From Paracoccus xiamenensis (GTDB taxonomy: Bacteria; Pseudomonadota; Alphaproteobacteria; Rhodobacterales; Rhodobacteraceae), in the NCBI RefSeq assembly GCF_011308835.1, contig NZ_JAAOHY010000001.1, positions 186,001 to 250,000 on the forward strand: 64,000 nt of DNA. The letters are read 5' to 3'. Position numbers and translations under genes: made by a program. The notes beneath the pieces are model-generated. The model did not search any database. It was not told where the DNA came from and was given only the letters and a program-made list of their open reading frames with translations. This document shows, piece by piece, positions 1 to 64,000 of this stretch (within the stretch, counting starts at the first letter, position 1; the number at the start of each line of letters is the position of its first letter).

Positions 1-404
1 AGGGCGATCTGGCTGCCGGGGGCGGGCCTGGGGTTGGCAGGCTGGCCGGAATTGGCAACCAGTTGCGCCAGTGAAGAGCGGTGGAAAGGGTCGATCCCGC
101 GGTCGCGCAGGACGACCACGGCCTCAGCGTCGCTATCGACATCAATGCCATGCATCGCGGCGATTCGCCGCGCCAGCCGCAACTGCCGGCCGGTCAGGCC
201 CTCTTGCTGCACCGCCTCGATCCGCGATTCCATCTCGTCCTTTGGATCCGAAGGTGCTGGGGGCGCGCTATCCGGGCTGCCGCCGGTCGCTTGCACGGCG
301 GCGCGGGTTTCGTCAGCCGCTTTCCGCGCTGCGTCCTCTTGCGCGCTGAGGCCGGATTCCCGGCGTTTGCTGTGATAGATGCGAACCTTAGGCGGTGTAG
401 TCAT
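1..404 (-). CDS. Capsule biosynthesis/export protein, N-terminal part only (runs off the window)
   Basis: Only the first 134 or so residues are present; the gene continues beyond the left edge. Its ATG (402-404) lies inside the 3' end of kpsT, a 17-bp overlap that implies translational coupling. The visible part is hydrophilic and proline/alanine-rich up to about residue 55. A helical segment with the motif LTGRQLRLARRIAAMHG then leads to a RGIDPFHRSSL motif. I know this head from long Rhodobacteraceae proteins annotated as capsule biosynthesis proteins related to KpsE (inner-membrane polysaccharide co-polymerase). The membrane and coiled-coil parts that would confirm this lie outside the window, so the call rests on the head motif and the kpsT neighbour. 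Confidence 0.6.
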   Translation of the reverse strand, partial: MTTPPKVRIYHSKRRESGLSAQEDAARKAADETRAAVQATGGSPDSAPPAPSDPKDEMESRIEAVQQEGLTGRQLRLARRIAAMHGIDVDSDAEAVVVLRDRGIDPFHRSSLAQLVANSGQPANPRPAPGSQIA

Positions 405-1044
405 AATATTGTTTCGCCTCGTCCAGCGTTTCAAACATATAGAGTTTGCCGTCGCGCAGAACGGCGGCTTCACGGCAGAATTTTTCAAGGATTTCCGGGA
501 TGTGCGACACGATTACAACCGTCGAACGTTCCAGCCGTTCGTTCAGCACCTTGCCGGCCTTGCGGTTGAATTCGGCATCGGTGGCATTGGGCATGCCTTC
601 GTCGATCAGGTAGATGTCGAATTCCAGCGACAACAGCAGCGAGAACACAAACCGCTGCCGCATCCCCGCCGAATAGGTGCCGACCGGCATATCGAAATAT
701 TCGCCGATATCGGTCAGCCAGCGGGTGAAGGCCGAAACATAGTCTGGATCCAGCCCATAGATGCGGGCGATGAAGCGGGCGTTTTCATTGGCGCTGTGCT
801 TGGGAATGACGCCGCCCATGAAACCCAGCGGAAAAGAGATCCGCGAATGCCGGCGGATCACCCCTTCATCAGGCTTTTCCAGCCCGCACATCATGTTGAT
901 CAGCGTAGTCTTGCCGGTGCCGTTCGGTGCAAGGATGCCAAGCGAACGGCCAAGTTCGACCCGGAACGAGGCCCGGTCAAGGATCACCTTGCGCTGAGTT
1001 CCCGTCCAGAAGGATTTGGAAACATTATCGAATTCCAGCATCAA
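388..1044 (-). CDS. kpsT: Capsular polysaccharide ABC transporter ATP-binding protein (KpsT-like)
   Basis: ATPase subunit of an ABC-2 type exporter that would power export of capsular polysaccharide across the inner membrane. The 218-residue length fits KpsT. Visible motifs are Walker A APNGTGKT (about 39-46), signature YSAGMRQR (124-131), Walker B IYLIDE (144-149) and the H-loop histidine H181. The signature is SAGMR rather than LSGGQ, as usual in KpsT/Wzt-type ATPases. The start is one of two adjacent ATG codons. The permease KpsM is not in the window, and the upstream neighbour is divergent, so kpsT may be the first gene of its transcript. A perfect 8-bp inverted repeat (1051-1058 / 1068-1075) sits just before the start codon. 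Confidence 0.85.
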   Translation of the reverse strand: MMLEFDNVSKSFWTGTQRKVILDRASFRVELGRSLGILAPNGTGKTTLINMMCGLEKPDEGVIRRHSRISFPLGFMGGVIPKHSANENARFIARIYGLDPDYVSAFTRWLTDIGEYFDMPVGTYSAGMRQRFVFSLLLSLEFDIYLIDEGMPNATDAEFNRKAGKVLNERLERSTVVIVSHIPEILEKFCREAAVLRDGKLYMFETLDEAKQYYDYTA

Positions 1045-1211
1045 CCAGTTCCGCCCGCTGCCCGTCTGCGGGCGGCGCTTACCATGTCATGTTCTTCCTG
1101 CCGAAATTACGCAAGCGCGGCGGCGAAGTCCATCAATCCCTGCGCGGCTGGTTTATGAAATGTGAATCGCCTGCCATTCAAACCTGAAGGGAAAGCCCCT
1201 AACTGCAAGGG

Positions 1212-1799
1212 ATGATGCTGACGGACCAGATCTTTGCCTGCCGGCTTTGCGCGGGGCGCTTTGCCGCGACGGCCACGGCGCACGCGCCGCGCCCGGTGGT
1301 CTGGTTTCGGCCGCAGGCGCGGCTGTTGATCGTGGGTCAGGCGCCCGGCGCGCGGGTCCATGCCAGCGGCCAACCCTTTGACGACGCCTCGGGCGACAGG
1401 CTGCGTGACTGGATGGGAATCCCGCCCGAGACGTTTTATGACCGCGATCGCATCGCGATCGTGCCGATGGCTTTCTGTTTTCCCGGCTATGACGCCAGGG
1501 GTGCCGACCTGCCGCCGCCGCCGATCTGCGCCGGGACCTGGCGGGGGCGGGTGATGGACCAGCTGGCGCCACGCCTGACGCTGCTGGTGGGCGCATATGC
1601 GCAGCGCTGGCATCTGGCGGCCAAGGGCAGTGTCAGCGATATCGTCGCGGGCTGGCGCGACCATGCGCCCGCCGTCTTCCCCTTGCCTCATCCGTCCTGG
1701 CGCAATACCGGGTGGCTCAAGCGCAATGGCTGGTTCGCCGAAGACCTGCTGCCGGCCCTGCGCATTCGGGTGCAGGAGGTGCTGAATGACCCCGCTTGA
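1212..1799 (+). CDS. Uracil-DNA glycosylase family protein
   Basis: Member of the uracil-DNA glycosylase superfamily, 195 residues. The two family motifs are present: VGQAPG (41-46), the uracil-pocket/water-activating loop, and PLPHPSWRN (158-166), the DNA-intercalation loop. Four cysteines, C10, C13, C89 and C106, have a CxxC...C-x16-C spacing resembling the 4Fe-4S ligands of family-4 enzymes, so a cluster is plausible (inference). Activity on uracil is not proven by these motifs, since this branch contains poorly characterised UDG-like proteins. The stop overlaps the next gene by 14 bp, so the two are probably co-transcribed. Confidence 0.8.
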   Translation: MMLTDQIFACRLCAGRFAATATAHAPRPVVWFRPQARLLIVGQAPGARVHASGQPFDDASGDRLRDWMGIPPETFYDRDRIAIVPMAFCFPGYDARGADLPPPPICAGTWRGRVMDQLAPRLTLLVGAYAQRWHLAAKGSVSDIVAGWRDHAPAVFPLPHPSWRNTGWLKRNGWFAEDLLPALRIRVQEVLNDPA

Positions 1800-2553
1800 C
1801 GCGCTTTGCGTGGTGCCGTTTCACGATCTGTCCGATGCCGCGCGCGCGCGCGTGCTGAACCGGCTGGCTGATACCGAGATCTTCGTGGCTCTGGCGGGCG
1901 ATCCCGAAGGTGATCGGATCCAGCTGCGCCTGTTCGATTTGCCGACCGGGCGCACGGCTGTCGCGGCCGACACCGAGGACCGGCTGGCCGAGTTCTTCGC
2001 CGAGCCTGTCGCCCATGCCGCACTACCCGGTCGGGCGCTCGCGGCAATGCTTGCAGCCGAGGGGGTCGCGCTGATGGTCAATCCCGGCGCCCCCTCTGAG
2101 ATGGTGTTGGAGCCGGCGACGCTGGACTGGTTGGCGCGGGCTTTGCAATCGGCCCCGACCGAGGACCAGACCGGACCGGCCCGGCTGACGCCGCCCGCGC
2201 CCGAAATGGTGGCGGCCCTGGCCGAGCCTCTGGCGGCGCGGCTGTCCGACATGGCGGGGCTGGCCGATGGCGCGGCACTGGTGGCGGCGGAATGGACGGA
2301 TGGCGCGCGCGGTCATCTGATCGTGCTGTCGGGTGTGGCCGACGAACGGCGCCCATTGCTGGCCAAGGCGCTGGCAGAACTGATCGCCTTCCTGCCGCCC
2401 CTGCCGCAGCCCTGTGACGTGGCCTTTGATCTGGCCGTGCCAGAGAATGCCTTGCTGCTGCGGCTGGACCCGGTTCAGCCTGCACCGGCGCCGAAATCAG
2501 CCCCCCGCGCGCCCGGCAGTGATCCCGACAAGCCGCCGATCCTGCGCTTCTAG
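1786..2553 (+). CDS. SseB family protein
   Basis: A 255-residue soluble protein resembling the SseB family (SseB N-terminal domain followed by a weaker C-terminal domain), common in Rhodobacteraceae and of unknown biochemical role. Recognisable features are the N-terminal pattern RLADTEIFVAL..DPEGDRIQLRLFDL and the segment DTEDRLAEFF...ALPGRALAAMLA. The last 30 residues are proline-rich and probably disordered. It overlaps the UDG-like gene upstream, suggesting a two-gene operon, and its stop overlaps the 3' end of the convergent reductase gene by 4 bp. The name comes from Salmonella SseB, but these homologues are not tied to type III secretion, so no function is assigned. Confidence 0.7.
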   Translation: MTPLDALCVVPFHDLSDAARARVLNRLADTEIFVALAGDPEGDRIQLRLFDLPTGRTAVAADTEDRLAEFFAEPVAHAALPGRALAAMLAAEGVALMVNPGAPSEMVLEPATLDWLARALQSAPTEDQTGPARLTPPAPEMVAALAEPLAARLSDMAGLADGAALVAAEWTDGARGHLIVLSGVADERRPLLAKALAELIAFLPPLPQPCDVAFDLAVPENALLLRLDPVQPAPAPKSAPRAPGSDPDKPPILRF

Positions 2554-3452
2554 TAACCCTTCGCGCGGTCGACGAGGTGCAGCGGCGGCTGGTCCCGCAT
2601 GACCCGACGCAGGTTTTCGGCGACAACGGTGGCGGCGGTTTCGACCCGCGTTTCCGAGGCGATATGCGGTGTCACCACCACGCCCGGATGGCTCCAGAAT
2701 GGATGCTCGGGGGGCAGGGGCTCGGTCTGGAAAACGTCCAGAATCGCCTGCGAGATATGGCCGCGATCAAGGGCTGCCAGCAGCGCGGTGTCCTCGATCA
2801 GCGTTCCACGGCCGGGGTTGATGATCGCGGCGCCTTGGGGCAGCAGCGCCATCGTTTCGGCATTCAGCAGCCCGCGCGTCTCTGCCGTGTCGGGCAGAAG
2901 CAGCAGCAGGATCTCGGCCCGCGCCAGCGCTTGCGGCAGATCCCTGCCGGCAAGGGCTGGTACGCCGGGCGCGCCGCGACCCGATGCAGACCAAGAGACA
3001 ACATCGAAGCCCAGATCCTTCAACGCCAGCGCCACCGCCTGACCAAGGGCGCCAGCACCCAGCACCGTGACCCGGCGCTGCTGCGCCAAAGGCGGCACCA
3101 CCGCGTTGCGCCAGATGCCGTCCTGCGCGTAGCTGTCCATACCAAGATGCAGGCGCAGCACCCAGCCTGCGCAATATTCGCGCATCCCCTGTTCCAGCCC
3201 CGGATCGACCATTCGCGCCAGCGGCTGGGTCAGGCTGGGATCTGGCGCGATGCGTTCGACCCCGGCCCAGAGGCTTTGCACCAGCCGGGCCGAGGGGTAG
3301 GCGGCGAAATCGCAGCCCGGCCCGTTCGGGGCATAGATGATCGCATCGACGCTGTCATCTGGGGCGGATTGCAGCAGCTCTGCCTCGGGGCAGGCGGCGC
3401 GGATTGCGGGTGCCCAGTGGTCCCAGCCATCGGCGGCGAACAGCACCCGCAT
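2550..3452 (-). CDS. ghrA: Glyoxylate/hydroxypyruvate reductase A (D-2-hydroxyacid dehydrogenase)
   Basis: NAD(P)H-dependent reductase of glyoxylate and hydroxypyruvate, GhrA branch of the D-isomer 2-hydroxyacid dehydrogenases, about 300 residues. The nucleotide loop is LGAGALG (131-137). The catalytic triad is visible as R215 in NPGRG, E244 in FQTEPLP and H263 in TPHIAS. I chose the ATG at 3452 because it lies one base after the rodA stop (TGA-G-ATG), suggesting coupling, and gives the family N-terminus MRVLFAADGW. An upstream in-frame ATG at 3473 would add seven residues and overlap rodA. It is the last gene of the mreBCD-mrdA-rodA transcript, an unusual metabolic passenger in a cell-shape operon. 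Confidence 0.85.
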   Translation of the reverse strand: MRVLFAADGWDHWAPAIRAACPEAELLQSAPDDSVDAIIYAPNGPGCDFAAYPSARLVQSLWAGVERIAPDPSLTQPLARMVDPGLEQGMREYCAGWVLRLHLGMDSYAQDGIWRNAVVPPLAQQRRVTVLGAGALGQAVALALKDLGFDVVSWSASGRGAPGVPALAGRDLPQALARAEILLLLLPDTAETRGLLNAETMALLPQGAAIINPGRGTLIEDTALLAALDRGHISQAILDVFQTEPLPPEHPFWSHPGVVVTPHIASETRVETAATVVAENLRRVMRDQPPLHLVDRAKGY

Positions 3453-3453
3453 C

Positions 3454-4593
3454 TCAGCGCGGCCTGTGGACATGGGCCGACTGCACCATGCCGAAAGCCA
3501 TCAGCAGGATCATCATCGCCGTGCCGCCATAGCTGACCAGCGGCAGCGGTACCCCCACAACCGGAAGCAGCCCCATCACCATCCCCATATTGATCGAGAA
3601 GAACAGGAAGAAAGTCCCGGCGATCCCGATGGTCAGCAGGCTGGCGAAGCGGTCACGATTGGTCAGCGCCGAATACAGGCAGAAACCGATGATCAGCGCA
3701 TAAAGCGCCAGCAGCGACCCCGCCCCGATGAAGCCGAACTCCTCGGCCAGAGTGGTGAAGATGAAGTCTGTCTGTTTCTCGGGCAGGAAGTTCAGCCGCG
3801 ACTGGGTGCCCTGCATGAAACCGCGCCCCGACCAGCCGCCCGATCCCAGTGCGATCTGCGCTTGGGTGATGTTATAGCCCGCGCCCAGCGGATCCTGCGA
3901 CGGGTCCAGAAAGGTGTCGATGCGGCGGAACTGATAGTCATGCAGCAACTGCCAGCTTTGGCCGCGGCTTTCCAGCACGGTCCAGACAAGCCCGACACCC
4001 GCACCGATCACGGCGGCGAAATACCACAGACTGACCCCGGCGGCGAACATCACGATGGCGCCGCCCATCAACAGCAGCAGCGAGGTGCCAAGGTCGGGTT
4101 GCTGCAACACCAGCGCGGTCGGGATCAGGATCAGGATGACCGGGATCAGCACCCACAGTGGGCGCGAAACCTTGCTGAGGTCCAGCCAGTCGTAATAGGC
4201 CGCCAGCAACAGAACCAGCGAGATCTTCATCAGCTCGGACGGTTGCAGCTTGATCGGGCCAAGGTCCAGCCAGCGCTGCGCCCCCATGCCGACATGGCCG
4301 ATGACATCCACCGCCACCAGCAGCAGCACGCAGACGATATAGGCCCCCACCGAGATACCGCGCCAGAACCAGATCGGCACGAAGCCCAGCCCGATCATCA
4401 GCACCATGCCGATGGCAAAGCGTTCCATCTGGGGCCGCGCCCAGGTGTCGATATTGCCGCCTGCCACCGAATACAGCATCAGGAACCCGGCCGAGGCGAC
4501 TGCCGCCAGCAGGAAAACCAGCGGCCAGTTCAAGGACAGGATCTTGCGGATCCCGCGCGGCGTATCGGCGACCTTGTAATCAAGATAGCTCAT
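3454..4593 (-). CDS. rodA: Rod-shape-determining peptidoglycan glycosyltransferase RodA
   Basis: SEDS-family polymerase that extends glycan strands from lipid II in the elongasome together with PBP2. The 379-residue length and roughly ten transmembrane segments are typical. Family signatures include AQRWLDLGPIKLQPSELMK, the segment KQTDFIFTTLAEEFGF containing the essential aspartate, and PLPLVSYGG near the C-terminus. It overlaps the mrdA stop by 4 bp (ATGA arrangement) and is followed directly by ghrA. It acts in the inner membrane alongside MreB, MreC and MreD, all encoded upstream in the same operon. Confidence 0.95.
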   Translation of the reverse strand: MSYLDYKVADTPRGIRKILSLNWPLVFLLAAVASAGFLMLYSVAGGNIDTWARPQMERFAIGMVLMIGLGFVPIWFWRGISVGAYIVCVLLLVAVDVIGHVGMGAQRWLDLGPIKLQPSELMKISLVLLLAAYYDWLDLSKVSRPLWVLIPVILILIPTALVLQQPDLGTSLLLLMGGAIVMFAAGVSLWYFAAVIGAGVGLVWTVLESRGQSWQLLHDYQFRRIDTFLDPSQDPLGAGYNITQAQIALGSGGWSGRGFMQGTQSRLNFLPEKQTDFIFTTLAEEFGFIGAGSLLALYALIIGFCLYSALTNRDRFASLLTIGIAGTFFLFFSINMGMVMGLLPVVGVPLPLVSYGGTAMMILLMAFGMVQSAHVHRPR

Positions 4594-6536
4594 GCCCGGG
4601 TCCGCCCGCTGCTGTTGCCCGCGACCGGGGTGATCAGGCGCATGTTGCGATGCATCTCCTCGATCTGGCTGCGCTGGCTGTCGGGATAAGCCGACAAGGG
4701 CGGTACGCCACCCGACAGCGCGTAAAGCAGAATGTCGCGCGCCACGGGGGCGGCCACGGCAGAGCCGCCGCCGCCATGTTCGACGATCACCGAAACGGCG
4801 TATTTCGGGTTGTCATAGGGGGCATAGCAGACGAACAGCGCGTGGTCGCGGCGGTTCCAGGGAAGTTGGTCGTTGCGGGTCACGCCGCGGGCGCGCTCGG
4901 CTGCGGTGATGTTGCGGACCTGGCTGGTGCCGGTCTTGCCGGCCATGCGCCATTCCTCGGTCACGATGCGCGACCGGGCGGCAGTCCCGCCTGTCGCGTT
5001 CATCACCGCATCCATGCCGCGCCGGGCGGCGCGCAGATTCCTGTCAGACAGGCCCAGATCGGCGAATTCGGGCGTCGGCTCCGGCACGCCGTCGATGGCC
5101 CGAACCAGACGCGGCTTGACCTCTCGCCCTGTCGCCACCCGCGCGGTCATTACCGCAAGCTGCAAGGGCGAGGCCAGCACAAACCCCTGACCGATCGAGG
5201 CGTTCAGCGAATCCCCCACCACCCAAGGCTGATCGTAACGTTCCTGCTTCCACGCCCGGTCGGGCGCAATGCCGGTGGCCACGGCCGACATCGGAAGGTC
5301 ATGTTCGATGCCGATGCCCAGCCTGCGTGCCATTTCGGCGATGCGGTCGATGCCGACGGCGCGGGCGACTTCGTAATAATAGACGTCGCAGGATTTCATC
5401 AGGCTTTCCACGGCGCTGACGCTGCCATGGCCGCCCCTGCTCCAGCAGTGGAACTTGCGGCCGGCGACTTCCAGCGCGCCGTTGCAGTAATAGCGGGTGC
5501 CTTCGTTGATGATCCCCGATTCCAGCCCCGCCAGCAGCGTGACCATCTTGAAGGTCGAGCCGGGCGGGTACACCCCCTGCACGGTCTTGTCGGCCAGCGG
5601 GCGGTGGTCGTGTTCCATCAGCGCCCGGTAATCCGGCCCCGAGATCCCGCGCACGAACAGGTTCGGATCGAAAACCGGGTTCGAGGCGATGGCCATGATG
5701 TCGCCATTGGTCACGTCGATGACCACGGCCGCGGCCGATTCCTCGCCCAGACGCTGGACGGCATAGTTCTGCAAACCCGCGTCCAGTGTCATCTGCAAGG
5801 TGGCGCCCTGCTGGCCCTCCTGCCGCGACAGCTCGCGCATTTCCCGGCCGGCGGCGTTCACCTCGACCTTGCGGGTGCCGGCCTTGCCGCGCAGGATGCC
5901 TTCCAGCTTGTTTTCAGCGCCGACCTTGCCGAACTGGAATTCCGGCAGCATCAGCACCGGGTCGGGGTTTTCCATCTTCGACAGGTCGTAATCCGACACC
6001 CGCCCGACATAGCCCAGCACATGCGAAAAATCGCCGTTGCGCGGATAGACCCGCGACAGCACCGATTCGGGCTGAACGCCGGGCAGGGCAGGGGCATTGA
6101 CGGCGATCGAGCTGAACTCGGTCCAGCTTAAGTGATCGCCGATGCTGACCGGGGTGATAGCACTGCGCTTGGCGATGTTTTCCAGGATCTCGGCGGCCTC
6201 GTCATCGGACATTGGCACCAGATGGCGCAGCTTGGCGATGACCCGATCGACATCGCCGGCCAGTTCGCGGGTGATGGTGGCGCGGTAATTCTGTTCGTTG
6301 CCGGCAATGACGATGCCATTGCGGTCATGGATCAGCCCGCGCACCGGAGGCAGCAGCCGGATCTTGATAGAGTTGCCGTCCGACAGCAGCCGGAATTCAT
6401 CGGCATGTTCGATCTGCATGGACCGCAGCCGCAAGCCCAGGGTGCCGATCACCGCCGCCTGAATCACGCCCAGCATGATCCCCCGGCGCGAAATGATCCG
6501 CGCGCTGTCGACGATGTCCTTGGGTGACTTGCGCAT
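4590..6536 (-). CDS. mrdA: Penicillin-binding protein 2 (peptidoglycan D,D-transpeptidase)
   Basis: Class B PBP that cross-links the side wall with RodA. An N-terminal cytoplasmic tail and transmembrane helix (about 18-38) are followed by the PBP dimerisation/pedestal domain and the transpeptidase domain. The three active-site motifs are S327-T-F-K330, S382-C-D and K534-T-G-T. The reading frame stays open upstream of this start, but I placed the start at the ATG of MRKSPKD because it overlaps the mreD stop by one base (TGATG) and gives the normal length of 648 residues. The extra upstream residues would be antisense-like translation of mreD. Confidence 0.93.
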   Translation of the reverse strand: MRKSPKDIVDSARIISRRGIMLGVIQAAVIGTLGLRLRSMQIEHADEFRLLSDGNSIKIRLLPPVRGLIHDRNGIVIAGNEQNYRATITRELAGDVDRVIAKLRHLVPMSDDEAAEILENIAKRSAITPVSIGDHLSWTEFSSIAVNAPALPGVQPESVLSRVYPRNGDFSHVLGYVGRVSDYDLSKMENPDPVLMLPEFQFGKVGAENKLEGILRGKAGTRKVEVNAAGREMRELSRQEGQQGATLQMTLDAGLQNYAVQRLGEESAAAVVIDVTNGDIMAIASNPVFDPNLFVRGISGPDYRALMEHDHRPLADKTVQGVYPPGSTFKMVTLLAGLESGIINEGTRYYCNGALEVAGRKFHCWSRGGHGSVSAVESLMKSCDVYYYEVARAVGIDRIAEMARRLGIGIEHDLPMSAVATGIAPDRAWKQERYDQPWVVGDSLNASIGQGFVLASPLQLAVMTARVATGREVKPRLVRAIDGVPEPTPEFADLGLSDRNLRAARRGMDAVMNATGGTAARSRIVTEEWRMAGKTGTSQVRNITAAERARGVTRNDQLPWNRRDHALFVCYAPYDNPKYAVSVIVEHGGGGSAVAAPVARDILLYALSGGVPPLSAYPDSQRSQIEEMHRNMRLITPVAGNSSGRTRA

Positions 6537-7066
6537 CAGCTTCCCATCATTTCCAGTTCCGAGGCACTGATCCGGCGCACCCCCAGTGCGCGCAGGACTG
6601 CCGCCACCAGCGGATAGGCGATCACCGTTGCCAGCCATTGCAACATGACCGGACCCAGTGTCGGCACAGGCAACAGGAACAACACCATCATCAGCCGCGC
6701 GCCGATCATCATCAAGCCCATTAGCACGGCGACGCGCAGCCATTCGAACAAGAAGGGTTGATCGGCCCACCGCAAGGCGCGCGGGCGCAAAAGCTCGGTC
6801 GCGATCAGGACCATCAGGCTCCACAACCCGAAGGGGCGGCCCAGCATGATGTCGCTGACCAGGGCCATCGCGGCGATGATGATGGCTGGCAGCTGGTCGG
6901 GACGGCGCAGCACCCAGGCAAAGGTCACGCACAGGATCAGATCAGGGCCGGGCAGGCCGGGCTGACCGGGGTTCAGCGGCATCAGTTGGAAAAACATGAT
7001 CGCCAGCCCAAAGGTGATATAGGCGGCCGTGCCGACGATGCGGCGGCTGCGCAGGACGGCGATCAT
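6536..7066 (-). CDS. mreD: Rod shape-determining protein MreD
   Basis: Small integral membrane protein of the elongasome, 176 residues with about five or six hydrophobic helices. Sequence is poorly conserved in this family, so the call rests on its position between mreC and mrdA, its size and its hydrophobic profile. It starts 10 bp after the mreC stop, and its stop overlaps the mrdA start codon. The C-terminal stretch RISASELEMMGS is hydrophilic and presumably cytoplasmic. Confidence 0.85.
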   Translation of the reverse strand: MIAVLRSRRIVGTAAYITFGLAIMFFQLMPLNPGQPGLPGPDLILCVTFAWVLRRPDQLPAIIIAAMALVSDIMLGRPFGLWSLMVLIATELLRPRALRWADQPFLFEWLRVAVLMGLMMIGARLMMVLFLLPVPTLGPVMLQWLATVIAYPLVAAVLRALGVRRISASELEMMGS

Positions 7067-7076
7067 CGGCGCCCCC

Positions 7077-8003
7077 TCACTCTGCCACGGCCGAGGTCGC
7101 CTCGGGCCGTGCGGCTGGGGCAGGGGGCATTTGCGGGCCGATCATGCCGGGTTCGGGCGGCAGCACCAGCGCGCCGCCATCTTCCAGCCTTTCGGCCGGG
7201 TGGCTGCGCAGCACGCGCAGGAATTCCAGCCCGCCGTAATCGGCCGCCATCCGCAGCCGCAGCCGACCGTCGGAGCCTTGCGCCACCTGACCGACCAGAA
7301 TGTCGGGCGGGAACACCCCGCCATCGCCGGAACTGACCACCCGGTCGCCGGGGCGGACGTTTTCCGGCCGCTCAATGAAATCCAATGTCGGCAGGGTCGA
7401 ATTGTCACCGGTCAGCAGCGCATCCTCGCCCGAGGGCTGGACCTCGACCGGGATGCGGGATGACGGATCGGTCAGCAGGATCACCCGGCTGGTCTGGTTG
7501 CCAACGCCCGAGATGCGCCCGACCAGCCCCAGCCCGTCCATCACCGCCCAGCCGTCGACCACGCCATCGCGGCGGCCGACATTCAGCAGCACCGACTGGC
7601 GGAAAGCCGTGCCGCTGTCGGTCAGCACCATGCCGGTGATCGAAGTCAGCGAGGGGTCAAGCCGCACATTGTTCTGGGCCAGCAGCTTGGCGTTTTCCTG
7701 CTCCAGCTGAACGGCGGCTTCCTTCCATGCCTGCATTTTCTGCAATTCGCGGCGAAGTTCCTGGTTCTGTTCATAGATCCGCGCATAGCTTTGCAGGCTG
7801 GACACCATCCGCGTGACCTGCGTCAGCGGCGTCATCGCCCATTCAAAGCCGGGCACGAATCGGTCGACGAATTCGGACCGCATCGCCTCGGCCCGCGGGC
7901 TGTCGATGCGCCAGAACAGGAACAGCGCGAACAGGAACAGGGCCAGCAACCCGATCAGGATGCGGCGGACAGGGGTGGCGAAGTCGTAACCCTTGCGCGC
8001 CAT
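7077..8003 (-). CDS. mreC: Rod shape-determining protein MreC
   Basis: Bitopic inner-membrane protein that links MreB to the periplasmic wall-synthesis machinery, 308 residues. A short basic N-terminus and one transmembrane helix (about 14-34) precede a coiled coil (about 68-105, rich in E, Q, L and R), then the two-lobed beta domain with the family segment GLVGRISGVGNQTSRVILLTDPSSRIPV. The C-terminal 30 residues are proline/alanine-rich and low in complexity. It lies 15 bp downstream of mreB in the same operon. Confidence 0.93.
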   Translation of the reverse strand: MARKGYDFATPVRRILIGLLALFLFALFLFWRIDSPRAEAMRSEFVDRFVPGFEWAMTPLTQVTRMVSSLQSYARIYEQNQELRRELQKMQAWKEAAVQLEQENAKLLAQNNVRLDPSLTSITGMVLTDSGTAFRQSVLLNVGRRDGVVDGWAVMDGLGLVGRISGVGNQTSRVILLTDPSSRIPVEVQPSGEDALLTGDNSTLPTLDFIERPENVRPGDRVVSSGDGGVFPPDILVGQVAQGSDGRLRLRMAADYGGLEFLRVLRSHPAERLEDGGALVLPPEPGMIGPQMPPAPAARPEATSAVAE

Positions 8004-8018
8004 CGCGCCCTTCCCGGC

Positions 8019-9059
<1,041 letters not shown>

Positions 9060-9333
9060 TTACCCTTCGATACCGGACTTCCGCCGGCTTCATGTCAAAC
9101 CTGTCCCTGCTGACCGAGTCGTCCCGGCCCGCAGGCTGTTGCCCCATATAGAGGCTGGAGAAGCCCGCCGAAACCCCTGTCATTCGTGAGGCGGCGTGGA
9201 TTCGCTGGCGATATTCGCCCCAGATCGTCAAGAAAAGGTTAACCAGGCCGTGGCGAAGCGGCCGGTGCGCCGGGGCCGCGCTTGACCGTCGATGGTTCAC
9301 TGCATAGCTTGGGGCCTATCGTGTTGTATTGGA

Positions 9334-10176
9334 ATGGTATTCGCGTTGGGTGATGCAATCGTCGGCATTTGCCGTTTCTCGTTTCTGGGCTGGGACGATT
9401 GGGTCGGCGGGCGGGAACCTTGGCAGCATACGCCTGAGCGACGCGAGAAACAGCGCCTGGCACTTTACGCACCCGACCGGCTGGAGCAGCGTTTTACCGC
9501 CTTCGAGCGGGTGCTGCTGCCATCCATCCGCGCGCAGACCGATCCGGACTTCTCGCTTTGGATGCTGACCTCTGACGCGCTGCCGGAACCCTGGATGCAG
9601 CGACTGCACGATCTTTGCGCGGGGGTTGAGCAGATCAGCATCATCGTCTCCTCTGCCGAGGATGTCGGCGCGGCGCTGAAACGTCCGCTGCGTCAGGCGG
9701 CAAAGGCAAATGGCGGGCCGGTCCTGCAATTCAGGATCGATGATGACGATGCGCTCAGCCAGCATTTCGTTGCCCGTCTGCGGCGCGAGGCGCGGCGGCT
9801 GGCTGATCTGCCGCGCGTCGCCATCAGCTTTCCGCGCGGCTTGATCATCCGCCGTTATGGAAAGGAAGAGGTCAGGTATTGGCGCGCGCATCTGCCCTTC
9901 ATTGGCGCAGGTGCGGCGGTGCGGCTGGCCGATCCCGGCAAAAGCATCTTTGCCTTCAAACACCGGCTGATTCCGCTGGAAATGACGGCGCTCAGCATCG
10001 TCGAGGGACAGAGTTTCGTCATCCTGCGCTGGGATGCCGGCGACACTGCGACCGAGCAGCAGAAAAAATGGCCCCGGAACGCGGTCGAGATCCCGCCTGA
10101 CGAATTCCTGCGCCTCACTGAGGGCGACTTCCCGTTTCTGCTGGATCAGGATCTGGGCTTTGTGACCGATCCATGA
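9334..10176 (+). CDS. Putative rhamnosyltransferase/glycosyltransferase (rhamnosyl transferase family)
   Basis: Glycosyltransferase-like protein of about 280 residues resembling the putative rhamnosyl transferase family seen in Rhodobacteraceae. Family-type features are GICRFSFLG at the N-terminus, RFTAFERVLLPSIRAQTDPDFSLWMLTSDALPEP, and an acidic metal/nucleotide-sugar motif RIDDDDALS around residue 145. The start is uncertain. I took the ATG at 9334, but an in-frame ATG at 9292 would add 14 residues and no clear Shine-Dalgarno sequence supports either. It is a single gene, divergent from mreB and convergent with leuA. The acceptor is unknown; surface polysaccharide is a guess. Confidence 0.65.
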   Translation: MVFALGDAIVGICRFSFLGWDDWVGGREPWQHTPERREKQRLALYAPDRLEQRFTAFERVLLPSIRAQTDPDFSLWMLTSDALPEPWMQRLHDLCAGVEQISIIVSSAEDVGAALKRPLRQAAKANGGPVLQFRIDDDDALSQHFVARLRREARRLADLPRVAISFPRGLIIRRYGKEEVRYWRAHLPFIGAGAAVRLADPGKSIFAFKHRLIPLEMTALSIVEGQSFVILRWDAGDTATEQQKKWPRNAVEIPPDEFLRLTEGDFPFLLDQDLGFVTDP

Positions 10177-10193
10177 TCGGGCCTTAGCGTGAT

Positions 10194-10221
10194 CGGTGGG
10201 CCGGTGCTTAACGGCCCGCCG
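10194..10221 (+). terminator. Hairpin after the glycosyltransferase gene
   Basis: A 10-bp stem with one G-U pair (CGGTGGGCCG / CGGCCCGCCG) and an 8-base loop begins 17 bp after the stop codon. There is no clear T-run, so termination efficiency is uncertain. Confidence 0.45.
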
Positions 10222-10275
10222 ACGGTAAAAGTCCCCTTGCTTCAATAGGCGGATCCGGGCTTTGCCGAATTGAAA

Positions 10276-10299
10276 GGGGCGGCCCGACAGGACCGCCCC
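10276..10299 (-). terminator. Hairpin terminator of leuA
   Basis: On the minus strand, downstream of the leuA stop, the arms GGGGCGG / CCGCCCC enclose a 10-base loop and are followed by TTTCAATT. This is a plausible intrinsic terminator with a weak U-tract. Confidence 0.5.
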
Positions 10300-10332
10300 G
10301 CTGCTGTGCACTGATATCTTTGGCCTTGGCGC

Positions 10333-11895
10333 CTAGTGCGAATACATGCTGACCTGCTTGGCATCCGCATCCGGCCCGACCTGGCCGCGGCGGACCCGCA
10401 GCCGGTTCAGCGCGCCGACATAGGCCTTGACGCTGGCCAGGATCGTGTCGGTATCGCTGGCCTGACCAGTGGCGATGCGGCCTTCTTCCTCCATCCGAAC
10501 GGACACTGTGGCCTGGGCGTCGGTGCCCTCGGTCACGGCATGCACCTGATACAGTTGCAGTACGGCATTATGCGGATAGATCTCGCGCACGGCGTTGAAG
10601 ACGGCGTCCACCGGCCCGTCGCCCGTGGTCGAGGCGGTCATTTCCTGACCGTCGACGATCAGCGTCAGATCGGCTGACTGGCCGTCGCTGCCGCAGACCA
10701 CGCGCAGGTGCTTGACCTGAAGATAGTCGTCCTCGGTATTGGCGGCGCTGTCGGCCATGAGCGCGACGATGTCATCGTCATAGACCTCTTTCTTGCGGTC
10801 GGCCAAAGCCTTGAAGCGGACGAACAGGTCCTTCAGCTGGTTGTCGCCCACCTCATAACCCAGATCGGTCAGTTTGGACCGCAGCGCGGCGCGGCCCGAA
10901 TGCTTGCCCAGGACGATGTTGTTTTCGTTCAGGCCGATGTCGGCGGGGCGCATGATCTCGAAGGTTTCGACATTCTTCAGCACGCCGTCCTGATGAATGC
11001 CGCTTTCGTGCAGGAAGGCGTTCTTGCCGACGATGGCCTTGTTGAACTGCACCGCAAAGCCTGAAACCTGCGCCACCCGGCGAGAGATGCCCATGATCTT
11101 GGTGGTGTCGATATTGGTGTTGAAGGGCATGATGTCATGGCGCACGCGCATGGCCATCACGACCTCTTCCAGCGCGGTGTTGCCGGCGCGTTCGCCCAGC
11201 CCGTTGATGGTGCATTCGATCTGACGCGCGCCTGCTTCGACCGCAGCCAGGCTGTTGGCCGTCGCCATGCCAAGGTCGTTATGGCAATGGGTGGCGAAGA
11301 TGACCTCGTCCGCGCCGGGGACGCGTTCCAGCAGCATGCGGATCAGATCGGCCGATTCGCGCGGCGCGGTATAGCCGACGGTATCGGGAATATTGATCGT
11401 CGTGGCACCGGCCTTGATGGCGATTTCCACCACCCGGCACAGGTAATCATGTTCGGTCCGCGTCGCGTCCATGGGCGACCATTGCACATTATCACACAGG
11501 TTGCGGGCATGGGTGACCGTCTGATGGATCCGGTCGGCCATCTGATCCATGTCCAGATTGGGGATTGCCCGGTGCAGCGGCGAGGTGCCGATGAAGGTGT
11601 GGATACGCGGGCGTTTGGCGTGGCGGATCGCTTCCCAGCAGCGGTCGATATCGGGCAGCTGCGCGCGGGCGAGGCCGCAGATCACGCTGTTCTTCGCGTT
11701 CTTCGCGATCTCGCTGACGGCGTTGAAATCACCTTCCGAGGCGATCGGGAAACCGGCCTCGATGATGTCCACGCCCATCTCGTCCAGCATGGATGCGATT
11801 TCCAGCTTCTCGGCATGGGACATGGTGGCGCCGGGCGATTGTTCGCCGTCGCGCAGGGTGGTGTCGAAAATAAAGACGCGGTTCTTGTCAGTCAT
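10333..11895 (-). CDS. leuA: 2-isopropylmalate synthase
   Basis: First committed enzyme of leucine biosynthesis: acetyl-CoA plus 2-oxoisovalerate gives 2-isopropylmalate. The 520-residue protein has the N-terminal TIM barrel, with TTLRDGEQSPG near residue 13, the metal-binding ATHCHNDLGMATANS region and CTINGLGERAGNT. The C-terminal LeuA regulatory domain (about 390-505) is the leucine-feedback site. It is preceded by a leader encoding a leucine-rich peptide and two hairpins, so it is probably attenuated by leucine supply as well as feedback-inhibited. It appears monocistronic; leuB, leuC and leuD are not nearby. Confidence 0.96.
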   Translation of the reverse strand: MTDKNRVFIFDTTLRDGEQSPGATMSHAEKLEIASMLDEMGVDIIEAGFPIASEGDFNAVSEIAKNAKNSVICGLARAQLPDIDRCWEAIRHAKRPRIHTFIGTSPLHRAIPNLDMDQMADRIHQTVTHARNLCDNVQWSPMDATRTEHDYLCRVVEIAIKAGATTINIPDTVGYTAPRESADLIRMLLERVPGADEVIFATHCHNDLGMATANSLAAVEAGARQIECTINGLGERAGNTALEEVVMAMRVRHDIMPFNTNIDTTKIMGISRRVAQVSGFAVQFNKAIVGKNAFLHESGIHQDGVLKNVETFEIMRPADIGLNENNIVLGKHSGRAALRSKLTDLGYEVGDNQLKDLFVRFKALADRKKEVYDDDIVALMADSAANTEDDYLQVKHLRVVCGSDGQSADLTLIVDGQEMTASTTGDGPVDAVFNAVREIYPHNAVLQLYQVHAVTEGTDAQATVSVRMEEEGRIATGQASDTDTILASVKAYVGALNRLRVRRGQVGPDADAKQVSMYSH

Positions 11896-11920
11896 GGTCG
11901 TGCTTCTTTTTGCTGATTTT

Positions 11921-11973
11921 GTCAGGGGCCGGGCGCGTGACCTGACTGAGCGGCGGCCCGGCTGGACCCGCTC
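11921..11973 (-). promoter_or_regulatory. Leucine attenuator: competing hairpins before leuA
   Basis: Between the leader-peptide stop and leuA, two adjacent 6-bp dyads are visible: GAGCGG/CCGCTC (11948-11953 with 11968-11973) and GTCAGG/CCTGAC (11921-11926 with 11941-11946). The loop of the first contains GGGCCG, which can instead pair with CGGCCC in the loop of the second, giving mutually exclusive folds as in amino-acid attenuators. No T-run follows the last hairpin, so the exact termination mechanism is open. Confidence 0.55.
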
Positions 11974-12070
11974 AGCGCAGCGTAAGAAGCAGCAGACCGC
12001 GGAGGCTCACGACCGAACGCGCGCCGATCTGCGCGTTGCGAGAGGTGGAAATGTGGCGTGTCCGGGTCAT
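11972..12070 (-). CDS. leuL: leu leader peptide (32 residues)
   Basis: A 32-codon frame upstream of leuA ends in LRGLLLLTLR before its stop: six leucine codons among the last ten, including four in a row (CTG CTG CTT CTT). Such clustering just before overlapping RNA hairpins is the hallmark of ribosome-mediated attenuation, in which leucine shortage stalls the ribosome and shifts the folding. The start context CACGACCATGAC is repeated almost exactly at the leuA start. A TATAGT -10-like element lies only about 10 bp before the ATG, so the 5' untranslated region may be very short or absent. Confidence 0.7.
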   Translation of the reverse strand: MTRTRHISTSRNAQIGARSVVSLRGLLLLTLR

Positions 12071-12072
12071 GG

Positions 12073-12096
12073 TCGTGACTATACAAACGGTCACGA
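12073..12096 (-). promoter_or_regulatory. Inverted repeat around the putative leuA leader promoter
   Basis: Perfect 7-bp inverted repeat TCGTGAC / GTCACGA separated by 10 bp. On the minus strand the spacer contains TATAGT-like -10 sequence, with TTTTCA 16 bp further upstream as a weak -35. It could be an operator for the leu leader promoter or a transcription stop for the DUF2062 gene. The sequence does not decide between these. Confidence 0.35.
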
Positions 12097-12109
12097 CGAT
12101 GAAAAGCCC

Positions 12110-12775
12110 CTAATTCGCGTCCCTGGGCGGATCGGATGGGGTCGGCGGCTGCGCGGCCAGCCCGCCGCTGCGGATCTTTTCGATCCGCTGGGCCAGCTTG
12201 CGGGCGCGGCGGCGGTGATAAGCGCGGATCACCGGCACGGTCATGTAATGGGCAATGATGCCGGCCACCGTCCCCAGGATGATGCCGCCGACCAGATAGG
12301 GCAGGAAGATGTCGTGAAAGAACGAGCCCAGCCGGTCCCAATGCGCGACCTCTGGGCCGAAGGCGGCGCCGAGATTGTGCCAGATCTGCGCCGTCGCATC
12401 GGCGAAATCGTTGAAAATCAACTTTGGCGACAGCTTGCCATGTGTGCCCAGGATCTCGCGCCCCAGCCAGGTCGAGGCATAGGCGATGAAGGGGAAGGTG
12501 ATCGGATTGCCAACGAAGGTCGCCAGCAGCGCCGCCAGGATGTTGCCGCCCAGCACCCAGGCGATGCCGGCAGCGGCGAGGAAATGGAAGCCGTGCAGCG
12601 GGGTGAAGGAAATGAATGTCCCGGCCGCCACGCCGCGCCCGATCTTATGCGGCTGGTCGGGCAGCCGCCGGACCCGATACAGCACATATTGCGCCGCCCG
12701 CAGCCAGCCGCCGCGCGGATAGACCATCTCGGTGGCGATCTGCGAATAGCTGCGAGGTTTGCGGCGCTTGAACAT
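12110..12775 (-). CDS. DUF2062 membrane protein
   Basis: A 221-residue membrane protein of the DUF2062 family. The family signature is visible as ARAVAAGTFISFTPLHGFHF-like sequence (here GRGVAAGTFISFTPLHGFH), followed by a small-residue helix and GNPITFPFIAYASTWLG. Two to four hydrophobic helices are visible, and the C-terminal tail is basic and proline-rich. It lies 52 bp downstream of rsh, a conserved neighbour in alphaproteobacteria, and probably ends that transcript. Molecular function is unknown. Confidence 0.85.
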   Translation of the reverse strand: MFKRRKPRSYSQIATEMVYPRGGWLRAAQYVLYRVRRLPDQPHKIGRGVAAGTFISFTPLHGFHFLAAAGIAWVLGGNILAALLATFVGNPITFPFIAYASTWLGREILGTHGKLSPKLIFNDFADATAQIWHNLGAAFGPEVAHWDRLGSFFHDIFLPYLVGGIILGTVAGIIAHYMTVPVIRAYHRRRARKLAQRIEKIRSGGLAAQPPTPSDPPRDAN

Positions 12776-12827
12776 CGGAACGGCTGGTCGGGTTCAGGAC
12801 TGGTTACGGTTTGTCGTCAACGCGGGG

Positions 12828-14954
12828 TCAGGGGGCAAGTTCCGGCCGCAGCAGACGGGTGACCTGCGCGACATCGGATTCCGCCTCCAGCGCGGTCAGC
12901 AGCGCGTGCAACTGGTCGACGCCATGCAGTTCGACCTCGATCAGGAGGCGATAGAAATCAGGCTTGCGGTCGGCAAATGCCAGATCCGAAATATTCGCCC
13001 CCTGGCTGCCGATCAGCGTGCAGATGCGTCCCAGCACACCCGCGTCATGGCGTATGGTGGCCGAGATCGTGACCGCGTAGGCGGCCGGGTGGCGGCCCTC
13101 GCGCCAATGCAGGTCGACCCAGCGTTTCAGGTCTTCCTCGCTGTCCAGCTGCGCCAGCGCGGGGCAGTCGATGGAATGGATGATGATACCGCGCCCGCGA
13201 TAGGTGATGCCCACGATACGCTCGCCGGGCAGGGGCTGACAGCAGTCGGCGCGGCCAAGCGTCTGATCCGCCTCCAGCCCTGATACGGGGCGGGAGGGGT
13301 CAACGGTTTCCTTGTGGTTTTCCAGTTCCGGGTAAAGCGTTGTCAGCACGTCCTGCGCCGACATCTCGGCGCAGCCGATCCGCGCCAGCAATTCATCGGC
13401 ATCCGGCAGGGCCAGCTTGGACGCCGCCGTGCGCAGGGCCTTGTCGGTGACCCGCCGGCCGTGATGTTCAAAGCTGATCCGCACCAGCTCTGCCCCCAGC
13501 CGGATTAGCCGGGCGCGGTCTTCTTCGCGCAGGCTGCGCCGGATCGCGGACTTGGCGCGGCCGGTCTGGACGATTTCCAGCCAGGCGGCCTGCGGGCGCT
13601 GACCGGCGGCGGTGATGATTTCCACCAATTGCCCGTTCTTCAGCCGCGTCCACAGCGGCACCCGGATACCGTCAACCTTGGCGCCGACGGTGCTGTTGCC
13701 GATGCGGGTGTGGATCGCATAGGCGAAGTCGATCGGCGTCGCCCCCTTGGGCAGCTGGATCACGTCGCCCTTGGGCGTGAAGATGAAGACCTGATCGGAA
13801 TACATCTCCAGCTTGACGTGTTCCAGAAACTCGTCGTGATCCTCGCCCCCCAGCCGTTCGTTCAGCTGGGCGATCCACTCGGCCGGATCGACAGCGAAGG
13901 GGTTGGTTGAACGCACGCCGTCGCGGTAGGACCAGTGGGCCGCCACGCCGGCCTCGGCCACCTCGTGCATCTGGCGGGTGCGGATCTGCACCTCGACCCG
14001 CTTGCCGTCGCGGCCCGTCACCGTGGTGTGGATCGAGCGGTAGCCGTTCGCCTTGGGCTGGCTGATGTAATCCTTGAACCGTCCCGGCACGGCGCGCCAG
14101 CGGCGGTGGATCAGGCCAAGCGCGCGGTAACATTCGCTTTCAGTGCCAACGATCACCCGGAAGCCGTAAATGTCCGACAGCCGAGAGAAGGTCAGCTGCT
14201 TTTCCTGCATCTTGCGCCAGACGCTGAACGGGCGCTTGGCGCGGCCGTAGACATTGGCCTCGATCCCCTCGCGGTCCAGCTCGGCCCGGATATCGGCGGT
14301 AATCTGGGCGATCACGTCGCCCGATTCCTTTTGCAGGGTCAGGAAGCGCCGGATGATAGAGTTGCGGGCCTCGGCATTGATGACCTTGAAGGCCAGGTCC
14401 TCCAGCTCCTCGCGCATCCATTGCATCCCCATGCGACCCGCAAGGGGCGCATAGATATCCATGGTTTCGCGGGCCTTCTTGACCTGCTTTTCGGGCCTCA
14501 TCGCCCGGATCGTGCGCATATTATGCAGCCGGTCGGCCAGCTTGACCAGGATGACGCGAAGATCGCGCGTCATCGCCATGAAAAGCTTGCGGAAATTCTC
14601 GGCCTGTTTGGAATGTGCGCCGGACAGTTCCAGATTGGTCAGCTTGGTGACGCCATCGACCAGATCGGCGATCTCGCGGCTGAATTTGCCGGCGACGTCG
14701 GACCAGCTTGCGCGGGTGTCTTCGATCGTGTCGTGCAGCAGGGCGGTGACAATGGTCGCATCGTCCAGCCGCATTTCGGTCAGGATCGCGGCCACTGCGA
14801 CGGGATGGGTAAAATAGGGCTCGCCCGAATGACGGAACTGCCCTTCATGCATCTGCTGACCATAGGCAAACGCCTCGCGGATCAGCTTTTCATCGGTGCG
14901 CGGGTTGTAATTGCGGATCAGCGCAAGAAGGTCTTCGACGTCGAATTTTTCCAA
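12828..14954 (-). CDS. rsh: Bifunctional (p)ppGpp synthetase/hydrolase Rsh (RelA/SpoT)
   Basis: Makes and degrades (p)ppGpp in the stringent response, 708 residues. Domain order is HD hydrolase (FTHPVAVAAIL and LLHDTIEDT, about 50-75), synthetase (about 230-340, GRAKRPFSVWRKMQ then SDIYGFRVIVG), TGS (about 385-450, FTPKGDVIQLPKGATPIDFAYAIH) and a C-terminal ACT domain (about 630-700). HD and synthetase motifs both look intact, so it is probably bifunctional. The frame opens with TTG (14952-14954); no upstream ATG is available and the N-terminus DVEDLLALIRNYNP matches family members. It follows rpoZ by 19 bp. Confidence 0.93.
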   Translation of the reverse strand: MEKFDVEDLLALIRNYNPRTDEKLIREAFAYGQQMHEGQFRHSGEPYFTHPVAVAAILTEMRLDDATIVTALLHDTIEDTRASWSDVAGKFSREIADLVDGVTKLTNLELSGAHSKQAENFRKLFMAMTRDLRVILVKLADRLHNMRTIRAMRPEKQVKKARETMDIYAPLAGRMGMQWMREELEDLAFKVINAEARNSIIRRFLTLQKESGDVIAQITADIRAELDREGIEANVYGRAKRPFSVWRKMQEKQLTFSRLSDIYGFRVIVGTESECYRALGLIHRRWRAVPGRFKDYISQPKANGYRSIHTTVTGRDGKRVEVQIRTRQMHEVAEAGVAAHWSYRDGVRSTNPFAVDPAEWIAQLNERLGGEDHDEFLEHVKLEMYSDQVFIFTPKGDVIQLPKGATPIDFAYAIHTRIGNSTVGAKVDGIRVPLWTRLKNGQLVEIITAAGQRPQAAWLEIVQTGRAKSAIRRSLREEDRARLIRLGAELVRISFEHHGRRVTDKALRTAASKLALPDADELLARIGCAEMSAQDVLTTLYPELENHKETVDPSRPVSGLEADQTLGRADCCQPLPGERIVGITYRGRGIIIHSIDCPALAQLDSEEDLKRWVDLHWREGRHPAAYAVTISATIRHDAGVLGRICTLIGSQGANISDLAFADRKPDFYRLLIEVELHGVDQLHALLTALEAESDVAQVTRLLRPELAP

Positions 14955-14973
14955 TCGAAGACCCCGTTATCCC

Positions 14974-15330
14974 TCAGCCGCGTTCGTTTGCTTCCAGCAT
15001 CATCCGCAGCATCCGCTCTTCCGATTCTTCGTCGGCGGGCTTGGGACGGTCGACTTCGGCACCCAGAAGCAGCGCCATGGCGTCTTCTTCCGGCTCGTCG
15101 ACCTCGATCTGGGTCTGGCTGGATTCGATCATCCGTTCGCGCAGATCGTCGACCTGCTGCGTTTCGTCAGCAATTTCGCGCAGCGCGACGACGGGGTTCT
15201 TGTCGTTGTCGCGGTCGACGCTCAGCGGGCTGCCGGTGGCGATCTCGCGGGCGCGATGCGCTGCGAGCATTACCAGGTCGAAGCGGTTAGGAACTTTATC
15301 AACGCAATCTTCGACGGTCACGCGAGCCAT
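14974..15330 (-). CDS. rpoZ: DNA-directed RNA polymerase subunit omega
   Basis: Smallest RNA polymerase subunit, which assists beta-prime folding and assembly; 118 residues. The N-terminus [33 protein letters not shown] is the classical omega signature. The C-terminal half is acidic and variable. It starts three bases after the folK stop and precedes rsh, the usual rpoZ-rsh association that couples RNA polymerase with (p)ppGpp metabolism. Confidence 0.96.
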
Positions 15331-15333
15331 GAA

Positions 15334-15969
15334 TCACCCTTCGGTTCGAATCAGATCAGAGGCGGAACCGGTTATCTGTCCACTTGCCGGCTGTTTGTCA
15401 AGCCGAACCTTGACCGAATTGCGATCCGCTGCGGGCAGTGCCGCCAGCATTTTGGCCACGCTCAGGCCCAGCCGCGGGTGGCGCCAGCCCGGCGCAATAT
15501 CGGCCAGCGGCACCAGCACGAAAGCGCGGTCCTGAAGCCGCGGGTGGGGCAGGATCAGCTGGTCGGGCGCCTCGACACGTTGGCGTTCGGCGGGCAGGGC
15601 GCGCCACGCGTCCTGCGTTGTCGCGTCAGGTGTGACCAGGTCTTCCACGGCCAGCAGGTCCAGGTCGATCCCCCGCGCCGCCCATCTTTCGCCATTGCGG
15701 GTCCGGCCCAGATCGGCCTCGATCCGGTGCAGGAGGGCCAGCAGGTCGGGGGCAGGCAGGCGGCTGTTCAACAGGGCGCAGGCATTGACATAATCGGGCC
15801 CGCTGCCGGCCGGAAATGCCGGGGTAGCGTAGAAGCGCGATACTGCCTGCAAAGACAGTTCGGGGGCGCGGATAAGCCTCGCCAATGCATGGCGCAGCGT
15901 TTCTTCGGGTGAACCTGCCGAAGAAGACAAGTTTGACCCAAGGGCAATGAGGGCTAGTTTGGCTGTCAT
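15334..15969 (-). CDS. folK: 2-amino-4-hydroxy-6-hydroxymethyldihydropteridine diphosphokinase
   Basis: Pyrophosphokinase of folate biosynthesis (HPPK), 211 residues. Motifs are the N-terminal LIALGSNL, FYATPAFPAGSGPDYVNACALL, then RWAARGIDLDLLAVEDL with the metal-binding DxD and the substrate motif LPHPRLQDRAFVLVPLADIAP. I chose the ATG at 15969 (MTAKLALIALGSNL). An upstream in-frame ATG would add 11 residues without family support. It is the first gene of folK-rpoZ-rsh-DUF2062 and diverges from the NYN gene across 76 bp. Confidence 0.93.
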   Translation of the reverse strand: MTAKLALIALGSNLSSSAGSPEETLRHALARLIRAPELSLQAVSRFYATPAFPAGSGPDYVNACALLNSRLPAPDLLALLHRIEADLGRTRNGERWAARGIDLDLLAVEDLVTPDATTQDAWRALPAERQRVEAPDQLILPHPRLQDRAFVLVPLADIAPGWRHPRLGLSVAKMLAALPAADRNSVKVRLDKQPASGQITGSASDLIRTEG

Positions 15970-16045
15970 TCTGGTTTCGGTATTCGTTTCCAGCGGTTGC
16001 AATTGGCATTTGATGCGTCGGAGGGGGCGTGTCGAGGGAGATTAC

Positions 16046-16621
16046 GTGTTTTACAAGGACGATCGTTTGGCGTTGTTCATAGACGGCGCAAACCTGTACG
16101 CGGCAGCAAAATCGCTTGGCTTCGACATCGACTACAAGCTGCTGCGCCAGGAATTTGAGCGGCGCGGCAAGCTGCTTCGAGCTTACTACTATACGGCATT
16201 GCTGGAAAACGAAGAATACTCGCCGATCCGTCCACTGGTCGACTGGTTGCAATATAACGGCTTTGCGCTGGTGACCAAACCGGCCAAGGAATACACCGAT
16301 GCCATGGGCCGGCGGAAGATCAAGGGCAATATGGATATCGAACTGGCGGTGGATGCGATGGAACTGGCCCCGCGGCTGGACCATGCGGTGCTGTTTTCCG
16401 GTGATGGTGATTTCCGGCCGCTGGTCGAGGGTTTGCAGCGTCAGGGGGTGCGGGTTTCGGTCGTCTCGACGACGCGCAGTCAGCCGCCGATGATCGCCGA
16501 CGAATTGCGCCGGCAGGCCGATAATTTCATCGAACTTGATGCCCTGCGCGAAATCATCGGCCGGCCTCCGCGCGAATTGACGGTCCCGCCGCGCGCACCC
16601 CAGACGCCCGTCGAGACCTGA
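16046..16621 (+). CDS. NYN (LabA/DUF88) domain protein, putative ribonuclease-like
   Basis: A 191-residue PIN-like NYN domain protein of the LabA/DUF88 group. Acidic motifs expected of the fold are present: LFIDGANLYAAA (residues 8-19), GNMDIELAVDAM and VLFSGDGDFRPLVE, consistent with a metal-dependent nuclease pocket. I place the start at GTG 16046 because GAGGGAG lies six bases upstream and the protein then begins MFYKDDRLALFIDGAN as in relatives. A longer in-frame start would put 33 non-conserved residues in front, overlapping the folK promoter. The substrate is unknown. It is a single gene, convergent with the sugar dehydrogenase. Confidence 0.82.
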   Translation: MFYKDDRLALFIDGANLYAAAKSLGFDIDYKLLRQEFERRGKLLRAYYYTALLENEEYSPIRPLVDWLQYNGFALVTKPAKEYTDAMGRRKIKGNMDIELAVDAMELAPRLDHAVLFSGDGDFRPLVEGLQRQGVRVSVVSTTRSQPPMIADELRRQADNFIELDALREIIGRPPRELTVPPRAPQTPVET

Positions 16622-16644
16622 GCCCCGACAGGCCGTTACTTATC

Positions 16645-16682
16645 CGTCAGGCGGGGCCGGGAATGCCGGTCCCCACTTGACG
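16645..16682. terminator. Bidirectional terminator hairpin between convergent genes
   Basis: GGGGCCGG (16653-16660) pairs with CCGGTCCCC (16666-16674, one bulged T) around a GAATG loop. An outer CGTCA/TGACG pairing extends the structure. It lies between the NYN and sugar dehydrogenase stops; no long T-run on either side. Confidence 0.5.
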
Positions 16683-16689
16683 GGGCTGT

Positions 16690-17874
16690 TCAGCTGGCGG
16701 GGGACAGGCGGTAAAGGCCGCCCTCATCTTCGTCCGTCACCACCCAGATCGTCCCGTCCGAGGCCACCTGCACGTCGCGGATGCGGCCGATTTCAGGATC
16801 AAGGCGTTCTTCGCCGACGACGCGCTCACCGTCCAGCTTCAGCCGGACCAGCGATGGCGGGCTCATCGCGCCGATCAGCAGATCACCCTGCCAGTCGGCG
16901 AACAGCTCTCCGTCATAGAAAACCGCACCGGATGGCGCGATGACCGGGTCCCAGTAATAGGCTGGCTGTTCCATTCCGTCCTGTGCGGTGATGCCTTCGT
17001 TCACCGGCGATCCGTCATAGTTCACGCCGTAGGAAATCACCGGCCAGCCGTAATTCTTGCCGGCCTCGGGGTGGTTCAGTTCGTCCCCGCCCTGGGGGCC
17101 GTGTTCGATGGTCCACAGCTTGCCGTTCGGGTCCAGCGTCGCGGCCTGCACGTTGCGCAACCCGCTGGCATAGATCTCGGGCTGGACGCCCTCCTGTCCA
17201 ACGAAGGGGTTGTCTTCGGGAACCTCGCCAGTCTGGCTAATGCGGACCAGCTTGCCCAGATGATGCGACATGTCCTGTGCGGTGTCGCGTATCGGCACGT
17301 CCGAGCGTTCGCCAAGGGTCACGAACAGGGTGCCGTCGGCGTTGGGCACGATGCGGCTGCCGAAATGCTTGTCGCCGTCATAGGTCGGCTGCTGCTGGAA
17401 GATTACCTGCACATCGCCAAGCGACGCCCCATCCTCGGCCAGCGTGGCGCGGGCGACCGCCGTGCCATTGCCGCCTTCGCGCGGCTCGGCATAGCTGAGG
17501 AAGATCGTGCGCGACTGTTCGAAGTCGGGTGCAAGGGCCACATCCAGCAGCCCGCCCTGACCGTCGGCGGAAACCTCGGGGACGCCAGTGACTTCGGTCA
17601 CGGCACCCTCCTTGTACAGTTTCAGCCGGCCCGGACGTTCGGTAATCAGGACCGAGCCGTCGGGCAGCAGTTCCACCGCCCAGGGGTGTTCCAGCCCTTC
17701 GACGACAGGCTCAACCTTCAGTGTCACGCCGCTGTCCATCGCCTCGGCGCGGGTCTGTTCAGGGAATGCGGGCTGATATTCGGTATTGGGATCGTCCTGC
17801 GGCCAAGGTGCGGCGCTGGCGGTGGCGGCTGTGGCGATCAAGGCCGCGGTGGTGGTGCTGAGAAGGCGTTTCAT
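16690..17874 (-). CDS. PQQ-dependent sugar (aldose) dehydrogenase, periplasmic
   Basis: Periplasmic six-bladed beta-propeller of the glucose/sorbosone dehydrogenase family (soluble aldose sugar dehydrogenase type), 394 residues. Residues 1-22 form a Sec signal peptide ending ATASA-AP. Typical blocks are [60 protein letters not shown] with the catalytic/PQQ-binding region, [25 protein letters not shown] and [10 protein letters not shown]. It would oxidise sugars using PQQ and pass electrons to the respiratory chain. Substrate and electron acceptor cannot be read from the sequence. No PQQ-synthesis genes are nearby. Confidence 0.85.
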
Positions 17875-17969
17875 CTGGCATCTCCATTTCCGGGTTCTGC
17901 TGTCACAACGCCGCGCGCGGGTTTCGGGTCCACTGGATTTTCCTGCCCGGCCGGGTTACGCCCTTCGGC

Positions 17970-18926
17970 ATGGAACACGCCAAGCCCCCGCTCATGCTTT
18001 ATCTGGCCGCGCCGCGCGGCTTTTGTGCCGGTGTCGACCGGGCCATCAAGATCGTCGAGATGGCGCTTCAGAAATGGGGCGCCCCCGTCTATGTCCGTCA
18101 CGAAATCGTGCACAACAAGTTCGTCGTCGACGGGCTGCGTGACAAGGGTGCGGTCTTTGTCGAAGAGCTGGACGATGTTCCCGACGACCGGCCGGTGATT
18201 TTTTCGGCCCATGGTGTGCCCAAGGCCGTCCCGGCCGAGGCCCGCCGCCGTGAGATGGTCTTTGTCGATGCGACCTGTCCGCTGGTGTCGAAGGTTCATG
18301 TCGAGGCCGAGCGTCACCATGCCGAGGGCCTGCAAATGGTGATGATCGGCCATGCCGGCCATACCGAGGTTCTGGGCACCATGGGCCAATTGCCCGAGGG
18401 CGAGGTGCTGCTGGTCGAAACCGTCGATGACGTGGCCGATGTTGTTCCCCGTGATCCGGCGCGGCTGGCCTTCATCACCCAGACCACGCTGTCGGTCGAT
18501 GACACCGCGGCCATCGTCGCTGCCCTTCAGGCGCGGTTCCCGGCGATTGTCGGGCCGGCCAAGGAAGATATCTGTTACGCCACCACCAATCGGCAGGCGG
18601 CGGTCAAGGCGGTGGCGCCGAAGATCGATGCGCTGCTGGTGATCGGGGCGCCCAATTCGTCAAACTCGCGTCGTCTGGTCGAGGTTGGGAAAGCCGCCGG
18701 CTGCGCCTATAGCCAGCTGGTCATGCGCGCCGATGAGATCGACTGGCGTGCCATGGAAGGGATCACCGCCGTCGGCGTCACCGCGGGCGCCAGTGCCCCC
18801 GAGGTGTTGATCAACGAGGTCATCGACGCCTTCCGCGCCCGTTTCGACGTCACCGTCGACATCGTTGAGACGGCGCAGGAAAATGTCGAATTCAAGGTGC
18901 CTCGCGTCTTGCGCGAACCGGCCTGA
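17970..18926 (+). CDS. ispH: 4-hydroxy-3-methylbut-2-enyl diphosphate reductase
   Basis: Last enzyme of the MEP isoprenoid pathway, a [4Fe-4S] reductase yielding IPP and DMAPP; 318 residues. The three cluster cysteines are in [10 protein letters not shown] (C19), [11 protein letters not shown] and [10 protein letters not shown]. Substrate-binding elements [36 protein letters not shown] and [10 protein letters not shown] are all present. There is no strong Shine-Dalgarno sequence before the chosen ATG, but the N-terminus matches relatives. It is followed by the hairpin repeat at 18946 and a GST gene. Confidence 0.96.
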
Positions 18927-18945
18927 TCGGGCTTCATCGCCGCAA

Positions 18946-19000
18946 GCCGGGGGCGCTTCGCCCCCCGGCGCCCCCCGAGGATATTTGTGCCAGCGTGAAA
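18946..19000 (+). repeat. Rhodobacteraceae-type intergenic hairpin repeat
   Basis: A GC-rich hairpin (GCCGGGGGCG paired with CGCCCCCCGGC) is followed directly by GCCCCCCGAGGATATTTG and TGCCAGCGTGAAAG. I know this hairpin plus CCCGAGGATATTT layout as a frequent intergenic repeat of Rhodobacteraceae. Only this copy was found in the window. Its position after ispH means it could also act as a terminator. Confidence 0.6.
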
Positions 19001-19022
19001 GCGCCGGTTTGAGGACTGTGCG

Positions 19023-19628
19023 ATGAAACTTTATTCTATGCCCTCGTCGGGCAATTCCTACAAGGTGCGGTTGCTGCTGGCGCTTCTGGGGCGTACGGCC
19101 GAGATCGTCGATGTCGAGGATAGCTCGCCCGCGATTGCGAAAGCCAAGGCAGAGGGGCACCTGCCTTTCGGCAAGGCGCCGGTGCTGGAACTGGATGATG
19201 GGCAGTTGCTGCCCGAATCGAATGCGATCCTGTGCTGGCTGGGCGAGGGGACGGAATTCGTCCCCGCCGATCCTTTTGAGCGCGCGCGGATGCTGTCGTG
19301 GATGTTCTGGGAGCAGAACCAGCATGAAGGCACCGTTGCCGTGCGTGGTGCGCTGCAGTTCTATCCGCCGCGCCGCCACCTTGCCACGCCCGAACGCATG
19401 GCCGACCTGCTGGAGCGTGGCCACGCCCATCTGCAGGTCATGGAGGATCGGCTGGCCGGGCATGACTGGCTGTCGGGCGAGGGCATGACGCTCGCCGATA
19501 TCTGCCTTTATGGCTATACCCATACGGCGGGCGAACGTGGCGGCTTTGACATGAGCCGATTCCCCGGCATCAATCGCTGGATCCAGCGCATTTCGGCGCT
19601 GCCCGGATATGTGGGATTGGATGGATGA
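19023..19628 (+). CDS. Glutathione S-transferase family protein
   Basis: A 201-residue GST with an N-terminal thioredoxin-like domain (MKLYSMPSSGNSYKVRLLLALL; the serines near residues 8-12 would be at the glutathione site). LPESNAILCWLGEGTEF contains the conserved E-S-N/A-I motif, and the C-terminal helical domain carries WLSGEGMTLADICLYGYTH, the N-capping box of GSTs. The substrate is unknown. It starts a tightly packed run with the LysE gene (4-bp overlap), the membrane protein and rnhA. Confidence 0.85.
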   Translation: MKLYSMPSSGNSYKVRLLLALLGRTAEIVDVEDSSPAIAKAKAEGHLPFGKAPVLELDDGQLLPESNAILCWLGEGTEFVPADPFERARMLSWMFWEQNQHEGTVAVRGALQFYPPRRHLATPERMADLLERGHAHLQVMEDRLAGHDWLSGEGMTLADICLYGYTHTAGERGGFDMSRFPGINRWIQRISALPGYVGLDG

Positions 19629-20230
19629 GCTGGGATTACCTGCTGACCGCCTTCGTCGTCTGCCTCGCGCCGGGGATCGGCGTTGTCTATACGCTGTCGA
19701 GCACGCTTGGCGGGGGCTTCAAGGCGGGCTTCTGGGCCTCGGTTGGCTGCACGATCGCGACGGTGATTCATATGGTCGTGGCGATGGTGGGGCTGGCGGC
19801 GGTACTGCATGCCAGCGCCGTGCTGTTCCAGGTCATCAAATTCGCCGGTGTCGCCTATCTGCTGTGGATGGCATGGGCGGTGTTGAAGGATCATGGTGGG
19901 CTGTCGGTGCGCCCGGCAGAGCCCGCCGCGCCTGCGCAATTGGTGCGGCGCGGCATCCTGCTGAACATCCTGAACCCGAAACTGCCTTTGTTCTTCATGG
20001 CTTTCATCCCGCAATTCATGCCGGCAGGTGCAGGCACAGCGATGCTGATCCAGCTTGGCGCGGGCTTTACCGCCATGACCTTTGGGGTGTTCATGGGCTA
20101 CGTCATCCTTGCCGCGACAGGCCGTCAGCGCCTGCTGGCCAGCGAGGCGGCGATGAACTGGATGCGCCGCGCCTTTGCCGCGAGCTTTGCGCTTCTGGGC
20201 CTGAAACTGGCGACTGAACGGGCCGCATGA
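19625..20230 (+). CDS. LysE family translocator (RhtB-like exporter)
   Basis: Inner-membrane exporter of the LysE/RhtB superfamily, 201 residues with about five or six hydrophobic helices. The family signature is in the first helix and loop (LTAFVVCLAPGIGVVYTLSSTLGGGFKAGFWASVG) and in ILLNILNPKLPLFFMAFIPQF, the NPK motif of RhtB-type amino-acid exporters. The substrate cannot be told. The start overlaps the GST stop by 4 bp (ATGA) and its stop overlaps the next start the same way, so translation is likely coupled. Confidence 0.88.
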   Translation: MSWDYLLTAFVVCLAPGIGVVYTLSSTLGGGFKAGFWASVGCTIATVIHMVVAMVGLAAVLHASAVLFQVIKFAGVAYLLWMAWAVLKDHGGLSVRPAEPAAPAQLVRRGILLNILNPKLPLFFMAFIPQFMPAGAGTAMLIQLGAGFTAMTFGVFMGYVILAATGRQRLLASEAAMNWMRRAFAASFALLGLKLATERAA

Positions 20231-20655
20231 AGGCTGTGGCCCCAGACCGCCGCCCGCCACCAGCCGCCTGGGGGCTGATGGTCCTGCCCCTGCTGCCGTT
20301 GGGGTTTGCGACATTGGCGCAGCGCTATGGCTGGTTTGACGGTGTGCCCTATCTGGCCGGGCTGTGGTCGATGGTGCTGGTCGGCATCTGTGCCGGATTG
20401 ATTACAGCGCCTGCGGTCCTGCGCAACCGCTGGCTTGCCGCCTATGCGGCGATCTGCGTGCCGATCCTGTCCTTGATGACGCTTTGGGTCGGCATTCTAA
20501 ACACCGCCGAGGCAGTATCGCTGGGCCTTCTGCTGATCCTCGGGTTGGACCTTTGGGCCGCGCGTGCAGGCCTGATGCCCGACTGGTGGCCACGCTTGAA
20601 ATTGGGCTTCACCGTCCTTGCGGTTGCGCTTTTGATCGCCCGCCGCTTCGGTTAA
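20227..20655 (+). CDS. Small membrane protein, DUF3429-like
   Basis: A 142-residue protein with four or five hydrophobic helices. Its C-terminal half ([34 protein letters not shown]) resembles DUF3429 proteins, which end with a similar W/Y-x-R-L-x-L helix. The N-terminal half lacks the GGVHWG-type motif I would expect, so membership is tentative. It overlaps lysE by 4 bp and ends 10 bp before rnhA. No function is known. Confidence 0.6.
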
Positions 20656-20665
20656 GACCCGCGGG

Positions 20666-21118
20666 ATGAGCGAATTACATGCATGGACTGACGGGGCCTG
20701 TTCCGGCAATCCCGGCCCCGGTGGCTGGGGCGTGCTGATGCGCGCCATGAAGGGCGCCGAAATCGTCAAGGAACGTGAACTGTCGGGCGGCGAACCCGAT
20801 ACCACCAATAACCGGATGGAGCTGATGGCAGCCATCAGCGCACTGGAAACGCTGACGCGGCCATCCGCCATCACCATCACCACCGATTCGGCCTATGTGA
20901 AGAACGGCGTCACCAGCTGGATCCATGGCTGGAAGCGCAACGGCTGGAAAACCGCCGACCGCAAACCGGTGAAGAATGTCGATCTGTGGCAGCGGCTGGA
21001 CGCGGCGCAGGCGCGCCACAAGGTCAGCTGGGCATGGATCAAGGGCCATGCCGGCCACCCGGAAAATGAACGCGCGGACGAACTCGCCCGCGCGGGCATG
21101 GCACCCTACAAGTCCTGA
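20666..21118 (+). CDS. rnhA: Ribonuclease HI
   Basis: Endonuclease that cuts RNA in RNA-DNA hybrids; 150 residues. The catalytic acidic residues sit in the usual places: D9 in [16 protein letters not shown], the glutamate in [13 protein letters not shown], the aspartate in [10 protein letters not shown] and the final aspartate in [12 protein letters not shown]. The basic loop [23 protein letters not shown] is the substrate-handle region. It is the last gene of the GST-lysE-membrane protein run, and its 3' end overlaps the convergent yceD gene by 13 bp. Confidence 0.96.
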
Positions 21119-21645
21119 TTCGGCTTTTTTGCCTTCATCAGATCGGCAAGGCCCGCAAAGGGGCGGCGCGGCTCGTCCTCGGCGCCGTCATCCTGGACGT
21201 CCTGAGGCAGCTCGGCCCCCGGTGCGCGCGGGTGGGGGGGCAGCGCCAGCGCCAACGCCTCCAGCGCGATGTCGCCCAGCCGGATCCACTGGCCCAACGG
21301 CTCGACCGTTTCATCGCCCATCTCCACCTCCTCTTCTTCGGGGGTGGCGACATGGGGCGAGAACAGCAGTGACACCTCTTCGGTCAGCTTGGTTTTGACC
21401 GGCGCCAGCGTAATGGCGCAGGCCTGAACGACCGTGGCGCTCAGCTGACCGGTCAGCGCCCAGGCATCCGAGCCAGAGGCGCGAATCGCGCCTTCGAAAC
21501 GGAATTGTGGCAGGTCCAGCAGATCCAGCTCGTCGGCGATGGCGCTCCGGGCGGTTGCGTCGGGCGTCAGATCGAACGGATTGGGGCGGCTGGGCGAGAG
21601 ATGGGACACCCGCAGCCGTTCCGGCAGGGGATTTGATACGTTCAT
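21106..21645 (-). CDS. yceD: YceD/DUF177 family protein
   Basis: A 179-residue member of the YceD (DUF177) family, linked in bacteria and plastids to 23S rRNA/50S maturation. The conserved part is [34 protein letters not shown], with the cysteine and proline that mark the family. I chose the ATG at 21645, which has GGAAAG seven bases upstream; extending further would translate the bamE promoter region. It is normally followed by rpmF, but here rnhA follows on the other strand with overlapping 3' ends. Confidence 0.85.
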
Positions 21646-21765
21646 TAAGGCTTTCCAAATGGATCCGGACACTTGGCCGTGATGTTCTTGAGCGGCCCGC
21701 CTGAGTTTGCTAAGCCACATGGGCGGCGTCAACCGGGGCCGTGCATCAGGCGGGAATATCTACGT

Positions 21766-22206
21766 ATGACTTCTATCCGCAGCACTGTTCTTGCGCTGAC
21801 GCTGGTAATCTCCGGTTGCGTGCCAGTCTATCGCCACCATGGCTATGTTCCCCCGCCAGAGGATCTGTCCCTGGTGGTGGTCGGCCAGACCACCGAGGCA
21901 GAGCTGGATACCCTTGTCGGGCGGCCTTCCTCGCAGGGTTTGCTGGCCGGATCGGGCTGGTACTATGTCGGTTCGCGCTGGCGGACTTACGGCCCGACCA
22001 AGCCGCAAGAGGTCTCGCGCGAGGTCGTCGCGATCTCGTTTGCTGAAAACGGAACTGTGTCGAATGTCGAACGCTTCGGTCTGGAACAGGGCCGAATCGT
22101 GGTGCTGTCGCGGCGGGTGACCGATTCGGGGGTGACATCGATCAGCGCGATTCGCCAGATCCTCGGGAATCTCGGCAACTTCAACGCGGCCAGCGTCATC
22201 GACTGA
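21766..22206 (+). CDS. bamE: Outer membrane protein assembly factor BamE-like lipoprotein
   Basis: A 146-residue lipoprotein of the SmpA/OmlA (BamE) family, part of the complex that inserts beta-barrel proteins in the outer membrane. The N-terminus STVLALTLVISGC is a lipobox (cleavage before Cys, about residue 18). The core has VVVGQTTEAELDTLVGRPS, then SGWYYVGSRWRTYGPTKPQEVSREVVAISFAENGTVSNVERF, the hallmark beta strands. The ATG at 21766 was chosen to give the signal sequence. It is divergent from yceD, as is usual in Rhodobacteraceae. Confidence 0.88.
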   Translation: MTSIRSTVLALTLVISGCVPVYRHHGYVPPPEDLSLVVVGQTTEAELDTLVGRPSSQGLLAGSGWYYVGSRWRTYGPTKPQEVSREVVAISFAENGTVSNVERFGLEQGRIVVLSRRVTDSGVTSISAIRQILGNLGNFNAASVID

Positions 22207-22269
22207 CCGGGCCGGTACGGGAAAGCGCGGCGCGCAGATCGCGGGCCGCCACCAGCCAGGAAGCAGCGT

Positions 22270-23406
22270 ATGTCGCATCTGTCCGAACGGCCCGATCCTG
22301 ACCCTTCCGACGTTGCGCATGACCACAAGCTGAAGGTGTCACGCGGTCCCGTTCCGCTTCCAACCATCCTGACCGTATTCGCCATTGCCATCGGGCTGGT
22401 GCTGGTCTGGAAGCTGTCTTTCGTGCTGCTGATGGGCTTCGCCGGGGTATTGGTCGCGATCGCGCTGCGGATGTCGGCGAATTACCTGTCGCGCTGGTTG
22501 CCGATCACGCCGACGGTCGGGGTGTTTCTGGTCATCGCGCTGATCTTCATCGCCCTATTGGGGTTGATCATGAGCGCCGGCCCCCAGATCGCCCAGCAGA
22601 TGCGCCAGCTGATCGAGGCCCTTCCAGAGGCCTGGCGTCAGGTCATGGCCTGGCTCGGCAACTCGACATTGGGCAATCTGGTGATCGACCAGGTTTCAGA
22701 AAGCGCCCGTGCCGGACAGGCTGGCGAGGCGATGCGGCCATCGGCAAGCATGTTCACCGGCCTTCTGGGTTTTCTGAGCGGGACCGTGAACGCCGCCACC
22801 GGCAGTATCGCCAACATCATCCTGATTGTGACGGTCGCGATCTTTCTGGCGATCAATCCCGGGCCATATGTCCAGGGGGCGCTGCAACTGGTGCCGATCA
22901 GCAAGCGCGCCCGCGCGGCCGACATCCTCAAGGAGCTTGGCGACAAGCTGTGGAGCTGGCTGGCCGGGCAATCGGTGGACATGCTGGTGGTCGCGGTCAT
23001 GTCGGGATTCGGGTTGTGGATGCTGGGGATTCCGCTGGCGCTGGTATTGGGAATCATCGCCGGGCTGACCAACGCCATTCCCTATATCGGCCCCTTTCTT
23101 GGCGGCGCGCCGGCGGTGCTGTTCGCGCTGACGCAGGGGCCTCGCGATGCGTTCTATGTGCTGATCCTGTTCATCTTCATCCAGCAGCTGGAGGGCAATG
23201 TCATCATGCCGCTGATCCAGCGCCGCGCTGCCGGGTTGCCGCCGGTCATGACAATCTTTGGGGTGATCGCCTTTGGCGTGCTCTTCGGGCTGGCGGGCCT
23301 GCTGGTCGCAGCGCCGCTGATGGTGGTGGCCATGGTGCTGGTGCAACGCCTGTATATCGAGGGCGTGCTGGGCGACCATCTGCCCCCGCATCGCCCCCTG
23401 GGTTAA
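22270..23406 (+). CDS. AI-2E family transporter (PerM/YdiK-like permease)
   Basis: A 378-residue polytopic membrane protein of the AI-2E exporter/PerM family. It has an N-terminal pair of hydrophobic helices, a soluble central part, then the diagnostic C-terminal block GIIAGLTNAIPYIGPFLGGAPAVLFAL and QQLEGNVIMPLIQRRAAGLPPVMTIFGVIAFGVLFGLAGLLVAAPLM. The family exports diverse small molecules or ions, and autoinducer transport should not be assumed. It is probably a single gene, 63 bp after bamE. Confidence 0.85.
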   Translation: MSHLSERPDPDPSDVAHDHKLKVSRGPVPLPTILTVFAIAIGLVLVWKLSFVLLMGFAGVLVAIALRMSANYLSRWLPITPTVGVFLVIALIFIALLGLIMSAGPQIAQQMRQLIEALPEAWRQVMAWLGNSTLGNLVIDQVSESARAGQAGEAMRPSASMFTGLLGFLSGTVNAATGSIANIILIVTVAIFLAINPGPYVQGALQLVPISKRARAADILKELGDKLWSWLAGQSVDMLVVAVMSGFGLWMLGIPLALVLGIIAGLTNAIPYIGPFLGGAPAVLFALTQGPRDAFYVLILFIFIQQLEGNVIMPLIQRRAAGLPPVMTIFGVIAFGVLFGLAGLLVAAPLMVVAMVLVQRLYIEGVLGDHLPPHRPLG

Positions 23407-23535
23407 GCGGTGCCCTTGTTGCCTGAGGTGCCCGTGCGGCGATTGCCCAATTCTCCTGTTGCGCCATCGTTACAAGATCGGATTATTCAGATTGTAGCGG
23501 CAGATATGCGGCACAGGTGAGGATAGGGGCAGGCG

Positions 23536-24288
23536 ATGATGCTCAACAGGGGCCATCTTCAGGCCCGCGAGGCGGTGGAAACGGCCGATCTGCAGGCCGC
23601 GCAGCGGTTGCGTTGGCTTGCTTTCATGGGCAAGCGCGGGGCCACGGACGACGGCAGCGCCATTGATGCGGACGGCTATGATGCTGATTGCCGCCATGTC
23701 CTGATAGAGGACCGCCGCAGTGGGCAGTTGCTGGGCACCTTCCGCTTCCTGCATCTGCAAAGCGGGGCAGAGATCGGGCGCTCGTATTCCGCCCGCTATT
23801 ATGATCTTGACCGGCTTGGCGGGTTTCCCGGCCCCATGGTCGAGATGGGGCGCTTCTGCATCCACCCAGAGCATTCCGATCCCGATATCCTGCGCCTCGC
23901 CTGGGGGGCGATGACGCGCTATGTCGACGATCACGGTATCCAGCTGCTGTTCGGCTGTTCGTCTTTCGTTGGCACTGACGCGCAGGGCTATGCCGATGCC
24001 TTCGCCATGCTGCGCGAACGCCACCTGGCCCCGCGTCGCTGGCTGCCGCGCGTCAAGGCGCCAAACGTGTTCCGCTTTGCCCGCGCACTTGCCCGGTTCA
24101 AGCCCGATCCCCGCCGCGCGCAGGCGGGACTGCCGCCCTTGCTGCGCAGCTATCTGATCATGGGTGGCTGGGTCAGCGATCACGCGGTGGTGGACGAACA
24201 GATGAACACCCTGCATGTCTTCACCGGTCTGGAAATCGCCGCCATTCCGCAGGCGCGGCAAAGACTGCTGCGGGGCGTGGCCGGGTGA
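23536..24288 (+). CDS. olsB: L-ornithine N(alpha)-acyltransferase (ornithine lipid synthesis)
   Basis: A 250-residue GNAT-fold acyltransferase resembling OlsB, which transfers a 3-hydroxyacyl group from acyl-ACP to ornithine, the first step to phosphorus-free ornithine lipids. Recognisable segments are AAQRLRWLAFMGKRGATDDGSAIDADGYDADCRHVLI, LLGTFRFLH, MVEMGRFCIHPEHSDPDILRLAWGAM and LLFGCSSFVGTD. The protein opens with two ATG codons. The usual partner olsA is not adjacent: the next gene is an unrelated low-GC orphan, so the second step must be encoded elsewhere. Confidence 0.85.
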   Translation: MMLNRGHLQAREAVETADLQAAQRLRWLAFMGKRGATDDGSAIDADGYDADCRHVLIEDRRSGQLLGTFRFLHLQSGAEIGRSYSARYYDLDRLGGFPGPMVEMGRFCIHPEHSDPDILRLAWGAMTRYVDDHGIQLLFGCSSFVGTDAQGYADAFAMLRERHLAPRRWLPRVKAPNVFRFARALARFKPDPRRAQAGLPPLLRSYLIMGGWVSDHAVVDEQMNTLHVFTGLEIAAIPQARQRLLRGVAG

Positions 24289-24347
24289 TGACAAGAACCA
24301 GATAGCGGTTCAGTTTTACGCTCAACGCATTTTAGAAAGCTATTCGA

Positions 24348-24929
24348 ATGAATAATGAATATCCTAAACGCCAAGTGGCGTTGTTTTTCGGTATGCTGCT
24401 GGTCGGCTGGGTTGTAGGGTTGGCTGCTCTCCTGGCTGACTTTCTGTTTTCCCGTCCCGATGTTCCCAGAGCTATTGCTTTATCCGGCTTCATCGATCCC
24501 CTCGTGCCAATGGCTTGGCTGTTCATTACCTGGGTGCTTCTGCTCGGTATGGAGGTCCTTGGTATCTTCCGATCATGGCTTGAAAGTATGCGCAGGAATG
24601 TTGCCGAGGCATTCATATCAGTCTGGGGCTGGCTCTGCGGGTTTGCGTGTACAGTCTTCCCCTTGAGCGTATACTTGGGGCAGACTGACGCCCGTGAAGC
24701 CGTAGTCGTCGGCGTCACGCTGATCGGGATGTCGATCACCATAATTGCGATTGATGGGGCGCTTGACAAAATATCGCGCACGAAACGCGATGCCAGAGCG
24801 ATCCGATGGATCGCGCTCGCGTTTGGTGTCTTGCTGATTATCTTGTACCCGATCTTCGCGCCGATGAATGGCGCAGGGGCGGAATCAGAATGCGAAGTTC
24901 AGGGTGCGCACAATGCCCAGTCGGACTGA
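24348..24929 (+). CDS. Orphan low-GC membrane protein, unknown
   Basis: I do not recognise this 193-residue protein. It has about five hydrophobic helices: about 10-33, 45-68, 85-108, 113-133 and 148-168, with a basic loop TKRDARAIR before the last. Codon use and base composition are clearly more AT-rich than the neighbours, suggesting transfer or decay. The Shine-Dalgarno sequence is weak. The last 15 or so codons run antisense over the 3' end of mipA, so the present C-terminus may have been acquired by read-through into that gene. It could be an acquired accessory membrane protein. Confidence 0.55.
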   Translation: MNNEYPKRQVALFFGMLLVGWVVGLAALLADFLFSRPDVPRAIALSGFIDPLVPMAWLFITWVLLLGMEVLGIFRSWLESMRRNVAEAFISVWGWLCGFACTVFPLSVYLGQTDAREAVVVGVTLIGMSITIIAIDGALDKISRTKRDARAIRWIALAFGVLLIILYPIFAPMNGAGAESECEVQGAHNAQSD

Positions 24930-25631
24930 GGGCTGGTTGCGGTCGCGCACGATCGGGCTGTCGGCTGCATCGCCGATGATACGTGAGAACTTCACCTCGC
25001 CCTTGATCGCCGTGTTCGGGGTCAGCGCATAGCGGCCTTCGAGGCTGATCGAGGCGGTGTTGAAGCCGCCATCTGCCGAATAGGCATCGTAATCGGTGCG
25101 GGCTGCTTCACTGTCGGAGACGCCATAGTAGGTCTCGTTGAATTCGCCATTGCCATAGCCGGCTTCGACGCCGGCCCAGAAGGTCATCCGGTCAGTGGTT
25201 TCAAAGCGATAGGTTGCGCCCAGTTCGCCAGCTATGCCTTCATGGCCGCCAAAGCCCTTGCGGATGGTCGCATAGCCGGTAGTCTGGCCCATGTTATAGG
25301 TCGCTTTCAGGCCGACCTCATAGGCGCGGTCGATATCGTTCAAACCGTCCAGACGGTCGTCGTCATCTTCATCGCGCGGGCCGATCATGTTGACATTGGG
25401 CGAGATCTTGAAGCCGGTATCCTCGCCCGCACCAACACCGCGCAGGCGCAGGTCGCGCATGATCAGCCAGGGGCTTGCTTCGTGCTCGTCCGAGCCGGAA
25501 TAGGTCGGCTTATAGGCCGCGCCCAGCCCGATATCGACCGACACCTTGTTCGGGCCCGTGCCGATCGTGTCCTGAGCAGCTGCCGGTGCAGCGATGGAAA
25601 GGGCAAGGATCAGCGGCAACGCGAATTTCAT
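24885..25631 (-). CDS. MipA/OmpV family outer membrane protein
   Basis: A 248-residue outer-membrane beta-barrel of the MipA/OmpV family. Residues 1-19 form a signal peptide (MKFALPLILALSIAAPAAA-QD). The mature part has alternating beta strands with GLGAAYKPTYSGSDEHEASPWLIMRDLRLRG, typical of the family, and ends with an aromatic residue (LGIVRTLNFAF), the usual barrel signature recognised by BamA. An acidic loop DEDDDDRLDG may bind cations. Roles in the family range from porin-like to scaffold for wall enzymes; no specific role is assigned. Confidence 0.8.
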   Translation of the reverse strand: MKFALPLILALSIAAPAAAQDTIGTGPNKVSVDIGLGAAYKPTYSGSDEHEASPWLIMRDLRLRGVGAGEDTGFKISPNVNMIGPRDEDDDDRLDGLNDIDRAYEVGLKATYNMGQTTGYATIRKGFGGHEGIAGELGATYRFETTDRMTFWAGVEAGYGNGEFNETYYGVSDSEAARTDYDAYSADGGFNTASISLEGRYALTPNTAIKGEVKFSRIIGDAADSPIVRDRNQPSVRLGIVRTLNFAF

Positions 25632-25788
25632 TGGTAGTTCCTGTATTGCGGGGATCGGAGCAGGCGATCCGGGATTGTGATATGCGTTTGCCCCCGAAGC
25701 CTTTGGAGATCAAGCGTAACAGATAACTCTGCCATAGTCTCGTGCCGGGCGTGACCTAAGCGCAACGCAAAGCCGCCGCCGCCGTCGA

Positions 25789-27636
25789 TTAACCCCGCTC
25801 GGCGCGCTCCAACCGCTCCAACGCTTTGATCCAAATGGATTCTGCCCGCGTCATCGCCTCGGTCGCCTCGGCATGCTTGCGGCCCCATTTTTCGACCTCT
25901 GCCGGGTCATCATAGACCTTGGGATCGGCCATCTTGACGCCCAGCTTGTCCAGCATCTCGGTCAGCTTGGTGATGCGGTCCTCGGCCCTGCGGGCCTCGG
26001 CGCGCAGTTCAAGGATCTCGTCACGGCTGGCGCGCTTCTGGGCGGGCTTCGCAGGCGCACGCATCGGCTTGTCCTCGGACGAGGACAGCAGCATTGCCCG
26101 GTAATCGTCCAGATCGCCCTGCCATGGGGCCACGCCGCCCTGATCGACCAGCCACAGCCTTTCGGCCACCAGCGACAGCAGGTGCATGTCGTGGCTGACC
26201 AGCACCACGGCGCCGGTATAGTCGTTCAGCGCCTCGGTCAGGGCCTCGCGGCTTTCGATGTCCAGGTGGTTGGTCGGTTCGTCCAGCACCAGCAGATGCG
26301 GCGCGTCGATGGTGGCGATCAGCAAGGACAGACGCGCCTTCTGGCCGCCCGAAAGCTGGCCGACTTTGGTGGTGGCCTGCGCCTCCATCAACCCGAAACC
26401 CGCCAGACGCGCGCGCAGCTTTGCCGGCGCCTCGGACGGACGCAGGCGGCGAATATGGTCCAGAGGCGTCTCGTCCAGTTCCAGCTCATCAACCTGATGC
26501 TGGGCGAAGTAGCCCACGCGCAGCTTGCTGGAACGGGTGATCCGCCCGGCCATGGTGGCCAGCCGTTCCGCCAGCAGCTTCGACAGCGTCGATTTGCCCT
26601 GTCCGTTGCGGCCCAGCAGCGCGATGCGGTCATCTTGGTCGATGCGCAGGTTCAGATGGCGCAGCACCGCGCGGTCGCCGTAACCGACGGAGACATCCTC
26701 CATCGCGATGATGGGCGGCGACAGCTGTTCGGGCGCGGGGAAGGTGAAGCGGTGGAACTTGGCCTCTTCCGGCGCGGTGATCGGTTCCATCTTGGCCAGC
26801 ATCTTGATGCGGGCCTGCGCCTGCACGGCCTTCGATGCCTTGGCGCGGAAACGGTCGACGAAGCTTTGCAGATGGGCGCGCCGGGCTTCCTGCTTCTTCG
26901 CCTCTGACGCTTGCAGCGCACGTTTTTCCGCGCGGGTGCGGGCGAATGTGTCATAGCCGCCGGTGTAAAGGACCAGCTTGCGGTCTTCGAGATGCAGGAT
27001 ATGGCCCACGGCCCGGTTCAGAAGGTCGCGGTCATGGCTGATGACGATGACCGTATGCGGATAGCGCGCCAGATAGCTTTCCAGCCACAGCGCCCCTTCA
27101 AGGTCCAGATAGTTGGTCGGTTCGTCCAGCAGCAGCAGATCAGGCTGCGCGAACAGCACCCCCGCCAGCGCCACCCGCATCCGCCAGCCGCCGGAATAGT
27201 CGCTGGTCGGCCGGGCCTGATCCTCGGTTGAAAAGCCAAGACCGCGCAGGATGGTGGCGGCGCGGGCCTCGGCCGACCAGGCGTCGATATCGGCCAGCCG
27301 CGTCTGGATTTCGGCGATGCGGTGGGGATCGGTCGCGGTTTCCGATTCTGCCAGCAGGGCGGCGCGTTCTGTATCGGCGTCCAGCACCGTGTCCAGAACG
27401 CTGCGCGCCGTGCCCGGCGCTTCCTGCGCCACGCCGCCGATCTTGGCGCGAGAGGGCAGGCTGATATCGCCGCCATCCAGCGCCAGTTCGCCGCGCAGCA
27501 GCTTGAACAGCGTCGTCTTGCCGGTGCCGTTCGGCCCGACCAGGCCGACCTTGTGGCCTGACGGGATCGCCGCCGAGGCATGTTCGAACAGCGGGCGGCC
27601 CGCGATGGAATAGGAGATGTCATCAATACGCAGCAT
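25789..27636 (-). CDS. ABC-F family ATP-binding protein (ribosome-associated)
   Basis: A 615-residue protein with two ABC domains and no membrane segments, as in ABC-F translation factors (YheS/Uup-like). Domain 1 has Walker A GPNGTGKTT (about 36-44) and signature YSGGWRMRVALA; domain 2 has GRNGQGKST and LSGGQKARLSLL. Both Walker B motifs read LLLDEPTNYLD / LVLDEPTNHLD. The linker between domains is basic and helical (RTRAEKRALQASEAKKQEARRAH), the ABC-F interdomain arm. A C-terminal charged coiled coil follows. The start at MLRIDDISYS matches relatives; the frame stays open 45 codons further upstream. Confidence 0.9.
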   Translation of the reverse strand: MLRIDDISYSIAGRPLFEHASAAIPSGHKVGLVGPNGTGKTTLFKLLRGELALDGGDISLPSRAKIGGVAQEAPGTARSVLDTVLDADTERAALLAESETATDPHRIAEIQTRLADIDAWSAEARAATILRGLGFSTEDQARPTSDYSGGWRMRVALAGVLFAQPDLLLLDEPTNYLDLEGALWLESYLARYPHTVIVISHDRDLLNRAVGHILHLEDRKLVLYTGGYDTFARTRAEKRALQASEAKKQEARRAHLQSFVDRFRAKASKAVQAQARIKMLAKMEPITAPEEAKFHRFTFPAPEQLSPPIIAMEDVSVGYGDRAVLRHLNLRIDQDDRIALLGRNGQGKSTLSKLLAERLATMAGRITRSSKLRVGYFAQHQVDELELDETPLDHIRRLRPSEAPAKLRARLAGFGLMEAQATTKVGQLSGGQKARLSLLIATIDAPHLLVLDEPTNHLDIESREALTEALNDYTGAVVLVSHDMHLLSLVAERLWLVDQGGVAPWQGDLDDYRAMLLSSSEDKPMRAPAKPAQKRASRDEILELRAEARRAEDRITKLTEMLDKLGVKMADPKVYDDPAEVEKWGRKHAEATEAMTRAESIWIKALERLERAERG

Positions 27637-27845
27637 GTCCGCTGCCATGCCGCAGCGGCGGGTATGCGTCAATGGCTGGCGCACCGATTGCAGCCGCCGA
27701 TTGCACGCAGGCGGTAGATTGGTGACACTGTTTTCCGCAGTCAGGCGGTCACCGTCACGGCTTTTCAACATCAGGCCCGCATGCTATGCGCCGCGCACAA
27801 ATTCCGCGCAGGCACCGCCTTGCGCCCATTCTGATGGAGTATCCC

Positions 27846-28268
27846 ATGGCTACCGAACGCACCCTGTCGATCGTCAAACCCGACGCCACCAAGCGCAACC
27901 TGACCGGCAAGATCGTCGCCAAGTTCGAAGATGCCGGCCTGCGCGTCGTCGCCTCGAAGCGCATCCACCTGTCGCCCGCGCAAGCCGGTGCCTTCTACGC
28001 CGAGCATGCCGAGCGTCCCTTCTATGGCGAGCTGGTCGAATACATGGCGTCCGAGCCGGTCGTCGTGCAGGTTCTGGAAGGCGAAGGCGCAATTCTGAAA
28101 AACCGCGAAGTTATGGGCGCGACCGACCCGGCCGAAGCTGCCGAAGGCACGATCCGCAAGGATTTCGCGCTGTCCAAGGGCGAGAACTCGGTCCACGGTT
28201 CGGACAGCCCGGAATCGGCTGCGCGCGAGATCGCCTTCTTCTTCTCGGGCCTCGAACTGGTCGGCTGA
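27846..28268 (+). CDS. ndk: Nucleoside diphosphate kinase
   Basis: Transfers the terminal phosphate among nucleoside triphosphates to balance NTP pools, 140 residues, the standard length. The N-terminus [21 protein letters not shown] and the active-site block around H117 ([21 protein letters not shown]) are diagnostic. The start at 27846 has GGAG eight bases upstream. It is a single gene divergent from the ABC-F gene and closed by a strong hairpin. Confidence 0.97.
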
Positions 28269-28291
28269 TCCTTTCAGTCACGGCATTGACG

Positions 28292-28322
28292 GGGGCGCGG
28301 GCCGATGGGTCCGCGCCCCTTT
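28292..28322 (+). terminator. ndk terminator
   Basis: Perfect 9-bp stem GGGGCGCGG / CCGCGCCCC with a 10-base loop, followed by TTTCTGTT. It begins 23 bp after the ndk stop. Confidence 0.7.
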
Positions 28323-28380
28323 CTGTTGCCGCCGGGGAACGGTCGGGTTAGGACGAGGGAAAGCAAAAGAGGTCAAGATC

Positions 28381-29310
28381 ATGCGCGCATTCGTTTTTCC
28401 CGGCCAGGGCGCCCAGGCCATCGGCATGGGCCGCGAGCTGGCCGACGCCTATCCCGCTGCAATGGATGTTTTTCGCGAGGTGGATGAGGCGCTTGGGGAA
28501 GATCTCTCGAAACTGATCTGGGACGGCGACATCGAGGAGCTGACCCTGACCCGCAACGCCCAGCCGGCGCTGATGGCGACCTCGATGGCGGCCTTCCGCG
28601 CGCTGGAGGCCGAGGGGTTCGGCATCGGTGATGCCGATTACGTCGCCGGGCATTCGCTGGGGGAATATTCGGCGCTTTGTGCCGCCGGCGCGCTGAGCCT
28701 GACCGACACCGCCCGCCTGCTGCGCCTGCGCGGGCAGGCGATGCAGGATGCGGTGCCGGTGGGTGTGGGCGCGATGGCGGCGATCCTGGGCCTCGATTTC
28801 GCCAGCGTCGATGAAATCGCGCGGGAGGCGGCGGGTGACGAGGTCTGTCAGGCCGCCAATGACAACGACCCGGCGCAGGTGGTGATCTCGGGCCACAAGG
28901 ACGCGGTGGAACGCGCGGCCGCACTGGCCAAGGAACGCGGGGCCAAGCGGGCGCTGATGCTGCCGGTCTCCGCCCCGTTCCATTCGGTGCTGATGCAGCC
29001 TGCTGCCGCCGCCATGGCCGATGCGCTGGCGGCGGTCGAAATCCAGGCCCCCGCCGTGCCCGTCATCGCCAATGTCCGCGCCGAGCCGGTGCTGGAACCC
29101 GGCGCCGTCCGCATCCTGCTGGTCGAACAGGTCACGGGTTCTGTGCGCTGGCGCGAATCGATTGAATTTCTGAGTGGCGCGGGCGTGACCGAATTTTGGG
29201 AAATCGGCGCCGGAAAGGCGCTTTCGGGCATGATCAAGCGCATCAGCAAGGAGGCCACGACCCGCAACATCGGGACGCCTGCCGATATCGCGGCGCTGAA
29301 AGGCGCCTGA
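28381..29310 (+). CDS. fabD: Malonyl-CoA:ACP transacylase
   Basis: Loads malonyl groups onto acyl carrier protein to start each fatty-acid elongation cycle, 309 residues. The catalytic serine is S92 in GHSLGEYSAL and the catalytic histidine H201 in PVSAPFHSVLM. The N-terminal FVFPGQGAQAIGMGREL is the oxyanion-hole motif, and VQQ-type residues are replaced by EQVTGSVRWRESIEFL near the C-terminus, as usual. It is first in fabD-racemase-fabG-acpP; its TGA overlaps the racemase ATG by one base. Confidence 0.96.
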   Translation: MRAFVFPGQGAQAIGMGRELADAYPAAMDVFREVDEALGEDLSKLIWDGDIEELTLTRNAQPALMATSMAAFRALEAEGFGIGDADYVAGHSLGEYSALCAAGALSLTDTARLLRLRGQAMQDAVPVGVGAMAAILGLDFASVDEIAREAAGDEVCQAANDNDPAQVVISGHKDAVERAAALAKERGAKRALMLPVSAPFHSVLMQPAAAAMADALAAVEIQAPAVPVIANVRAEPVLEPGAVRILLVEQVTGSVRWRESIEFLSGAGVTEFWEIGAGKALSGMIKRISKEATTRNIGTPADIAALKGA

Positions 29311-30020
29311 TGCGGCCGATCGGCATCCTTGGTGGTATCTCATGGGTCTCGACGGCGCATTATTATGCGACGCTGAACCGGATGGCGGCGGCCCGCATGG
29401 GCGGGCTGCATTCGGCGCGGATACTGCTGCATTCGGTCGATTTCGCGCCGATTGCGCAGATGCAGAAGGATGGCGACTGGCAGGGCGCTGGCGACGTGCT
29501 GGCCGAGGCCGCCCGCGGGCTGGAAGCCGCAGGCGCTGGCCTTCTGCTGATCGCCGCGAATACCATGCATCTGGTGGCCGATCAGGTCGCCGCCGCGACC
29601 GACCTGCCGCTGATCCATATCGCTGACGCGACCGCAGATGCCATCAGTGCCGCGGGGCTGAAGCGCCCCGGCCTGATTGCCACCGCCTATACGATGGAGC
29701 GCCGCTTTTACCGCGACCGGCTGGAGGCGGCGGGCCTGACCCCGGTGCTGCCCGATCCCGATGCCCGCACCGGCATCCACCGCATCATCTTCGACGAACT
29801 GGTCCGCGACCAGGTGAGCGAGGACAGCCGCCGATACTATGAAGGCGTCGCCGCCGATCTGGTGGCGCAGGGCGCCGATTGCGTCATCCTCGGCTGTACC
29901 GAAGTCGGGCTTCTGCTGGGGAGCCACAATGTCCCCGCGCCAGTCTTCGACACGGTCGAAATTCACTGCCGGGCGGCGCTGGAAGCCGCCTATTTCGAGA
30001 CAGGAGAGACATATGTTTGA
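29310..30020 (+). CDS. Aspartate/glutamate racemase family protein lacking the first catalytic cysteine
   Basis: A 236-residue Asp/Glu racemase-like protein (YgeA group). Family features are MRPIGILGGISWVSTAHYYATLN at the N-terminus, GLLLIAANTMHLVAD around residue 80 and DCVILGCTEVGLLL in the C-terminal half. Two cysteines normally act as opposing acid/base residues. The second, in LGCTE, is present, but the first position (C-T-N-T-M-H in E. coli YgeA) is I-A-A-N-T-M-H here, with alanine. Racemisation may therefore be lost, one-sided, or use other residues. The start overlaps the fabD stop (TGATG), and the 3' end overlaps the fabG start by 8 bp, so it is translationally embedded in the fatty-acid operon. 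Confidence 0.85.
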   Translation: MRPIGILGGISWVSTAHYYATLNRMAAARMGGLHSARILLHSVDFAPIAQMQKDGDWQGAGDVLAEAARGLEAAGAGLLLIAANTMHLVADQVAAATDLPLIHIADATADAISAAGLKRPGLIATAYTMERRFYRDRLEAAGLTPVLPDPDARTGIHRIIFDELVRDQVSEDSRRYYEGVAADLVAQGADCVILGCTEVGLLLGSHNVPAPVFDTVEIHCRAALEAAYFETGETYV

Positions 30021-30750
30021 TCTGACAGGGAAACGTGCGCTTGTGACCGGTGCCTCTGGCGGCATTGGCGGCGGCGTGGCCGAGGCCCTGCATGCAGCCG
30101 GCGCCACCGTCGCGCTGTCGGGCACGCGCGAGGCGCCGCTGGCCGAACTGGCCGCGAAGCTGGGCGACCGCGCCCATGTGGTGACCGCCAATCTGAGCGA
30201 TGCCGAAGCGGTCGAGGCGCTGCCCAAGGCGGCGGCTGAGGCAATGGGTGGCATCGACATTCTGGTCAACAATGCCGGCATCACCCGCGACAACCTGTTC
30301 ATGCGCATGTCGGATGAGGAATGGGCGCAGGTGATCGAAGTCAACCTGACCTCATCCTTCCGGCTGATGCGCGGCGTGCTGCGCGGAATGATGAAGGCGC
30401 GCTGGGGCCGTATCGTGAATATCACCAGCGTCGTGGGCACCACCGGCAATCCGGGGCAGGGCAATTACGCCGCCGCCAAGGCCGGTCTGGTGGGCATGTC
30501 GAAATCGCTGGCCTACGAGGTCGCAAGCCGCGGAATCACCGTGAACTGCGTCGCGCCCGGCTTTATCGCCACGGCGATGACCGACAAGCTGAACGACGAC
30601 CAGAAGGGCAAGATCCTGACGCAGATCCCCGCCGGCGCCATGGGCAGCGCGCAGGATATCGCGGCCGCGGTTCTGTATCTGTCCAGCCCCGAGGCGGGCT
30701 ATGTCACTGGCGCAACCCTGCATGTCAACGGCGGCATGGCGATGGTCTGA
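30013..30750 (+). CDS. fabG: 3-oxoacyl-[acyl-carrier-protein] reductase
   Basis: NADPH-dependent beta-ketoacyl-ACP reductase of fatty-acid elongation, a short-chain dehydrogenase of 245 residues. Cofactor loop TGASGGIG, structural NNAGITRDNLFMRM, catalytic serine in NITSVVGTTGNPGQ and Y-x-x-x-K in NYAAAKAGLVG are all present, ending in TLHVNGGMAMV typical of FabG. The start at 30013 has GGAGA before it and lies inside the racemase 3' end. AcpP follows, with its own promoter candidate between. Confidence 0.95.
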   Translation: MFDLTGKRALVTGASGGIGGGVAEALHAAGATVALSGTREAPLAELAAKLGDRAHVVTANLSDAEAVEALPKAAAEAMGGIDILVNNAGITRDNLFMRMSDEEWAQVIEVNLTSSFRLMRGVLRGMMKARWGRIVNITSVVGTTGNPGQGNYAAAKAGLVGMSKSLAYEVASRGITVNCVAPGFIATAMTDKLNDDQKGKILTQIPAGAMGSAQDIAAAVLYLSSPEAGYVTGATLHVNGGMAMV

Positions 30751-30809
30751 CGCTGACCTTTGGCAGTCTCTCCGCCGCGGTTTAGACGTGGCAAAGGCCG
30801 TTAAAGCGG

Positions 30810-30837
30810 TTGCAAGGGCGGGGTTGGCTGCTATATC
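30810..30837 (+). promoter_or_regulatory. Candidate acpP promoter
   Basis: TTGCAA (30810-30815) and TATATC (30832-30837) are separated by 16 bp, about 85 bp before the acpP start. A separate acpP promoter would fit the high amounts of carrier protein needed. Read by eye only. Confidence 0.4.
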
Positions 30838-30921
30838 CCGTTTTGAGGCCAAGGGGGAAACCCCGGCATCGCGGCATGGCCGCACATCTTGGGCACATGC
30901 CCGCGAACATGAGGAAAAGAC

Positions 30922-31155
30922 ATGAGCGATATTGCTGATCGCGTGAAGAAAATCGTTGTCGAGCATCTCGGCGTTGACGAGGACAAAGTGGTCGAGACCG
31001 CTTCGTTCATCGACGATCTGGGTGCGGACAGCCTCGACACGGTCGAGCTGGTCATGGCCTTCGAAGAAGAATTCGGCATCGAAATCCCGGACGACGCTGC
31101 CGAGACCATCCAGACCTTCGGCGATGCCGTGAACTTCATCAAGGGCGCGGTCTGA
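30922..31155 (+). CDS. acpP: Acyl carrier protein
   Basis: Carrier of growing acyl chains in fatty-acid synthesis, 77 residues and strongly acidic. The phosphopantetheine attachment serine is S37 in the DSLDTVEL motif (GADSLDT). Helix residues and length are standard. GAGGA eight bases upstream of the ATG is a good ribosome-binding site. It is followed by a strong terminator. Confidence 0.98.
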
Positions 31156-31180
31156 TCCGTCCCTGAAGGTTTAAGGAAAG

Positions 31181-31203
31181 CGGCGCCCTCGGGCGCCGTT
31201 TTT
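31181..31203 (+). terminator. acpP terminator
   Basis: CGGCGCC / GGCGCCG 7-bp stem with a CTCG tetraloop followed by TTTTT (then CGTTTT). Canonical intrinsic terminator, 25 bp after acpP. Confidence 0.85.
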
Positions 31204-31314
31204 CGTTTTGGTATCAGGGCGATCTGCCGGTCCGAAATGACGTGGAACCCATTTGTTGGGCGCAATCTGGGGTGCTATCTGACCTGTCAGGATTTGGCTG
31301 CTTGAGAGGATCAG

Positions 31315-31749
31315 ATGCAGGTCAGGTTTCGGAATATTCAAAAGAGCGACTTAAAGGAATTGCGCGGTTGGTTCAGCGATGCCGAGCTTTCGCGCCGTGT
31401 GGCCTTCCCCACGGATGATTGGTTTGACTATGTCACCGTTGGCCGGGATTCGATCTGCTGGCTTGCTTTGGACGGCGATACGGTCATCGGCAAATTGCAG
31501 GTGGACCGTGACGAGAAGGGGGGCGGTTATATCGACATTGCGATACGCCCAGACCTGCGCGGAAAGGGCGTTGGTGCTGCGGTTCTGGCAGGCTTTATCG
31601 AAGGGCCGGGCGCGGACTATGTCCTTCTCGACGCCAGGATCGAACCCGACAATCTGGCCAGCCTCGCCTGTTTCCGGCGCTGCGGGTTCGATATCCGGTC
31701 AACGCCGGATGAGGACGGGATGATACCCGCGATCCGCCAGGCGTCCTGA
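31315..31749 (+). CDS. GNAT family N-acetyltransferase
   Basis: A 144-residue acetyltransferase-fold protein. The acetyl-CoA loop is RPDLRGKGVGAAVLAGFI (about 83-100), followed by LLDARIEPDNLASLACFRRCGF, the C-terminal GNAT beta-bulge and helix. The beginning MQVRFRNIQKSDLKELRGWFSDAELSRRV resembles the AAC/RimJ-like subgroup. Substrate unknown. GAGAGGA precedes the start. It is a single gene in an accessory stretch following the acpP terminator. Confidence 0.8.
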   Translation: MQVRFRNIQKSDLKELRGWFSDAELSRRVAFPTDDWFDYVTVGRDSICWLALDGDTVIGKLQVDRDEKGGGYIDIAIRPDLRGKGVGAAVLAGFIEGPGADYVLLDARIEPDNLASLACFRRCGFDIRSTPDEDGMIPAIRQAS

Positions 31750-31772
31750 CTTTATGGCGCAGCTGCGGCGCC

Positions 31773-31860
31773 TTAGCGGCCGTAGCTGCGCCCACCGCTG
31801 CGCGAGGTCGAGGATGATCCACACCCACCCCATCGGCTGCGACATCACTCCGCGCCCGCC
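31773..31860 (-). pseudogene. Relic of a ygiB (DUF1190) gene
   Basis: Two blocks match the intact ygiB gene at 34468-35091. Positions 31773-31830 would encode GGxGSSSTSRSGGRSYGR-stop, aligned with the C-terminus GGFGSSATARSGGARSVGG. Positions 31831-31860 match 34681-34710 in 26 of 30 bases by eye and encode GGRGVMSQPM (intact GGRGVFSQPM). The roughly 145 bp lying between them in the intact gene are missing, and the two blocks are in different frames. No reading frame could make the protein. Further upstream the similarity fades, and the rest of 31750-32038 shows no gene. Confidence 0.6.
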
Positions 31861-32038
31861 ATGCGACGATCTGTCTGTTGATAAGATCGGGGTCCGTGCT
31901 GGCCGGCGATTGCGGCGCAAGCCATGGTTGAACAGCGGATGGCCGCATGTCATGGGATTCCCGATCCATCCGTGATCGCATTCCCGCTGGCGCGGATCGG
32001 GTGCGGCCATGGTTCGTCATGCGGTTGTGGAGTGGTAA

Positions 32039-32839
32039 ATGAAAGATCCGGATCAAGCGGCGGCGGCAAGCGATCGCGCCTATGTCGAGCGGGCATGGCA
32101 GAGTTACCTTGATTCTGCGACACGGACCGAACCGGGCGGACCGCCCTTGCCGGACCCGGATGTCGATCTCGGGCCTTTTCTGCGCGACATTATCGCCGGT
32201 ACGCCGCAAAAGCCGTGGACGGCGCGAAAGCGCGATCTCGCCGAACATTTCGCATTGCTTGAAGGCGAGTTTCATGGCGCGCCCAGGGCTGCCCATCTGC
32301 TGGCTTGCACAATTGTCTGCCTGCGCAGGGATGCCGAAAACCCAGCCGCGCGCAGGCTTTTCTGGCGTATCCTGAACGAGATCGGGCATGAGCTGTCCGA
32401 GGTTCTGAATTCGCGCTGGTTGACCTCGATCTGCGATACGGTCGTCGATATTGCGGAAAACGACCTTGATCGCACGGCTGCGCTGATGGGCACCCTGTTC
32501 ATCAATACGCTGAAGATCGCCGAGACCGAACGCCGCCTTTACCTGCCGGCGCGACCCTGGCCCCCCCAGACGCGCCTGCGGCCGGGCGGCGCGATTTATG
32601 ATGGCGTGCAAACCATCTATACGGTGACACCGGGCGATGTGACCAACCTGCTTGACCGGATCGAGCGGGGGTTGCGGATTTCCTCGCCAGTCACGCCGGT
32701 CATCGCCCAGTTGATACATCGCGCCATCGAGGGCGACACTTGCGTCAACCGGATCATCAGCCTGACCGGACAACCCAAGCGCCCGCTAGCGCCAGCAGAT
32801 GCACTGTCGGCGCTTAAGGATATCATGGGTAAGCTGTAG
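32039..32839 (+). CDS. Hypothetical protein (266 residues), unknown
   Basis: I do not recognise a domain. The protein appears soluble and mostly helical, with no signal peptide or membrane segment. An acidic/alanine-rich start is followed by RKRDLAEHFALLEGEFHGAPRAAHLLACTIVCLRRDAENPAARRLFWRILNEIGHELSEVLNSRWLTSICDTVVDIAEND, which reads like a helical repeat region. The C-terminal part is LLDRIERGLRISSPVTPVIAQLIHRAIEGDTC. GGAG six bases upstream of the ATG supports the start. Codon use is like neighbouring genes. It lies alone between the ygiB relic and the lrp gene. Confidence 0.65.
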   Translation: MKDPDQAAAASDRAYVERAWQSYLDSATRTEPGGPPLPDPDVDLGPFLRDIIAGTPQKPWTARKRDLAEHFALLEGEFHGAPRAAHLLACTIVCLRRDAENPAARRLFWRILNEIGHELSEVLNSRWLTSICDTVVDIAENDLDRTAALMGTLFINTLKIAETERRLYLPARPWPPQTRLRPGGAIYDGVQTIYTVTPGDVTNLLDRIERGLRISSPVTPVIAQLIHRAIEGDTCVNRIISLTGQPKRPLAPADALSALKDIMGKL

Positions 32840-32899
32840 ATATTACGGACGTGGCGGTGCAGAACGCGCAGGCATGGATCTGCGCGGGGGGCTGCCGCT

Positions 32900-33352
32900 T
32901 TAAAGCTGGATCGTCATGTCTTCCTTGGCGGTGCGGATCACCGTCATCGTATAGAACCGCGCGACATTGGTATTGTCGCGGAACAGGCGCTCACACAGGG
33001 CGTCGAACTCTTCCATATCGCGCAGATGCAGCATCAGGACGACATCGACCGAGCCGGTAACGGCATGGGCGGTGGCGACTGCCGGTTCCGCTGTCGCCAG
33101 CGTCAGGAAGCGGCGCATGTGCTGGTCGCCGTGCAGCTTCAGCTCGACCGTGACCCAAGCCTTCAGCACCCGCCCCACCTTGGCCGGGTTCAGGATCGCG
33201 ACGATGCGGTCGATGATGCCGCCCTCGCGCAGGCGGCGGATACGGCGCAGGCAGCTGGAGGGCGACAGCCCGACCTCTGCCGCCAGATCGGCATTGGTGC
33301 GCGCGGCGTCGCGTTGCAGCAGGTTCAGCAGCTTGTGGTCGATGCGGTCCAT
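32900..33352 (-). CDS. Lrp/AsnC family transcriptional regulator
   Basis: A 150-residue feast/famine regulator. Residues 1-60 form the AsnC-type winged helix-turn-helix (MDRIDHKLLNLLQRDAARTNADLAAEVGLSPSSCLRRIRRLREGGIIDR), and residues 65-145 the RAM ligand-binding domain (VTVELKLHGDQHMRRF, VTGSVDVVLMLHLRDMEEFDAL). I chose the ATG at 33352, giving the standard N-terminus. It is divergent from a membrane-protein gene across 104 bp that contain a perfect Lrp-type palindrome, so it probably regulates itself and that gene. The ligand, presumably an amino acid, is unknown. Confidence 0.9.
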   Translation of the reverse strand: MDRIDHKLLNLLQRDAARTNADLAAEVGLSPSSCLRRIRRLREGGIIDRIVAILNPAKVGRVLKAWVTVELKLHGDQHMRRFLTLATAEPAVATAHAVTGSVDVVLMLHLRDMEEFDALCERLFRDNTNVARFYTMTVIRTAKEDMTIQL

Positions 33353-33371
33353 GGGCGCCCTCTGATTACGA

Positions 33372-33386
33372 TGCAATATTATTGCA
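33372..33386. promoter_or_regulatory. Candidate Lrp-type operator palindrome
   Basis: TGCAATATTATTGCA is a perfect dyad: two 7-bp arms around one central T. It lies 19 bp before the lrp start and 70 bp before the divergent gene. A partial match, GCAATATTTG, follows at 33394-33403. AT-rich dyads of this shape are typical of Lrp/AsnC sites. Confidence 0.65.
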
Positions 33387-33456
33387 CAAGCCCGCAATAT
33401 TTGACCACAAATGCCACGCGTCCCGGGTTACTGATCGCCGGAAGGAGATTCGGATC

Positions 33457-34413
33457 ATGGCCCACCCCATCCTCGACAAGACGCGTCAGACATTAGTGAT
33501 TTACTGGGAGCTGGCGCGCATCATCATCCCGGTCACCATCGCGACAGAGATCCTGTCGCGGCTGGGCCTGATCGAGGCGGTGGCACCCGCCCTGGCCCCG
33601 CTCATGGCGCTGTTTGGTCTGCCGCCGGAGCTGGGCCTGCCGTGGCTGACCGGCATGCTGGTGGGCATCTGGGCGGCGGTGCCGATGGTCTTCGTGCTGC
33701 TGCCGGTCGGGGCGCTCAGCACCGGCGACATCACCGTCTTTTCGGCGCTGCTGCTGTTTGCCCATGCCTTGCCGATCGAACAGAAGATCATCCAGCGCGC
33801 CGGACCGGGCTTTGTCATTACCACGCTGCTGCGCGTGGGCGGCGGTATGCTTTATGCCTTTCTGCTGCATCAGGTTCTGGCGGCCACCGGCTGGCTGTCA
33901 GGGCCGATGCAGCCGGCCTGGATCCCGATGGCGGCCGGTGGCGGCTGGCCGGGCTTTTTCATCGGACTGGCCGAGGCCATGGCGATGATGCTGGTCATTC
34001 TGCTGGCACTGTCCTGGGCGATGGAGGTGCTGCGCGTCACCGGGGTCATGGCCTGGCTGATGCGACTGCTGGCCCCGCTGCTCCGTCTGGCCGGTATCCG
34101 GGGCGAGGCGGCAGAACTGACCTCGGTCGGGTTGTTCCTGGGCATTTCCTATGGCGGCGGGCTGCTGATCCGCGAAGCGCGATCAGGAACGGTGTCGCCG
34201 CGGCAGGTGTTCATTTCCTGCGTCTTCATGGGCTTTGCCCATAGCGTGATCGAAGATACCGCCATCGTCATGTCGGTCGGCGCGAATATCTGGGGCGTGC
34301 TGGCGGGCAGGGTGGTCTTTGCCATCGCGGCGACGGCGCTGATCGCGGCGATCCTGCGGGCCGTCCCGGACGACCGTTTCCTGCGCTGGTGGTTTCGTCC
34401 CCTGTCCAGATAA
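33457..34413 (+). CDS. Nucleoside-recognition (Gate) domain membrane protein
   Basis: A 318-residue inner-membrane protein with about eight hydrophobic helices. Two Gate-like segments appear, an N-terminal one (IIIPVTIATEILSRLGLIEAVAPALAPLMALFGLPPELGLPWLTGML) and a C-terminal one (MAWLMRLLAPLLRLAGIRGEAAELTSVGLFLGISYGGGLLI), as in spore-maturation/nucleoside-recognition proteins. These are putative transporters. GGAAGGAG nine bases before the ATG at 33457 is a strong ribosome-binding site. The divergent Lrp regulator suggests control by an amino acid or related metabolite, so the substrate could be of that kind (inference). Confidence 0.75.
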   Translation: MAHPILDKTRQTLVIYWELARIIIPVTIATEILSRLGLIEAVAPALAPLMALFGLPPELGLPWLTGMLVGIWAAVPMVFVLLPVGALSTGDITVFSALLLFAHALPIEQKIIQRAGPGFVITTLLRVGGGMLYAFLLHQVLAATGWLSGPMQPAWIPMAAGGGWPGFFIGLAEAMAMMLVILLALSWAMEVLRVTGVMAWLMRLLAPLLRLAGIRGEAAELTSVGLFLGISYGGGLLIREARSGTVSPRQVFISCVFMGFAHSVIEDTAIVMSVGANIWGVLAGRVVFAIAATALIAAILRAVPDDRFLRWWFRPLSR

Positions 34414-34467
34414 GCCCTGCCACCATCGCGAACATCAGCCCAGGCTGCCCGATGGACGATGACCGGA

Positions 34468-35091
34468 TCAGCCGCCGACGCTGCGCGCGCCGCCGCTGCG
34501 GGCGGTGGCAGACGATCCGAACCCGCCCCGCTGCGACACCTGCGCCGCCGTCATCGGCGGGCGGCCCATCGTCGTGGGGGCCTTGGTGAAGGTCGAGGTG
34601 GCGACCCTGCCGGTGCCCCGGTTCGAGGCGAAGCTCTGATTGCCCGATGGCGTCGAAAAACCACCCTGCGCCGTGCGTACCATCGGCTGCGAGAAGACCC
34701 CGCGCCCGCCGCCCAGCATCGAGCCCAGCATATAGCCCATGAACAGCGGCATGAAGATCGACCCCATGCCCGGCTGGCTTTGCGCCGCCGGATCGCCGCC
34801 GCAATTGCCGGCACCATGTTCCTGTTCGCACAGCTCCTTGGATTCATAGCGCGGCGCGGTTTCCAGATGTTCCTGCTGGGCGGCGGCGAATTGGGTACGG
34901 CAGTCTTCCTCGGTGAAGAACAGCGAGCCGCCCTGCGCCTCGGCCACACAGCTTTCCAGATCGGGGAAGGCGGCGGCGTCGGTCTTTTCCTCCTCGCAGC
35001 CGGCAAGGGCCAGAACGGCCGTGCCGGCGAGGAACAGCGCCACATGACGCGAGCGCTTGCGGGCGGGTTTGGTGGGAATGCGAGCGGTCAT
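34468..35091 (-). CDS. ygiB: DUF1190 (YgiB-like) lipoprotein
   Basis: A 207-residue predicted lipoprotein. A basic N-terminus and hydrophobic stretch VALFLAGTAVLALAGC contain a lipobox with the lipid-attachment cysteine near residue 32. The mature part has C-x(n)-C pairs (FPDLESCVAEA, EEDCRTQF, KELCEQEHGAGNC), a methionine/glycine-rich segment IFMPLFMGYMLGSMLGGGRGV, and a low-complexity serine/glycine-rich tail. These match YgiB (DUF1190). Its start overlaps the ygiC stop by 4 bp, and ygiC-ygiB is a known conserved pair. Function is unknown, possibly envelope-related. A decayed copy of its 3' part lies at 31773-31860. Confidence 0.85.
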   Translation of the reverse strand: MTARIPTKPARKRSRHVALFLAGTAVLALAGCEEEKTDAAAFPDLESCVAEAQGGSLFFTEEDCRTQFAAAQQEHLETAPRYESKELCEQEHGAGNCGGDPAAQSQPGMGSIFMPLFMGYMLGSMLGGGRGVFSQPMVRTAQGGFSTPSGNQSFASNRGTGRVATSTFTKAPTTMGRPPMTAAQVSQRGGFGSSATARSGGARSVGG

Positions 35092-36317
35092 GTTCGGCCC
35101 TCGATATAATGCGGCTTGAAGCGCGACAGGTTGTGAGTGATGCGCGAGGCATCTTCGCGCAGGCCCATGCCCACGCAGGTCTGGCCGACGATCCAGGCGC
35201 CGATCACCGGATAGAAGCCGCCGAATTCCGGCAGCCGCGCCAGCCCCTGGATGATGCGCGGGTGGTCGTCATAGGTGTCGTCCGGGGCGCGTTCGGTTTC
35301 CTGCCCCGCTTCGGTGATGATAACGCCTGCACCCTCGCGCGAGAAGATGGGCTTGGACACAAAACCGGCATGCAGCGCGTCTTCGGCAGCGGCGAAGGCG
35401 CGCGAGACGGCGGGGGCCGGGCTGCCGCCGCGCAGGGCCTCGGCCACGTCGGCCTCGAAAAAGGCGGGCAGCAGGTTGGGGTGGCCGGGGAACAGTCGCC
35501 ACAGCAGCGGCAGCAGCGCCTTGTTCGACACCACCGCCTTCCAGGGCGGTTCGATGAAGCGCGTGCCCGACGGGCCGAGGTGCCGCGCGAAATCGTCGCG
35601 CAGCATGTCTTCCCACGGATACAGTTTGAACAGGGTGCCGATCACCCGGTCCTCGTCATCGGCGAACTGGCCTTCCTCGGTCAGGCCGATCCCGGCCAGA
35701 TCGGTGAAATGCGCGCCCAGTTCCGCCTCGCGCGCGGCCCAGGCCAGGGCCTCGACGGTGGCGTAATCTTCGGGATTGTTCTTGTCGGCGGCGAAATGGA
35801 CATCGGTGCCCGGCGCGGCGATTTCGCCCCAGCGTGCCACCAGTGCTTCATGTATGGCATTGAACTGGTCGGTGTCAGGCGACAGCACCCCAAGGCGCTG
35901 CTGTTCTTCCAGCCAGAGCCATTGAAAAGACGCGGATTCGTAAAGCGAGGTCGGCGTGTCTGCGTTATATTCCAGCAGCTTTGCCGGACCCTGTCCGTCA
36001 TAGGCCAGATCCATGCGGCCATAAAGTTCCGGCTCGCCATCCTTCCAGCTGTCGGCGATGAAGTCCCAATGCTCGGGCGGAATGGCCATGCGGGTCAGCC
36101 ATTCGTCGCTGGCAAGCGCGGTGGCCACGGCTTCGCGCACCAGCCCGTGCAGTTCGGTCGAGGGGTCTTCGATTCCGTCCTCGATCTCACGCAGTGAGAA
36201 GCGATAGGCCGAGCTTTCATCCCAATAGGGCGCGCCGCCCATATCGGCGAAGGTAAAGCCCAGTTCGACGGCACGGTCGCGCCAGCCGGGGCGTTCAGGA
36301 AGGCTGACCTTGTCCAT
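35088..36317 (-). CDS. ygiC: Glutathionylspermidine synthase family protein (YgiC-like ATP-grasp)
   Basis: A 409-residue ATP-grasp ligase related to the synthetase domain of glutathionylspermidine synthase, without the amidase domain. Recognisable are PYWDESSAYRFS near the N-terminus, MDLAYDGQGPAKLLEYNADTPTSLYESASFQW, KLYPWEDMLRDDF, FIEPPWKAVVSNKALLPLLW and VSKPIFSREGAGV, the ATP-grasp nucleotide loop. YgiC homologues ligate peptides of unknown identity, and glutathionylspermidine itself should not be assumed. Two adjacent ATG codons could serve as start (36317 or 36320). It is coupled to ygiB. Confidence 0.88.
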   Translation of the reverse strand: MDKVSLPERPGWRDRAVELGFTFADMGGAPYWDESSAYRFSLREIEDGIEDPSTELHGLVREAVATALASDEWLTRMAIPPEHWDFIADSWKDGEPELYGRMDLAYDGQGPAKLLEYNADTPTSLYESASFQWLWLEEQQRLGVLSPDTDQFNAIHEALVARWGEIAAPGTDVHFAADKNNPEDYATVEALAWAAREAELGAHFTDLAGIGLTEEGQFADDEDRVIGTLFKLYPWEDMLRDDFARHLGPSGTRFIEPPWKAVVSNKALLPLLWRLFPGHPNLLPAFFEADVAEALRGGSPAPAVSRAFAAAEDALHAGFVSKPIFSREGAGVIITEAGQETERAPDDTYDDHPRIIQGLARLPEFGGFYPVIGAWIVGQTCVGMGLREDASRITHNLSRFKPHYIEGRT

Positions 36318-36459
36318 CATCGCTCTTTGTTGCCAGTATCCCACAGATGACGCCAAGGGGCGGCGGATGCAAGGCGCGCGGGCCGAAGCGATGCCGAATT
36401 TGCTGGAACGGGCTCAGGATTTCTGGCATATCCCCCGGAATTAATTGAAGGATTTCGGC

Positions 36460-38139
36460 ATGAGCAGGTATTCGGCAGATCAGGTTGGGAAATATCTGGC
36501 CACGGATTATTGGGAAGGCGATCAGCCGGTCAACCTTGGCAGCACGATCACGGTCGATCTGTCATCCCTGACGGCGGCGAACCAGAAACTTGCGCGTTGG
36601 GCGATCAGTGCCTGGGCGGATCTTGGGCTGAATTTTCGGATCAACAACGCTGCTAATGCAGATATCGTGCTGGAAGACAACATTGATGGGGCCGAGACGA
36701 ACTGGAGCCGGTTCAAGTTCGAAGGTGGCGTGTACGGATATTATCCAACCGTGCTGGTCGGGCCTGATTATACCGCAGAATTCGGTTCGAAATTCGGCAG
36801 CTATACCTATCAGACCTGGCTTCATGAAATCGGCCACGCGCTTGGCCTGGGCCATTCTGGCCAGTACAATTTCTACGGCACCTATGGCGTCGACAATCAC
36901 TACGACAATGACAGCTGGCAGATCTCGGTCATGTCCTATTTCTCGCAGGAGGAGAATACGGCCGTCAACGCCTCGTACGCTTACCTGCTGACGCCGATGC
37001 CGGGCGATATTGCCGGTATCCAGCGGCTCTATAATCTCGAACCCACGGCAGGGGCCGGTAATACCACATATTTCTGGGACACCAATGCCACCGGCATTCA
37101 TGGCCGCATTGGTCGCCTGATCGCCAGCGACGAACTGCAGACGCCGTTCGCGCTGACGATCATGGACAGTTCCGGGCTGGACACCCTGAATTTCAGCGGA
37201 TCGTCAGAGGCCGTCGATATCGACCTGACACCGGGCGCCATCAGTTCGGCATTCGGGCTGCGCGGCAATATCCAGATCGAGGGCGCGACCATCATCGAAG
37301 GTGTCAGAGGTTCGCGGGCGAATGACCTGATCGAGGGGCAGGGCGCCAAGAACAAACTTTATGGCCATGCAGGCAATGACCGGATCTATGGCGAGGGCGG
37401 TGATGATCGTCTGGCGGGCGGTTCAGGTAATGACCGGCTGTATGGTGGTGCCGGCGACGACTGGCTGAACGGCGGCCCCGGCCGCGATCGCCTGATCGGT
37501 GGCGCGGGGTCGGATACGGCCTATTTCGGGGGCGCGGTTCGTGTAGATATGTTGAATCCGGGGCTCAACACGGGTAGCGCCGCCGGCGACAGCATGAGCG
37601 GGATCGAAAATCTCGCCTCGGGCCGAGCCGATGACTTTCTGTATGGCAACAACCTGCGCAACGCGCTGACTGGCGGTTCTGGAAATGACCTGCTGGAGGG
37701 GCGCGGCAGCAACGACCAGCTGTTTGGTGAATACGGCGATGACGTATTGAAGGGCGGTGTGGGCAATGACCGGCTGTATGGCGGTCCAGGCGACGACGTG
37801 TTGTATGGTGGCGCTGGCCATGACGTCCTGAACGGGCGAAACGGTAATGACCGTTTCTATGTCGATGCTGGCAAGGACACCATCACCGGCGGCGTAGGCG
37901 CGGACGAGTTCGTCTTTCAGGGCGGCCGGATGATCATCCTCGACTTTACGGACAACCGCGATGAGTTGTGGCTGGATCGCGACGCGCTGGGCTTGCAGGA
38001 CGCCACGGTGGATGAACTGCTTGACGGTGTGCGGTATCTGCGCGGCGACATGTTGCTGGAATTCGGCTCCGGAAGCTATGTGCGGGTGGCGGGCGTGACG
38101 AATGCCGACCTGATGGCCGATGACATCATCTTCGTCTGA
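36460..38139 (+). CDS. Serralysin-like RTX metalloprotease, type I secreted
   Basis: A 559-residue M10-family zinc protease. The zinc motif [11 protein letters not shown] places ligands at H122, H126 and H132 with E123 as base, and the Met-turn is SVMSYF (156-161). Two blocks of glycine-rich calcium-binding nonapeptides (about 285-357 and 395-485) are separated by a 40-residue spacer. The C-terminus ADDIIFV is an acidic-hydrophobic type I secretion signal; there is no Sec signal. I chose ATG 36460 because GAAGGA lies seven bases before it; a TTG 15 bp upstream is less likely. No ABC exporter, membrane-fusion protein or protease inhibitor gene is adjacent. Confidence 0.9.
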
Positions 38140-38391
38140 CGGGCAGCGTCAGGGTGCGTGCTGACCGTCGCACAGGGTGAACGCCAGTGCTGTCTGGGCG
38201 ACGGCAACAACCATCTGCTGGTGTTCGTATGCAAAATGCGTGATTGCGCAGATCCGCGCGCATTGGGCACTCCTCGGTGCGGGCCGCGAGTTGCCGCTGG
38301 TGCAACCCTGATGCCGCGTTGCGCCGGATTTACCTTGCGCTGAATCCCCGCCATGCTGCCTGCAGTGACGTTTATTCGTGCAGGATTTGAC

Positions 38392-39627
38392 ATGCCCCGT
38401 TTTCCGTCGACCGCGCTGGCTGCGTTTCTGGCCCTTACCCCGATCACCGCTGGTCATGCGCAGATGCCTCCGCCGGGGGGCGAGACGCCGCAGGCGCTTT
38501 CGGTGGGGACGATCACCCTTGCGGTTGAGCGGGTGCCGCTGCGGCTGAACCTCGCCGGGGTGGCGGTCGCCAGCGAGGATGCGCAGATCCGGCCGCAGGT
38601 CGGGGGCGTGGTGCAAGAGATCCTGTACAAGCCCTCGCAGGCGCTGAAGGTGGGGGATCCGATGTTCCAGGTCGACGCCACCAGCTATCAGGCAGCCCTG
38701 GCGGTGGCCGAGGCCAATCTGGCAAGTGCCAATGCCGCCCGTGACGAAGCGCAGGCCAATGCCGACCGTTACGGCGCGCTGGCCGGGCGCGGCGTCACTC
38801 AGGCCGAATCCGACAGCGCGCGCAGCACGCTTTTGCAGGCAGAGGCCGCTGTCGCCGTGGCCGAGGCCGAGGTGAAGACCGCCCAGTTCAACCTGAATAA
38901 TGCCACCATCAAAAGCCCGATCGACGGGCAGGCCTCGGTCCCCGAGGTCTCGGTCGGGGATCTGGTGACCAGCGGGCAGTCGGACGAATTGGCGACGGTG
39001 ACGAAGCTTGACCCAATCTATGCCGATCTGGCCGATACCAGCGCGCAGATGCTGCGCCTGCGGGCGATGTTCAGCAGTGGCACCCTGCAGCCCGGCGACA
39101 ATCTTGGCGTGCAGCTGATCCTGGAAAATGGCGAGGCGCTGAGCGGTGAGGGTCAGGTGATTTCGGTGGGCGAGCAGGTCTCGACCAGCACCGGCACCTT
39201 CAACGTCCGGGTCGAGATCGCCAACCCGGACCGCGAGGTGCTGCCGGGGATGTTCGTGCAGGCAGAGCTGACCTTTGGCACGATACAGGCGGTGCTGGTG
39301 CCGCAGATCGCGGGGACGGCGCAGGCCGACGGAACGGTGCAGGTCTATCTGGTCGAAGGTGGCAAGGCCGTGGCCCGCAGGGTCGAACCGACCGGCACCA
39401 CCGATTCCGCCTGGATCATCCCGCGCGGGCTTGATGCCGGCGCGGTCCTGATCGTCGACAATCGCGACAACCTGCGCGACGGCATCGAGGTCGCACCGGT
39501 CGCCGTCACCGTCGCAACCGGCGGCATCGTCCAGACTGCAGAGGGGGCGGCCCCCGAAAGCACGGCGGCAGATGCCGCGGCTTCGGAAGACGCCGCCGCC
39601 ACCGCTCCCGCCGCAGCGGGGCAGTAA
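38392..39627 (+). CDS. RND efflux periplasmic adaptor (AcrA-like), system 1
   Basis: Membrane-fusion subunit that bridges the RND pump to an outer-membrane channel, 411 residues. A signal peptide (about 1-23, FLALTPITAGHA-QM) is followed by the lipoyl half (IRPQVGGVVQEILYKPSQALKVGDPMFQVD), an alpha-hairpin rich in A/E/Q, the second lipoyl half (IKSPIDGQASVPEVSVGDLV), the beta-barrel, and an unusually long alanine-rich tail (final 35 residues). AGGA six bases upstream supports ATG 38392. The pump gene follows after 2 bp. The 252-bp gap before this gene (38140-38391) shows no convincing gene. Confidence 0.9.
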   Translation: MPRFPSTALAAFLALTPITAGHAQMPPPGGETPQALSVGTITLAVERVPLRLNLAGVAVASEDAQIRPQVGGVVQEILYKPSQALKVGDPMFQVDATSYQAALAVAEANLASANAARDEAQANADRYGALAGRGVTQAESDSARSTLLQAEAAVAVAEAEVKTAQFNLNNATIKSPIDGQASVPEVSVGDLVTSGQSDELATVTKLDPIYADLADTSAQMLRLRAMFSSGTLQPGDNLGVQLILENGEALSGEGQVISVGEQVSTSTGTFNVRVEIANPDREVLPGMFVQAELTFGTIQAVLVPQIAGTAQADGTVQVYLVEGGKAVARRVEPTGTTDSAWIIPRGLDAGAVLIVDNRDNLRDGIEVAPVAVTVATGGIVQTAEGAAPESTAADAAASEDAAATAPAAAGQ

Positions 39628-39629
39628 CC

Positions 39630-42600
39630 ATGTCGCGTTTCTTCATTCGCCGCCCGGTCTTCGCCTGGGTCATCGCCATCGTGACCATGCTGCTGGGCGC
39701 GCTGGGCATGACGCAACTGCCGGTCTCGCAATATCCCGAGGTCGCGCCGCCCACTGTACGCATCAGCGCCACCTATACCGGCGCGTCGGCAGAGGCGGTG
39801 CAGAACAGCGTCACCTCGGTGATCGAGGATGCGATGACCGGGCTTGACGGGATGGTCTATATGACCTCGTCCTCGTCGCGGGGATCGGCCTCGATCTCGG
39901 TCGTGTTCGAACAGAACGAGGATGGCGAGGACGCCCAGATCCGGGTCCAGAACCAGGTTTCCGGCATCACCAGCCAATTGCCCACGGTGGTTCAACAACA
40001 GGGCGTGCGGGTTTCGCGTTCAACCTCGTCCATCCTGATGATCGGGGCGTTGGTCAGCGACGATGGCAGCCGTGACGCGACCGAACTGGCCGATCTGATG
40101 TCCAACAGCATTCAGGATGCCATCGAACGGACCGAAGGCGTCGGCAGCGTCAACAGCTTTGGTTCCGGCTATGCGATGCGGATCTGGCTGGACCCGGCCA
40201 AGCTGCGGCAATATTCATTGACGCCCTCTGACGTGACCGAGGCGGTCGAGGTGCAGAACACCAATGTCTCGGTCGGAGCCATTGGCGATCAGCCGGTGAT
40301 CGAGGCCCAGCAATTCACCGCCGATGTCACCGCGCAAAGCCAGTTGACCACCGCCGACGAGTTTCGCGCGATCCTGCTGAAAACCACTGCCGAAGGTGCC
40401 ATCGTGCGCTTGGGCGATGTGGCGCGGGTCGAGATCGGGCAGGAAAGCTATGGCGGCAATTCGCGCTTCAACGGCCTGCCGGCGGCGGGGTTCGGGGTGA
40501 ACCTGGCCACCGGTGCCAATGCCGTCGATACCGCCGAAAGCGTGCGTGCGACACTGGACCGGCTGGCCGGATCGCTGCCCGAAGGCGTGTCCATCCAAAT
40601 CCCCTATGACACATCGCCCTTTGTCGAGCTGTCGATCGAGAAGGTCTATCACACCCTTGCCGAAGCGATCGCGCTGGTTTTCCTGGTCATGCTGATCTTC
40701 CTGCAAAGCTGGCGCGCGACGCTGATCCCGACGCTGGCGGTGCCGGTGGTGCTGCTGGGTACTTTCGGGGTGTTGGCGGTGGCCGGATTTTCCATCAACA
40801 CCATGACCATGTTCGCCATGGTTCTGGCCATCGGCCTGCTGGTCGACGACGCCATCATCGTGGTCGAAAACGTCGAGCGGATGATGGAGGATGAGGACAT
40901 CGGCCCGCTGGAGGCGACCGAGCGCAGCATGGATCAGATCACCGGCGCGCTGATTGGCACCACTGCCGTTCTGTGCGCGGTGTTCCTGCCCATGGCTTTC
41001 TTTGGCGGCGCGACCGGGGTGATCTATCGCCAGTTCTCGGTCACCATCATTTCAGCCATGGTGCTGTCGACGGTCTTCGCGCTGACGCTGACGCCGGCGC
41101 TCTGCGCCTCGCTTCTGCGACCGAGGAAAGGCGAGGGCATCGCGCCCGCGCGCTGGTTCAACAACTGGTTCGCGCGGACCCAGAACGGCTATATCCGCGT
41201 GCTCGGCAGCTTCCTGAAAGTTCCGATGGCAGCACTGGCTGGGCTTGCCGTGGTGGTGGCGCTGGCGGCGCTGTTCTATCAGCGGCTGCCCGCATCCTTT
41301 CTGCCCGAGGAAGATCAGGGCGTGCTGATGGCCATGGTCAACCTGCCCTCTGGCTCGACCACGGCCCAGACCGACGCGGTGATGAAGGATGTCGAGACCT
41401 ATCTGCTGGAACAGGAAACGGACGGGGTTGAGGGGACATTCGGCTCATTGGGCTTCGGCTTTTCGGGCAGTTCGCAGAACTCGGCCATGGTCTTCGTGAA
41501 ACTGCGCGACTATGGCGAACGGCTGGCGCAGGACGGGCAAGGCGCGGGCGAAATCGCCATGCGCGCGACCATGGCCTTCGCTGGCGACCGTCGCGGGCAG
41601 ATCTTCTTCATGCAGCCGCCGGCAATCATGGGGATGGGAAACACCGACGGCTTCAGCGGCTATCTGGTCGATCAGGGCGCCCATGGTCAGGATGCGCTGG
41701 TGGCGGCGGCCGAAAAGCTGGTCTCGGACGGCGAGGAAAGCGGCCAGCTGACGAATTTACGCGGCGCCGAGGACCAGCAGAAGACCGCCCTGCGCATCAA
41801 TATCGACCGTGAACGGGCCGAGCGGCTGGGCCTGACCCTGTCCAGCGTTAACGCGATGCTGTCGACCATCTATTCCGGGACCGAGGTCAACGATTTTCAG
41901 CTTGGCACCGAGTTGAAGCCGGTGATCGTGCAGGGCGATGCGCCTTACCGGATGCAGCCCGATGACATCGCGGATTGGAGCGCGCGCAACAGCGCCGGCG
42001 AGATGGTGCCATTTGGCGCGTTTTCGACGGTCAGCTGGGACGAGGTTCCTGTCTCGCTGGACCGATACGGGGCCACCGCCGCGCTGTCGCTGTCGGGGTC
42101 ACCGGCGGCGGGCGTCAGTTCCGGCGATGCGATGGACCGGATGGAGGCGCTGGCGGCCGAACTTGATGGCGGCTACGGCATCGCCTGGACCGGCATTTCC
42201 TATCAGGAACGGCTGTCAGGGTCGCAGGAAGGTTTCCTTTACGCGATTTCGGCACTGGTGGTCTTCCTGTCGCTGGCGGCGCTGTATGAAAGCTGGACAA
42301 TTCCCTTCGCGGTCATGCTGGCGGTGCCGGTCGGGCTGATGGGGGCACTGATCGGGGCCGATGTTCTGGGCCAGTCGAATGATGTCTATTTCAAGGTGGG
42401 CCTGCTGGCGACGATCGGACTTGCGGCCAAGAACGCCATCCTGATCGTCGAATTCGCGGTAGAGTTGCAGGGGCAGGGCAAGTCGATCCTGGATGCGACG
42501 CTGACCGCCGCGCGGTTGCGGCTGCGACCGATCGTGATGACCTCGCTGGCATTCATCCTGGGCGTGTTGCCGCTGGCACGTGCGACTGGCGCGGGTGCGG

Positions 42601-42737
42601 GGGCGCAGAACGCCATCGGCTCGGGCGTGATGGGCGGGATGATAGCGGCGACGGTGCTGGGGGTATTCCTGATCCCGGCGCTGTTCCTGATCGTGCGCCG
42701 TATCTTCCGACGGCGGACGGCAGCGGTTGCAACCTAG
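39630..42737 (+). CDS. RND multidrug efflux permease (AcrB-like, HAE1), system 1
   Basis: Inner-membrane proton/drug antiporter, 1035 residues, twelve transmembrane segments and two large periplasmic loops. The N-terminus MSRFFIRRPVFAWVIAIVTMLLGALG and the motif PVSQYPEVAPPTVRISATYTGASAEAV are typical of HAE1 pumps. Proton-relay residues are seen in TM4 as GLLVDDAIIVVENVER (paired aspartates) and in TM10 as GLAAKNAILIVEF (lysine). It follows its adaptor by 2 bp and ends inside the 3' end of the convergent tetR gene (4-bp overlap). No outer-membrane channel gene accompanies it. Confidence 0.95.
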   Translation: MSRFFIRRPVFAWVIAIVTMLLGALGMTQLPVSQYPEVAPPTVRISATYTGASAEAVQNSVTSVIEDAMTGLDGMVYMTSSSSRGSASISVVFEQNEDGEDAQIRVQNQVSGITSQLPTVVQQQGVRVSRSTSSILMIGALVSDDGSRDATELADLMSNSIQDAIERTEGVGSVNSFGSGYAMRIWLDPAKLRQYSLTPSDVTEAVEVQNTNVSVGAIGDQPVIEAQQFTADVTAQSQLTTADEFRAILLKTTAEGAIVRLGDVARVEIGQESYGGNSRFNGLPAAGFGVNLATGANAVDTAESVRATLDRLAGSLPEGVSIQIPYDTSPFVELSIEKVYHTLAEAIALVFLVMLIFLQSWRATLIPTLAVPVVLLGTFGVLAVAGFSINTMTMFAMVLAIGLLVDDAIIVVENVERMMEDEDIGPLEATERSMDQITGALIGTTAVLCAVFLPMAFFGGATGVIYRQFSVTIISAMVLSTVFALTLTPALCASLLRPRKGEGIAPARWFNNWFARTQNGYIRVLGSFLKVPMAALAGLAVVVALAALFYQRLPASFLPEEDQGVLMAMVNLPSGSTTAQTDAVMKDVETYLLEQETDGVEGTFGSLGFGFSGSSQNSAMVFVKLRDYGERLAQDGQGAGEIAMRATMAFAGDRRGQIFFMQPPAIMGMGNTDGFSGYLVDQGAHGQDALVAAAEKLVSDGEESGQLTNLRGAEDQQKTALRINIDRERAERLGLTLSSVNAMLSTIYSGTEVNDFQLGTELKPVIVQGDAPYRMQPDDIADWSARNSAGEMVPFGAFSTVSWDEVPVSLDRYGATAALSLSGSPAAGVSSGDAMDRMEALAAELDGGYGIAWTGISYQERLSGSQEGFLYAISALVVFLSLAALYESWTIPFAVMLAVPVGLMGALIGADVLGQSNDVYFKVGLLATIGLAAKNAILIVEFAVELQGQGKSILDATLTAARLRLRPIVMTSLAFILGVLPLARATGAGAGAQNAIGSGVMGGMIAATVLGVFLIPALFLIVRRIFRRRTAAVAT

Positions 42738-43387
42738 CCGTTCTGGGTGGCTGCGTCGCGCAGAATGCGGGTGACAAGGCTGTCGGCCAGATCGGTGGCG
42801 GAAACCGGGGTCAGCAATTCCAGCCGGCCCGAGGAGCGCAGCTGCGCGATGCCCTGAATGGCGGCAAACAGCGCGGTGGTTTCGCTTTTGGCGGTCTCCA
42901 GCGGCATGGCGGGGGCAAGGGTGCGGATCTCTTCGGCCACGCGCGCCAGCAGGTCGGCAATGGCGTTCAGATACCATTCGGGAAACAGCTCTGACCGGCG
43001 CGGGCCTTCGAACAGCGCGCGGAAGACCATTGGCTCTGCTTCGACCAGATCGAGATAGCGCCTGCACAGCGCCCGCAGCCGGGCGGCCGGGTCATCGCCC
43101 GGCAGGTCGGCGAACAGTTCTGCAATCCGGGCGAAGTTGTCGCGGTTCACCTGCCAAAGCACGTCGGGCAGGCTGTCGAACAGGTTATAGATCGTCCCCG
43201 GGGTGTAGCCCACCGCCTGCGCAAGGCGCCGTGCCGTCAACGCCTCGGGGCCGTCCTGGGTGATGATTTCGCGCGCGGCATCCAGCGTGGCCTGACGCAG
43301 CTCCTCGCGTGTTCGGCGCGCCCGGCTCGCCTTGGCGCCGGGTTTGCTGGAATCGCGTGATTTGGCGCGTTGGTGGGGCCGGGACAT
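42734..43387 (-). CDS. TetR family transcriptional regulator
   Basis: A 217-residue TetR repressor. A basic N-terminal extension (SRDSSKPGAKASRARRTREELRQ) precedes the helix-turn-helix (LTARRLAQAVGYTPGTIYNLFDSLPDVLWQVN, about 50-82). The C-terminal ligand domain is poorly conserved. It is divergent from the second RND operon and convergent with the first. A perfect dyad at 43412-43426 lies 24 bp before its start, so autoregulation and control of the second pump are the most likely arrangement. Confidence 0.88.
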   Translation of the reverse strand: MSRPHQRAKSRDSSKPGAKASRARRTREELRQATLDAAREIITQDGPEALTARRLAQAVGYTPGTIYNLFDSLPDVLWQVNRDNFARIAELFADLPGDDPAARLRALCRRYLDLVEAEPMVFRALFEGPRRSELFPEWYLNAIADLLARVAEEIRTLAPAMPLETAKSETTALFAAIQGIAQLRSSGRLELLTPVSATDLADSLVTRILRDAATQNG

Positions 43388-43411
43388 GTCTGGAATGAAA
43401 AATGCGTGAAG

Positions 43412-43426
43412 CAGTTAACCTAACTG
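43412..43426. promoter_or_regulatory. Candidate TetR operator
   Basis: CAGTTAACCTAACTG is a perfect dyad of two 6-bp arms with a 3-bp centre, located 24 bp upstream of tetR in the divergent region. A second dyad, CTGCA-TGTT-TGCAG, lies at 43466-43479. Confidence 0.5.
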
Positions 43427-43490
43427 TAACTTGCATCCTTCTCGCGTCAACGGCTAGTAGCGAATCTGCATGTTTGCAGGAGAATTTCTG

Positions 43491-43520
43491 TGCGATTTTG
43501 TGCGATTATTTGCGAATTAA
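43491..43520 (+). repeat. Three tandem 10-bp direct repeats upstream of RND system 2
   Basis: TGCGATTTTG, TGCGATTATT and TGCGAATTAA follow without gaps, a period of one DNA helical turn, about 170 bp before the adaptor gene. The surrounding 43388-43689 gap is AT-rich for this genome and carries no gene. The repeats look like a phased protein-binding site; the binder is unknown. Confidence 0.5.
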
Positions 43521-43689
43521 TCTTTCGTTCACACATTCTTAACACATCTGGTCCGTCCAGGCTTTCGCTTTTGTTGGGCGCGCGGTTGCGCTAGGCTGCG
43601 GCCCGACCAGAATTGGAAGAGGCCCATTCCGCATCTGCTGAAACGATTGCCGCCCGAGACTGGCGCGGCGAATGTCGAAGGATCCATCC

Positions 43690-44934
43690 GTGTTTCGTAC
43701 CCTTGTTGCCCTGACGCTTCTGGCCGCGCCGGCCCATGCTTCCGATGCTGCATCTGATGCCGCGGCCGAAAACGCAGCACCCGCACCCGCCAGCGCCGCC
43801 CAGCCCGCCACGGTCGAGGCGGCGCGCGTCACCCCGGTCGAGTTGCGGGTGCCGGTCTCGGGCAGCCTTGTCGCGCGTTCGCCGGCGCTGATCTATCCTC
43901 AACTGGCCGGGACCGAGGTGACCGAATTGCTGGTCGAACCGGGTGATCGGGTGACCCGTGGGCAGGTTCTGGCGCGGCTGTCGCAATCGGCGGTAAAGGC
44001 GCAATTGGCCCAGGCCGAAGCCGAGGCGCAGCGCAGCGAAGCCGCAGTCCGGCAGGCCAGCAACCAGATCGACAGCGCCGAGGCGACCTTTGCGCAGGCG
44101 CTGGCGGCGCTGAAACGTACCCGGCAATTGCAGCAAGGGGGCTCTGCCACGCGCGCGGCCCTTGACGATGTCATCGCGGCCGAAGCGGCGGCGCGTGCGC
44201 AGGCGGCCTCGGCCCGCGACGGGCTGGCCGTGGCCGAAGCCGCGCGTGCCCAGGCCGAGGCGGCGGTGGATCTGGCGCGGCTGAACCTTGACTGGACCGA
44301 GGTGACCTCGCCCGTCGATGGCGTGGTCAGCGCCCGCGACGCCCAGCTGGGCGTGATGGGCAGCGCCTCGGGTGACCCGATGTTCACCATCATCAGTGAC
44401 GGCAGCATCGAATGGCAGGCCGAGGTGGTCGAAACCGCGCTGAAGGGCTTGAAGCTGGGCGATCCGGCCATCGCCACCGTCGCCGGCCTGGGAGAGGTCG
44501 AGGGCCGGGTTCGCCGTCTGCCCGCCGCAGTCGACCCCGCCACCCGGTTGGGTGAGCTGCGGATAACGCTGGACGCCTCTGATGGGCTGCGGCCGGGGCT
44601 TTTCGCCAGCGGTTGGGTCATCATCGACCGCCATGAAGGGCTGACCGTGCCGCTGACGGCGGTGCTGGATGATGCCGGTGGTCAGGTCGTGCAGGTGGTC
44701 GCAGATGGCACGGTAGAGACCCGCACCGTTGCCGCTGGCGTCATCTGGCAGGGCCGGCGCGAGATCCTGTCAGGCCTGAAGGCGGGCGAGCAGGTGATCA
44801 CCCGCGCCGGTGCCTTCTTCCGCGACGGCGACCATGTGGTCACCGTGACAGCGCCGGATGCCGGCGCCGAAGCGGGGGCAGATCGCGATCAGCCGCCCCC
44901 GGGCGGTGCCGCCAGGGCGGAGGTCGCACCGTGA
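43690..44934 (+). CDS. RND efflux periplasmic adaptor, system 2
   Basis: Membrane-fusion protein of about 414 residues. I prefer GTG 43690 over ATG 43672 because GAAGGA lies exactly seven bases before the GTG and the protein then begins with a clean signal peptide (MFRTLVALTLLAAPAHA-SD). The lipoyl halves LVEPGDRVTRGQVLARL and VTSPVDGVVSARDAQLGVMG flank a long alanine/glutamine-rich alpha-hairpin (about 90-180). A beta-barrel domain with FTIISDGSIEWQAEVVE follows. It overlaps the pump start by 4 bp (GTGA). Confidence 0.88.
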   Translation: MFRTLVALTLLAAPAHASDAASDAAAENAAPAPASAAQPATVEAARVTPVELRVPVSGSLVARSPALIYPQLAGTEVTELLVEPGDRVTRGQVLARLSQSAVKAQLAQAEAEAQRSEAAVRQASNQIDSAEATFAQALAALKRTRQLQQGGSATRAALDDVIAAEAAARAQAASARDGLAVAEAARAQAEAAVDLARLNLDWTEVTSPVDGVVSARDAQLGVMGSASGDPMFTIISDGSIEWQAEVVETALKGLKLGDPAIATVAGLGEVEGRVRRLPAAVDPATRLGELRITLDASDGLRPGLFASGWVIIDRHEGLTVPLTAVLDDAGGQVVQVVADGTVETRTVAAGVIWQGRREILSGLKAGEQVITRAGAFFRDGDHVVTVTAPDAGAEAGADRDQPPPGGAARAEVAP

Positions 44935-47900
44935 ACCTGTCCACCTGGTCGATCCGCCATCCGGTTCCGCCCATTGCGCTGTTCCTCGTCCTGCTGGTCG
45001 CGGGGTTTTACAGTTTCCGCACGCTGGCGGTGACGGAGTTCCCGAATATCGACCTGCCCATCGTGACCGTCCAACTGGGGCAGCCGGGCGCGGCACCGTC
45101 GGAACTTGTAACACAGGTGGCGCAGCCGCTGGAGGATTCCATCGCCTCGGTCGTAGGGGTGCGCCATACCACGGTAACGGCGAGCGACAGCTCCGTTACC
45201 GTGGTGGTGGAATTCGAGCTGGAAACCGACAGTGACCGCGCCGTCAACGACATCAAGGATGCGGTGGCCGAGGTCCGGGGCGAGTTGCCTGAAAGCGTGA
45301 CTGAACCGGTCGTACGGCGGCTGGATGTCACCGGCGCGCCGATCCTGACCTATGCGGTGCGCGATGACGGCCGATCGATCGAAGAACTGTCCAAATTCGT
45401 TGACGACATCGTGTCGCGCGAACTGGCCTCGGTCGAGGCGGTGGGCAAGGTCAGCCGGCTGGGCGGGGCGGATCGCGAGATCAAGGTGGAACTGGATCCC
45501 AACCGTCTGTTGGCGCACGGGCTGACGGCGGCGGGCGTGTCGGAACAGCTGCGGCTGCGCAATATCGACCTTGGCGGTGGCCGCGGCGATCTGGCGGGAA
45601 CCGAGTTTTCCATCCGCGCGCTTGGCGCGGCCGAGACGCTGGACCAGTTGGCCGCGACCCCGATCCGCATTGCCGAAGGGGCGACGATCCGGCTGGACCA
45701 GCTTGGCACGGTCATCGACGGTGCGTCAGAGGAGCGCAGCTTTGCGCTGTATGACGGGTTGCCCGTGGTGGCTTTCGGCGTCTTCCGCGCCAGCGGCGAA
45801 TCCGACCTGGTTGCCGCCGATGGCACCAAGGAAAAGCTTGCCGAGATTCAGGCCCGCTATCCCTCGATCGAGATTTACCAGATCGACGACACCACCGTTT
45901 ACACCGAGTCGAATTTTCACCGCGCGATGGAGACGCTGTATGAAGGCGCCGCGCTCGCCATCGTCGTGGTCTTCCTGTTCCTGCGCAATTGGCGCGCGAC
46001 GCTGATCGCGGCGCTGGCGCTGCCGCTGTCGATCATCCCGACATTCTTTGTCATGGATATGCTGGGCTTCACGCTCAACACCATCAGCTTGCTGGGAATC
46101 ACGCTGGTGACAGGCATCCTGGTGGACGATGCCATTGTGGAAATCGAGAATATCGTCCGCCATATCAATATGGGCGTGCCGGCCTATCAGGCGTCGGAAG
46201 AAGCCGCGACCGAGATCGGCACCACGGTCATCGCCATCAGCTTTTCCATCGTCGCGGTCTTTGCCCCGGTCAGCTTCATGTCGGGCATCGCGGGGCAGTA
46301 TTTCAAGCAATTCGGGCTGACGGTCGCGGTCTCGGTACTGCTGTCATTGCTGGTCGCGCGGATTATCACGCCGATGCTGGCGGCCTATTTCCTCAAGGAT
46401 GCCCACCTGTCCGAGGAAAAGGACGGCATGGTCATGCGCCTGCTGATGCGGGTTTCCGGCTGGACGCTGAAACACCGGGCACTGACGCTGCTGGCGGGGC
46501 TGGCGATCTTTGCAGGTTCGATCTGGTCGGCGACGCTGCTGCCCAGCGAATTCATGCCGCCCACCGATATCGGCCGCTCGACCGTGACGGTGGAATTGCC
46601 GCCCGGCGCCACCATTCACGAAACCGAGGACGCCGCCCGCCGCGTGACCCGGGCATTGGATGACTTCCCCGAAGTGCGGTCTGTCTTCGTCGAAGGCGGC
46701 GGCAGAAATGTCGCGGTGGCGAAGCTGTTCGTCAATTACGGCCCCAAGGGCGACCGCGACCGCAGCCAGTTCGAATTGGAGGCAGAGGTCAAGCAGGCGC
46801 TTGCGGACATGCCCGACATGCGGCTGAGCTTCCAGAACGAAGCCGGCGAGAACGACATCTCGATCAGCGTGTTGGGCGATACCGAGGCGGGCGCGGCCGA
46901 GGCGGCGCAGATACTTGCCGAGCAGATGGCGCAGATGCCGGAGTTGGAAGGCGTGATCAGCCAGGCCGACCTGCGCCGACCCGAAATCACCATCACGCCA
47001 AAGCCCGATCTTGCTGCCGCGATGGGCGTTTCGGCGGTTGATCTGGCAACCACGCTGCGCATTGCCACCATCGGCGATGCCGAAGAAAACCTGGCGAAAT
47101 ACAATAGCGGTGACAGCCAGATCCCCATCGTCGTGCGGCTGGACCGGGCCGCGCGCGAGGATATGGACGTGCTGCGCAACCTGCGCGTGCCGGGCGCGAA
47201 CGGGCTGGTGCCGTTGGAAACCGTGGCGAATCTGGGCTATGGCGCGGGCGCGACGGAAATCAGCCGCTATGACCGGCGCTTCCGGACCTCGGTCAAGGCC
47301 AATCTGGTTGACGGCGCGCGGCTCGGCCCGGCCAACGCAAAGATCACCATGTTGCAGAATACCATCGAACTGCCGCCGGGGACCGAGATCGAATCCTCGG
47401 GCGATGCCGAAATCATGGCTGATATTTTCGAGGCTTTCGGCACCGCCATGGCGGCCGGCGTCATGCTGGTCTTCGTGGTGCTGGTGCTGCTGTTTCACAG
47501 CTTCATCACTCCGATATCGATCCTGCTGTCGCTGCCGTTGGCCATCGGCGGGGCGATCTTCGGCCTGTATTTCTTCAATTACGGGATGAGCCTGCCGGTG
47601 CTGATCGGATTTTTGATGCTCATGGGTATCGTGACCAAGAACGCCATCATGCTGGTCGAATTCGCCCTTACCTCGATGTCTGCCGGCACGCCGAAGCGTG
47701 TGGCGTTGCTGGATGCGGTCCATAAGCGGGCGCGGCCGATCATCATGACGACAATCGCCATGACGGCGGGGATGGTGCCCTCGGCAATCGGATCGGGCGC
47801 AGGGGGAGAGTTCCGCGCGCCCATGGCCGTCGCGGTGATCGGCGGCCTGCTGCTGTCGACGCTGCTGTCGCTGCTGTTCGTGCCGGCGCTGTTTTCCGTC

Positions 47901-47987
47901 ATTGACGGCGGGCAGACCCGGCTGAGCCGCTGGGTTCGCGCCCGCGTGGGGATCAACAGCGCCAGCCCCGCCGGGGGTTCGCAATGA
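44931..47987 (+). CDS. RND efflux permease, system 2
   Basis: A 1018-residue RND pump starting at a GTG that overlaps the adaptor stop. The N-terminus NLSTWSIRHPVPPIALFLVLLVAGFYSFRTL and FPNIDLPIVTVQLGQPGAAPSEL place it in a different RND branch from system 1. Proton-relay residues are present in GILVDDAIVEIENIVRHI (TM4) and GIVTKNAIMLVEF (TM10). The stop overlaps the rsmB start by 4 bp. The substrate is unknown; the divergent TetR gene suggests drug or metabolite induction. No outer-membrane factor is encoded nearby, so both systems must share a TolC encoded elsewhere. Confidence 0.93.
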   Translation: MNLSTWSIRHPVPPIALFLVLLVAGFYSFRTLAVTEFPNIDLPIVTVQLGQPGAAPSELVTQVAQPLEDSIASVVGVRHTTVTASDSSVTVVVEFELETDSDRAVNDIKDAVAEVRGELPESVTEPVVRRLDVTGAPILTYAVRDDGRSIEELSKFVDDIVSRELASVEAVGKVSRLGGADREIKVELDPNRLLAHGLTAAGVSEQLRLRNIDLGGGRGDLAGTEFSIRALGAAETLDQLAATPIRIAEGATIRLDQLGTVIDGASEERSFALYDGLPVVAFGVFRASGESDLVAADGTKEKLAEIQARYPSIEIYQIDDTTVYTESNFHRAMETLYEGAALAIVVVFLFLRNWRATLIAALALPLSIIPTFFVMDMLGFTLNTISLLGITLVTGILVDDAIVEIENIVRHINMGVPAYQASEEAATEIGTTVIAISFSIVAVFAPVSFMSGIAGQYFKQFGLTVAVSVLLSLLVARIITPMLAAYFLKDAHLSEEKDGMVMRLLMRVSGWTLKHRALTLLAGLAIFAGSIWSATLLPSEFMPPTDIGRSTVTVELPPGATIHETEDAARRVTRALDDFPEVRSVFVEGGGRNVAVAKLFVNYGPKGDRDRSQFELEAEVKQALADMPDMRLSFQNEAGENDISISVLGDTEAGAAEAAQILAEQMAQMPELEGVISQADLRRPEITITPKPDLAAAMGVSAVDLATTLRIATIGDAEENLAKYNSGDSQIPIVVRLDRAAREDMDVLRNLRVPGANGLVPLETVANLGYGAGATEISRYDRRFRTSVKANLVDGARLGPANAKITMLQNTIELPPGTEIESSGDAEIMADIFEAFGTAMAAGVMLVFVVLVLLFHSFITPISILLSLPLAIGGAIFGLYFFNYGMSLPVLIGFLMLMGIVTKNAIMLVEFALTSMSAGTPKRVALLDAVHKRARPIIMTTIAMTAGMVPSAIGSGAGGEFRAPMAVAVIGGLLLSTLLSLLFVPALFSVIDGGQTRLSRWVRARVGINSASPAGGSQ

Positions 47988-49153
47988 CGCCGGCCGCCCG
48001 CGTTAACGCCGCCATCGGGGTGCTCGATCGGGTGTTATCCGGCACCCCGGCTGAGGCCGCACTTCTGGGCTGGGCCCGGGCCAGCCGTTTCGCCGGTTCG
48101 GGCGACCGCGCCGCCATCCGAGATCTGGTTTTCGAGGCGCTGCGCCGCCGTGACAGCCTTGCCGCTCTGGGCGGCGCGCTGACCGGGCGCGGGCTGATGC
48201 TGGGCCTTATCCGCGCGCGGGGAGAGGATCCGGCGCTGACCTTTACCGGCCAAGGCCACGCGCCTGAACCGCTGAATGCCGCCGAACTTGCCGCGACCGA
48301 CGCTGCGGCGGCCGAGGCGCTGCCCGACCTGCCGGAATGGATCTGGCCCGACTGGCAGACCTCGCTGGGCGCAGAGGCGCTGCCGCTGGCCCATGCCATG
48401 CGTGCCCGCGCCCCGGTCTGGCTGCGCGTCAATCCCCGCCGCGCCAGTGTCGAGGCCGCTCGTGCCGCTCTCGCGGGCGAGGGGATCGAGACCGCGCCGC
48501 ATGACGCCTTGCCCACCGCCTTGCGCGTCACTGCGGGCGAAAGGCGCATCGCCGGGTCTGGCGCCTATCGCGACGGGATGGTCGAATTGCAGGACCTCTC
48601 GCCGCAATTCGCCTGTGCTGCGCTGCCCTTGTCGAAAGGCGATCGAGTGTTGGATTTTTGCGCCGGCGGCGGCGGCAAATCGCTGGCGCTTGCCGCGCGC
48701 GAGGATCTGCGCCTGACCGCCCATGATGCCGCGCCCGCGCGGATGTCCGACGTGCCTGAACGCGCCCGCCGTGCCGGCGTCCGCATCGCGCTGTCGCCGC
48801 CCGATGGGCTGGGCGCCGATTACGACCTGGTGGTGGCCGATGTGCCTTGCTCTGGTTCGGGGACCTGGCGGCGAACGCCGGACGCCAAATGGCGGCTGAC
48901 CCGTGAGGGGCTTGATGATCTGCGCAAGGTGCAGGCCGAGATCCTGTCGCGAGTCGCGCCATTGGTCCGGCCGGGGGGGCAGATCGCCTATATGACCTGT
49001 TCGTTGCTGGACGCCGAGAACGGCGATCAAGTTGACAGCTTCCTGCAGCAGTACGCTGATTACAGGCAGGAGTTTCGGAAATCCTGGACGCCCGAAAGCG
49101 GTTCAGACGGCTTCTTCCTTGCGATCCTTCGGCGCGATGAGGGCGCGCGTTAA
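47984..49153 (+). CDS. RsmB/NOP family RNA (cytosine-5) methyltransferase
   Basis: A 389-residue SAM-dependent m5C methyltransferase. The SAM motif is VLDFCAGGGGKSLALA, the acidic motif IV DVPCSGSGTWRRTPDAKW contains one catalytic cysteine (PCSGSG), and the second is in TCSLLDAENGDQV. The N-terminal region is helical as in RsmB, though NusB-like features are weak, so the exact rRNA target is not certain. It overlaps the RND permease by 4 bp and may be co-transcribed with it. Its TAA stop is part of a CtrA box for cckA. Confidence 0.88.
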   Translation: MTPAARVNAAIGVLDRVLSGTPAEAALLGWARASRFAGSGDRAAIRDLVFEALRRRDSLAALGGALTGRGLMLGLIRARGEDPALTFTGQGHAPEPLNAAELAATDAAAAEALPDLPEWIWPDWQTSLGAEALPLAHAMRARAPVWLRVNPRRASVEAARAALAGEGIETAPHDALPTALRVTAGERRIAGSGAYRDGMVELQDLSPQFACAALPLSKGDRVLDFCAGGGGKSLALAAREDLRLTAHDAAPARMSDVPERARRAGVRIALSPPDGLGADYDLVVADVPCSGSGTWRRTPDAKWRLTREGLDDLRKVQAEILSRVAPLVRPGGQIAYMTCSLLDAENGDQVDSFLQQYADYRQEFRKSWTPESGSDGFFLAILRRDEGAR

Positions 49154-49164
49154 CCTTTTCTTAA
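49150..49164. promoter_or_regulatory. CtrA box upstream of cckA
   Basis: TTAACCTTTTCTTAA matches the full CtrA consensus TTAA-N7-TTAA. It overlaps the rsmB stop codon and lies 44 bp before the cckA start codon, suggesting feedback of CtrA on its own kinase. Confidence 0.6.
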
Positions 49165-49208
49165 GCTCTGGGTTCTAAGCCTGTGCGGGATTGGTGAGGA
49201 CGGGACAG

Positions 49209-51239
49209 ATGGCGAAACTGCTGCAACGGCTGCCGCGCAATGCCGGGCTGTGGGTGCCGTTGCTGGCGCTGCCACTGGTGATAGGCGAACTGTGGTTGCA
49301 TGCCCAAGGTGCCCGTCCCAATCCGGGTCTGGCACTGTCGCTTGGCGGGCTGATGGCCATGCTGGGCTGGTACCTTCTGGGCGGCAGCATCGCCTGGTCG
49401 CGGGCGCGCGAAGGGTTGGCGCAGCGCCGGCAGCTGAAACGCCTGCTTCCGCAGTTGGAAATCGCAGAGGATCCTGAATGGGCCGTGGCGAGTGACGGCA
49501 TGGTCCTTGCCCAGTCTCCCGAGGCGCTGGATCTGTGGGGCGATCATGTCGGCCGGCCACTGTCCCAGTTGATGGCCGGGCAATTGGCGGATGCCGACGG
49601 GGAAACCGCGCGCCTGCTGACCCGCGCGCTGCGTCATGGGCGCGCCGTTCAGGACCTGCCAGACGGCCGCAAGATCAGCGCCGAACGCGCGGGGAACAGC
49701 ATCGTCCGGCTGTCGTTGCCGCACGACCCCTCGCAGTCTGTCGTTGCCGAGGCGATGGATTACGACCGCTTGCCCATCGCTGTACTGCGGCTATCTGCGG
49801 ATGGCACCATCCTGCACGCCAACCGCGCTGCCGAACCGTATTGTGGCGGCGACGCGACCGGCCAGCATGTGGCGAAGCTGCTGGATGGGCTGGGACGACC
49901 CTTCGACGACTGGCTGGCCGAGGCGCTGGCGGCAGGCGGTCCCGCCGCCCCCGAAGTGCTGCGGGCACCTCGCGCCGGGCAGGACCGCTTTATCCAGGTC
50001 TCGCTGCATGCCGAAGATAACGAGCCACGCACCCTGATCGCTGTATTATCCGACGCCCGTGCCGTGAAGACGCTTGAGGCGCAATTCGTGCAAAGCCAGA
50101 AGATGCAGGCGGTGGGCCAACTGGCGGGTGGGATCGCGCATGACTTCAACAACTTGCTGACGGCGATCAGCGGGCATTGCGACCTGTTGATGCTGCGGCA
50201 CGACAAAGGCCACCCGGATTATGCCGACCTCGACCAGATCAGCCAGAACGCCAACCGAGCTGCCAATCTGGTCAGTCATCTGCTGGCCTTCTCGCGCAAG
50301 CAGACGCTGAAGCCCCAACGGGTGGACCTGCGCAATACCATTGCCGATCTCTCCCATCTGCTGAACCGCTTGGTGGGCGAGAAAATCACGCTGGAACAGC
50401 GCCACGACCCTCGGCTGGATCCCGTTCGTGCAGACCGCGGCAAGATCGAACAGGTCATCATGAACCTGGTTGTGAACGCACGGGACGCCATGCCCGAGGG
50501 TGGACGTATCGACGTCTCCACGCAGAACGTGGATCTGCCCGCGCCGCAGCTGCACGGACGCTTTGCGGTGCCGCCGGGACGCTATGTGCGGGTGGCGGTT
50601 GCGGACTGTGGCTGTGGTATCCCGCCCGATATGCTGGGCAAGATCTTCGAGCCTTTCTTTACCACCAAACGGTTGGGCGAGGGCACCGGGCTTGGCCTGT
50701 CGACCGCTTACGGCATCATCAAGCAGACCGGCGGCTATATCATGTGTGACAGCGTGCTGGGCGAAGGGACCACCTTTACCATCTATCTGCCGGTACATCT
50801 GGGCGCGGATCTCGAACCAGACGAGCCTGACGTCCCCGCCCGCGCTGTGTCGATGACCGCGCCGCCCGAATTGCGGGTGCTGCTGGTCGAAGACGAAGCG
50901 CCGGTTCGTGCCTTCGCCAGCCGAGCGTTGAAGCTGCGCGGCTATCAGGTGATCGAGGCTGCATCGGGCGAGGAGGCGCTGGAGCTGCTGACAGATGACC
51001 GGCTGAAGGTCGATCTGTTCGTCTCTGACGTGGTGATGCCGGGGCTGGACGGGCTCAGCTGGGTGCGGCACGCGCTGAAAGACCGGCCGGGTACGCGGGT
51101 GATCTTCATGTCCGGCTATACCGAGGACGTGTTCGAGGACGGCCGCAACCCGGTCGAGGGTGCATCGTTCCTGCAAAAGCCGTTTTCGCTGACCGATCTG
51201 ATCTCGGCCGTGGGCGACAAGCTGGAACATGCCGCCTGA
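49209..51239 (+). CDS. cckA: Cell-cycle hybrid histidine kinase CckA
   Basis: Kinase/phosphatase at the top of the CckA-ChpT-CtrA phosphorelay, 676 residues. Two N-terminal membrane helices (about 14-32 and 40-60) are followed by degenerate PAS-like regions (about 85-280), the HisKA domain with H311 in [21 protein letters not shown], the ATPase domain ([53 protein letters not shown]) and a C-terminal receiver with D607 in [14 protein letters not shown] chose ATG 49209, which has GAGGA eight bases upstream. In Rhodobacteraceae this pathway governs motility and gene-transfer-agent genes rather than viability (established for relatives). Confidence 0.92.
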
Positions 51240-51256
51240 CGGACCCGCCGCCGATC

Positions 51257-51874
51257 CTAGCCGAGCGTTTCGTAAAGCGCGAAATCGGGGGCCAGGGCGC
51301 GGCGCAGGTCGGCTTCGGTTCCGGGCGAAAGTCTCACATCGGCCGAGGGCGGTACGTTGATGCGCGGAAGGCTGATTTCGCAGCCCAGCCAGTCGTCAAG
51401 GAAATGGGTGAAGGTGGCCATATCTTCATAGCGGAAAATACGGTCAACAGGGGCCTCGCCCGCGGTCAGGAAGGCGGATTGGGTGCCGATTCCCTGGGTG
51501 ACCGATCCCGGATGGTCAATATAGCGACGTACGAAGTTTTCGAAGCTTGTGCTGTCAATGACGTCATCGGCGGCTGCGGTGTCAGCCTGGTCAGGCGCGT
51601 GCAGATCGCCCTCGTCGCGCAGGTGAAAGCGATACCAGCTGCGCAGCCAGTCGATGGGTTCGCGCATCAGTGCCACCGTGGTGAAGGGGTCGTCCGTCAT
51701 GCCTTGCAGCCAGGGTTGGATATGGCGGCGAAAGCGCGTGGCATCGACATGCTTCATTTCCGGCGGGCGCTGTACCGCCAGGCTCGCCAGTGGCTCCAGC
51801 GCCACTTCTACGGCGGTTGATCCGGCCTTTGGCGTCGCCAGAAAAGCCAGTCGCTGGTCCCAGAATATCAGCAT
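51257..51874 (-). CDS. Sulfotransferase-like protein
   Basis: A 205-residue protein of the P-loop sulfotransferase type. FLATPKAGSTAVEVALEPL (about 11-29) matches the 5'-phosphosulfate loop, and VALMREPIDWLRSWYRFHLRDEG the 3'-phosphate-binding motif. FRYEDMATFTHFLDDWLG is the typical C-terminal sulfotransferase block. In Rhodobacteraceae such short proteins are sometimes labelled gamma-glutamyl kinase, which I consider wrong. Substrate unknown. It is convergent with cckA (17 bp apart) and lies upstream of recA in the opposite direction. Confidence 0.7.
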   Translation of the reverse strand: MLIFWDQRLAFLATPKAGSTAVEVALEPLASLAVQRPPEMKHVDATRFRRHIQPWLQGMTDDPFTTVALMREPIDWLRSWYRFHLRDEGDLHAPDQADTAAADDVIDSTSFENFVRRYIDHPGSVTQGIGTQSAFLTAGEAPVDRIFRYEDMATFTHFLDDWLGCEISLPRINVPPSADVRLSPGTEADLRRALAPDFALYETLG

Positions 51875-51998
51875 GAATTCATCCCGTCAGGTTCGGTAAC
51901 GAATTATGGCGTGGCCGGGCGGGTGTAAACCTTCGGTTAAGGAATTGATGTCACCTTGGTTAAGCGCGCTTGCCATATGCGGGGTGTTCACGTATTGA

Positions 51999-52013
51999 GA
52001 ACATTAACGGAAC
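51999..52013. promoter_or_regulatory. LexA (SOS) box of recA
   Basis: GAAC-ATTAACG-GAAC matches the direct-repeat LexA box GAAC-N7-GAAC (GTTC-N7-GTTC on the other strand) known for Rhodobacter and Paracoccus. It lies 62 bp before the recA start. An extra GTTC at 51986-51989 forms an inverted pair with the first GAAC. Confidence 0.8.
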
Positions 52014-52075
52014 ATTAGCCAGCGCCGATTGAGCCGGGACAGGTGTTCTGACATAAGGGCAAGGAGTTTGGCAGG

Positions 52076-53134
52076 ATGAGCGACACGAATATGGATAAGA
52101 GATCGGCCGACAAGCAGAAGGCCCTGGACAGCGCGCTGGCGCAGATCGAACGGCAGTTCGGCAAGGGCTCGATCATGAAGCTGGGCGCCGACAACCCCGT
52201 GGCCGAGATCGAGGCGACCTCGACCGGTTCGCTGGGGCTGGATATCGCGCTGGGGATTGGCGGTCTGCCGAAGGGGCGGATCATCGAGATCTACGGCCCG
52301 GAAAGCTCGGGCAAGACGACGCTGACGCTGCATTGCATCGCCGAGGAACAGAAAAAGGGCGGCGTCTGCGCCTTTGTTGATGCCGAACACGCGCTTGATC
52401 CGCAATATGCGCGCAAGCTGGGTGTGAACCTTGATGAATTGTTGATTTCGCAGCCGGACACGGGCGAGCAGGCGCTGGAAATTGTCGACACGCTGGTGCG
52501 TTCGGGGGCGGTCAGCATGGTGGTGGTCGATTCGGTCGCCGCACTGACGCCGAAATCGGAAATCGAGGGCGATATGGGCGATCATCAGGTTGGCGCCCAG
52601 GCCCGTTTGATGAGCCAGGCGATGCGCAAGCTGACCGCCTCGATCGGGCGCAGCAATTGCATGGTGGTCTTCATCAACCAGATCCGCATGAAGATCGGGG
52701 TGATGTTCGGCAATCCCGAAACCACCTCGGGCGGGAACGCGCTGAAATTCTATGCCTCGGTCCGTCTGGATATCCGCCGCACCGGCGCGATCAAGGACCG
52801 CGACGAAGTGGTCGGCAACTCGACCAAGGTCAAAGTGGTTAAGAACAAGGTTGCGCCGCCCTTCCGGCAGGTCGAGTTCGACATCATGTATGGCGAGGGG
52901 ATTTCCAAGATGGGTGAGCTGATCGACCTCGGCGTGAAGGCCGGCGTGGTCGAGAAATCGGGCGCCTGGTATTCCTATGGCGACGAACGCATCGGGCAGG
53001 GGCGTGAAAACGCCAAGCAGTTCCTGCGCGACAACCCGGCCATGGCCTATGATATCGAAGACAAGATCCGCGCCAGCCACGGCCTCGATTTCGCCGTCGC
53101 GCCGGGCGAGGATGACGTGCTGAGCGAAGACTGA
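52076..53134 (+). CDS. recA: Recombinase A
   Basis: DNA strand-exchange protein and coprotease for LexA, 352 residues. Walker A is GPESSGKTT (about 74-82), Walker B follows as [10 protein letters not shown], and the L2 DNA-binding loop is around [26 protein letters not shown]. The start is supported by AGGAG upstream of the ATG. The acidic C-terminus ends GEDDVLSED. Expression should be SOS-controlled through the LexA box upstream, and the gene ends at a strong terminator. Confidence 0.98.
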
Positions 53135-53177
53135 CGCCGAGGGTTAACAGCGGCGCAGCTTGAAACCTGACCAAAGA

Positions 53178-53213
53178 GCGCCTGTCGGAGATCCCGGCAG
53201 GCGCTTATTTTTT
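53178..53213 (+). terminator. recA terminator
   Basis: An 11-bp stem with one G-U pair (GCGCCTGTCGG with CCGGCAGGCGC), loop AGATC, followed by TTATTTTTT. A canonical intrinsic terminator 44 bp after recA. Confidence 0.88.
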
Positions 53214-53299
53214 GCCGTTGGCGGAATGGTCTTGAATGCGTCGGTCCCTGATATCAGCGCATTCCCGGGGACAGATTGACCGCAGGAAAGGATGGCAGG

Positions 53300-53638
53300 T
53301 CAGTCGTTGTCGTCAGATTCCTCGTCGTCGTCGCCGAAACGGGCGTCGTCGGCATATTCGTCTTCGCCCTCGCCCACATATTTGGCTGAGTTCCGGATCG
53401 AGCGGTCGTCGTGGCTTTCGTCCATCACCACATCCGCCGGGATCTCTCCGGCCAGCCATTCACGGATTTCCTCGCGTGCTTCGTCGGTTTCCATGGCCCC
53501 GACATCGGCGATGAGACGAAGGAACTGCCGCTGATCGCCGTCGATCTCGTCCAGATCGGATTCGTCCACGCCCGGCCAGCGGTCGATGATCGCTTCGTAG
53601 AATGCGGGCCAGTTATCGGCGACGTGATGCCATCTCAT
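53300..53638 (-). CDS. CsbD-like protein with an acidic tail
   Basis: A small, very acidic protein of 112 residues. The first 60 residues (MRWHHVADNWPAFYEAIIDRWPGVDESDLDEIDGDQRQFLRLIADVGAMETDEAREEIREWL) follow the CsbD pattern W-x-x-(V/I)-x-x-x-W...W...D-D/E...I-x-G...A-x-x-x-I-x-x-W, although divergent. CsbD proteins are stress-induced and of unknown function. The C-terminal 45 residues are dominated by D and E (FGDDDEESDDND), probably disordered. It stands alone between recA and the YejA-like gene. The assignment rests on the spacing of tryptophans and acidic residues. Confidence 0.6.
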   Translation of the reverse strand: MRWHHVADNWPAFYEAIIDRWPGVDESDLDEIDGDQRQFLRLIADVGAMETDEAREEIREWLAGEIPADVVMDESHDDRSIRNSAKYVGEGEDEYADDARFGDDDEESDDND

Positions 53639-53720
53639 GGACGGGCTCCTTCATCTTTCTGCGCCGGGGCGTTGCAGCGGCGTTCTTAGGCTGCAACGGC
53701 CTCGGGCGGCTGCAGGTTCC

Positions 53721-55595
53721 CTACGACGCGCCGCCCTCTTGCCACCAAGTTTCGGGCAAAAAGCCCGGATAGTCGCCATAAATCGGCAGTCGGTCCGGGA
53801 ATTTCAGAACCTTGTCATGCGCAATATGGCCCTCGGGCGCAAAACCGACCGGAATCACATAGCGTCCGGCCGTCAGCACCCGGTCGAGGGCGCGGACTGC
53901 GGCAACAAAGTCCGCCCGCGTGGCGGAGCTGACCATGGCGGCGATCATCGCCTCGGCGGCAGGAGAGTTCATGCCCATCAGGTTGCGCGTCCCCGGCTCT
54001 GTCACGCCCTTTGCGCCCCAGTACAGCATCTGCTCATTGCCCGGCGACAGCGACAGCGCGCGGTCAAACCAGGTCATGTCGAAAGTATAATTGTTGGTGC
54101 GCTGCGTGTATTGGGCGCTGTCCAGCAGGGTAATCACCGGGGTGATGCCAAGATTGCGCAGGGCCTGGGCATAGATTTCCGACATCTGCCGCATCTCGGC
54201 GGCCGTGGTGATGGCGCTGCCCGACAGGTTCAGCAGGATCTCGAACCGGAAGGGCTGGCCTTGGGCGTCGGTCAGCTGGCCGTCGCGAATGGTCCAGCCG
54301 GCCTCCTCCAGCAGTTTCAGCGCCCGTTTCAGGGCAGGGCGGTCCAGAGGTCGGTCGGCACCCTCGGGCAGGGCATAGCCGTCGATAGTGCCGGGGGGCA
54401 GGTCCTTGGCGAAGGGCTCCAACAGCGCCAGTTCGCGCCCTTCTGCGGGCGCGCCGGGCGTCATCCCCAGTTCCGAATTGGCGAAGTACGAGGTGATGCG
54501 CTGATCCTTGCCGCCCGAGACGGTGTTGTTGATGAATTGCCAGTTAAAGGCTTCGATGAGGGCCTGACGGACGCGCCAATCGGCGAAGATCGGGTTGCGG
54601 GTGTTCATCACGAAGCCGGTGATGCCGGTCGGACGCTGGTGGGGAATGTCGGCCATCACCACGGCGCCCGAGGTCACGGCGGGGAAGTCGAATTCGTTTT
54701 CCCAGCGGCTGGGGCTGAGTTCGCGCCAGGCGTCCAACTCGCCGGCCTTGAAGGCCTCGAACATGGCATTGGCGTCGCCGTAATAGTCGTAGGTGACGCG
54801 GTCGAGGTTGTGCAGCCCCTGATTGACGGGCAGGTCCTTGCCCCACCAGTCGGGGTTCTTGCGCAGCGTGAATGAACGGCCGGGATCGACGCGCTCGATC
54901 ACATAGGGGCCAGAGCCGATTGGCGCCTCCAGACTGGAATCGCTGAAATCCTTCCCCTCCCACTGTGCCTTTTGCAGGATCGGGCGCATGCCCATCAGCA
55001 AGGCCAGTTCGCGGTCGTTGGTGTTAAAGGTGAAGCGGACCTTGTTCGGGCCGGTCTGTTCCATCTTTGCGACCTTGGACCAGACGCCGCGATAGCGGGG
55101 ATGGCCCTGGGTGCCCAGCGTTTCATAGGACCACATCACGTCCTCGACGGTGACAGGGCTGCCATCGGAAAAGCGGGCCTCGGGCCGCAGGGTGAATTCA
55201 ACCCAAGTCCGGCCGGGGTCGGTTTCCACGGTTTCCGCCAGCAGGCCGTAAAGCGTGAAGGGCTCGTCCAGCGAGCGCAGCATCAGCGTTTCGGCCAGAA
55301 CGCCGGGCATCGTATACAGCGGCAGCGCCGGATTGCCCTTGAGAACCCATGGCTTAAGCGAATCGAAGCTGCCCGATTCGGGCAAGCGAATCGAACCACC
55401 TTCCGCAGCGTCAGGATTGGCATATGGCAGATGTGTAAAGCCTTCCGGCAGGGCTGGATCGCCGTACATCGCGATGCCATGCGCCGGCTCGGCAGCACTT
55501 GCCAGCGGCATCGCTGCAACAGTCGCGAAGCTGCAGAAACCGGCCAGAATGGCGGGCTTGATCGCGGAATCGTTAGGGAAATTGAAGATTCGCAT
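53721..55595 (-). CDS. ABC transporter substrate-binding protein, family 5 (YejA-like)
   Basis: A 624-residue periplasmic solute-binding protein of the SBP_bac_5 family. The signal peptide covers about residues 1-35 (ending MPLASAAEPAHG). The mature protein begins GIAMYGDPALPEGFTHLPYANPDAAEGG, as in YejA microcin C/oligopeptide-type binding proteins. Typical later blocks are PIGSGPYVIERVDPGRSFTLRKNPDWWGKDLPVNQG and the family tryptophans. GAAGGA precedes the ATG. The permease and ATPase genes (yejBEF) are not adjacent, so this is an orphan binding subunit or the edge of a rearranged cluster. Confidence 0.88.
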   Translation of the reverse strand: MRIFNFPNDSAIKPAILAGFCSFATVAAMPLASAAEPAHGIAMYGDPALPEGFTHLPYANPDAAEGGSIRLPESGSFDSLKPWVLKGNPALPLYTMPGVLAETLMLRSLDEPFTLYGLLAETVETDPGRTWVEFTLRPEARFSDGSPVTVEDVMWSYETLGTQGHPRYRGVWSKVAKMEQTGPNKVRFTFNTNDRELALLMGMRPILQKAQWEGKDFSDSSLEAPIGSGPYVIERVDPGRSFTLRKNPDWWGKDLPVNQGLHNLDRVTYDYYGDANAMFEAFKAGELDAWRELSPSRWENEFDFPAVTSGAVVMADIPHQRPTGITGFVMNTRNPIFADWRVRQALIEAFNWQFINNTVSGGKDQRITSYFANSELGMTPGAPAEGRELALLEPFAKDLPPGTIDGYALPEGADRPLDRPALKRALKLLEEAGWTIRDGQLTDAQGQPFRFEILLNLSGSAITTAAEMRQMSEIYAQALRNLGITPVITLLDSAQYTQRTNNYTFDMTWFDRALSLSPGNEQMLYWGAKGVTEPGTRNLMGMNSPAAEAMIAAMVSSATRADFVAAVRALDRVLTAGRYVIPVGFAPEGHIAHDKVLKFPDRLPIYGDYPGFLPETWWQEGGAS

Positions 55596-55679
55596 GCAGT
55601 CCTTCGCTTAGCTCTGGCAAATGCCAGTGATTTCAATGCGCAGCCTATCCGAGGGTGTTTACCGTGACAAACAACAGCC

Positions 55680-55708
55680 TTGGACTCGGGCGCGGTTTCG
55701 CCTATATA
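55680..55708 (+). promoter_or_regulatory. Promoter of the candidate small RNA
   Basis: TTGGAC (55680-55685) and TATATA (55703-55708) with a 17-bp spacer, the ideal sigma-70 distance. It points to the plus strand, where the first feature is the RNA at 55715. The reverse strand of the same gap must carry the yejA-like promoter. Confidence 0.65.
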
Positions 55709-55714
55709 TAACTC

Positions 55715-55788
55715 ACTGCTCGATAGGTTTCTTGCCTGTATGAAACCTGCCTCATGACTGGCGCCCGCTTCGTGCGGGCGCTTTTTTT
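55715..55788 (+). ncRNA. Candidate small RNA (about 74 nt), unrecognised
   Basis: Between the divergent yejA-like and bdhA genes (325-bp gap, no protein gene) a sigma-70 promoter is followed about 74 bases later by an intrinsic terminator with no gene before it. The transcript would hold a first hairpin (AGGTTTC 55725-55731 with GAAACCT 55742-55748, 10-base loop TTGCCTGTAT), a single-stranded linker GCCTCATGACTG, and the terminator hairpin (55761-55781) with seven T. This layout is that of a trans-acting small RNA; a terminating leader of bdhA is the alternative. I do not recognise the family. The remainder, 55789-55920, is the bdhA 5' region with no other feature seen. Confidence 0.6.
55761..55788 (+). 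terminator. Intrinsic terminator of the candidate small RNA
   Basis: Perfect 8-bp stem GCGCCCGC / GCGGGCGC with loop TTCGT followed by TTTTTTT, the strongest terminator in the window. No plus-strand protein gene lies upstream of it for it to serve. Confidence 0.9.
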
Positions 55789-55920
55789 AATGGCTTTGCG
55801 GCCCGATCATCCGCATAGGGCCGGGTGGGAATCGCCCCTTCTGATCCATTGGGGCCTTCGGTTGTGGTCGGCCTGCGCGGAGCGTAGAGATTTGTCGACA
55901 CAAACCGAAAGGGTGAGCCC

Positions 55921-56703
55921 ATGTTCGAGAATGTTCTGAAGGGAAAGACCGCCGTTGTGACCGGATCAAATTCCGGGATCGGGCTGGGGATTGCGCGCGA
56001 ATTGGCGGCTGCAGGTGCCGATGTGGTGCTCAACAGCTTTACCAATGACGAGGCCGACCACAAGCTGGCGGCTGACATGGCCAGCGAATTCGGTGTCGAT
56101 GTGCGCTATATTCAGGCCGATATGTCGAAGGCTGACGAATGCCGGGCGCTGATCGAAAAGGCGGGTTCCTGCGATATTCTGGTCAATAATGCCGGCATTC
56201 AGCATGTCGCCCCGATCCCGGAATTTCCGGTCGACAAATGGGATGCGATCATTGCGATCAACATGTCCTCTGCCTTCCATTGCACGGCGGCGGCGCTGCC
56301 GGAAATGCAGAAGAAGGGCTGGGGACGCGTCATCAATATCGCCTCGGCCCATGGGCTGACGGCCAGCCCCTATAAGTCGGCCTATGTGGCTGCCAAGCAT
56401 GGCGTGGTCGGGCTGACCAAGGTGACCGCGCTGGAAGAGGCCGGCAAGGGCATCACCTGCAACGCCATCTGCCCCGGCTATGTGCTGACCCCGATCGTGG
56501 AAAAGCAGATCCCGGACCAGATGAAGACCCATAACATGAGCCGCGAGGATGTCATCAAGAACGTGATGCTGGCGCGCCAGCCCTCGGGCGAGTTCGCGAC
56601 GGTCGAACAGATGGGGGGCACGGCGGTGTTTCTGGCCTCGGACGCGGCCGCCCAGATCACCGGCACGACGATCAGCGTTGATGGCGGCTGGACGGCGCTT
56701 TGA
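55921..56703 (+). CDS. bdhA: 3-hydroxybutyrate dehydrogenase
   Basis: NAD-dependent oxidation of D-3-hydroxybutyrate to acetoacetate in polyhydroxybutyrate/ketone-body use, a short-chain dehydrogenase of 260 residues. NAD loop TGSNSGIGLGIA, NNAGIQHVAPIPEFP (typical of this enzyme), catalytic NIASAHGLTASPYKSAYVAAKHGVVGLTK and CPGYVLTPIVEKQIPDQ match BdhA. The C-terminus TGTTISVDGGWTAL is standard. Its 3' end overlaps the convergent LysR gene by 32 bp. The small RNA candidate lies directly upstream. Confidence 0.92.
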   Translation: MFENVLKGKTAVVTGSNSGIGLGIARELAAAGADVVLNSFTNDEADHKLAADMASEFGVDVRYIQADMSKADECRALIEKAGSCDILVNNAGIQHVAPIPEFPVDKWDAIIAINMSSAFHCTAAALPEMQKKGWGRVINIASAHGLTASPYKSAYVAAKHGVVGLTKVTALEEAGKGITCNAICPGYVLTPIVEKQIPDQMKTHNMSREDVIKNVMLARQPSGEFATVEQMGGTAVFLASDAAAQITGTTISVDGGWTAL

Positions 56704-57658
56704 CCGGTGCAGCAATATTCGCCGGGGCGGCAGTCGCCCCGGTCGGCGTCGCCCGGACTGCCGCGGCCGCCAGCGTGGTGTCTTCGGCTTCCACCTCGGC
56801 CATCATGAAGCGCTGAAAGGCCTTGATGGCGGGCCGATTACGCCGGGCGTGGGGATAGACCAGCCAATAGGCCCCGCCGCATCGCCACCGCAGATCGAAG
56901 GGCTGAATCAGCGATCCGCTGGCCAGTTCCATTCGGAAGAAACGCGGATCGAGCAGCGCGACACCATCCCCCGCCAGCGCCGCGCGGCCCAGATGCAGCT
57001 GCGAATCCATGGTGAACCGTCGGGTGTGGACGCAGGACATCTCTGGCTCTCCGGCCGCTTTCAACCACCCATCCCAGGCGCTGTCCTCGTTGTTCAGCCA
57101 TGTCAGGTCGATCACGTCCTTGGCCGTGGTGATCGGGCCCTCGCGCTCCAGCAAGGCCGGTGACAGCATCGGTGTCAGCTCGGCGTCGAACAGTTTTTGC
57201 GCAACCAGTCCCTCCCATGGTCCGGTGCCGAAACGGATCGCCACATCGACATCCTGACGGGCGAAATCAACCAGCCTGTCGTCGGTTTCCAGCCGTACCG
57301 CCAGTTCCGGCTGGGCCATCTGGAACCGCCCGAGGCGAAAGGACAGCCAGTTTCCGGCCATGGTCGTCAATGCCGAGATGGTCAGCGTCTCGGCAAGGCC
57401 CGTGCGGCCCGAATAGGCCTCGCGCAGCAGATCGAAAGCCTCGGATGTCGGACCAGCCAACCGGGTGCCGAGGGCGGTCAGTTCCAGCCCCTTGGGTTTG
57501 CGCAGGAACAGCTGCCCGCCCAGCCGTTCCTCCAGCAGCTTGATCTGATAGCTGACGGCGGCCTGGGTCATGCCCAGGCTTTCGGCGGCGCGGGTGAAGC
57601 TGAGCTGGCGGCTCGCAGCCTCAAAGACGCGAAGGGCGGAGAGGGGCGGAAGGTCCAT
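56672..57658 (-). CDS. LysR family transcriptional regulator (GcvA-like)
   Basis: A 328-residue LysR regulator. The N-terminal helix-turn-helix MDLPPLSALRVFEAASRQLSFTRAAESLGMTQAAVSYQIKLLEERLGGQLFLRKPKGLELTALG is of the GcvA/AmpR type. The C-terminal effector domain contains DVDVAIRFGTGPWEGL and a late glycine-rich hinge. The last 35 residues are alanine/proline-rich and read over the bdhA 3' end, longer than in relatives. Target genes are not evident: it is convergent with bdhA and divergent from a DUF1127 gene. Confidence 0.88.
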   Translation of the reverse strand: MDLPPLSALRVFEAASRQLSFTRAAESLGMTQAAVSYQIKLLEERLGGQLFLRKPKGLELTALGTRLAGPTSEAFDLLREAYSGRTGLAETLTISALTTMAGNWLSFRLGRFQMAQPELAVRLETDDRLVDFARQDVDVAIRFGTGPWEGLVAQKLFDAELTPMLSPALLEREGPITTAKDVIDLTWLNNEDSAWDGWLKAAGEPEMSCVHTRRFTMDSQLHLGRAALAGDGVALLDPRFFRMELASGSLIQPFDLRWRCGGAYWLVYPHARRNRPAIKAFQRFMMAEVEAEDTTLAAAAVRATPTGATAAPANIAAPVKAPSSRHQR

Positions 57659-57867
57659 AAGCTGTCCTTATGTCGGCTTGCTGGCGTTTTGTTGGCCTTT
57701 CGACCGCAAGCATAGCATTGTGAGGACATGAAAAGAAGCTGACAGGCAGGAAAAGCCCAGGCTTCGCAGTAGAAATCTGAAAGCGACGCCCGAACCGGCT
57801 CCTCTGGCGGCACAAGCCCGCTTTATGAGGGTCAGCAGACGCGTCTTGATGAAATGGGAGAAAAGCG

Positions 57868-58128
57868 ATGACCATGACGATCTGTGAACTGTCGGCCGCC
57901 CCCAAACTCCGGTCGCCCCTGGCGCGGCTGTTGCAGCGTATCGCCCTGTGGGATGAGGATCGGCATCAGCGCCGGCTGGTCCTGCGCACGCTGGACGAAA
58001 TTCCTGACCACTTGCGCAAGGATATCGGGTTGGATGGCGGTGCGGGCCTGCGCGCGCCCCGCCGCGCCGGCCGGACCTTCATCCGCGATGGACGCGCCGA
58101 CAGCAGCCTGAGCGACTGGCGCTGGTAA
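57868..58128 (+). CDS. DUF1127 family small protein
   Basis: An 86-residue basic protein. The core LLQRIALWDEDRHQRRLVLRTLDEIPDHLRKDIGLD (about 21-56) matches the DUF1127 (YjiS-like) motif, whose ...L-x-x-L-x-D-x-x-L-x-D-I-G-L pattern is typical. In Rhodobacter and Agrobacterium such proteins affect small-RNA/mRNA turnover and stress responses, so an RNA-related role is possible (inference). GGGAGAAAAGCG before the ATG is a good ribosome-binding site. It is divergent from the LysR gene and followed by a long hairpin. Confidence 0.75.
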   Translation: MTMTICELSAAPKLRSPLARLLQRIALWDEDRHQRRLVLRTLDEIPDHLRKDIGLDGGAGLRAPRRAGRTFIRDGRADSSLSDWRW

Positions 58129-58146
58129 AGGGGCCGGAATGAACAC

Positions 58147-58178
58147 GGGCGCCCGCTGCGTCACTGCGGCGGGCGCCC
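58147..58178. terminator. Bidirectional terminator hairpin
   Basis: GGGCGCCCGC pairs perfectly with GCGGGCGCCC, and the stem continues inward with two wobble pairs to about 14 bp around a TCAC loop. It lies between the convergent DUF1127 and aminotransferase stops. There is no T-run. Confidence 0.6.
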
Positions 58179-58188
58179 ATCATTGCGA

Positions 58189-59791
<1,603 letters not shown>

Positions 59792-59843
59792 CCGAAGATT
59801 CGGCTTTTTGCGTCAAGGTCGTCCCTAGTAAGGGGATGACCAC

Positions 59844-60344
59844 ATGAACGCTGCGCTGCCAAGTCCGGACCACAGTCCCCAAGGGGACACGGTTCATGCC
59901 TATTTTCAGAGCCTGCAATTGCTGGAACGACTGCACCGGCTGATGCTTGATCTGATCAAGGACGACTTTGAACGGCTTGGCCGCTGTGACCTGACACCTG
60001 TGCAGGCATTGCTGCTGTATAACATTGGCGAGGCCGAGGTATCGGCCGGCGAATTGCGGTCACGCGGCATGTATCAGGGCTCGAACGTATCTTATAATCT
60101 GAAGAAGCTGGTGGGCATGGGCTATGTCCACCACGAACGCAGCGATCAGGACCGCCGGTCTGTGCGGGTCCGGCTTAGCGATGCGGGCCAGGCGGTGCGC
60201 GAACAGATCGGTCAGCTTTTCGCCCGCCATGCCGATGATCTTGTGGCCTCCGGCATCCTTGACGATCCGCCGCTGGACCAAGTGAACGGGCAATGGCGCC
60301 GGATCGAGCGATATTGGACCGAGCAAATTCGCTATATCTACTAG
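59844..60344 (+). CDS. MarR family winged-helix regulator (LdtR-like)
   Basis: A 166-residue MarR-type regulator. The winged helix spans about 45-115 (DLTPVQALLLYNIGEAEVSAGELRSRGMYQGSNVSYNLKKLVGMGYVHHERSDQDRRSVRVRLSDAG). The recognition helix QGSNVSYNLKKLV and wing DQDRRSVRV resemble the alphaproteobacterial LdtR group, which controls L,D-transpeptidase and stress genes in Liberibacter and Sinorhizobium. Assignment to that group is from memory of the motif. The start has GGGGATGACCAC before it. Its TAG overlaps the stop of a small opposing frame. Confidence 0.8.
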   Translation: MNAALPSPDHSPQGDTVHAYFQSLQLLERLHRLMLDLIKDDFERLGRCDLTPVQALLLYNIGEAEVSAGELRSRGMYQGSNVSYNLKKLVGMGYVHHERSDQDRRSVRVRLSDAGQAVREQIGQLFARHADDLVASGILDDPPLDQVNGQWRRIERYWTEQIRYIY

Positions 60345-60448
60345 GGATTGCTCGGGCCGTCGGTGTTCCAGTTGCCAATGCCCTGCGCTGCGACCGCAAT
60401 GGCGATCGCGGCAGCCGTCAAGACGGGCGCAAACGGCCTTGTCCGCAT
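60341..60448 (-). CDS. Possible small exported peptide (35 residues)
   Basis: A short frame downstream of gloA encodes a basic start (MRTRPF), an alanine-rich hydrophobic stretch (VLTAAAIAIAVAAQ) that looks like a signal peptide, and a polar end GIGNWNTDGPSNP. It is 39 bp after gloA on the same strand, and its TAG interlocks with the marR TAG in a shared CTAG. A purine-rich GGATAGCGGGGCAG precedes the ATG. In high-GC sequence such frames arise by chance, so only conservation would make it real. Confidence 0.35.
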   Translation of the reverse strand: MRTRPFAPVLTAAAIAIAVAAQGIGNWNTDGPSNP

Positions 60449-60487
60449 CTGCCCCGCTATCCTATTTCGGCAGCCTGTTGCAGCATC

Positions 60488-60913
60488 CTACCAATGACCG
60501 GTATTTTCCATGCTGGCCCATGGCTCCTGCGGGTCCAGATGGCCGTCCTGCAATAGCTCGACCGAGATATTGTCGGGGCTGCGCACAAAGGCCATATGCC
60601 CGTCGCGCGGCGGCCGGTTGATGGTCACGCCGGCATCCATCAGCTTCTGGCACAGCGCATAGATGTCGTCAGTGCGGTAGGCGAGATGCCCGAAATGCCG
60701 GCTGTCCGCGGGCAACCCCTCATCCCCGTCCCAGTTATACGTCAGCTCAATCGGGGTCTCGTCCTGTCCGGGAGGGGCCATGAAAACCAGCGTGAATCGG
60801 CCTTTCTCGTTCTCGATCCGCTTGGTTTCCTCTAGCCCGAGCAGGCGATAGAAGGCCATCGACTGTTCCAGATCCTTTACGCGTACCATGGTGTGCAGAT
60901 AGCGAAGCGTCAT
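60488..60913 (-). CDS. gloA: Lactoylglutathione lyase (glyoxalase I)
   Basis: Converts the methylglyoxal-glutathione adduct to S-lactoylglutathione, 141 residues of VOC fold. Metal-ligand positions are in YLHTMVRVKDLEQSMAFYRLLGLEE (His), IELTYNWDGDE (Glu), FGHLAYRTDDIYALCQKL (His) and ISVELLQDG (Glu), with the substrate motif RFTLVFMAPPG. I chose ATG 60913, which has AAGGAC six bases upstream. The last residues (PWASMENTGHW) extend slightly beyond the family core. Confidence 0.92.
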   Translation of the reverse strand: MTLRYLHTMVRVKDLEQSMAFYRLLGLEETKRIENEKGRFTLVFMAPPGQDETPIELTYNWDGDEGLPADSRHFGHLAYRTDDIYALCQKLMDAGVTINRPPRDGHMAFVRSPDNISVELLQDGHLDPQEPWASMENTGHW

Positions 60914-61033
60914 GTTCTGTCCTTTCAGCAATCTCGCCGACAATCTGCCACGCGTCGCGTCGGGTCAATGTGAATGCTGGCCGGGGTGACCGGGTGGCGC
61001 TAAGAAGGGGCAACAGCAAAGCGGAGACCGGGC

Positions 61034-61867
61034 ATGCAGCAATACCATCAGGCGTTGAGGACGATTCTGGAACAGGGCGAGGTCACCACCGATCGCACCG
61101 GTACCGGCACCATCGCCTATTTTGGTATGCAAAGCCGTTACCCCCTGTCGCAGGGCTTTCCGCTGGTCACCACCAAGAAGCTGCATCTGCGTTCGATCAT
61201 CCACGAATTGCTGTGGTTTCTCGCCGGCGACACCAATATCGGCTATCTGAAGGCGAACAAGGTGTCGATCTGGGACGAATGGGCCGACGCGAATGGCGAT
61301 CTTGGCCCGGTTTACGGCCATCAATGGCGGCGGTTTCCGGCGCTGGAACCGGCTGGCGCGGCGGCAGACGGCCAGCCGCTGTTCTTTGCCCGCTCGGTCG
61401 ATCAGATCGCCGAGCTGGTCGAGAATATCCGCAAGAACCCCGACAGCCGCCGCCTGATCGTCTCGGCCTGGAATCCCGGTGACGTGCCCGATATGGCGCT
61501 GCCGCCCTGCCACACGCTATGGCAGGTCCGAATTATCGGGCGCAAGATGCACCTGCAATTGTATCAGCGCTCTGCCGATATGTTCCTGGGGGTGCCATTC
61601 AATATCGCGTCATATGCGTTGCTGCTGGCGATGCTGGCCCATGTGACAGGTTATGAGGCCGGCGATTTTATCCATACGCTGGGCGATGCCCATATCTATT
61701 CCAACCATGTGGAACAGGTGGAGCTTCAACTGTCGCGGCAGCCGAAACCGCTGCCGCAGCTGCGGATTACCCGGAAGGTCGATTCAATCTTCGATTTCAA
61801 ATTCGAGGATTTTGAGTTTCTCAATTACGACCCCGATCCCGCCATCAAGGCGCCGGTGGCTGTCTGA
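61034..61867 (+). CDS. thyA: Thymidylate synthase
   Basis: Methylates dUMP to dTMP with methylenetetrahydrofolate; 277 residues. The nucleophile is C159 in [11 protein letters not shown], phosphate-binding arginines are in RTGTGT and [14 protein letters not shown], and [18 protein letters not shown] is the conserved C-terminal block. It is coupled to folA by a TGATG overlap, placing the dihydrofolate producer and recycler in one transcript. Confidence 0.97.
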
Positions 61868-62352
61868 TGCTGACGCTGATTGTCGCGCGCGCCCGCAACG
61901 GTGCCATCGGTCGGGCCGGGCAGATCCCCTGGCACATCCCCGCGGATCTGGCCTTTTTCAAGCGCGAGACACTGGGCGGCGCGCTGATCATGGGGCGGCG
62001 GACCTGGGAAAGCCTTCCGTTCAAACCCCTGAAAGAGCGGCTGAACATCGTCGTCACCACGACGCTGGACCTGCCGGGTCACGCGGTCCCTGATCTGGAC
62101 GCCGCCATCCCTGCGGCACGCACCGCCGGCTATGCCCGCCTTTACGGCATCGGTGGCCAGCGGATTTATACGGAGTTGCTGCCTCGTGCCGACCGTCTGC
62201 TGATTACCGAGGTCGACACCGTTGTCGACGACGCCGATGCCTTTTTCCCGGATTTCGACGAAACTGCATGGCACGAAACGGCACGCTATCCAATCGAGAG
62301 TGACAGCTTTCCTGCCGCTGTGAGAGAGCTTCGTTTGCGCCGCGACACCTGA
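61867..62352 (+). CDS. folA: Dihydrofolate reductase
   Basis: Reduces dihydrofolate to tetrahydrofolate with NADPH, restoring the cofactor used by ThyA; 161 residues. Motifs are GAIGRAGQIPWHIPADLAFFK with the catalytic acid D27, MGRRTWESLP, a nucleotide-binding YGIGGQRIYTELL and TEVDTVVDDADAFFPDF. The start shares an A with the thyA stop. Confidence 0.95.
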   Translation: MLTLIVARARNGAIGRAGQIPWHIPADLAFFKRETLGGALIMGRRTWESLPFKPLKERLNIVVTTTLDLPGHAVPDLDAAIPAARTAGYARLYGIGGQRIYTELLPRADRLLITEVDTVVDDADAFFPDFDETAWHETARYPIESDSFPAAVRELRLRRDT

Positions 62353-62435
62353 CGCGATCGTGCCCCGATATTACTGGTAAACTAAACGATCTATCGTAAA
62401 ATCTGACTGAGTGGTTTCTGATATGATTCGGAGCG

Positions 62436-63281
62436 ATGAACACGTTGCCCAACATGCTGCATTATGCATGGAAGCGCGTATCCAACAGTGTCGCGCGCAG
62501 TTCCTATACGGATCGGATTGACGCGATCCTGGCCTCTTATCCGAAATCCGGGCGGACCTGGTTTCGGTTTATCCTGTCATCTTATCTGAATAAAGCCTAC
62601 GGGCTGAAGGCCGCGCCGGATCTTCACTCGATGTTCACGGTTGTGCCGAATTTCGACATGGACGCCACACGGGGACTGCCCGCGTTCGGGTTTGGCAATG
62701 CGAAGCCGAAGCCGCCATTGATCGCGGTCAGTCACAGAAGCTATTCCGCGCGGGTATTTCGCAAATGTCCGACAATCTTCATGCTTCGCAATCCGAAGGA
62801 TGTGATCGTTTCTTCCTATTTCCATGCGACCGGCCAGAAGCACCGTTTCTCGGGCAGCCTTGATGAATTTCTAACTGATCGCGGGCAGGGCGTTGCTGCG
62901 CTGACCGAATATCTGAACGGCTGGGCGCGTGGCTTGCAGCAACGCCGGCATGTCACGCTCAGCTATGAACGGCTGACGGCTGATCCCATGACAGAGACGG
63001 CGCGCGTGCTGAACTTCCTGGGGCTGGATGTCGAACAGCATCATCTTGCCGCCGCTGTCGAGGCCGCCAGTTTTCAGAACATGCGCAAGCTAGAGTTGAG
63101 GAAGGGCCTGCCCGGCCATGACTATGATCGCACGAATGAGGAAAATTTGCGGATGCGGCGCGGCAAGGTTGGCGGCTTTGCCGACTATCTGACGGATGCG
63201 CAGATTGCGCTGATCGACCGCATGTGCGAGCGCGACCTGACCGATGCGGCGAAAGCGTTGCTCAAGCAGGTGACGATCTGA
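62436..63281 (+). CDS. Sulfotransferase domain protein
   Basis: A 281-residue cytosolic-type sulfotransferase. The 5'-phosphosulfate loop is ILASYPKSGRTWFRFIL (about 31-47), the 3'-phosphate motif MLRNPKDVIVSSYFHATG (about 112-129), and RRGKVGGFADYLTDAQ the C-terminal G-x-x-G-x-x-K-like PAPS element in a family-typical order. A histidine in ISVSHRSYS-like context (AVSHRSYSARVF) would be the base. The acceptor is unknown. Base composition is a little more AT-rich than the neighbours. It follows folA by 83 bp and has no partner genes. Confidence 0.82.
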   Translation: MNTLPNMLHYAWKRVSNSVARSSYTDRIDAILASYPKSGRTWFRFILSSYLNKAYGLKAAPDLHSMFTVVPNFDMDATRGLPAFGFGNAKPKPPLIAVSHRSYSARVFRKCPTIFMLRNPKDVIVSSYFHATGQKHRFSGSLDEFLTDRGQGVAALTEYLNGWARGLQQRRHVTLSYERLTADPMTETARVLNFLGLDVEQHHLAAAVEAASFQNMRKLELRKGLPGHDYDRTNEENLRMRRGKVGGFADYLTDAQIALIDRMCERDLTDAAKALLKQVTI

Positions 63282-63500
63282 CATCATCTGCTGCGCTGAT
63301 GCGTTGCATTGGTGCGCAGGACCGCCGGGCGGGAAAAACTGCCCGGATCCACGGCATTTCCGCGAAACGCCTTTGACTTTCTGCAACTGCGGCGATACTG
63401 CGGCGGATCGGCTGTTCTGGGATGCGTGCGGGTTATGGGCCGCGCGCCAGCAGGACCGGGCCGCTCACCCGGGCCTCCGGCCCCATTCCAGGCAGAATAC

Positions 63501-64000
63501 ATGACCAATTCCGATATCGCCGCGCCTTTGGCTGCGGCCCTGGCCGACCGAGGCTATGAAACCCTGACCGCCGTGCAGCAGGCCGTATTGGCACCTGATG
63601 CGCAGGGCCGTGACCTGCTGGTGTCGGCACAGACCGGCTCTGGCAAGACGGTGGCCTTTGGCATCGCGGCCGCCCCTGACCTGCTGGGCGAAACTGGCAG
63701 TCTGCCCCAAGGCAGTGCGCCCTTGGCCCTGGCCATCGCGCCGACGCGTGAGCTGGCCTTGCAAGTCGCGGCCGAGCTCGGCTGGCTCTATGCCGCAACC
63801 GGCGCCCAGATCGCCACTTGTGTCGGCGGCATGGATTACCGCACCGAACGCCGGGCGCTGGCACGTGGCGCCCAGATCGTCGTCGGCACCCCCGGCCGCC
63901 TGCGCGACCATATCGAGCGCGGCTCGCTGGATCTTGCCGATCTGCGCGTGGCGGTGCTGGATGAAGCCGATGAGATGCTGGATCTCGGCTTTCGTGAGGA
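63501..64000 (+). CDS. DEAD-box RNA helicase, N-terminal part (runs off the window)
   Basis: The first 166 or so codons of a DEAD-box ATP-dependent RNA helicase; the stop lies beyond the right edge. Visible motifs are the Q-like motif GYETLTAVQQAVLAPDAQGRD, motif I SAQTGSGKTVAFG, motif Ia APTRELALQVA, GG in CVGGMDYRTERRAL, motif Ib TPGRLRDHI and motif II VLDEADEMLDLGF. The subgroup (CsdA/DeaD or RhlE type) cannot be decided without the C-terminus. The 219-bp gap before it (63282-63500) holds an inverted repeat CCGGGC/GCCCGG at 63325-63346 and no gene. Confidence 0.9.
   Translation, partial: MTNSDIAAPLAAALADRGYETLTAVQQAVLAPDAQGRDLLVSAQTGSGKTVAFGIAAAPDLLGETGSLPQGSAPLALAIAPTRELALQVAAELGWLYAATGAQIATCVGGMDYRTERRALARGAQIVVGTPGRLRDHIERGSLDLADLRVAVLDEADEMLDLGFRE

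Follow-up and report, generated by a model that had tools for sequence, protein, structure and literature searches.

A conserved small RNA gene of Rhodobacteraceae, most likely an StsR orthologue, with a predicted pairing site in the dcw leader

Between a yejA-like and a bdhA-like gene of Paracoccus xiamenensis, a promoter-like element is followed at short distance by an intrinsic terminator. The locus raises the question of whether it encodes a free-standing small RNA or a leader of bdhA, and to which family the RNA belongs. The window analyzed here is a stretch of 64,000 nucleotides (assembly GCF_011308835.1, contig NZ_JAAOHY010000001.1, positions 186,001 to 250,000 of the forward strand), and the positions in Table 1 are counted from its first letter. 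The first-pass annotation proposed either an independent small RNA or a terminating leader that links the use of 3-hydroxybutyrate to a signal, and it did not recognize the family. Taken as a whole, the explanation that we hold to be very probable is an orthologue of the Rhodobacter sphaeroides small RNA StsR, transcribed from an RpoH-type promoter and pairing with the dcw leader and the UpsM RNA, and not a leader of bdhA.

The RNA gene and its conservation

The TTGGAC and TATATA elements, the 17-bp spacer, the hairpin, the linker and the terminator described in the first-pass annotation were all confirmed in position. TATATA itself occupies 55703-55708, 17 bp away from TTGGAC. The arms of the first hairpin, as read from the letters, are AGGTTTC (55725-55731) and GAAACCT (55742-55748). 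They are followed by the linker GCCTCATGACTG (55749-55760) and by an 8-bp GC stem formed by GCGCCCGC (55761-55768) and GCGGGCGC (55774-55781), with the loop TTCGT between them and seven T after the stem (55782-55788). The RNA measures 74 nt from the inferred start to the seventh T; measured the same way, its length is 71-80 nt in 147 loci among the matches listed. The fold of 55711-55789 (79 nt) has an energy of -29.1 kcal/mol as compared to a mean of -18.0 kcal/mol (sd 2.85) for 200 shuffles, which corresponds to a z of -3.9.

Table 1. Features of the yejA-bdhA gap and its flanking genes (positions in the window)
Feature	Position	Strand	Basis
Upstream promoter box, consensus CAAACTTTTAGC (here CAAACAACAGCC)	55668..55679	+	Gap-free alignment on the core
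-35 element TTGGAC	55680..55685	+	TTG 92-100% conserved (142 loci among the matches listed)
-10 element CTATATA	55702..55708	+	C-14, T-13, A-12 and T-9, with TTG at -36 to -34
Small RNA gene, about 74 nt, most likely StsR orthologue	55715..55788	+	Start 55715/55716 inferred; fold, conservation, covariance model
40-nt 5' core	55715..55754	+	Nearly invariant in the family
First hairpin AGGTTTC/GAAACCT, 10-nt loop	55725..55748	+	Letters read; fold
Predicted pairing region with the dcw (mraZ) leader, 17/18 nt in the own genome	55733..55750	+	Antisense match; predicted pairing
Intrinsic terminator, GC stem and T7	55760..55788	+	Letters read; terminator scan; compensatory changes
yejA-like gene, divergent neighbour	53721..55595	-	Name from the first-pass annotation
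bdhA-like gene, downstream neighbour	55921..56703	+	Name from the first-pass annotation

The terminator was said to have no plus-strand protein gene upstream of it, and this holds: the yejA-like gene lies on the minus strand, and the plus-strand frames of the open reading frame list in this region, for example 54972-55667 with a TTG start and mostly antisense to yejA, are taken as spurious. The possibility that a small frame within the core (ATG AAA CCT GCC TCA ...) is coding was rejected, as its end differs among genomes and a ribosome site is not visible. The claim that the terminator is the strongest of the window is not supported: a scan of 50-60 kb also gives a 13-pair terminator at 53176. 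This terminator-like stem (53176-53206), which has more pairs than that of the small RNA, follows a gene at 52076-53134 that we take to be recA-like.

At E <= 0.1 the segment 55676-55792 of the window matched 245 of 248 family genomes, 242 of them at E <= 1.4e-12. The other three of the 245 (G147, G166 and G236) matched weakly, with E of 0.03-0.06, and have no match at E <= 1e-5 to a covariance model built from 24 sequences; G033, G133 and G155 are without any match. Four of these six genomes missed by the model are less than 90% complete. The model was further applied to an order sample of 121 genomes, all at least 90% complete and all belonging to the organism itself, its genus or its family. 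A full-length match was found in 121/121 at E <= 4.3e-21, with one strong full-length match per genome and second matches of at most 31 bits. In a class sample of 240 genomes, strong matches appeared in three family members only and none was convincing outside the family; 11 other genomes of the class gave weak matches of 25.6-29.6 bits. Homologues outside the family were considered and rejected: the fetched loci share at best 19-23 of the 40 core positions without gaps, which was taken as chance.

The core turned out to be intact (40/40) in all 43 model matches checked. These comprise the 20 best of the order sample, 20 of its 22 weakest (the two left out being the own genome and G023) and three strong ones of the class sample, own genome included. 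The 15-nt 5' end is found exactly in 115 of 120 genomes, and in 117 if two with one mismatch are counted. Among 14 genomes picked mostly for their weak BLAST matches, one of which (G145) is also among the 43, the core is identical in 7 and agrees at 28-39 of 40 positions without gaps in the other 7. The first 40 columns of an alignment of 24 sequences are invariant, partly by selection, since the alignment was made from 147 loci among the matches listed that had been found or chosen by the exact core pattern. In the same 24 sequences the terminator reveals compensatory, both-sided changes at 6 pairs; the first hairpin is without covariation support because its pairs never vary. The family-wide conservation, the conserved promoter of its own and the covarying terminator strongly support the independent small RNA of the first-pass annotation. 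The locus is a free-standing small RNA gene.

The covariance search against Rfam that had been suggested was carried out, and no family passes its threshold in the window. A divergent member of a known family, for example mmgR/suhB (RF00519) or Hrs13 (RF02631), would likewise be a short RNA with a hairpin and a terminator, and both families give full-length weak matches, of 18.8 bits for mmgR and 24.8 bits for Hrs13. However, these scores are far below the gathering scores of 41 bits (mmgR/suhB) and 52 bits (Hrs13), and no strong homologue was seen outside the family among the 240 genomes of the class. We consider such a membership extremely improbable. Since no Rfam family passed the threshold on the window, annotation by Rfam would miss this RNA.

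Neighbouring genes and promoter

The neighbours were surveyed in 148 loci in all, among the matches listed. The yejA gene is adjacent in 132 of the 137 loci with at least 900 nt of upstream sequence, and bdhA is adjacent in 104 of the 132 for which 900 nt or more of downstream sequence were available. The position of bdhA as the next gene on the same strand in these 104 loci is what a terminating leader or attenuator acting on it in cis would lead one to expect. However, 28 of the 132 loci keep the small RNA without an adjacent bdhA, the gene being 1.0-2.3 kb away in 8 and not found in the sequence examined in 20. Anchor and bdhA are separated by anything from 97 to 558 nt, antisense scores against the 5' region of bdhA are no better than those of shuffles (mean 7.00 vs. 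7.14, n = 109 loci), and the core matches a distant target instead, as described below. The earlier proposal of a leader controlling bdhA is not supported by these data and appears very improbable. In the 5' regions of yejA a weak signal was noticed, with an antisense score of at least 11 in 3 of 137 loci vs. none of 137 shuffles. The closest named locus among the matches listed is that of Paracoccus isoporae, with 91% identity in bdhA and 76% in yejA. A species named Cereibacter, which is the current genus name of R. sphaeroides, has the gene as well, with an identical 40-nt core and between the same two neighbours.

The promoter appears to be of the RpoH type, judging from its bases. In the 142 aligned loci among the matches listed, TATA is conserved at 94-99% and both T-13 and A-12 at 99%; conservation in the family does not extend to C-14 and T-9. 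The promoter does not match the sigma-70 consensus, no such match being listed by a scan of 50-60 kb. In the own genome one RpoH was found above the cut-off, the other match being an RpoD-sized frame. The window has C-37, TTG, C-14, T-13, A-12 and T-9, the same bases as those at the RpoHI/RpoHII positions given in the available passages of PMC3441632, according to which TTG is important for both RpoHI and RpoHII in R. sphaeroides. The upstream box CAAACTTTTAGC (columns -55 to -44 from ATAGG) is conserved at 66-96% in the same 142 loci, and the copy in the window, CAAACAACAGCC, is degenerate. This box lies outside the RpoH positions described in those passages of PMC3441632; it could serve as an UP element or as a site for a regulator.

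Predicted target in the dcw leader

In the own genome, an 18-nt antisense match to the small RNA lies at G000:C18:207650-207667, upstream of the mraZ match at C18:207875-208279. The complement is located 213 nt before the GTG of mraZ. The predicted duplex has an energy of -29.8 kcal/mol; among 3992 random stretches of 30 nt from the window, 9 pair at least as well. When up to 3 mismatches are allowed, the 20-nt antisense of the hairpin region has only two matches in the 3.64-Mb genome, namely the gene itself and the dcw leader; a control pattern has none at the same tolerance. Relatives were examined at 30 mraZ loci, which were fetched from a set of 60 matching genomes and do not include the own genome. 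A complement scoring at least 13 is present in 27 of them, 175-258 nt before the mraZ match and in each case above the 20 shuffles of that locus, with a background of 4 in 600 stretches reaching this score. After correction of the offset, L165 and L170 (in the latter touching the contig end) also carry the complement, which raises the count to 29/30.

Downstream of the complement, the leader of the own genome forms a strong terminator-like stem in its predicted fold, and a simple terminator scan listed nothing in the mraZ leader. With such a stem and the complement, it resembles the UpsM/dcw 5' leader of R. sphaeroides, which differs from the RNA discussed here in being the target and not the small RNA. 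The small RNA is thus predicted to pair with the dcw leader and UpsM. About 18 of the 40 near-invariant nucleotides would take part in this pairing, and 22 nt lie outside the known pairing region.

The sole relative of the 30 without the usual site in the dcw leader is L160, from genome G029. The small RNA of G029 has a core of 34/40 and the lowest model score of the 14 genomes compared (L160, L288), and GGTTTCGTACTAGG in its mraZ leader is a possible partner at a shifted position. Co-evolution of the two is possible, and the changes in RNA and leader are suggestive only.

Near-perfect 15-nt pairing in 120 genomes did not point to a further conserved partner for the 5' end, with 13 extra matches vs. 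13 control matches. Six of the 13 extra loci were examined and share no common target: two are related genes, presumably bchI-like, with the site opposite to the coding strand, and four are unrelated. In the own genome a 17-nt, 94% antisense match to the 5' half of the small RNA is seen at G000:C10:345029-345045 (L007). It lies in the 3' part of a frame that we take to be ArsR-like, but on the opposite strand, and is therefore not a target in that mRNA.

Likeness to StsR and proposed role

According to the available passages of PMC8307010, PMC11354728 and PMC8625941, StsR is a 72-nt, Hfq-associated RNA under the control of RpoHI/RpoHII that reaches very high levels in stationary phase; its binding to UpsM and to the dcw 5' UTR brings about cleavage by RNase E and lowers the amount of dcw mRNA. 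It was formerly named RSs0827, and its induction upon iron limitation and under prolonged singlet oxygen has been reported (PMC3413700, PMC3688512, passages available). UpsM is described in the accessible part of PMC5089854 as a 206-nt RNA placed 268 nt upstream of mraZ, which is not processed under singlet oxygen when RpoHI and RpoHII are missing.

The RNA of the window resembles StsR in its length (about 74 vs. 72 nt), its putative RpoH-type promoter, its orphan small RNA gene and its complement in the dcw leader/UpsM. Since size, putative promoter class and predicted target agree, it was filed as an StsR orthologue, most likely the family that the first-pass annotation did not recognize; the assignment rests on these three points. 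In the literature searched, which excludes the main 2021 StsR paper, the sequence and map position of StsR were not found, and literal pieces of the sequence matched only Salmonella and reef-fish papers, irrelevant by title. The R. sphaeroides genome was not found among 394 genomes (0/394 at E <= 1e-95; best ChrR identity 69%). The indirect nature of the assignment leaves some room for a conserved Rhodobacteraceae small RNA other than StsR that likewise has the dcw leader as a partner. However, such an RNA would have to share size, promoter class and target with StsR, and there is one such gene per genome (121/121), so we regard it as unlikely. The StsR orthologue may be among the 167 putative Paracoccus denitrificans small RNAs of PMC5107571, the accessible main text of which names neither bdhA nor StsR. 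The word "hydroxybutyrate" is absent from the accessible text of PMC4809877 on small RNAs of Ruegeria pomeroyi.

Another published target of StsR in R. sphaeroides is the rpoE mRNA, just after its start. As a conserved target, rpoE is not supported: of 30 rpoE-chrR loci of other genera, one scores above its own 20 shuffles and one ties with them. The rpoE starts were placed only roughly, by open frames, and some of the 30 frames may be wrong. The RNA of the window thus differs from StsR in that rpoE pairing is not conserved in relatives, ChrR was not found in its own genome and a single RpoH lies above the cut-off. Given the latter two points, the published rpoE branch and the dual-RpoH control are unlikely to apply unchanged in this genome. 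As rpoE pairing was not seen across the 30 other rpoE loci, we infer that the dcw branch is ancestral and the rpoE branch local.

The following course of events may be proposed. The putative RpoH-type promoter would yield a free RNA of about 74 nt, made in stress or stationary phase if the behavior in R. sphaeroides applies here. The loop and the 3' arm of its hairpin, together with the first part of the linker, are predicted in silico to pair with the conserved complement about 175-260 nt upstream of mraZ, a site that would lie both in the dcw leader and in the UpsM RNA made from it. By analogy with R. sphaeroides, pairing would give RNase E access and remove UpsM, and the dcw mRNA would be lowered and growth slowed.

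The StsR literature found, which does not cover the main 2021 paper, concerns one species, R. sphaeroides. We tentatively suggest, as something possible rather than probable, that StsR is a core regulator of all Rhodobacteraceae and that its 40-nt 5' part is nearly invariant because the nucleotides other than the roughly 18 pairing with the dcw leader bind further partners, several mRNAs or a protein. If this is true, StsR would connect stress, growth arrest and cell division as a hub throughout the family. Gene and target site are predicted to have been retained together throughout a large and ecologically important family (the site in 29/30 sampled relatives), so that control of the division gene cluster by RNA would be characteristic of the family as a whole.
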